Shown piece after piece: positions 1 to 25,349 of a stretch of 25,349 nt of DNA (position 1 is the first letter of the stretch; each line of letters starts with the position of its first letter). The notes under the pieces were generated by a model. It was not told the origin of the DNA, ran no database searches, and saw only the letters and a program-made list of their open reading frames with translations. The position numbers and the translations under genes are program-made. The stretch comes from a virus. Location of the stretch: positions 1 through 25,349 of the IMG/VR virus record IMGVR_UViG_3300012358_000008. One strand, written 5' to 3'.

Positions 1-407
1 AGCTCGTCTTTGGTCCTCAAGGATTCCAGTCGCTGAACGATGAGGATGATACTGTTGTCACGGAGGAATCGTTCAGATCTGACAACGAAGCTGGTAAGCA
101 TGCTTGCATGGCGCTTAAGATTCCAACTGGCGTCACCATTACCTTATTTGAAGCTACACTTAGCGCAGTAGCTGGAAGCGTGCAGTGTGAGCTTTATAAA
201 GTGAACCTCACGACCGGAGCGAAGACTTCAATCTCGACTGTCACGCGCTCCGGTACAAGTCCAGGTATTGCCTCAAGTGCAGCGTTGTCAGAAGCTGTGG
301 ATGGTAGTGCTCACTACGGAGTGAGGCTCATTGCACCAGGACAGTTTGTATCCTGTTACGGTATTCGTATCACTGTTACCGTTCCAGACTGTCGGAGCGC
401 TTCATGA
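1..407 (+). CDS. Hypothetical structural-block protein, C-terminal part
   Basis: The reading frame is already open at the window edge (first full codon at position 3), so the true start lies outside; an internal ATG at 108 is not needed as a start. About 134 residues are visible. They are rich in Thr, Ser, Val and Gly with alternating hydrophobic residues, as in a beta-sandwich, and contain several Cys but no motif I recognise. The stop overlaps the next start as ATGA (404-407), which suggests translational coupling to the putative tail nozzle gene. From position it is probably a virion or virion-assembly protein, but that is inference only. Confidence 0.7.
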   Translation, partial: LVFGPQGFQSLNDEDDTVVTEESFRSDNEAGKHACMALKIPTGVTITLFEATLSAVAGSVQCELYKVNLTTGAKTSISTVTRSGTSPGIASSAALSEAVDGSAHYGVRLIAPGQFVSCYGIRITVTVPDCRSAS

Positions 408-2107
408 ACTATAAGAACGCCCGTCCATACTCGCAACCGAACGCGGTGTATAATCCGATTCTATCTCGGATTCCCCCACTGCCTGGGAAGAGTAAGTTCA
501 TTGAGGCGCGTGTCAACCAGGGCATGATTACCATGCTCGACCCTGCTGACATTCCTCCAGGAGCACTTCAGCTCTGCAGGAACGCACGCTGCAGATTTGA
601 CAGGACAACTCGGAGACCAGGAACCAAGCTCCTGACGCCAACTAAACCGAACTCCAACAGAGTACTCGGAACCTTCTTCTTTAAGAAAAATGATGGTAGC
701 ACATTCTTCTTTCGTTTCACGCCAACTACGATTCATTTTCGAGATGGCGTTTCTTGGACTCCTATCACTGCTGGTGTTGGTGCTACTCTTACCGGAGGTG
801 CTACTGACCGCTTCCAGGCGGTTGTGGCGTTTGATCGTTTCATCTACACGAATGGAGTAGATATACTTCATTACGTTGACGTTACCGATAACAAGTTCAA
901 GAAGCTCGGTAACGCACCATCGTATAAGTATATCACCGCCTTCTTCAATCGTGTTGTCGGCGCAAACAGAACAGGGCTTCTGGCTGATGCTACGCAAGTT
1001 GGATGGTCCGCAGAAGGTGGAATCACAGGAGTTGGGCTCGATGAGTGGGACCCTCTCGTTGATGAAACGGCAGGATCGAGTCCTCTAGTAGATTCACCGT
1101 CAGATCGCGCTGACTACATCAGTGGTCTCTTCGGCTTCACCAATGTAATGATCGTATTGCGTGAGCAGTCAGTGTGGTTGGCGACAAAGCAGCCGATTCC
1201 AACGAACCCGTTTTTCTTCTATACTGCGTTTCCTGGACTCGGTTCTAACTGCCCAGAGTCAGCGGTTATCACACTGAATGGTATAACCTGGGTAGATCAG
1301 CGTTCTGGATCGGTATGGTTCTATGAACCTGGAGGCAAACCAGAACCGATTGGGCGTTCCATCGAGCGAGATTTGATGCGTGGTCTGGATGATCCAAGTC
1401 AGGTCTTCGCGTCGTATGCGCCTATCGAGCAAGAGTATACAGTTTGTATTCCACAAGTCAGCGGAGCTTTTGTCACAGCCTGGACATTCAACTTTCGCAC
1501 CAACGCATGGGCTCGTGATGAGTATGAAGCCATTAGCTCGATTGATGATGTGGACCTCTCGGAATCAATCATCACCATCGATGACCTCGGTGATATTCCG
1601 ATTGACCAACTCAATCCTGCGCCTGGTGGTACGATTGATGATCTCTCTCCGGCATCGCCGATCATTCCTGTTCGGACGTTCGGAAGGACGGATGGGGAAA
1701 TCATCATCGAGAACCCGAACCCTGATCCGCTGAATAACGAGACAGATACAGACCCGGTCTTCCCGAGTGATCCGCTGTCTACTGGCGTCTACACAACGGA
1801 ATTGATTTCTAAGTCTTACACGATGCCAACAGATGACATCTACATCGCGGAGATCAGAATTGAATTGGTTCCTCGTCGTGCTGGTGATCTGACATTGACT
1901 TACTCTAAGGATGGAGGTGAGACATTCTCGGCGGCATCTAAGACTCGTGTGATCGCATCTGCCGAGCTTGATAAGCCACGAGTATTTAAGTGGGTGAAAC
2001 AGATAAAGGCACGACGGTTTGCATGGCGACTGGTCACTCAGGCTGGCCAGTGTGACATCATCGGTTACGAAGTTCACGTCTATAAGTCTGGAGAATCTAA
2101 GCAGTGA
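404..2107 (+). CDS. Probable podoviral tail nozzle / stabilisation-type structural protein
   Basis: This 567-aa protein is beta-rich and has no signal peptide or membrane segment. Its N-terminus has the layout I associate with phage stabilisation/nozzle proteins: a short leader, then an 'NQGMITMLDPADIPPGAL' stretch (about residues 39-56) followed by Cys and Arg-rich sequence and repeated strand-turn-strand units with aromatic residues (FFFKKNDGSTFFFRF, about 90-104), resembling a propeller. A Pro/Asp-rich linker (about 395-465) separates a C-terminal beta domain ending in a 'YEVHVYKSGE' strand. It begins the run that continues with GNAT and internal-protein candidates, matching the place of gp12-like nozzle proteins before T7 gp13-16. 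The family assignment is by layout and composition, not by a diagnostic motif; a baseplate or tail-fibre-associated protein is possible. Confidence 0.55.
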   Translation: MNYKNARPYSQPNAVYNPILSRIPPLPGKSKFIEARVNQGMITMLDPADIPPGALQLCRNARCRFDRTTRRPGTKLLTPTKPNSNRVLGTFFFKKNDGSTFFFRFTPTTIHFRDGVSWTPITAGVGATLTGGATDRFQAVVAFDRFIYTNGVDILHYVDVTDNKFKKLGNAPSYKYITAFFNRVVGANRTGLLADATQVGWSAEGGITGVGLDEWDPLVDETAGSSPLVDSPSDRADYISGLFGFTNVMIVLREQSVWLATKQPIPTNPFFFYTAFPGLGSNCPESAVITLNGITWVDQRSGSVWFYEPGGKPEPIGRSIERDLMRGLDDPSQVFASYAPIEQEYTVCIPQVSGAFVTAWTFNFRTNAWARDEYEAISSIDDVDLSESIITIDDLGDIPIDQLNPAPGGTIDDLSPASPIIPVRTFGRTDGEIIIENPNPDPLNNETDTDPVFPSDPLSTGVYTTELISKSYTMPTDDIYIAEIRIELVPRRAGDLTLTYSKDGGETFSAASKTRVIASAELDKPRVFKWVKQIKARRFAWRLVTQAGQCDIIGYEVHVYKSGESKQ

Positions 2108-2718
2108 CGGAACCAATCCCAGTTCTTTCGGCCATCTGTGCCGAGCCCGAGGGCGAAGTCGAACGCTTTGTGTACCCTATGTTCTTGACTCCCGAGAATC
2201 TCAAGTTGTTCTGGGAGAAATCCAGGAACTTCAAGTACATCTTCGACAACAGTGTAAACGGAGATTTCAAGAGGTTCTGCGAGCTGTTTCTCTACGCTGG
2301 GCCAGCTGGAGAACTCTGCTCCAATGGTCTGTTCTGGGTCGTGGATGATTGGGTCGGCATCTTTTACATGACCAGGATCATCCCAGGTCAAGATGCAGAA
2401 GTTCATTATACATTCTTCGACCGGAGACACAGAGGACGACAAGAGCTATCTAGGGAGATGCTCAAGTACGTCTTCAGAAAATACAACTTCCGTCGATTAA
2501 CAGTCGAGATTCCTCTCTATGCCTCGCGACACACGTTTGACTTTGTAGTGTCAATGGGATTTAAGAAAGAGGGACGGCGACGGAAGGCAATCTGGCACAA
2601 TGATGACTGGTTCGACGTAGCATCGTTTGGTATCCTGAAGGAAGAAGCACTCAACGGAGCTGCCGATGACAGCCAAAACGAAGGAGTTGGGGGGAGGGCC
2701 AGCAACAGGGTTGGCTGA
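2104..2718 (+). CDS. GNAT-family N-acetyltransferase-like protein
   Basis: This 204-aa protein starts at a GTG that overlaps the previous stop (GTGA). The central part resembles a GNAT fold: a beta pair ending 'WVVDDWVGIFYMTRI' (about 77-91), then 'RRHRGRQELSREML' (107-120), which fits the acetyl-CoA pyrophosphate-binding loop (Q/RxxGxG/A) plus helix, then a strand and the RimJ/RimL-like end 'MGFKKEGRRRKAIWHNDD' (151-168) followed by a final strand. The last glycine position of the loop is not classical (RGRQ), so activity should be treated with care. It lies between the nozzle candidate and the internal virion protein candidates, where T7 carries gene 13. It could modify a virion or host protein, or be a non-enzymatic assembly factor. 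The last 53 nt overlap the next gene. Confidence 0.7.
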   Translation: MTEPIPVLSAICAEPEGEVERFVYPMFLTPENLKLFWEKSRNFKYIFDNSVNGDFKRFCELFLYAGPAGELCSNGLFWVVDDWVGIFYMTRIIPGQDAEVHYTFFDRRHRGRQELSREMLKYVFRKYNFRRLTVEIPLYASRHTFDFVVSMGFKKEGRRRKAIWHNDDWFDVASFGILKEEALNGAADDSQNEGVGGRASNRVG

Positions 2719-3376
2719 CTCTTATGTCAGCGCCTTGCAATCTCTCATCAACGGCGGAGGAATGGGCACGGCAGGTTCTCCGAACGCTGGCGGCTCTACG
2801 ATGGGAGTGATGCAAGTCCTTCAGGGATTACTCAATCCCAACGGACAGCAAGGTAAGGCGATTCAGGACATCATCTCGAAACAGGGCGAGCGAGATGTGA
2901 ACTCACTTCGCTCAAGGTTCGGAGCTGGTGGTGGAACGGTATATGGAACGCTTGCTGCGTTCGGAGAGTCGTTGCTTCGCTCTGAGACAGCACCAAAACT
3001 GACAACTGCCTTGGGGCAGCTTCAGTTATCTGCTGCGTTACCTCTGCTCGCACAGTTCGGTGATCTCTCGAAGTTGGGAATCGCTCCGAGACAGTTGGTG
3101 CAGCAGAAGACTGGGTTTGGGCAAGCCTTGGGAGCTGTTACAGGACTTGCTGGCGCAGCCGCTCCATTCTTCACTGGTGGATTTGGCGGCGGAATCCCAG
3201 GAGCACCTTCCGGCGATATTGCGACAGGAGGGGTCACGAATCCCAACGTATATGGTGGTCAACCACTCAACTTCGGTCAGGCAGCACAGAACTGGAACTT
3301 CTTCCCCGGCTCCAATTACCAGTTTGGTGGCACTGGAATGGGTAATCCATCTCTCGCCGGTTACATCGGAGCTTGA
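2666..3376 (+). CDS. Gly/Ala-rich probable internal virion protein (gp14-like position)
   Basis: A 236-aa Gly/Ala-rich protein. The ATG at 2666 is preceded by GGAG at suitable spacing and lies within the last 53 nt of the GNAT gene. The middle is helical (about 60-125, including 'QGERDVNSLRSRFGAGGG'), followed by a hydrophobic Gly/Ala stretch (about 148-180, 'GAVTGLAGAAAPFFTGG') that could insert into a membrane, and a Gly/Asn/Phe-rich C-terminal tail. In size and place it parallels T7 gp14 and P22 gp7/gp20-type ejection proteins, which are small and membrane-active. No specific family motif is visible, so the role is inferred from position, composition and the two following genes. Confidence 0.5.
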   Translation: MTAKTKELGGGPATGLADSYVSALQSLINGGGMGTAGSPNAGGSTMGVMQVLQGLLNPNGQQGKAIQDIISKQGERDVNSLRSRFGAGGGTVYGTLAAFGESLLRSETAPKLTTALGQLQLSAALPLLAQFGDLSKLGIAPRQLVQQKTGFGQALGAVTGLAGAAAPFFTGGFGGGIPGAPSGDIATGGVTNPNVYGGQPLNFGQAAQNWNFFPGSNYQFGGTGMGNPSLAGYIGA

Positions 3377-3378
3377 CG

Positions 3379-4800
3379 ATGACTATTCCATTCGTTGGCG
3401 GCGACGTAGGAGAGGACCTTGGCAAGCTTGCATCTGCCATCGGAAACCTGATTCAGCCAAACGCGCAGTTTAATCAGCAGGCAAAGCTACTCTTCTTGCA
3501 GAAGCCTGAGCTGATGCAGAAGATGGTCGATGTCGAGAAGGCCAACCCAGGAACGCTGAAGGCGTTTGGCTTTAACGAGCGTGCAACGGATCTGCTGTCC
3601 GGAATGCAGGAGTCCATTGCTGGTATGAAGGAGCGTGTGCTTCAGCCTGGAACCGAGGAAGCTCTCACGAAGCCAGGAGCAGCGCGCCGCGAAGCTGTCT
3701 CGCGTGAAGCGACAGGATTGACGGAAGGTCAAGTAGCCACTGATACTCTCGCCAAGTGGATGAGTACTGGTGGTGTAGATCTTCTCCAAAAAGACCCCGT
3801 TGCTTTTCAACGTGCAGTCAGAGAGAAACTTGGCCTTCCAACCGGCATCAAAGCAGCTGAGGAGACAGCACAACTCGCAGCCTTCAAACGTGGCGCGACG
3901 CTAAAGAACGAGACACCTACTTCGCTTGCTGATAAGGTCGTGGCTGGTACGATCAGCATTGCTGACCTCTCTGGTGGTGTCGTGAATCCAGAGACAGAGG
4001 CTGGAACGAAGTTCGCGCTGCACATGATTGCACAGAATAAAGAAGAAGAGATGAGAATGCGTTTGCTCAGAGCTGGTAAGAAGCTAGACGACTGGCAGGC
4101 ACGCGCACGTTTCGGTGTTGCTTCCGATCTCACTCGTCTTTCCGGTGGCTCTGTTCCCTTCTCTGCTTTCTACCAGAAGCTCTGGGGCGAGCAGTACGAG
4201 GGTGGTCCACCCCCGTCTGACGAGGACATGAAGCAAGCTGAACAGTTCTTGAAAGACACTGGAGCTGACAAAGGCATCCAGCGTAAACAACGGCTTTGGA
4301 GAACTATCTCCCCTGTTCTAGATGCTGTGAACAATCCCAAAAAGGACGTTAAGGTTCGTCCCGAGAACGCGCAGAAAGCTGCTGCTGACATTAACGCGGC
4401 GCTCAAGGAAAGTGGTGATACTACATGGACCGCAGTTGCTCAGGGTCCTGGTTGGGCTTGGGAATTGCCGCCATACCACAAGACTCGCATCTTGTTCCAG
4501 GATAAACAAGGTAACATCACACCAGATCCGAGTGTGCTGTTGTCGAGCACACCGAATCCGTTTACGCAGGATGGACGTGCTGTGGCTGACAGTCAGTTAA
4601 CTCCTGTGATGCGTCAGAAAGGAGCATGGTTGAATTCACTCTCTGATGATGCAAAGGAGGCGGAAGCAACTCGGATGTATACGGCAGAACGGGCTCGTGG
4701 TGGAGACGGATCGACCACTACCAGAACCTTGCAAGGTGCTGGACTTACAGACTACATTGAAGCACAAGGGCCTGACAGCACGAGCGAAGAGGAGGAGTAA
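3379..4800 (+). CDS. Probable internal virion / ejection protein (gp15-like position)
   Basis: This 473-aa protein is mostly helical and charged. I start it at the ATG at 3379, because GGAG at 3368-3371 is 7 nt upstream. A TTG at 3373 is also in frame but too close to that ribosome site. The N-terminal 60 residues are amphipathic helices ('LQKPELMQKMVDVEKANPG'). A long Lys/Glu/Gln-rich middle follows and the end is acidic (SEEEE). There is no membrane segment or enzyme motif that I recognise. It lies between the 236-aa and 1434-aa proteins and overlaps the latter as TAATG. By size order it corresponds to the middle internal core protein of T7-like phages; this is positional inference. Confidence 0.5.
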   Translation: MTIPFVGGDVGEDLGKLASAIGNLIQPNAQFNQQAKLLFLQKPELMQKMVDVEKANPGTLKAFGFNERATDLLSGMQESIAGMKERVLQPGTEEALTKPGAARREAVSREATGLTEGQVATDTLAKWMSTGGVDLLQKDPVAFQRAVREKLGLPTGIKAAEETAQLAAFKRGATLKNETPTSLADKVVAGTISIADLSGGVVNPETEAGTKFALHMIAQNKEEEMRMRLLRAGKKLDDWQARARFGVASDLTRLSGGSVPFSAFYQKLWGEQYEGGPPPSDEDMKQAEQFLKDTGADKGIQRKQRLWRTISPVLDAVNNPKKDVKVRPENAQKAAADINAALKESGDTTWTAVAQGPGWAWELPPYHKTRILFQDKQGNITPDPSVLLSSTPNPFTQDGRAVADSQLTPVMRQKGAWLNSLSDDAKEAEATRMYTAERARGGDGSTTTRTLQGAGLTDYIEAQGPDSTSEEEE

Positions 4801-7800
4801 TGCAAGATCCTCGCGATCCACAATCTCCCGTTTCCGATGATGATCTCTTCGGACCCTCGGGTACCTCTTCTTTAACGGCTAAACCCGAGATTCCAACTAA
4901 TCAATCTCCCGTCTCTGACGATGATCTGTTCGGTGGATCTGTAGCACATACGACCGCCAATAAATTGATTGGAAGCATGGGTGAACCAACACAACTTCCA
5001 TCGTTTGGCGGTGTTGCTCAGTTCACGGCGGATGAAACAAAGGCGGTTCCTGAAGCTAGACCAGCACCGCTGGAACCATTGCCGGAGGGTCCTCAACGTG
5101 ACATTCTACCTGGGGAATCACGTCGTCAATATCTCGAACGCAAGCGTGGGGAGTATCAGGGGTCGGCGGAGCAGATACGCGCTCAAGAGCTGGCGACGCG
5201 CTCTACGATCAGTCCTATCTCAGAAGACTGGAAGGATCGCATCCAAGGCAAGCTCCTTAACATGCGCTTGTTCACGAATAGGAGCTTAGTTGAATTCGAT
5301 CAGTCAGATGATTCAGGCTTCGGTGTCGGTGCTCCAGCTGCGCATCCGATTGAGACTGCGAAGAGCTTAGTCTTAGGGATTCCACACTTCTTCTATAACC
5401 TCGTGGCGCAACCTGTCTCGTTGGTTATGGATAAGACTACGCCAGGAGGTTTCCTACTTCCGGAGGAGAAAGAGCAGTACACGAGGGAGACTGTTGCTAA
5501 CGTCGCAGGTCTACTCGTTGGCGGTGCAATGGGCAGGATCTCGGCGGAGATGCGAGTTGGTCGTGAGTTTCTCCGTGCTGGAGCACGAGAGACGATGACC
5601 GACGCGGAGCTGAATATTCTCCGTACCACGCTTCCTCGCGCTGTGCAAGTAGAGAACACAGTGCTTGGGAAAGTAGTTACTGGTATTCATGAGGGTGCCG
5701 CTGGTGGTGCTGTCATGGGATTCCTCTCAGGTACTGATAACAAGGAGCGCCGTGATCTAGCTGCCTCATATGCTCTGATGGCGATTCCCGCTGGGTTAGC
5801 TTTCGAGGCAATCAAGGGAGCCAATAAGACTAGCCTTGGTCCGATCGCTGATGCAGCAGCTCAGGCTCAGGATTTATCACTGATTAGACAGAATCAATAC
5901 ACAGAAGGAGTGAATATAAGAAGAGCAAACGAATCATTCTACAACATGGCGACGAGTAAAGACTTGGCTACTGCTGCGATTCGCACAGCCAGAAATTTGA
6001 ATGAGGGTGCCGTCATTCCAGCTCTGACGACTGATCGTATTAGAACAATGGCGTTGGCAGAAGCTGAGCACGGCGACTTCATCACGCATAAACGCTCTGA
6101 TGGTCTGTATGACATCATGGTGAATCCGCCCACCGATCTACAGTCAAAGGCGTTCTTTGAGGTATCTGGCTTCCTACCAGAACAACCAGTCCATTTCCTC
6201 GGAAACGAGTATACATACGAACGTCCGGTTCTAAGCTCCAAGGGTAATCTCGAAGGACATATCATCAAGGACGCACACGGCGCAGAAGTCGAGGTAGGAC
6301 TCGATCATCTTCGTCGCGGCTTCGATGTGATGGCGAATCCCTTTGAGATTACGAAGGAAGATGTTAAGAGAGGACTGTATGAGGACTTCAGGAAGTTCAT
6401 TCGTCTGCGAACTCCTGAAGGTGCTGATGGTCCAGTCAACAGAACTTTTCGACAGTTGGTCGAGGAATATGCGAGCACGAAACATGAACAGCCAGAGAAC
6501 CTCCCAGGACTCTTCAAGTTTCTCGGTGATCGCTACGGAGAAGAACTTAGGAATCAGTCACTATCACCGAACGAACGTATTGCTTACGAGGGCATGGTTG
6601 CAGAGGCTCGCAGCTATCCTAAAGAACTCGCCGGTGAACTCTCTCAACTGGCAACCACAAACGGTATGTATGTCGAGAGAGCGAACGGCTCTATTTTTGT
6701 CAGAGATGCGCAGACTGGAACGCAACTCGGACACTTCCTAACTTCGGAGGAAGCCAAGAATTTCGTTAACACAGCTGATCAAGCGATGGGCACTGACTTG
6801 ATCGGTGACAACGGTGTGCCTCCTGGTGTGGCTAAGGGACTGATTGCTCCCCAGCCTGATCCCAATGGTCCTCACACCTCGACCTTCAATTACCAGAAAG
6901 ATGGTCCACTTGCGCAGTTTCGTCACTGGTTCAATACCACTCTACCGGGAAGACTGGTTACTAAACCGCGAGAGGTGATGATCGCGCTTGACTCTCAGCT
7001 AGGTACGCAGTTCAATTCGCAAGTCTGGCATCCTCTACAGGAAGCGTTCCGTCGCAAGTATGCTTTCATGCACGAGGATATGCGGCGCATCGCTGGGATT
7101 TCGCGGCTCGCAAAAGGATTGAAGCCTGACCAGTACGATGCCATTACTTCTGCTCTCGAAACGCGATCAGCTGAAGAGATGGTGAAGGCTGGAACTGGAC
7201 TATTCAAGCGTGGATTCACAGACAAAGAGATTGCTGGCGCACGTTGGTTTGCTGATCATCAGATTGACGTGAAGAAAGCGTTTGCTTACTATCGCGGTCT
7301 CAAGAATCTCGAGCGTCGGATGGGAGATACTGGTCCACGAGTTGACGAAGCAGTTAAGAGACTGCAAGTCAACTTGAACATGGACGAGAATCATCTTGAA
7401 GCTGCTCGTGTTCTCGGTCGCGTCTTAGCGATTAATAAGCCTGGTGAGCTTTCTATCTATGGCATCGTCAGACTCGCGGACGCGATTGCTGGTGGAACGC
7501 TAGAGCCTGAAGCGTACATGCAGCGCGAGAAGTTCACGCCTCAACAGAGAAAGGTGTACGACGAGCTGAAGTCATACTATAAGCAAATTGCACCGAAGTT
7601 CAACATTCCTGAGGAGCAACAGCTTCAGGGTTATATGCCACACCTCCGAATCTACAAGGATGATGTGATCTTTGTAGGTCGGGATAATGCGCCGGTTTTC
7701 ACATCAGAGCTATTGCGAACCGGAGAAATGGACGAGTTCGATCGTGATCCGATCAATGTAGCAGTTCGCTACACGAATTCTGGCTATAACAATCTGTACA

Positions 7801-9104
7801 CCAAACAGGCACTTGAGAAAGCATACGATTATGTAAACGAAGCTACTGCGCGCCTGCCTGAGCGTGAGATGATTCGCAAGATCATCGTCAATGATTACAT
7901 TGATCAGCTTCGTGGAGTGCCACACGATACATCCAAGTGGGCGCAGAAGACACTCAATGGAATGCTCGAACGGCTCGGGGTCAAGAGTTCTGTGGACACG
8001 AGAAGAGATCTAGTTAACACGTTCTTGTCTCTCACGTCATCTGCGACCATTGGCTTCCGTCCGATGCAAGGAATCAGAGATTTTCATAATCTTATTTCCT
8101 TGTATTACTCGCGGTTCGGTGAGCGTCGGACAGCAGCCATGCTCACACAAATGGCGAGAGTAACGCCGGACGATCTGAAAGCTGCGAAGATCATCAAGGA
8201 AGTTGTGCCTGGAGAAAGTACAGGTGCTGCGCTTACGAGAGAAGGTCAGATACCAACGATGGGAGCCATTAACATCGTAACTCCACAGGAACGTCTTGCT
8301 AACTCGATTTCAGGACGGACGCAGCCAGTTCGTGAGTTCATTCAGAAAACGGGTGAGGCAGGAATCAAGTGGGGGCTACAGCACACGATCTACCAGTGGG
8401 CACACTCCGCAGTGTACTTAGAGACGTATACTCGTGCCTTGAAGGAGATTGGTAAGATGGAGGGAGGATCGTATGGAGCAGGTGACGCCGCGAAAGTTAA
8501 GGCTTACGATAAACTGTTCATGAACTCCTACGATCCACCAGTTCAGCAGTTCTTCGATCAGCTAGTTAGGGAGGGGCGTTTCAGGGAAGCGGCTGATTTC
8601 CTAGGAAAGGCCACATCATACGAGACAGTTTCTGTATTTGGCCTAGCAAATCATCCCCTGGGCTGGGGAACAAATACAGGACGCATATTAGGACAATTTG
8701 GGTCCTGGCCTGTATGGGCACGCTCGCAGCTAATGCGTCTTGCGAGTAGAGGAACTGCGCGAGAACGAGCTGGCGTGATGACGAGATTTGCAATGACCCA
8801 ATCAAGTCTAGCACTTGCTTCAGCCGCGCTGGGTCTAAATCTATCGTCGTGGTATCTTGTTCCCGGCGCGCTTGGTTTTCGCGGAGGTCCTGCAGCAGGT
8901 CTAATAGGAACGGGACAACAATATCTGTCGGGCTCCGATAAGCAGCAGGCTGAAGCGAAAGCTCAGCTCTTGAAGGCTCCGATGCTGACTGTTCCTGGGT
9001 CATATCTGATCCGTGATATTTATGAGGGTGCTGACATCATGATAAACGGTGGCGATCCTGTCGGTGCCTTTTTCAGGAGCTTCGGGATTCGCCAGACTGA
9101 GTAG
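4800..9104 (+). CDS. Very large probable internal virion / DNA-ejection protein (1434 aa)
   Basis: The ATG at 4800 shares its A with the previous TAA and follows an AGGAGG-like site. The first 45 residues carry the motif QSPVSDDDLFG twice (8-18 and 35-45) in a Pro/Ser-rich, disordered-looking tail. Two hydrophobic regions follow (about 185-245 and 290-345, 'AAGGAVMGFLSG', 'ALMAIPAGLAFEAI'), then a long helical middle (about 700-1150). The C-terminal region is hydrophobic and aromatic ('GRILGQFGSWPVWARSQL', then an Ala/Leu stretch at about 1335-1370). In size and position it matches gp16-like ejection proteins that form the last part of the DNA conduit. I see no N-terminal lytic transglycosylase or other known enzyme motif. 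It ends the structural block and overlaps the convergent ATPase gene by 32 nt. Confidence 0.6.
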   Translation: MQDPRDPQSPVSDDDLFGPSGTSSLTAKPEIPTNQSPVSDDDLFGGSVAHTTANKLIGSMGEPTQLPSFGGVAQFTADETKAVPEARPAPLEPLPEGPQRDILPGESRRQYLERKRGEYQGSAEQIRAQELATRSTISPISEDWKDRIQGKLLNMRLFTNRSLVEFDQSDDSGFGVGAPAAHPIETAKSLVLGIPHFFYNLVAQPVSLVMDKTTPGGFLLPEEKEQYTRETVANVAGLLVGGAMGRISAEMRVGREFLRAGARETMTDAELNILRTTLPRAVQVENTVLGKVVTGIHEGAAGGAVMGFLSGTDNKERRDLAASYALMAIPAGLAFEAIKGANKTSLGPIADAAAQAQDLSLIRQNQYTEGVNIRRANESFYNMATSKDLATAAIRTARNLNEGAVIPALTTDRIRTMALAEAEHGDFITHKRSDGLYDIMVNPPTDLQSKAFFEVSGFLPEQPVHFLGNEYTYERPVLSSKGNLEGHIIKDAHGAEVEVGLDHLRRGFDVMANPFEITKEDVKRGLYEDFRKFIRLRTPEGADGPVNRTFRQLVEEYASTKHEQPENLPGLFKFLGDRYGEELRNQSLSPNERIAYEGMVAEARSYPKELAGELSQLATTNGMYVERANGSIFVRDAQTGTQLGHFLTSEEAKNFVNTADQAMGTDLIGDNGVPPGVAKGLIAPQPDPNGPHTSTFNYQKDGPLAQFRHWFNTTLPGRLVTKPREVMIALDSQLGTQFNSQVWHPLQEAFRRKYAFMHEDMRRIAGISRLAKGLKPDQYDAITSALETRSAEEMVKAGTGLFKRGFTDKEIAGARWFADHQIDVKKAFAYYRGLKNLERRMGDTGPRVDEAVKRLQVNLNMDENHLEAARVLGRVLAINKPGELSIYGIVRLADAIAGGTLEPEAYMQREKFTPQQRKVYDELKSYYKQIAPKFNIPEEQQLQGYMPHLRIYKDDVIFVGRDNAPVFTSELLRTGEMDEFDRDPINVAVRYTNSGYNNLYTKQALEKAYDYVNEATARLPEREMIRKIIVNDYIDQLRGVPHDTSKWAQKTLNGMLERLGVKSSVDTRRDLVNTFLSLTSSATIGFRPMQGIRDFHNLISLYYSRFGERRTAAMLTQMARVTPDDLKAAKIIKEVVPGESTGAALTREGQIPTMGAINIVTPQERLANSISGRTQPVREFIQKTGEAGIKWGLQHTIYQWAHSAVYLETYTRALKEIGKMEGGSYGAGDAAKVKAYDKLFMNSYDPPVQQFFDQLVREGRFREAADFLGKATSYETVSVFGLANHPLGWGTNTGRILGQFGSWPVWARSQLMRLASRGTARERAGVMTRFAMTQSSLALASAALGLNLSSWYLVPGALGFRGGPAAGLIGTGQQYLSGSDKQQAEAKAQLLKAPMLTVPGSYLIRDIYEGADIMINGGDPVGAFFRSFGIRQTE
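4821..4934 (+). repeat. Direct repeat coding for QSPVSDDDLFG twice
   Basis: Two copies (4821-4853 and 4902-4934) encode the identical 11-residue peptide, 27 residues apart, at the N-terminus of the 1434-aa protein. The DNA differs at several third positions, so the peptide rather than the DNA seems to be under selection. Confidence 0.85.
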
Positions 9105-10311
9105 ACGCAGCTTTTGGAAAGGAGTAAACAAGTTTTGTTTTCCCTTGGTTGTAGGGATCTTCTTCGTCCACGTACATCTTGATTTTCCCCATATCAATCA
9201 ACCCTTGAATCAACTCTTCAAGCTTTCTTGGATCAGCTGATTGATAAAAGTTTGCTTTGAGGTCTCGCTTCGTCACTTCTCTCCGCCGCGCAATCCATTC
9301 CAACATCCTGTTCATGTCTACGGCGTAAGGGTTCTTGCCGATATTCGAGAACGTCCGTGGCATCTTCTGTTCGAGATCGTCCAAGATAGCGATAGCTCCA
9401 TCGAAATCATCCTTAGTAAGCACAAGCTCATCAGAGTAAGCAAGATGGAGTAGCATTGCGAGCTTGTGGACGTGAGCTGGTTTGCGCTCCATGTATCCGC
9501 GCATTCTGTAATTCTCACCAATCGAACCTGCCTTTCTAGCGACTTCCCGATACCACGCCTCCATGTATTCCTCTGTTTCAGAAGATTCAATCTCGAAGTC
9601 TCCTGCCACATCCTTCGCTAGGTGAAGTAGATCGTCAATCAGATCGAGACGCATTTGCTTCATACGCTCGTAGTCAAGTCCCAGCTTGTTATAATAGAGC
9701 TGGCGACGACGCACTTCTTCCTCAAACACGAAGATAACACGAGACGCAAATCCTCCCCCGATGACATGCTCCGGCATATTATTCGAGATCCAGTCAGGGG
9801 TAGTACAGGCCAAAAGATTAACACAGGGCTTCTCAGCAAAATCCAACCCGCGGCCAAGGGTTTCCACCGAGACATCCCTATTGGCATCGAAAAGATGCGT
9901 GAGTACATCGTACATATCGAATCCGCTTTTTTGTATGAACATCGCGAATTCGCTCGAAAAGATGCTCAGAGAGGAGTCATCAATCTCTGAGAGTTTCTTC
10001 AACAAATTTTCTTTAGTGATTGAAGTTGCGACCCGTTCTACGACTGGAATTTCACTGAGCAGATCTTCACTGTAGTTCGCAGACGTTGACTTTCGAGGGC
10101 CGCCGGGAGGACCAACGAAAACTATGTATAGCGTAGGACTCACTTCCCAACCACCAAGTAGTTTCTTAGGCACCCTCACTCGGCGTTTCAACACTGACGC
10201 CATGGTGAAGAGTCCCGCCCACAGATGATATGATTCCGGCGCTTCTGACCTCGGGAGACTCCAGTCTCTGAATGTCAGCAGCCAGTTGTCGCACTTTCTT
10301 TGGTTCGACAT
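9073..10311 (-). CDS. DUF3987-type ATPase, probable replicative helicase
   Basis: A 412-aa protein. The N-terminus 'TFRDWSLPRSEAPESYHL' (13-30) followed by 'WAGLFTMASVLKRRV' is typical, as I recall, of the DUF3987/YfjI family of RecA-like ATPases found in phage replication modules. The P-loop is GPPGGPRKST (67-76), one residue longer than usual and with Arg instead of Gly before Lys. A hydrophobic strand 'LSIFSSEFAMFI' (115-126) with Glu121 fits the Walker B region. The C-terminal about 90 residues (from 325) look like a winged-helix domain ('VTKRDLKANFYQSADPRKLEELI'-like, split here for length). Together with the polymerase upstream it probably acts at the replication fork. Its first 146 nt overlap the previous gene and its last 32 nt overlap the convergent virion gene. 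Confidence 0.7.
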   Translation of the reverse strand: MSNQRKCDNWLLTFRDWSLPRSEAPESYHLWAGLFTMASVLKRRVRVPKKLLGGWEVSPTLYIVFVGPPGGPRKSTSANYSEDLLSEIPVVERVATSITKENLLKKLSEIDDSSLSIFSSEFAMFIQKSGFDMYDVLTHLFDANRDVSVETLGRGLDFAEKPCVNLLACTTPDWISNNMPEHVIGGGFASRVIFVFEEEVRRRQLYYNKLGLDYERMKQMRLDLIDDLLHLAKDVAGDFEIESSETEEYMEAWYREVARKAGSIGENYRMRGYMERKPAHVHKLAMLLHLAYSDELVLTKDDFDGAIAILDDLEQKMPRTFSNIGKNPYAVDMNRMLEWIARRREVTKRDLKANFYQSADPRKLEELIQGLIDMGKIKMYVDEEDPYNQGKTKLVYSFPKAASTQSGESRSS

Positions 10312-10627
10312 TTGCCCAGGTGAGTAAGGCTTTCATACTGTGATACACGATGATGTGGTGTTGGAGCGCGTATTCGACTTCACGATCTGCGCCGCTGGAT
10401 TCACCTGGAATCCTATAGAGTGCGTGACACGCGGTAATGAACCCCTGAGTTACCATCATCCACTGCTCGTAAGTCTGTGGGTGGATGATGTCGATATGAG
10501 TGTACAGGTGTGGAACAAACGGAAGCTGTTCGCACTTTAACAAGATGCCAGCAGCATCATAAGCACGACGCAGGTTCCGTTCATATGATGGTCCACTCGT
10601 CATAGGACCTGACACGAAAATTCGCAT
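10166..10627 (-). CDS. Nucleoside 2-deoxyribosyltransferase-fold protein (DUF4406/DUF1937-like)
   Basis: A 153-aa protein. It opens with the strand 'MRIFVSGPMT', the usual start of this fold, so the ATG at 10627 is needed. 'CHALYRIPGESSGADREVEYA' is broken here as CHALYRIPGES + SGADREVEYA (about 68-88) and matches the C-alyrlpG-S-GA--E---A signature, with the Glu that in true transferases is the nucleophile. The domain ends near residue 100; the remaining C-terminal tail is encoded in the 146-nt overlap with the ATPase gene. The family cleaves or exchanges N-glycosidic bonds of deoxynucleosides, so a role in nucleotide salvage or base modification is plausible beside a polymerase with a uracil-glycosylase-like domain. 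The substrate is unknown. Confidence 0.65.
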   Translation of the reverse strand: MRIFVSGPMTSGPSYERNLRRAYDAAGILLKCEQLPFVPHLYTHIDIIHPQTYEQWMMVTQGFITACHALYRIPGESSGADREVEYALQHHIIVYHSMKALLTWANVEPKKVRQLAADIQRLESPEVRSAGIISSVGGTLHHGVSVETPSEGA

Positions 10628-10630
10628 GGT

Positions 10631-10659
10631 AATATAACACTTTCCACGGAGGAAGTCAA
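10631..10659 (-). promoter_or_regulatory. Sigma-70-like promoter abutting the start codon
   Basis: On the - strand TTGACT (10659-10654), a 17-bp spacer and TATATT (10636-10631) are followed by only ACC before the ATG at 10627. The -35 box overlaps the stop of the gene upstream. Transcription would begin in or at the start codon, giving a leaderless message or one that serves only the downstream ATPase. Confidence 0.5.
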
Positions 10660-10907
10660 GGCTTATTAGCTTTCACAAAGCGGCTCCACTCGGCTTCGCG
10701 TCTATCATAATCATCACGTCCTTTATTGTAACCAGCGCGATACGCTTGTTGAACTACATCATCCCATCGGCCAAAACGTATCCACAGCTCAAACTGTTTC
10801 CACCATGCAAAGAGCTTGTTGAATGGAATCCAGATGAACAGCAACGCATCTCGATCCCAGTCATGCCATGCGTAACCGAATGGAAACGGAATGACTGTTC
10901 CCTGCAT
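10656..10907 (-). CDS. Small aromatic, probably membrane-associated protein
   Basis: An 83-aa protein of unknown function. The frame stays open further upstream, but that part lies inside the polymerase gene, so I start at the first ATG after the polymerase stop (10907). The Shine-Dalgarno is weak (GAGAG close to the ATG). The sequence is exceptionally rich in Trp, Phe and Tyr. A segment at about residues 23-50 ('ALLFIWIPFNKLFAWW') could lie in or on a membrane, followed by a charged helix rich in Arg and Asp. It lies directly after the polymerase C-terminal half, with promoter sequence overlapping its end. A lysis- or membrane-anchoring role is possible but unsupported. Confidence 0.55.
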   Translation of the reverse strand: MQGTVIPFPFGYAWHDWDRDALLFIWIPFNKLFAWWKQFELWIRFGRWDDVVQQAYRAGYNKGRDDYDRREAEWSRFVKANKP

Positions 10908-10932
10908 CTCTCGTGTGCGCCAGAACCAAGGC

Positions 10933-11820
10933 TTAAGCCGCGAACTTGATATCGTACGAGCCCACTTCACGATGTTGTTCTTCAAGCTCGCCCCAGCGGA
11001 CGCCAATTTCACAGTCAACGGGGATAGTAAATTCTTCATCGTTGATGACCATTGGACGGAGTAGAAGTCTGTGAACCTGTTCGCAGATCTCAGCTGTGAT
11101 TGCGTCATCGACCTCGAACAGGATACTGTCGTGGGACTGATTGATGATGCTGATAATTCCAGTTTGCACAAACTGCTTATCGACTACGATCAATCCTCCT
11201 TCGACTCCTACTTCATCTTGCACGGCGCCGTTCAGGTGATCCGCTACCGTTGACTGTGGGACATGGGCTGTGGCTTCTTTGAAGAGTTCGTTTCCCCAGG
11301 GTGCGAAGAAATATCTAATTCGACCATAAGGCGTGCGGAGAGTATGTGTTTGCGAGAGCTGATACTCAATTTCACGCCACCAGCCTTGTATATCATAGTA
11401 GTCGTGCCATGCTTGGTAAAAGACCTTCGACTCCGCATGAGTAACTGTAACAAATGGAGGTTTGTCGGAATCCTTGTTAATGACTTCGCAAGCTCTTCCA
11501 GGACCCATGCGATATGCTGTTGCGTGATTGTATCGCTTTCCGACGTATCTGGCAGTCTTTTGGTCATTTTTGGGCATCCCATCCCATTTGTCGTCGGAAT
11601 ACTTGAAGAGAGCTTCCTTGGCCGTCTGCTTGTGAAGGTCGCCGAAATGCAGAGCTTGCTTCATGTTCTGCTCATTAGCAAGATATGCGACGACCCAACT
11701 TTCTGCCTGAGCGAGGTCGAAGAGTACAAGCCGCTTGCCAGGCGGTGCGATGACCATGCTACGAATTGGTATCTTCTCGATCCCCTTCGTTCGCTCAGGC
11801 ATTTTCTTATTATCGCTCAC
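10933..11820 (-). CDS. Family-A DNA polymerase, C-terminal catalytic half (split gene)
   Basis: This 295-aa piece is the palm and fingers of a Pol I-type polymerase. Counting from the GTG: motif A 'LVLFDLAQAESWVVAYLA' (31-48; Asp35, Glu40), motif B 'QKTARYVGKRYNHATAY' (87-103; Lys95), 'RTPYGRIRYF' (162-171), 'KEATAHVPQSTVADHL' (181-196) and motif C 'QSHDSILFEV' (228-237; Asp231). Both metal-binding Asp are present; the Glu usual after the motif C Asp is Ser. It lacks thumb and exonuclease, which are in the gene at 12177-13991. The start is uncertain: GTG 11820 has no ribosome site, while ATG 11802 lies 4 nt after the stop of the 36-aa gene and could be reached by re-initiation. Residues 1-16 are basic (KK, R, K). 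Confidence 0.85.
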   Translation of the reverse strand: MSDNKKMPERTKGIEKIPIRSMVIAPPGKRLVLFDLAQAESWVVAYLANEQNMKQALHFGDLHKQTAKEALFKYSDDKWDGMPKNDQKTARYVGKRYNHATAYRMGPGRACEVINKDSDKPPFVTVTHAESKVFYQAWHDYYDIQGWWREIEYQLSQTHTLRTPYGRIRYFFAPWGNELFKEATAHVPQSTVADHLNGAVQDEVGVEGGLIVVDKQFVQTGIISIINQSHDSILFEVDDAITAEICEQVHRLLLRPMVINDEEFTIPVDCEIGVRWGELEEQHREVGSYDIKFAA

Positions 11821-11920
11821 GCCGACGGCGACGGCGCAACTCGTAGATCAGGCCGAGCAATACCACGGCGCCTCCGACAGGTAATGCCCAGGTCGCGACC
11901 AGTTCGTTTATCGACGGCAT
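11810..11920 (-). CDS. Tiny single-pass membrane protein with poly-Arg tail
   Basis: A 36-aa protein: short polar N-terminus, one hydrophobic helix (residues about 12-28, 'LPVGGAVVLLGLIYEL') and an almost all-Arg C-terminus (RRRRRRER). The ATG at 11920 is preceded by GGTGGAG about 12 nt upstream and overlaps the 81-aa gene by 13 nt; the stop overlaps the GTG of the polymerase C-half. The positive tail predicts N-out/C-in topology. It is part of a GC-rich stretch between the polymerase halves. A holin-like or nucleic-acid-tethering role can be imagined, but I do not recognise a family. Confidence 0.45.
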   Translation of the reverse strand: MPSINELVATWALPVGGAVVLLGLIYELRRRRRRER

Positions 11921-12153
11921 ACGGCCACCGTTCTCCACCACCACGCTGTGAGTCCGAAGAATCCAGCGACCGCACCGACGAACCCGACACCGGAGCCAGC
12001 CAACCCAGCGAGCCCGATGGCGATTCCAAACGGCCCGAGGAAACATTCTGGGTCACCTCCGTAGTAGCGACCCTGTGCATTGCTCCTTGGTGGCATCATT
12101 GTGCTGGTTAGCAGCAAGCCAATCAAGGCCCACAGCCAGATTTTACGAGACAT
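11908..12153 (-). CDS. Small secreted or membrane protein, Gly-rich, inside the split polymerase locus
   Basis: An 81-aa protein with a good ribosome site (AGAGGTG, 5-6 nt before the ATG). The N-terminus (1-27) is a classic signal peptide: positive start, hydrophobic 'IWLWALIGLLL' core and a likely signal peptidase cut after SNA (about residue 26). The mature part has one Cys near its start, a Gly/Ala-rich hydrophobic helix with many GxxxG-type spacings (about 40-66), three Trp and a basic end. This is a glycine-zipper-like, potentially oligomerising or pore-forming peptide. It is not a recognised phage family. The region is about 60-68% GC over 11821-12060 against roughly half in the polymerase halves; part of that follows from Gly, Ala and Arg codons. 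Confidence 0.55.
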   Translation of the reverse strand: MSRKIWLWALIGLLLTSTMMPPRSNAQGRYYGGDPECFLGPFGIAIGLAGLAGSGVGFVGAVAGFFGLTAWWWRTVAVCRR

Positions 12154-12158
12154 TTTGC

Positions 12159-12177
12159 ACCTCTTTTTTGTCGAGGT
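12159..12177 (-). promoter_or_regulatory. Small hairpin covering the ribosome site of the 81-aa gene
   Basis: On the - strand ACCTC (12177-12173) can pair with GAGGT (12163-12159) across a 9-nt A-rich loop. GAGGT is the ribosome-binding site of the 81-aa gene, so the stem could lower its translation unless ribosomes finishing the polymerase N-half open it. The stem is only 5 bp. Confidence 0.25.
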
Positions 12178-13991
12178 TATACTGCTACCGCTTCTTCTGT
12201 CTCCTTCTCTTCATCTACCTCCAATTCGAGATCCTCCTTTTCGCATTCGAGAATGTATGGTAGAACAGACTTCATGAGTTCATTATCCTCGTAATTCTTA
12301 AGTTCAAACACCTCCCGAGGAAACGTCTGCGCATTAGCTCCTGTACCATCAAAGTACATGGCGCAAGCCCACCGTCCCGTCTCAGGACCAACAGGCTTAT
12401 ATGTAGCGCGGAGTCTCCCATCTGAACTGATTGGAACATTGATGTAAGAAGACAACAACTTTCTAACTCCGCGGATGACAAGGATTGTCTTGAGAGCTTC
12501 GTACCTGACTCTCCAGAACTCGACGGCGTTTCCACCTGGCTTGAGCTTAGAAAGTCTGTCTTTGGTAAAGGCGATGAGGGATACGATAGCATCTTCATCT
12601 GTCGTTACCTCTCCAGTCTTGTGGCTCGTGCGTGGTGGAAGTCCGAACTTGTCCTTGTCATAGAGTATCTTGGCTATTACTTTTGGAGAGTTGACATTGG
12701 TCTTGTAACCAGTCAATCTATCCAGTACGAACTGATTGATTGCCCACTTTATCTCCAGTGCTCGCTTCAGCATCGCGCGACGCTCCAGGTCTATGAGCAT
12801 TCCTGCGTTGCTGATTCGTGCGGCTGGAGCATATTGTGACATTTCGAACCTGAACACTTTCATCCAGTCCTTTGGACCTTCTGCCATCTCCCTCACTTGA
12901 TTCTCGAACACTTCGTACGTCACACCAGTATCGGTGCCGTTGTAGATGTAGAGTTCTTTCTTCTCGAACTTCTCACTCCATCCCTTCGCGTCCTCTGGAA
13001 TCTCAGCTCGACCGGCCGTCTTATAGTAAGGTTGTCTAGTGTAGACGGAGCAGAGATATTCCAGACTCTTAGGCAACTCCGCCCACATCACATGTTGACA
13101 AGCCATCGTATCCCAGAAGAAGTTCTCTATAACGAAGTCGTTTGCTTCTAGGATGGGTATGTCGAAAGTCCCTCCATTATGGAAGATTTTCTGTGCTCTG
13201 CTGCGATATATCGCGTCAACGGCACTGAAGCGAGAAAAGTCTCCTGGTGAGTGCGGAAAGACAACAGACGTAAGAGGATCAGGGCTGAAGCCGTGACAGA
13301 GGATGCGGGCCGACTTCTTAATAGTCTCAATATCACAGGCAAGATACTCAGCTTCGCAAAGCCGTTGAACCCAAGACTCGAGTTCTTCACCTCTAGGATC
13401 GATAATGACGTTGCGAACAGGAAGCCGGAGTTCGGCAAAGCTTGAATCAGAAACAATACGCTTAATGTCGGTGTCGAATATAGGATACGCTGTTGGCTGC
13501 CTGATGATAAAAGCAGGGTGATAGGAGGCAATTACCTTTACTCCTTCGCATCCTGGGAGAGTACATGGGAGAATAGATCCTCTCCACTTTCCAATTCCTG
13601 TTCCAGCAGCTTTCTTTCCCCGCTTACCAGTGAGGAAATAAAGGGGCCAAGCTCCAAGCGCGGCGACGACATTAGGACGAAACTTTCTAATGTCACTAGC
13701 AAGCTCCTCGACTCCGGCTGCCAGCTCACTACTACGGAGGACCGCTGCGAAGACGTTGTTCGGCGGACGATGTTGGACCAGATTGCAGAATCGAACGGAA
13801 TCTTCACTAACTCCGTTGTTTCCAAGGACAGCTCTAAGCTTACTGCCAGACGCACCAATAAACGGCCGTCCTTCAATAACCTCATCTGCACCCGGTCCCT
13901 CACCAACGCAATAGATTCGAGCATCCAGTGGACCCTCGTTTGGTACGCGCTTGGTGCCGATGCCGGTAGTCACTTGCGAGAACCTTTCCAA
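12177..13991 (-). CDS. Uracil-DNA-glycosylase-like + 3'-5' exonuclease + polymerase N-terminal half (split family-A polymerase)
   Basis: A 604-aa, three-domain protein. Residues about 25-185 resemble UDG superfamily family 4/5: 'GEGPGADEVIEGRPFIGASG' (30-49, given in parts here: GEGPGADE, GRPFIGASG), 'NLVQHRPPNN' (70-79) and 'SYHPAFII' (156-163). The N-terminal CxxC of the family-4 iron-sulphur cluster is absent. Residues about 190-370 are a DEDDy exonuclease: DIET (220-223), HNGGTFD (271-277), YNGTDTG (350-356), all key acids present. From 380 the polymerase thumb follows, up to 'GPETGRWACAM' (535-545) and 'GANAQTFPR' (551-559), the NLQNIP-like motif. Then homology stops and a Glu-rich 44-residue tail ends the protein. 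The palm continues in 10933-11820. Start ATG 13991 overlaps the previous gene by 22 nt. Confidence 0.88.
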   Translation of the reverse strand: MERFSQVTTGIGTKRVPNEGPLDARIYCVGEGPGADEVIEGRPFIGASGSKLRAVLGNNGVSEDSVRFCNLVQHRPPNNVFAAVLRSSELAAGVEELASDIRKFRPNVVAALGAWPLYFLTGKRGKKAAGTGIGKWRGSILPCTLPGCEGVKVIASYHPAFIIRQPTAYPIFDTDIKRIVSDSSFAELRLPVRNVIIDPRGEELESWVQRLCEAEYLACDIETIKKSARILCHGFSPDPLTSVVFPHSPGDFSRFSAVDAIYRSRAQKIFHNGGTFDIPILEANDFVIENFFWDTMACQHVMWAELPKSLEYLCSVYTRQPYYKTAGRAEIPEDAKGWSEKFEKKELYIYNGTDTGVTYEVFENQVREMAEGPKDWMKVFRFEMSQYAPAARISNAGMLIDLERRAMLKRALEIKWAINQFVLDRLTGYKTNVNSPKVIAKILYDKDKFGLPPRTSHKTGEVTTDEDAIVSLIAFTKDRLSKLKPGGNAVEFWRVRYEALKTILVIRGVRKLLSSYINVPISSDGRLRATYKPVGPETGRWACAMYFDGTGANAQTFPREVFELKNYEDNELMKSVLPYILECEKEDLELEVDEEKETEEAVAV

Positions 13992-14155
13992 CCTTTATTG
14001 ATTTGATCCATTGCTTGACGAAGCACCTTCAGTGGAACCGAGATACTGCTACCTAACTCGCGTCCCATCGTTGGTTCGGAAATTATTACAACGGCTTCAT
14101 CAGGATTCCTGACATCAAATGCGAAGCCGTTAAGCTCTATGCTCAGCTTAGCCAT
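13970..14155 (-). CDS. Small conserved-looking protein of unknown function
   Basis: A 61-aa protein with a beta-rich first half ('MAKLSIELNGFAFDV', 'AVVIISEPTMG') and a basic helical end ('LRQAMDQINKGWKGSRK'). The ATG at 14155 lies 1 nt after the preceding stop (TGATATG) and the end overlaps the polymerase N-half by 22 nt, so it is translated with the polymerase genes. No family recognised; a replication accessory role is suggested only by place. Confidence 0.6.
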   Translation of the reverse strand: MAKLSIELNGFAFDVRNPDEAVVIISEPTMGRELGSSISVPLKVLRQAMDQINKGWKGSRK

Positions 14156-14156
14156 A

Positions 14157-14336
14157 TCACTTCAATGCTCTGAATGCTTCTTGTACGCGCTCACGAATGT
14201 CGGTTACGATTTTCAGTGTATCATCTGGCTTGATGTTTGTCAGTTCTGCGAGAACTAATGCAAACTCGATTCTCGATGGAGGAATTTCGCCCTTCAATTT
14301 ACTAGCAGCCCACTCACGCTGTTCGTTGGGAGTCAT
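14157..14336 (-). CDS. Small helical protein of unknown function
   Basis: A 59-aa protein, MTPNEQREWAASKLKG onward, predicted all-helical ('RIEFALVLAELTNIKPDDTL', then a charged helix to RALK). Its ATG overlaps the stop of the ParB-methyltransferase gene (ATGA, 14336-14333) and its stop is 1 nt before the next ATG. These tight junctions on both sides are the main evidence that it is real. Confidence 0.65.
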   Translation of the reverse strand: MTPNEQREWAASKLKGEIPPSRIEFALVLAELTNIKPDDTLKIVTDIRERVQEAFRALK

Positions 14337-15646
14337 TTCAGTATCTCTACTTGGTGAAGTGTCTTAAGGTACTCGCCCAGACGAGTAAGTCCTCGCTGAT
14401 GACTCGTTTCATTAAGCTCGAATCCAAGGGCTCGCCTATTCTGACGTAGGGCGGCATGGAGTATTGCCATCGAGCCAGCTGTTGGATCAAGAACCAGCTC
14501 ACCTGGGACTGTAAGCAGCTTGATGAGAGCCTCGCAAAGATCAATGGGCTTCTCAGTGGGATGGATAAGCGCAGCCACGGGTACGCGGTTGTAACAGAAG
14601 ACATTGGGTCGTCCTTGCTCGTGCAGAACTGGATCACCTTTCCGCACGATCATGAATGTCTCGTATGCGTCAATCAGCTGCTTCTCCGGGAATCTGTTCT
14701 GGTCTGACACCTTATCAGGTTTGAACCAGATACATGGTGTACGCCCAAACTTCAATGAGAAGCCGGCGGCTGAGAGTCTCCCAACCATGTCTCCATACGC
14801 CCAGGCTCGATACCAGAAGATGAGAAATCTATCATCTCGTAGCACGCGACATAACTCTGGAAGCAGACCGTTAATAATGCGGTCAGAACTTTCAGTATCA
14901 TCGTCGAAGCCTTCCCAGTTGTCGTTACTCTTATGACCTGTGTCATCTCCCCAGGGAGGGTCAAAGTTAACGAGGTCAACAGAGTTGGATGGAATGGCTC
15001 TGATAAGGTCGAGGGCGTCACCCATCTTGGCAATATCAGCAGCTCGACTATACGCTTCTGCTGCATTGTCTCTTACCTCCACATGGCGTGCGCGAAGCTT
15101 CTCTGCTACCTTCATCCTTTTAACAGCCGAAGAGAGCGTAGTTGCTTTTGCAACTCCAGGGTCTGTTTTAATAGCTTCTTCAATTCGGAGGTAATGAGAG
15201 ATAGACGCTGGTGAGAGACGAAGAGATGCAGCCGTAAGTTCTGCAGTCCACTTTCCACCTGCAGCAATTGACTGTCTCTCCATTTCTTCGTGGAACTTGC
15301 GGATGAAGCGTGCCTTTTCGACGTATGTGAAGTCTTTGCGTTTTTCGTTTTCATCAAATTCGACCATGAGCTGGACGTGCTGCGGGAGATGCCCAATGAT
15401 CGAGAAGGAGAGATGCCCGACTTCATGCCCTTTCGGAGCAAGATTCTCCTTAGCAAGTCTCTCGACTGCACGGAGCCTTCTTTCACCAGCGCGAAGGATA
15501 TACTTTCCATCCTCTTGCTGAAGGACGATGGGCTGCAGCTGACCGAGAGCCACGAGTGACTTCATGAGCCATTCGAGTTCTTCCTCGCCAATGTCTTCAC
15601 GAAGCCGCTCGCGAATCTCGACCTTACTGAAATGTACTGTGTTCAC
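14333..15646 (-). CDS. ParB-like domain fused to a DNA methyltransferase
   Basis: A 437-aa fusion. Residues 1-110 form a ParB/Srx-type domain: 'LVALGQLQPIVL' (31-42) and 'YILRAGERRLRA' (49-60), the GERR box of the ParB CTP/nuclease fold. A helical, HTH-like section follows (about 130-180, 'LTAASLRLSPASISHYLRI'). The C-terminal half is a beta-class SAM methyltransferase: motif IV 'NFDPPWGD' (227-234), 'HPTEKP' (362-367), motif I 'LDPTAGS' (386-392) and 'ALGFELNE' (406-413), order IV before I as in N6-adenine and N4-cytosine enzymes. It probably methylates phage DNA, perhaps to avoid host restriction; target sequence unknown. The GTG start overlaps the previous stop (GTGA); the end overlaps the 59-aa gene (ATGA). 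Confidence 0.85.
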   Translation of the reverse strand: MNTVHFSKVEIRERLREDIGEEELEWLMKSLVALGQLQPIVLQQEDGKYILRAGERRLRAVERLAKENLAPKGHEVGHLSFSIIGHLPQHVQLMVEFDENEKRKDFTYVEKARFIRKFHEEMERQSIAAGGKWTAELTAASLRLSPASISHYLRIEEAIKTDPGVAKATTLSSAVKRMKVAEKLRARHVEVRDNAAEAYSRAADIAKMGDALDLIRAIPSNSVDLVNFDPPWGDDTGHKSNDNWEGFDDDTESSDRIINGLLPELCRVLRDDRFLIFWYRAWAYGDMVGRLSAAGFSLKFGRTPCIWFKPDKVSDQNRFPEKQLIDAYETFMIVRKGDPVLHEQGRPNVFCYNRVPVAALIHPTEKPIDLCEALIKLLTVPGELVLDPTAGSMAILHAALRQNRRALGFELNETSHQRGLTRLGEYLKTLHQVEILK

Positions 15647-16029
15647 TTGATTGTCGTTCCCTTGGGTTCGGTTCCAGCTTCAATGGCCTCAGCTTCAGAC
15701 TGCACGTCGATCACGTTCGGTTGAGACGATTGAGTATCGCCTCCAGCATCGCTTGCTGGCAGCGAGGACTCCAGTGTGGGGCGATCATGAAGAAGGGTGT
15801 AGATGAGGCCTAGCTTCACAGCATCGCGGAGAGTTTTCGGAGTCTCGACCTCTGGCAGCTTCTCCTCGATGTCCTTGATCTCGACCTCGGCTTCCAGCTT
15901 CTCGCCGATGGGCATGTCCTTCCAGCCACGAGAAGGATGGCCCTCGACCTTGTCGAAAACCTTCAGCGCTTCTACCACTACTTCTGCGACCGCGATGTGT
16001 CTGTGCTTCCCCTGGAATGTTGATCCCAT
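15643..16029 (-). CDS. Hypothetical protein upstream of the ParB-methyltransferase
   Basis: 128 aa from the ATG at 16029, which shares bases with the stop of the Acb2-like gene (TGATG). A GTG at 16068 is in frame but lies inside that gene. The N-terminal part contains 'GSTFQGKHRHIAVAEVVVEAL' (in two pieces: GSTFQGKHRH, IAVAEVVVEAL) and 'DMPIGEKLEAEVEIKDIEEKL' as an acidic helix. The C-terminal third is low complexity (Ser, Ala, Glu) and probably disordered. Function unknown. Confidence 0.65.
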   Translation of the reverse strand: MGSTFQGKHRHIAVAEVVVEALKVFDKVEGHPSRGWKDMPIGEKLEAEVEIKDIEEKLPEVETPKTLRDAVKLGLIYTLLHDRPTLESSLPASDAGGDTQSSQPNVIDVQSEAEAIEAGTEPKGTTIK

Positions 16030-16256
16030 CAGATGAGTGCCTTCAGGTTGATTGCTGCGTTTGCCCACATGCGCGCCTCACGCAGGCAGCGGAGTGCTGT
16101 CGTTCTGTCGGCGCAGTCTGGTGCGTTCTCGATGATAGTGAGCGCGGCCTCTTCGAGCTTCGCTCCCACGATCACGTACTTATCGTAGTCCTCCGGTCCT
16201 GACTTGTTGTAGGTGAATGACTTGATGATTCTCTGCTCACGGTCGTTCAGTTCCAT
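16029..16256 (-). CDS. Acb2/Tad1-like helical-hairpin protein (predicted anti-CBASS/anti-Thoeris sponge)
   Basis: 75 aa from the ATG at 16256, chosen because AGGAGG lies 5 nt upstream; longer in-frame starts fall inside the co-chaperonin gene. The pattern 'DREQRIIKSFTY' (5-16), a Tyr-containing spacer, a helix 'KYVIVGAKLEEAALTIIE' and the C-terminal signature 'DRTTALRCLREARMWANAAI' (about 51-70) match what I recall of the short phage Acb2/Tad1 hairpin proteins, whose end reads roughly (D/S)R--AL--LE-A-MWANA-I. Characterised members bind cyclic nucleotides made by CBASS and some bind gcADPR of Thoeris, blocking defence. Assignment is from memory of the family pattern, without a database search. 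It lies between a co-chaperonin and a methyltransferase, in a host-takeover neighbourhood. Confidence 0.6.
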   Translation of the reverse strand: MELNDREQRIIKSFTYNKSGPEDYDKYVIVGAKLEEAALTIIENAPDCADRTTALRCLREARMWANAAINLKALI

Positions 16257-16258
16257 CA

Positions 16259-16723
16259 CTACCTCCTCGAAGCGGCCTCCTTTGGCCTGTGATCCAGCAT
16301 CTCCGTGCTCTTCAGGTCTCGACGCCACGGCGCCTCTTCCAGCGCTTTGGCAATCAGAGTGAGCGCGAACTCGACTGTTGCAGGGAAGAATGTACGATGG
16401 CCGCGCTTGCGTACACCTTCGAAGAAGAGTCCAGGTACCTCAGTCTCGTCGATCACTTGCCCTTCGATCTTCGCCACGACGAACTCTTCGTGGAATAAGA
16501 TCAAGGTTCCTTCTTCCTCGAACTTGAGTGCTGTGCCAGTATAGCCCGAGAACATGACGTAATCTCCAGGCTTTACCAGCTTGCAATCAGGGCCGACGTA
16601 CTTTACGATGCCTTGATCACATCGCTCTTTGGCTACTTCTGGGATGTAGAGCAATCCGCTCGGCGTCTTATCGGGATCGAAGAGCGGGATGACTGCGAGT
16701 TTCGTGCCAATCATTTGAAGCAT
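16259..16723 (-). CDS. GroES-like co-chaperonin with C-terminal extension
   Basis: A 154-aa protein. Residues 1-90 follow the Cpn10 fold in order: 'IGTKLAVIPLFDPDKTPSG' (5-23, first strand and start of the mobile loop), 'LLYIPEVAKE' (24-33, hydrophobic GroEL-binding tip, IVL in E. coli), 'QGIVKYVGP' (37-45), 'VKPGDYVMFSGYTGTALKF' (50-68) and 'GTLILFHEEFVVAKIEG' (72-88). Phage versions (T4 gp31 is the classic) work with host GroEL, usually to fold the capsid protein. The additional 65 residues (90-154) are not part of Cpn10: a polar linker, a helix ('TVEFALTLIAKALEEAPW') and a charged tail. The ATG at 16723 has GGAG 11 nt upstream; the next gene starts 2 nt after the stop, with its ribosome site in this gene's end. 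Confidence 0.8.
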   Translation of the reverse strand: MLQMIGTKLAVIPLFDPDKTPSGLLYIPEVAKERCDQGIVKYVGPDCKLVKPGDYVMFSGYTGTALKFEEEGTLILFHEEFVVAKIEGQVIDETEVPGLFFEGVRKRGHRTFFPATVEFALTLIAKALEEAPWRRDLKSTEMLDHRPKEAASRR

Positions 16724-16729
16724 GGGATT

Positions 16730-16930
16730 TCACACTCCGATCCAGGGGTAATGCTTTTCTTTAGTTCCTAGCCACGGAAAATGTTTGTCAAGAACGAACC
16801 TCACGAACTCGTGATTAAGCAGAGATGTACGGTGGTAGATGCGATGCGGCTGAGGCATGATCCACCTTCGGCCATCGTATTCTAAGATGCAGAAGTAACT
16901 TGCGTCGTCCGGACATTTGATGACTGTCAT
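16730..16930 (-). CDS. Small hypothetical protein after the palindromic junction
   Basis: A 66-aa protein rich in Tyr, Trp, His and Phe ('MTVIKCPDDASYFCILEYDG', then 'HFPWLGTKEKHYPWIGV'), with a beta-hairpin-like start. The ATG at 16930 follows the palindrome TTTAGCTGCTAAA with only GACGAG between. Its stop is 6 nt before the co-chaperonin start. No family recognised. Confidence 0.6.
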   Translation of the reverse strand: MTVIKCPDDASYFCILEYDGRRWIMPQPHRIYHRTSLLNHEFVRFVLDKHFPWLGTKEKHYPWIGV

Positions 16931-16936
16931 CTCGTC

Positions 16937-16949
16937 TTTAGCAGCTAAA
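16937..16949 (-). repeat. 13-bp palindrome at a gene junction (copy 1)
   Basis: TTTAGCTGCTAAA read on the - strand, a perfect inverted repeat around one base. It contains the TAG stop of the HNH gene and is followed by GACGAG-ATG of the 66-aa gene. It recurs at 24305-24317 in the same setting. Candidate operator or RNA-processing/translation element. Confidence 0.5.
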
Positions 16950-17469
16950 AACGTTTGCGGCGCTTCCGTTTCCGCGCTAGCCAGGAGTTACACTTGGAGA
17001 TCAGTCGCTTTCTAAACGATTCTAGGACACGAAAATCAGGCTTGTGTTTCCAGCGGAAAATCGAAATGCCGTCAGCATCGTACTCGACACGTTCAATGCA
17101 AGCTCGGATATACGCACGAGCTTCTTCGATGATGGGCTGGTAGATGGTGTGTATCTTGATGTGACACTTATCATGGCATAGTGGCACGACATCTTCTTTG
17201 AGGAACCGAATATACCTTGCGGCATACCATTCCTCCATGATGCAAGCGAAAAAATACTCATGCCCCTTGTGGTGACGTGTAACGTTTCCATCACCTCCGC
17301 ACTTAGCACATTTGAGCGGAGTTGCACGTATTTGTGCAGGCTCATACTTTCCCCGAATCCGTGACGGATCAGGATACATTTTGCGCCAGCGCACCATCCT
17401 CCGACGCCACAACTCAACAGTGGGTATGGGTGCAATCTGGTCTATAACCTTGACTTCCATTGCACCCAT
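16945..17469 (-). CDS. HNH-type endonuclease-like protein
   Basis: 174 aa from the ATG at 17469, the first ATG after the upstream stop; ATG 17460 is an alternative and the longer frame runs into the neighbour. A zinc knuckle 'LKCAKCGGDGN' and 'VTRHHKGHEYFF' are followed, about 30 residues on, by 'DVVPLCHDKCHIKIH', giving the CxxC / HH / CxxCH-xxxH arrangement of HNH (McrA-like) nucleases. The C-terminus is very basic (ARKRKRRKRF). It may be a free-standing homing nuclease or a DNA-processing enzyme of the recombination module. The stop codon falls in a palindrome. Confidence 0.65.
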   Translation of the reverse strand: MGAMEVKVIDQIAPIPTVELWRRRMVRWRKMYPDPSRIRGKYEPAQIRATPLKCAKCGGDGNVTRHHKGHEYFFACIMEEWYAARYIRFLKEDVVPLCHDKCHIKIHTIYQPIIEEARAYIRACIERVEYDADGISIFRWKHKPDFRVLESFRKRLISKCNSWLARKRKRRKRF

Positions 17470-17477
17470 CCCGTTCT

Positions 17478-17990
17478 TCAGACTGCCGCTTCGACTGCTG
17501 CGACAGGCCTCCACGTTCCCCACGTCTGCTGCTGAGTCTCGTTGCCCTCGGCGTCCTTCAGAGGCTGGCCCACTTCGTCACGAGCGAGGTCGATGTCGAG
17601 ATCAACCATGACGTGCTTGCCCTCGTATTCGGCCCAGGCCTCACCGAGTTCACCACTCTCGGGATCGTAGGTCCAGTCCTTGTCGTGAGCCCACTGGTCG
17701 AACTCCTTCTCGTTCCTCTCGTTGACTTTCAGACCGTACACGGCCATCTGAAAGCGCTTCGCCATCTGCTGCGCACCTTCCGAGTGCAAGTAGATGGTGA
17801 ACACGGTCCTCTTCCCATCCATCATCCCGCCAACTGCGGTCATCGGGAAGCGAATGCCATACGACTGATGGCCCTTCCGAGCAGTTCTCTCGAACGGCTT
17901 GGGCTTCCCGATCTTCAACTCGTAGTCGTCTTTGGGGAAGATGGGGATTGCAGCAACAACTGATGTCGGATCATGCGTATAGCGTCCCAT
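17478..17990 (-). CDS. Probable single-stranded DNA-binding protein (OB-like), partner of Sak4
   Basis: A 170-aa protein with a strong ribosome site (AGGAGG, 7 nt spacing). Its layout fits phage SSB/DUF669-like proteins: 'IFPKDDYELKIGKPKPF' (17-33), a strand with 'GIRFPMTAVGG', an insertion of helices with 'RFQMAVYGLKV', then 'YEGKHVMVDLDIDLARDE' and a final 'QTWGTWRPV' strand, like the G-x-V-x-V-x-(I/L) and Asn/Trp-Pro ends seen in that group. It lies directly downstream of the Sak4-like ATPase, and Sak4-type annealases often have an SSB next door. Direct motif evidence is modest, so the role rests partly on neighbourhood. Confidence 0.5.
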   Translation of the reverse strand: MGRYTHDPTSVVAAIPIFPKDDYELKIGKPKPFERTARKGHQSYGIRFPMTAVGGMMDGKRTVFTIYLHSEGAQQMAKRFQMAVYGLKVNERNEKEFDQWAHDKDWTYDPESGELGEAWAEYEGKHVMVDLDIDLARDEVGQPLKDAEGNETQQQTWGTWRPVAAVEAAV

Positions 17991-18002
17991 ACTTCGAACC
18001 TC

Positions 18003-18947
18003 CTATGCTGCGACGTGAGACTTCTTGATGCGTTCCACGATGGAGAGAAAGTTAGGATAAGTCTCCAGCGCTGAGAACACACCGGGATACCGCGACTTCG
18101 CCTTGATACCCTTCGAGTCTGCTGTCTGCGCACGGTGAACCGGACCCTGACCTGTCTGCAAAGCTTCCATGCGCCAAACCAGATCGAAGTAGTTGGTGAT
18201 GTCATCTGGGAACGTCTTACCAGTGAACCCAGGACGGATCTTGTCAAGTTCCTCCCCGATCTTCTTTCCACTCATATCCTTCATAGGCTTGTATGTATGA
18301 CGTTCGTGAGCCGTGAGGATAAAGTGTTTCTTTTCTTTCTTGCAAAGCGTCATCGTTTCCGCGATGAACAATTCAATCAGGTCCATCTCGGCACCGTAAT
18401 CCTGAATCGCAGGAACGAACGCTCCGAAGTTCTTTTCCTTCCTCGCCTTCTCCAGAGTCTTGGATCGGTCGAAGTCTTGATTCAGCTCCAGCCCTTTGTT
18501 CATTGCGAAAGATCGAAGCTGCGTTGCGTCGTCCACTGCGATGGTGTCAAAGCGATCTGGAAACTTGTCCATTGCCCAGTCAATGGCCCGCATCACCTGG
18601 TCAAGCGCAGTGGCTGTGAGGAACATACCAGTCGTTGGGTCACGCTCCTCGTGAATCGTGGCGACGATTGGCATACCGTCTTGATAGAACTTCTTCTTGA
18701 CGACCTGCGACTGAATCGTTGCCAGCCCATCACCAATGTTGATGATGAGCGTTCGCGGTCCTGCCGTGGCTACGAACCATGTCTTACCTGTTGCCGAGCC
18801 ACCGTAGAGCAACAGAGTCACGCTTTCATGTGGCTTCATTTCGTCCAAGGTTTGGAAGACTACAGGTGCAGCTGGGTCCTTGAGAGGATCATAACCAGCG
18901 GCATCCTGCGCCTTCTTCAGATCACCTGGACCCATCACTGTCGTCAT
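18003..18947 (-). CDS. Sak4-like RecA/Rad51-type recombination ATPase (AAA_24)
   Basis: A 314-aa protein. Walker A is GGSATGKT (49-56); Walker B is the strand 'DTIAVDDATQL' (134-144, Asp139/140). A further strand 'KKHFILTAHERH' near residue 215 fits the sensor region. After it come a Gly/Lys loop ('KIGEELDKIRPGFTG') and 'NYFDLVWRME', the usual end of the core in this family. Sak4 proteins act in phage single-strand annealing and recombination together with an SSB and often an exonuclease; here the PD-(D/E)XK nuclease and SSB candidates flank it. Start ATG 18947 has GGAGG 6 nt upstream and overlaps the previous gene by 26 nt. Confidence 0.8.
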   Translation of the reverse strand: MTTVMGPGDLKKAQDAAGYDPLKDPAAPVVFQTLDEMKPHESVTLLLYGGSATGKTWFVATAGPRTLIINIGDGLATIQSQVVKKKFYQDGMPIVATIHEERDPTTGMFLTATALDQVMRAIDWAMDKFPDRFDTIAVDDATQLRSFAMNKGLELNQDFDRSKTLEKARKEKNFGAFVPAIQDYGAEMDLIELFIAETMTLCKKEKKHFILTAHERHTYKPMKDMSGKKIGEELDKIRPGFTGKTFPDDITNYFDLVWRMEALQTGQGPVHRAQTADSKGIKAKSRYPGVFSALETYPNFLSIVERIKKSHVAA

Positions 18948-19104
18948 CTGGGACCTCCACGCTGCCGAGTCTGTTTAGATCGTTTGATACTCTTTCAGCA
19001 TCATTGCTTGAACCGTATACGCCGACAACGATATGGTAGTTGCCTACCTTCGGCCACGGTGTCCAGAACCATTGGTGTAGTGGTGGCTTCAAGTGATGAC
19101 TCAT
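18922..19104 (-). CDS. Small hypothetical protein
   Basis: A 60-aa protein with a Trp/His/Pro-rich start ('HHLKPPLHQWFWTPWP'), a beta strand 'NYHIVVGVYG' and an acidic, Ser/Asp-rich end. The ATG overlaps the preceding stop (ATGA at 19104-19101), and the last 26 nt overlap the Sak4-like gene, whose ribosome site lies inside it. Function unknown. Confidence 0.6.
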   Translation of the reverse strand: MSHHLKPPLHQWFWTPWPKVGNYHIVVGVYGSSNDAERVSNDLNRLGSVEVPDDDSDGSR

Positions 19105-19415
19105 ATTTTCACCAGCCCTCCTCCTGCTGCCTTGACTCGTGGTGGATCAAATGCCTCACTGATACTCCAGAACACTACATCCTTCTTGCGAAAATGAATC
19201 TCCTCGTTCTTGAGGATGTAGGCTGGATCGGTGTCCCGTGGATTCGACTTCACCTCCGTTTCGCTGATGGAGTTAATTCGGATCTCGATGGCGTTTTCGT
19301 TGTCATCGAAATCGCGCTCGTTCATCTGTGCACGAAGTTCATCAGGTGACTTCGCTGATTGAATCGTAATGGAGCCTGTTGCGAAGGCTACCATGATGAC
19401 ACTGCGAGGCTTCAT
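19101..19415 (-). CDS. Hypothetical protein between nuclease and Sak4 genes
   Basis: 104 aa from the ATG at 19415, supported by AGAGGAG 6 nt upstream and by its overlap with the preceding stop (TGATG). Mixed alpha/beta, with strands 'SVIMVAFATGSITIQ' and 'AIEIRINSISETEV' and a 'DVVFWSISEAF' segment. No recognised domain. It stands in the recombination module with tight junctions on both sides. Confidence 0.65.
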   Translation of the reverse strand: MKPRSVIMVAFATGSITIQSAKSPDELRAQMNERDFDDNENAIEIRINSISETEVKSNPRDTDPAYILKNEEIHFRKKDVVFWSISEAFDPPRVKAAGGGLVKI

Positions 19416-19627
19416 CAAAGACTCCTCTCTAGTACGGTTACCCAAAGCTTATGCCTTTCACTCCAGTATACGACACCCCAGATGCCGTCGCTGGTGAGGA
19501 CTTCCCATCCACCATCCTCGAATCGTTCACCAACTTCTTCGATCTTGAACGTGGTACTTTGCGGCGAATACTCTTCCTCTTCTCCTCGGAAGTAGTCTTC
19601 GCCCGGCACTGGTTTATGTTCAGCCAT
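19415..19627 (-). CDS. Small acidic hypothetical protein
   Basis: 70 aa from the ATG at 19627, which overlaps the end of the nuclease gene by 8 nt; the longer open frame is arginine-rich read-through of that gene. Contains an acidic stretch (FRGEEEEY) and a predicted beta sheet 'WEVLTSDGIWGVVYW' and 'LWVTVLERSL', similar to small SH3-like or Tudor-like folds, though no family is clear. Confidence 0.55.
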   Translation of the reverse strand: MAEHKPVPGEDYFRGEEEEYSPQSTTFKIEEVGERFEDGGWEVLTSDGIWGVVYWSERHKLWVTVLERSL

Positions 19628-20624
19628 CAGTGTCAGCATCCCTTTCCAGAAAGTTCCAAGGCGAGACAACCATTTCCGCCTCCAACTTCGCAGCCTGGGC
19701 GTTCTCCGTCGCGCCCTTACAAACACTGTGATACGCGCAGTAGCGACAGTTCTTCTCTTCCTGCGGCCAGACATCGCGTTCACGAGAGAGTTGGAGGATT
19801 AGATTGAAGTGCATTCGCTCTTCGACCCACTTCTCGATCTGCCACGAGCTTCGCGTAGCCATGTACGGAAAAATCTCTGGCCCACGCTGCGGCTCTTTCT
19901 TCGTACCCTTCGCGTTATACATCACCTGCACTAGCTGACCCTGGACTGGCTCACCACAGAGTTCCTGCTCCATGAATGAGTAGCCAGTGAATTGATCGTT
20001 TGGATCGAGCGTCCGCTTGAAATACTCGTTCTGTTCTTGCGAGGACGTTTTGAAGTCGCGTCCCCAGACTTTTCCGTTCCATCTAACGATTTCGTCAGCT
20101 TTGCCGCCGACATGCTCACCGTCAGGGAGTGGCACGACGATGTTCTGTTCTGTTGCGATGACTTCGATCCTACCCTGCTGCTTTTCCCTTTGCCAATGCT
20201 TGAACGCTGTACCACATGTCAGAGCCAGTCGCGTCTTCGTCATGAAGTCCCACTTGTCTCCGACAATAGGATCTTTCATCTTCCTATCAGTCCAGAGTTT
20301 CAGCGCTGCTCCCATTGCTGTCTGGAAACAGGTCATCTGGAAGTCCTCGGTCTTTTGCTGATCGTCCGTTCCCTTCATGAACTCCTTCTCAAGAATCTCT
20401 CTGAACTTGTGATAAGCAGAGCCGAAGCCGAGATACTGAGGAACGACCGGCGGAGCAAATCCGAGGACGACACGATAGAAGTACTTGCGGAGACATTCCT
20501 TCGCGAGGATGATAGAGGAGTGATCCAAGACGGTAGGCTCATACCGCTTGAAGCGCTTCATGAAGGTCTGCTTCGGGACAGGCCTGATGTGTGTCAGCTC
20601 AACGGCCTCTTGTAACGGGCTCAC
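19620..20624 (-). CDS. PD-(D/E)XK nuclease with iron-sulphur cysteines (RecB/Cas4-like)
   Basis: A 334-aa protein. N-terminal 'IILAKECLRKYFY' gives Cys44 in the usual place for the first cluster ligand, 'GSAYHKF' has the His of the RecB-family motif (His71), 'GGKADEIV' (173-180) and 'GRDFKTS' (188-194) supply Asp177, Asp190 and Lys192 of the D-(D/E)xK core, and 'QFTGY' (211-215) is the QxxxY motif. Near the end CRYCAYHSVC (293-302) supplies Cys293, 296 and 302, so a four-Cys Fe-S clamp is likely. Such nucleases process DNA ends for recombination and sit well next to Sak4 and SSB. The GTG start at 20624 has GGAG 7 nt upstream; it overlaps the previous gene's end. Confidence 0.8.
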   Translation of the reverse strand: MSPLQEAVELTHIRPVPKQTFMKRFKRYEPTVLDHSSIILAKECLRKYFYRVVLGFAPPVVPQYLGFGSAYHKFREILEKEFMKGTDDQQKTEDFQMTCFQTAMGAALKLWTDRKMKDPIVGDKWDFMTKTRLALTCGTAFKHWQREKQQGRIEVIATEQNIVVPLPDGEHVGGKADEIVRWNGKVWGRDFKTSSQEQNEYFKRTLDPNDQFTGYSFMEQELCGEPVQGQLVQVMYNAKGTKKEPQRGPEIFPYMATRSSWQIEKWVEERMHFNLILQLSRERDVWPQEEKNCRYCAYHSVCKGATENAQAAKLEAEMVVSPWNFLERDADTDG

Positions 20625-20877
20625 CTAATGACTCCGTCCCAGTTAGGATTCTTTGGCTTGGCGAGGATTTCTTGGAGGAGCTTGCTGGCTCCATTGCGCG
20701 ATCTGGGTTCTCGCCGGTGATGAGAAGCTGTCCCATCGCTATCAGCTCGCGCTTTGCCTGGCGGTACTCGAACGTGGTGGCATGATCCAACCGACCTGCC
20801 GCAAGGGCACATTCTCTGACGCGGACCGCTTTCTCGAAACGATCCACGAGCTTCTTGAATGTCGATATAGGAATCAT
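20599..20877 (-). CDS. Hypothetical protein, possible -1 frameshift near its end
   Basis: A 92-aa protein as read. The first about 60 residues look like a genuine helical protein ('FKKLVDRFEKAVRVRECALA', 'FEYRQAKRELIAMGQLLI'), but the last 30 are Ser/Pro/Thr-rich and unlike the rest. In the -1 frame the same DNA ends 'ASKLLQEILAKPKNPNWDG' and stops at 20621 exactly as GTGA with the nuclease start, the junction type used throughout this operon. Either the sequence has an indel, the gene uses frameshifting at about 20690-20720, or the match is chance. No function recognised. Confidence 0.5.
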   Translation of the reverse strand: MIPISTFKKLVDRFEKAVRVRECALAAGRLDHATTFEYRQAKRELIAMGQLLITGENPDRAMEPASSSKKSSPSQRILTGTESLGEPVTRGR

Positions 20878-20880
20878 GCT

Positions 20881-21162
20881 TCACCTGGCCAACCTCACCT
20901 TGTTGTGCTTCGCCTCGTGAACACAGAGGTTACGCCAACGTTGTGCTCCGAGAAGCTTGGGCGGCGGAGTGTAGCCGCAGGTAGGGCACTCGATTGTCAA
21001 GCCCCAGTACTTACCACACCTCTTTTCCTTGAAGTAGCCTGCCCACCCCACTGGCAAGAGCGGCCCGAGGTACACCCGCGCTGGAAGCGTAGTGCTCGAT
21101 GATGGTCTCGACCTTCCCGAAGAGGTACGCGATGTGATTCGAGTTTTCCTCGCGGCCATCAT
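20881..21162 (-). CDS. Small zinc-binding-like protein, N-terminus nested in the previous gene
   Basis: A 93-aa protein. The ATG at 21162 has an excellent ribosome site (AAAGGAG, 7 nt), but it and the first 51 residues lie inside the 117-aa gene in another frame and are basic and Ser/Arg-rich. The unique part (from about residue 38) holds 'YFKEKRCGKYWG' and 'IECPTCGYTPPPKLLG' with CxxC, then 'NLCVHEAKHNKV', compatible with one zinc site. GTG codon 38 (21051) is an alternative start just before the neighbour's end. The stop is 3 nt before the next ATG. Confidence 0.5.
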   Translation of the reverse strand: MMAARKTRITSRTSSGRSRPSSSTTLPARVYLGPLLPVGWAGYFKEKRCGKYWGLTIECPTCGYTPPPKLLGAQRWRNLCVHEAKHNKVRLAR

Positions 21163-21364
21163 CTTTGTGCTCCTTTACACGGGTTGACTTGTTTGCAGCC
21201 TTAACCTTGGCTGCGCTTTTCTTAACTCCTCGTGATCTCTTTCCCATTCGTCGCTTCATTTCAGCCGACCGTTCTTCTGGCGTCATCTTTTTCCAATACT
21301 CTGTGGCTGACATGAGTACACTCGTTGGAGCTGTTGTTGGGTCTAAGCTGGAATCCCATCCCAT
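21011..21364 (-). CDS. Basic hypothetical protein
   Basis: A 117-aa protein. The ATG at 21364 follows the previous stop by 1 nt and has GGGGGA about 8-9 nt upstream. After a short N-terminus comes 'ATEYWKKMTPEERSAEMKRR' (a helix pair of a type often seen in small phage proteins), a Lys/Arg-rich middle (about 38-75) and a helical end 'HIAYLFGKVETIIEHYA'. The basic middle suggests nucleic-acid binding. Family not recognised. Confidence 0.6.
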   Translation of the reverse strand: MGWDSSLDPTTAPTSVLMSATEYWKKMTPEERSAEMKRRMGKRSRGVKKSAAKVKAANKSTRVKEHKDDGREENSNHIAYLFGKVETIIEHYASSAGVPRAALASGVGRLLQGKEVW

Positions 21365-21365
21365 C

Positions 21366-21590
21366 TCAGACTTCCCCCGTGGGGCCTTCTTGCATCATCT
21401 TCCTCATTGCCTCTGCGCCCATTATTGCTAGTTCTTCTGGTGTCATCTCGTGAGCATCACGAAACTTCTGGAGTAAGAGATCCAACAGCCAGCTCAGCGA
21501 TGGCCTATTGTTGGAGTTACCGTATGTGTCATAGAACCAGGTGACGTTGTCCTCTGATAGGTCAACGTGCTTTCTTACAAGAGAAGGCAT
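21366..21590 (-). CDS. Ribbon-helix-helix-like DNA-binding protein (candidate regulator)
   Basis: 74 aa from the ATG at 21590; a GTG at 21611 is in frame but lies within the promoter spacer. 'MPSLVRKHVDLSEDNVTWF' gives a beta strand with basic residues followed by a helix, then a turn (YGNSNNRP) and 'SLSWLLDLLLQKFRDAH', which together fit an RHH unit. The C-terminal helix 'TPEELAIMGAEAMRKMM' is extra. RHH proteins are dimeric repressors that often control their own promoter, and a strong promoter sits right in front of this gene. The identification is by secondary-structure pattern and I rate it as moderate. Confidence 0.5.
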   Translation of the reverse strand: MPSLVRKHVDLSEDNVTWFYDTYGNSNNRPSLSWLLDLLLQKFRDAHEMTPEELAIMGAEAMRKMMQEGPTGEV

Positions 21591-21595
21591 TGCTA

Positions 21596-21624
21596 AAGAT
21601 AACCCAGTCACGTCGGTTTGTCAA
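21596..21624 (-). promoter_or_regulatory. Strong sigma-70-like promoter with leaderless start
   Basis: On the - strand TTGACA (21624-21619), 17 bp, TATCTT (21601-21596), then TAGCA and the ATG at 21590. The usual start site would be at or next to the A of that ATG. The -35 is perfect, and it lies in one of the few real intergenic gaps (21591-21627), which supports function. The -10 end and discriminator contain TTTAGC, a half-site of the junction palindromes. Confidence 0.6.
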
Positions 21625-21627
21625 GCC

Positions 21628-22002
21628 TCAGCTTGAGCCATCCAGAACTTCAAATAGCTTCTGGTTGTTGTCAACTGTGACAATCAATTCCCGATACGTC
21701 TGGGAGGTCTTATCAAAGTTGAGAATCTTCACAACGCCGTGACGCTGATACCAAAGAATACCAGCGAGCACATTGATGATGTTCGTGCCAGAGAGCGCGA
21801 GCCAATCCTCTGGACGTGAGTCCAGCAGACGCTCAGCGATCTGGAACTTGAGACGATCTAGTCCCTGAAACGAGATAAAGCCCTTCGTTACAAAGACTAC
21901 TTCACCGTACTTCTTGGCCTTCGTATAGTCGTGGCCTGCAAAGTTGGCTACGAACACACGAGGCTGTTCTATTTCCTGCTCCACCAGCTCTACGGCTCCC
22001 AC
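21628..22002 (-). CDS. Conserved-type phage hypothetical protein
   Basis: 124 aa from a GTG at 22002, chosen because AGGAGA lies about 6 nt upstream; the longer frame runs inside the neighbour. The core 'RVFVANFAGHDYTKAKKYG' followed by 'VFVTKGFISFQGLDRLKF', 'DSRPEDWLALSGTNIINVL' and 'GILWYQRHGVVKILNFD' resembles a family of phage proteins I have seen annotated only as hypothetical; it looks like a Rossmann-type alpha/beta fold. The promoter for the RHH-like gene lies directly after its stop. Confidence 0.65.
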   Translation of the reverse strand: MGAVELVEQEIEQPRVFVANFAGHDYTKAKKYGEVVFVTKGFISFQGLDRLKFQIAERLLDSRPEDWLALSGTNIINVLAGILWYQRHGVVKILNFDKTSQTYRELIVTVDNNQKLFEVLDGSS

Positions 22003-22478
22003 GCGACATCTCCTGGATTCACCCGAGTAAGTGTTACGCCAACCTCGGCAACGATCATGTAGTACCCGTTCTTGCTTGTCCACTGGTACAACGTGAGCTT
22101 GTCTTCATCGGTCAGCGTTACGCTCGGGAAGTACATCTCCTGTGCCTTGTGTAAGATAGCTGCACCAACGATCTCCATCGGCTGTTCGATGTCAGCCAAC
22201 GTCATCTTTGAGAGCACCTCACGCAAAGCTGCGATTGTTTCGGGGTGTCTGTACTCAGCGTACACTTTGTCGCCTTTATTACGAATCACGAACTTGTCCT
22301 TCAAGTTCTGATACGGCTCTATTTTCCCGCGCTTGGCGATGTTCATTGCCTCTCGGAGTCTATATCCGAGCATGTGCGCGTTGTCTGTCGGCCACGCCAG
22401 ATCACGTTGGGCTGCGAGCATCTGATCCAGTAACGGTTTCATACGCTCGAGAACCGCTAGATTCTTACTGTAGCCCAC
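21990..22478 (-). CDS. Hypothetical protein
   Basis: A 162-aa protein, first half helical ('LERMKPLLDQMLAAQRDLAW', 'YRLREAMNIAKRG'), second half mixed, ending 'YYMIVAEVGVTLTRV' as strands. The GTG at 22478 overlaps the previous stop by 14 nt and has a poor ribosome site; ATG 22442 is an alternative. Ends inside the next gene by 13 nt. No family recognised. Confidence 0.6.
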   Translation of the reverse strand: MGYSKNLAVLERMKPLLDQMLAAQRDLAWPTDNAHMLGYRLREAMNIAKRGKIEPYQNLKDKFVIRNKGDKVYAEYRHPETIAALREVLSKMTLADIEQPMEIVGAAILHKAQEMYFPSVTLTDEDKLTLYQWTSKNGYYMIVAEVGVTLTRVNPGDVAWEP

Positions 22479-22758
22479 GGCGGAGTCTCTGGAGTTGAAG
22501 AAGCGTATCCTCCAGCACTGCTACGTCAGCGAGACGCTTTTCGATTTCATGCTCGCACCAGTCGATGTAGTAGTCGATGTCACTGCTCGCTGTGTTGATG
22601 AACTGCTGTACCTTCGCTGCGTTCACGCCAGAGAACGAGGACTGCTCCTGCGGCTGCGTCGTAGGAGATGTCAACTCGTTCGATTCTGGAGGGCTTTGGG
22701 CCTCCCCACTTGTAGACAGCCGCTTTCCAATCTTCTGTATCAGACTCTCCGAAGCCAT
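22465..22758 (-). CDS. Helical hypothetical protein
   Basis: A 97-aa protein with a strong ribosome site (AGGAGG, 7 nt before ATG 22758). N-terminal 45 residues are Ser/Pro/Gln/Thr-rich and probably disordered; the rest forms charged helices ('NAAKVQQFINTASSDIDYYI', 'VAVLEDTLLQLQRLRRGLQ') with coiled-coil character. Function unknown. Confidence 0.65.
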   Translation of the reverse strand: MASESLIQKIGKRLSTSGEAQSPPESNELTSPTTQPQEQSSFSGVNAAKVQQFINTASSDIDYYIDWCEHEIEKRLADVAVLEDTLLQLQRLRRGLQ

Positions 22759-22779
22759 TGAAGTGCCTCCTGAAAAGGT

Positions 22780-23118
22780 CTAGCGGCCAGATGTGCGCGG
22801 TCCAGACGAGTCCGTCCCGTTCCCTGGTTGTCCATCCGAACTGTCCAGCCACTTGTGGTCTCCGAATCTGATGTAGTGCGCGAGATATACGAGGCGCACC
22901 AGATGTTTCACTGGTTCCATCAGCCACTCAAGTGTACCTGACATGCTTGCGAGGTACTCTACAGAGAAGCAGACCAGGTCCCAGTTCGTGAATTTGCCGT
23001 TACGTCGTAGAAACTCAATTACTCTTACGGCGCGTTCCTGCGGTGAGGCTCTGAGCTGATCTACCTCATGCATCACCTTTTCAATGTCGAATTCACGACC
23101 TGTAGGGCTGCTACCCAT
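22780..23118 (-). CDS. Hypothetical protein
   Basis: A 112-aa protein; ATG 23118 has GAGG about 10 nt upstream, and ATG 23073 at the previous stop is an alternative. Helical core ('EVDQLRASPQERAVRVIEFL', 'WDLVCFSVEYLASMSG', 'VKHLVRLVYLAHYIRFG') with a polar Gly/Ser-rich tail. It overlaps the previous gene by 46 nt. Unknown function. Confidence 0.55.
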   Translation of the reverse strand: MGSSPTGREFDIEKVMHEVDQLRASPQERAVRVIEFLRRNGKFTNWDLVCFSVEYLASMSGTLEWLMEPVKHLVRLVYLAHYIRFGDHKWLDSSDGQPGNGTDSSGPRTSGR

Positions 23119-23285
23119 GCGGCTTTTTCCTCATAGGAATCAACTTCGATAGTGCCCTTGGGCTCTTCCTTCTTGTAGATGACGAGCACATCAGCGCTTC
23201 CACGCCTTACTTCTTCTGCCCACCAGCCACTGTGATCGTCACCTGCGTACGACTTAGCGGCCTTCACGAAGTCATCCATTTTCAT
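23073..23285 (-). CDS. Small hypothetical protein
   Basis: A 70-aa protein; ATG overlaps the previous stop (ATGA 23285-23282). 'DDHSGWWAEEVRRGSADVLV' and 'EEKAAWVAALQVVNSTLKR' suggest a small alpha/beta unit. No recognised domain. Confidence 0.6.
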   Translation of the reverse strand: MKMDDFVKAAKSYAGDDHSGWWAEEVRRGSADVLVIYKKEEPKGTIEVDSYEEKAAWVAALQVVNSTLKR

Positions 23286-23650
23286 TCGATACTCGCTCTC
23301 CCTGGTTTGTCCTTCGGTCTGTTGTCTTTGTACTTTCGATTGCGGTACTTCACCAGCGCGTATGCTACACCCTCAGGTCCAGAGCGGATCACTTCACCTT
23401 GAGCGAGCCGAATGAATCGTGATGAAGTGATACCACTCAGCTCCTCGATGATGACATAGATACTCGTATACTTGAGCATTTGTGACACCATCCTACTGAC
23501 TGCATCCGCCCAAGCCGAGAGGTTGGTTCCTGACTTCCCGATGTTGATGAGTACCTGAACAGGAAGACCATCGTTCTCTAGGATGTGAACGAACATCCTC
23601 CCGTCAGGCGTGTCAACCTTGATCGAGAATGTTGGGAACACTTTGTCAGC
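23282..23650 (-). CDS. Stand-alone TSCPD-domain protein
   Basis: 122 aa from a GTG at 23650, chosen because GGAGAG precedes it and the longer frame enters the neighbour. The domain reads in order: 'TFSIKVDTPDGRMFVHIL' (8-25), 'LPVQVLINIGKSGTNLSAWA' (29-48), 'DAVSRMVSQML' (49-59), 'IIEELSGITSSRF' and 'GEVIRSGPEGVAYALVKY', matching the TSCPD module (extended beta sheet with 'GK-G' loop, helix, 'L-gI', 'S-p-aia-AL') otherwise found at the end of class II ribonucleotide reductases. No reductase is in this window. Its job in phages is not established; nucleotide or metal binding linked to nucleotide reduction is a guess. Confidence 0.65.
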   Translation of the reverse strand, partial: ADKVFPTFSIKVDTPDGRMFVHILENDGLPVQVLINIGKSGTNLSAWADAVSRMVSQMLKYTSIYVIIEELSGITSSRFIRLAQGEVIRSGPEGVAYALVKYRNRKYKDNRPKDKPGRASIE

Positions 23651-24029
23651 CACCGTAGAGATCTCTCCTGATTTGCTCAAGTTCTTCCTTCGCACGCTGC
23701 ATGATATGCTCAGGAATGTTTGAGCGTGATTCTTCTACGACCTCTGGCTCTCTCATACTCATTAACTCGGATCGCTCCGCCGCGAGTCTCGCTTGGCGTT
23801 CAGCTATTTTCTCTTCGTTCGATTTCTTCTTCGTTATCGCTGGCTTCTCTAGCTGAACGGTTGGAGTGACTTCAGCACTCCCAATCTCACGGCGGAACTT
23901 TGCAACGGCCTCGTAGATATCTGTTATGCAAGACTCTGCGAGTTTCCCTGCGGCTCGATGCAGACCCTTAGCTCCAGAAAGGATAGCTGCTATCGAGCCT
24001 TCGATCTTGAGGAGTTGTGCTGTGTCCAT
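23646..24029 (-). CDS. Coiled-coil hypothetical protein
   Basis: A 127-aa protein; ATG at 24029 shares bases with the preceding stop (TGATG) and follows GGAGGAG. The middle is Lys/Glu-rich ('KKKSNEEKIAERQARLAAER') and the end 'IMQRAKEELEQIRRDL' is helical; likely a coiled coil. Function unknown. Confidence 0.65.
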   Translation of the reverse strand: MDTAQLLKIEGSIAAILSGAKGLHRAAGKLAESCITDIYEAVAKFRREIGSAEVTPTVQLEKPAITKKKSNEEKIAERQARLAAERSELMSMREPEVVEESRSNIPEHIMQRAKEELEQIRRDLYGG

Positions 24030-24292
24030 CAGCTCTCCTCCGACGGCTCCTCGTGTGACCGTGCGATGCTCTCGCTCAGGTCCTCCCGACGACGCTCGCG
24101 ATTGCTGTCCATCTCGTTCAGGATGTTGTCGAGTTCGACGAGCGCAGCCTCGGTCGAGGTTGACTCCTCGTATCCGACATCGTGCAGGTCTGTCTTGTGA
24201 TTGCTCAGCACGCTGTCGAGCGCCCCTTGAATGTCGGGGTTCTCGAACTTGGCGTATGCGAGCGCGGCTTTGATGCGATCCACGATCTTCAT
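24029..24292 (-). CDS. Small acidic helical protein
   Basis: An 87-aa protein; ATG 24292 has GAGG 5 nt upstream, directly following the second junction palindrome. Helices 'MKIVDRIKAALAYAKFE' and 'AALVELDNILNEMDSNRERR', acidic tail. Unknown function. Confidence 0.65.
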   Translation of the reverse strand: MKIVDRIKAALAYAKFENPDIQGALDSVLSNHKTDLHDVGYEESTSTEAALVELDNILNEMDSNRERRREDLSESIARSHEEPSEES

Positions 24293-24304
24293 AGCATCCT
24301 CATC

Positions 24305-24317
24305 TTTAGCGGTTAAA
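24305..24317 (-). repeat. 13-bp palindrome at a gene junction (copy 2)
   Basis: TTTAACCGCTAAA read on the - strand, differing from copy 1 (16937-16949) at two bases. It includes the TAA stop of the zinc-ribbon gene and is followed by GATGAGGATG before the next gene. With flanks, 22 positions align between the copies with only three transitions. Confidence 0.5.
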
Positions 24318-24540
24318 AACCAGCCCGCGCAAGTTGACGCGGAGTGAGCTTCCGTTCCAGATCAGGCAACGGCAACGGTTCAACAGGTAATGCTAACACT
24401 CTATTATCAGCATCCACCTCCTTCTGAACGATTGGAGGCTTGCCACAATGAGGACAGAGATACCCTGTGTGCCTGGGATCAGCCTCCGCTTTGTACTTCG
24501 CCTCCCAACTACAGACCTGGCACTTTAGGAAGCAGATCAT
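24313..24540 (-). CDS. Zinc-ribbon protein
   Basis: A 75-aa protein with two knuckles, 'FLKCQVCSWEAKY' and 'GYLCPHCGKPP', 19-20 residues apart, giving a CxxC...CxxC zinc ribbon. A Pro/Leu-rich linker leads to a C-terminal 'LTPRQLARAGF'. ATG overlaps the preceding stop (ATGA 24540-24537). Zinc ribbons of this kind in phages may bind nucleic acid or a host polymerase; role not known. Confidence 0.7.
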   Translation of the reverse strand: MICFLKCQVCSWEAKYKAEADPRHTGYLCPHCGKPPIVQKEVDADNRVLALPVEPLPLPDLERKLTPRQLARAGF

Positions 24541-24695
24541 TCCTCGATCTCAGCTCCTGTGTAGATCACACGCTTGCCACCCTGGATTCCTACGTCAGCA
24601 ATCTCGATGAAGCCGATGTAGCTGCTGTCGTAGATAACGATGTCCTCGTCATCCGGGATGTCCTCGATCAGTGATCTTAGTTCGCTGGCTTTCAT
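24537..24695 (-). CDS. Small phage protein (52 aa)
   Basis: Starts MKASELRSLIEDIPDDED, then 'IVIYDSSYIGFIEIADV', a helix followed by strands; a type often seen among small phage genes. ATGA overlaps on both sides (24695 and 24540) support it. Function unknown. Confidence 0.7.
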   Translation of the reverse strand: MKASELRSLIEDIPDDEDIVIYDSSYIGFIEIADVGIQGGKRVIYTGAEIEE

Positions 24696-24850
24696 CCTAA
24701 CCTCGCCAGTATCTTTCGACAGATGGCCTTCGCTTCCTCTTTCGCTTCCGTGTCACCGTGAGCATGGTCGCGTACTTTGATGTATAGCTCTGTCACCAAG
24801 TCAGAGATGGCCTGTTCATCTGATGACGGAGGTGTGTAGCTGCGTCTCAC
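24692..24850 (-). CDS. Small helical phage protein (52 aa)
   Basis: GTG start at 24850 overlaps the preceding stop (GTGA) and the stop overlaps the next ATG. One long amphipathic stretch 'DEQAISDLVTELYIKVRDHA' followed by 'AKEEAKAICRKILARLG'. Function unknown. Confidence 0.6.
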   Translation of the reverse strand: MRRSYTPPSSDEQAISDLVTELYIKVRDHAHGDTEAKEEAKAICRKILARLG

Positions 24851-24966
24851 TTATCAAGCTCCATGATGATCTCTTGTGCGATGTCTAGTGTTCTCATCAC
24901 ATCGAGATTCGTGAAGTGCTTCTTCAGTACAACCGCGATTCGCTTGATCCTCTCTGCGTCGGTCAC
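24847..24966 (-). CDS. Micro-protein (39 aa)
   Basis: GTG start at 24966 with a strong AAGGAG 5 nt upstream and GTGA overlaps at both ends. Sequence 'MTDAERIKRIAVVLKKHF' then 'MRTLDIAQEIIMELDK'; a helical hairpin. Function unknown. Confidence 0.6.
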   Translation of the reverse strand: MTDAERIKRIAVVLKKHFTNLDVMRTLDIAQEIIMELDK

Positions 24967-25142
24967 GGTTTCTCCTTGAGAAGCTGAAGGATACGTTCTT
25001 GGTTCAGCCCCGCAAAGCGTGTCTCGCCACGGAGCAGGTCCATCCCTTTGAGGATGTTCTCAATATTCTCGAGGGCTGTGATCTGCGCGTCACGAGTCTT
25101 GATAAGTTGCTCGATCATGTGTACCACTGGATCGTTGGTCAT
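24963..25142 (-). CDS. Small helical protein (59 aa)
   Basis: ATG 25142 overlaps the preceding stop (ATGA) and the stop overlaps the next GTG. Helical throughout ('VVHMIEQLIKTRDAQITALE', 'NQERILQLLKEKP'), possible coiled coil. Function unknown. Confidence 0.65.
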   Translation of the reverse strand: MTNDPVVHMIEQLIKTRDAQITALENIENILKGMDLLRGETRFAGLNQERILQLLKEKP

Positions 25143-25276
25143 ATCACGAACTGTGGGATGAAGTAATCGAGAACCTTCTTGACCACGTTCATGAGCTGTT
25201 CCCGCCGTGCCCTCGTGTGTGGCTTACGCTCGTAGACGATGAGGAGACCACGGAGCGTTTCTTCGAGTGGAGTCAT
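25139..25276 (-). CDS. Small basic helical protein (45 aa)
   Basis: ATG 25276 with GGGGG about 6 nt upstream, overlapping the preceding stop (ATGA). 'LEETLRGLLIVYERKP' then a basic helix 'REQLMNVVKKVLDYFIPQF'. Function unknown. Confidence 0.6.
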   Translation of the reverse strand: MTPLEETLRGLLIVYERKPHTRARREQLMNVVKKVLDYFIPQFVI

Positions 25277-25349
25277 AGCTGCCCCCTCAGCTGTTTCAAC
25301 TTCTGGATGATTGCCATTCCGATGCTCGGATCACGCTCGCTGTCGATTC
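25273..25349 (-). CDS. C-terminal end of a further small protein (partial)
   Basis: Only the last 24 residues are in the window ('SIGMAIIQKLKQLRGQL' at the end); the start lies beyond position 25349. Open frame and ATGA overlap with the next gene support it. Confidence 0.5.
   Translation of the reverse strand, partial: IDSERDPSIGMAIIQKLKQLRGQL

Follow-up and report, generated by a model that had tools for sequence, protein, structure and literature searches.

A phage family A DNA polymerase broken through the palm into two genes, a probable two-subunit enzyme of one viral lineage

The stretch of DNA analysed here (the window, 25,349 nucleotides) is a 25.3-kb IMG/VR virus record whose minus strand carries two ORFs that together make up one family A DNA polymerase. 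The gene for the N-terminal part (N-half) lies at 12177..13973 (-) and encodes 598 aa from a GTG at 13973. A TTG at 13991 is also open (604 aa, 13991-12177); the GTG is the more likely start because relatives start there and because it forms a GTGA overlap with the stop codon of a 61-aa ORF immediately upstream (13970..14155, -). Further upstream is a gene combining ParB_N and DNA methylase (14333..15646, -), and downstream of the polymerase lies a DUF3987/DNA primase-helicase-like gene (9073..10311, -). The former is conserved in split and unbroken relatives alike, and the latter is also a conserved neighbour. A 1434-aa ORF without PHROG match occupies 4800-9104 on the plus strand, convergent with the replication operon.

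The N-half contains, in order, a family-4-like UDG domain (Pfam E 1.4e-20, with matches to family 4-type structures in the PDB), a 3'-5' exonuclease with its DxE/D/YxxxD residues present, the thumb and the first palm strands up to GANAQTFPR; the Pfam and PHROG matches to DNA polymerase A stop at about residue 559. Modelled alone with AlphaFold2, the N-half of the window reached a pLDDT of 87.7, with the final 18 residues below 50. The UDG (13973-13450) is N-terminally fused to the polymerase across the whole family. A literature search for UDG fusions returned nothing, and a PDB entry annotated as a putative DNA-directed DNA polymerase I (9qhs, 1142 aa) also matched the UDG region.

The gene for the C-terminal part (C-half) follows at 10933..11820 (-) and encodes 295 aa from a GTG that has no clear Shine-Dalgarno site, with an alternative ATG at 11802. 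It supplies palm and fingers, beginning IPIRSMV, and the DNA_pol_A match resumes at residues 15-18 (Pfam and PHROG; Pfam E 1.5e-15). The profile match to the E. coli Klenow fragment had an E value of 6e-86, and the family A residues were conserved in motif A (D35..E40), motif B (R91, K95, Y103) and motif C (H230 D231). Both ORFs were thus found where the initial annotation had placed them on the minus strand, with polymerase homology ending at GANAQTFPR and resuming in a separate downstream gene; its claim that the exonuclease and polymerase catalytic acids are intact on the two pieces held at all positions. At the equivalent of E. coli Pol I Phe762 (C-half residue 99, window 11526 region), all 30 aligned relatives, whether split or unbroken, carried His. 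PolA types have been described with Phe, Tyr or Leu at position 762, Leu being found in many virioplankton PolA, and histidine goes unmentioned in the text of that study (Nasko et al. 2018, PMC6302109). This typing feature, which is variable and not strictly defining, is absent here.

The two genes are separated by 356 nt, and the profile alignment to E. coli Pol I passes straight over the break, which falls at the turn of NLQNIPVRNEEGRRIRQAF, about residues 681-688 of E. coli Pol I as counted from D705. Related phages with an uninterrupted gene, to which the initial annotation had looked for placing the junction, number about 60, and they put it at this turn: the aligned unbroken relatives mostly have 3-6 residues between the NLQNIP-like stretch and the (I/C)R(x)MF strand, where the split loci have a stop, a tail and a new start instead. 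The locus is a split gene in the sense that separate ORFs encode complementary parts of one enzyme that has unbroken orthologues in relatives. A second IMG/VR contig (L021) was 99.99% identical to the window across 8118 bp that include the N-half and the greater part of the gap. When viral contigs and, in one scan, bacterial genomes were searched, the same break turned up in 13 other contigs (L002-L008, L010, L011, L013, L027, L030 and L102), with L012 being a near-copy of L011. The near-identical contig and the 13 further contigs show that the break is not an assembly error. L102 (JACCVY010000265.1) came from the bacterial genome scan and lies within a MAG assigned to Blastocatellia (Acidobacteriota), a weak hint at a host; as a single match on one MAG contig, it is too weak for a claim.

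In trees of the N-half, the C-half and both jointly, 13 of the 14 split loci (L102, which has the same layout, was left out) formed one clade (SH-aLRT 99-100) nested among the roughly 60 unbroken relatives, with L033 and L036 the nearest unbroken rows in the N-half tree. Within the clade, C-half identity to the window ranged from 39 to 57%, a divergence which indicates that the break is old; the close pair L004/L005 was 69% identical. Nearly every catalytic position checked was kept in the split rows. For close pairs dN/dS was 0.07-0.16 in the N-half and 0.07-0.15 in the C-half, with several dS values saturated and one value not computable. Distances in the two halves were correlated (Mantel r 0.81, a value reached in 0 of 2000 permutations), as would be seen in partners that move together but also from shared ancestry alone, and this correlation makes frequent exchange of halves between phages unlikely. 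Beyond the two halves, no second PolA and no PolB or PolIII (PF00476, PF00136, PF07733) was detected in ten records comprising the window and nine relatives of 44-54 kb; all clade members are metagenomic and many are linear contigs that may lack parts of the genome, and replication by a host polymerase is conceivable.

What lies between the halves differs from member to member. In the window, the gap holds a small ORF of 81 aa (11908..12153, -), signal-peptide- or membrane-like and preceded by GAGG, and a second of 36 aa (11810..11920, -), membrane-type with an Arg-rich end, which overlaps the C-half start and would reach 78 aa from an in-frame ATG higher up. Neither of these two ORFs had a Pfam or PHROG match. 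An alternative candidate is an 87-aa ORF (11817-12080) ending in GTGA on the C-half start. Elsewhere the gap holds DUF4031 (L004), a Zn-ribbon-like ORF plus a second ORF (L005), an RyR-domain ORF (L027), 2.2 kb with ThyX (L013), 3 kb with an epimerase (L030) or ORFs without known identity (L002, L003, L006, L008). These contents are unrelated among members of the clade. Start and stop codons overlap as ATGA or GTGA in L002, L004, L005 and L006. In L007, a TGA stop is followed by 3 nt and an ATG, with both halves in one frame and AAGGGG 8 nt before the C-half ATG, while the halves overlap in different frames by 20 nt in L011 and by 14 nt in L102. No endonuclease was recognised between the halves of the split clade by Pfam or PHROG in the part of the gap ORFs scanned; a homing endonuclease insertion, the cause in some other split phage genes, is one possible origin of the clade's break. 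Immediately upstream of the N-half gene of one member (L002:2018-2403) lies a sequence resembling HNH that may be spread over two frames.

We next consider whether the two genes might still yield a single chain. The initial annotation had offered, as an alternative to two subunits, a spliced intron covering about 12310-11790. Group I introns are reported in phage Pol A genes (as cited in PMC10580990), and the authors describing a comparable split in phage MEP401 left an intron possible for their case (PMC10580990). For the window, however, splicing of a group I or II intron to give one polymerase is very improbable. No Rfam match to either intron class was obtained in 11000-13000 at E<=10, and no Rfam intron reached the gathering threshold in the window or in 12 split loci; a scan of L063 found no intron either. 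A shared intron or intein is excluded because the gap sequence is unrelated between contigs and absent in three, and neither a spliced intron nor a split intein can explain L007, L011 and L102, which leave no room between the halves and yet keep a separate stop and start for each. Production of one chain by stop readthrough, ribosomal frameshift or split-intein trans-splicing is also improbable. The shared frame in L007, one TGA apart, and the out-of-frame overlaps in L011 and L102 make readthrough or frameshift conceivable in those three; the window allows neither, as its C-half frame opens just 27 nt ahead of the start codon and its gap contains stops. In L007 the AAGGGG ahead of the C-half ATG also speaks for separate initiation. 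As for inteins, the halves of a split intein measure about 100 aa (IntN) and about 35 aa (IntC), and the tails at the break, with 3-45 aa, and the heads, with 2-18 aa, are too short for them.

Two further explanations would deny that the halves now form one enzyme. That the locus is a dead or dying gene, or a sequencing or assembly artefact, is extremely improbable: other loci (L038, L086) do have breaks that look like frameshifts, but the present break is common to 14 contigs and recurs in the second, 99.99% identical contig, and both halves show low dN/dS with the catalytic positions nearly all conserved. It is just as hard to credit that each half now works by itself at a task of its own, one for instance as a UDG-exonuclease and the other as an accessory polymerase domain that stands alone. 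Independent action of the UDG and the exonuclease is conceivable, and splits between exonuclease and polymerase are found in L014, L089, L094 and L098. The break studied here, however, runs through the palm, the TGR...NAQT segment of the N-half makes sense only together with the palm and fingers of the C-half, and both sides are conserved and have diverged in a correlated manner.

We then examined the new ends created by the break. The N-half of the window ends in an acidic C-terminal tail of 45 aa (12180..12314, -), with 17 Asp+Glu, 4 Lys+Arg and a net charge of -13, of which the last ~18 residues are predicted to be disordered; the Glu-rich tail described in the initial annotation is therefore real. 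The C-half of the window opens with a head of 18 residues and net charge +2. Of the 13 loci scored for charge, 10 had acidic tails of 29-45 residues and net charge -10 to -16, and inspection of L102 by eye showed one there too, while in L011, L013 and L030 the N-half ends after 3-10 residues. Most C-half heads comprise 2-5 residues before the conserved strand (net +1 to +2), and longer ones occur only in the window, L004, L005 and a few others. Of the electrostatic pairing that had been proposed between a Glu-rich tail and a Lys-rich head, the charged ends are present in the window, but three members without a tail and the shortness of most heads indicate that it is not a general requirement. 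The new ends are thus not a universal charged zipper, and pairing is weakly supported. Acidic C-terminal tails are known in phage replication proteins, and by analogy a possible role of the tail is docking to a replication partner or shielding.

To represent the assembled pair, the in-frame halves of L007 were read through the TGA as one chain. AlphaFold2 modelled this stand-in with a mean pLDDT of 93.1 and a pTM of 0.90, weak only at the tail/junction and in a few loops; joining the halves favours a good score and is no proof that separate chains associate. The best PDB matches of the model in Foldseek were the large fragments of Bacillus and E. coli Pol I (TM 0.82 by target). In the model the pieces complete a single predicted Pol I fold, and the junction lies where the chain is flexible.

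The explanation that we favour, at a probability of about 0.87, is a two-subunit family A polymerase that a single event split in the ancestor of this lineage and whose halves would assemble into an active enzyme. The initial annotation had likewise preferred two subunits to a spliced intron, and this choice is strongly supported by the same break in one clade, the unrelated or missing gap, the overlapping start and stop codons and the intact catalytic residues; purifying selection and the lack of any other detectable polymerase in relatives point the same way, as far as sequence comparison can tell. In the ancestor, a UDG-bearing family A polymerase would have suffered a single break in the short turn, exposed at the surface, that links the NLQNIP-like segment to the strand preceding motif A. 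The two cistrons would be translated separately within one operon, probably with translational coupling, given that overlapping start and stop codons are usual. The two chains would then probably fold together across the palm into an active two-subunit replicative polymerase. The gap would since have served as a neutral site for the gain and loss of ordinary phage genes, and the acidic tail may be a later or dispensable addition with a docking or shielding role. A more speculative version, which we regard as unlikely, is an obligate heterodimeric Pol A with regulated assembly, in which the flexible acidic tail on the N-subunit docks a replisome partner or gates association with the C-subunit and the gap serves as a lasting insertion slot for accessory genes. 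Were this regulated heterodimer true, repeated breaks near the same palm strand would mark a tolerated or favoured Pol A fission site.

Breaks close to this position were also found outside the clade. In L044 (MazG-like gene between the halves), L063 (HNH endonuclease between) and L065 the gene is broken after the next strand, directly before motif A, and the trees require two or three separate events for them. The HNH ORF of L063 (L063:7625-7954; phrog_826, E 8e-13) lies between halves whose close relatives L061, L067 and L072 are unbroken, and in L063 a homing endonuclease may well have broken the gene recently. The exonuclease/polymerase breaks in L014, L089, L094 and L098 have about three origins. 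The independent breaks in L044, L063, L065 and MEP401 make the neighbourhood of motif A a recurrent fission point. With 14 split pairs, about 60 unbroken relatives and other breaks near the same strand, the panel makes palm fission tolerance testable, and the pairs could provide ready-made split polymerases for biotechnology.

Some of the closest known systems are unbroken. Polymerases of related phages (Desulfofustis phage LS06-2018-MD01, Microcystis phage Mel-JY34, MW202489) have the same UDG-exonuclease-PolA domain order, but in one gene, and unbroken related phages share the gene neighbours, with a methylase or ParB upstream and DUF3987/primase downstream. The only published phage Pol A of such a split kind that we found is that of the Methylophilales phages MEP401 and MEP402, where the family A polymerase spans ORF13/ORF14/ORF15, an arrangement seen in most relatives of their group and for which the authors could not choose between an intron and a split gene (PMC10580990); literature searches for further split polymerases of family A turned up PolB and PolIII cases only. 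As in the window, two polymerase ORFs flank a small unrelated ORF, with the exonuclease in the N-part and the catalytic motifs in the C-part. The MEP401 break (IKTLFLSRYGE / MILNADAKALEW), however, falls after the next strand, about 15-20 residues closer to motif A, and ORF13 has neither the UDG domain nor the acidic tail of the window's N-half. The MEP401/402 polymerase was absent among the matches listed for either half (E 1e-5). The intron ambiguity of the MEP401-type split is removed for the window's clade by members with nothing between the halves. The gp43A/gp43B polymerase of T4-like Aeromonas phages is likewise a replicative phage polymerase in two cistrons, the halves of which purify together and are active as a polymerase, one case also carrying a homing endonuclease gene (PMC2988022), but it belongs to family B, with an unrelated fold and break site. 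The nrdA gene of Aeromonas phage Aeh1 was split by gene insertion, and both pieces are made and the enzyme is active (PMC2988022); it encodes a ribonucleotide reductase, and the inserted gene is a homing endonuclease, of which no counterpart was seen between the halves in the window. Phage replicative polymerases in two pieces are thus already known, and the present case stands apart by its break site, its lineage, its domain content and the acidic tail. A replicative family A polymerase can apparently stay broken through the palm, beside its active site, until its members have diverged to ~40-50% identity.
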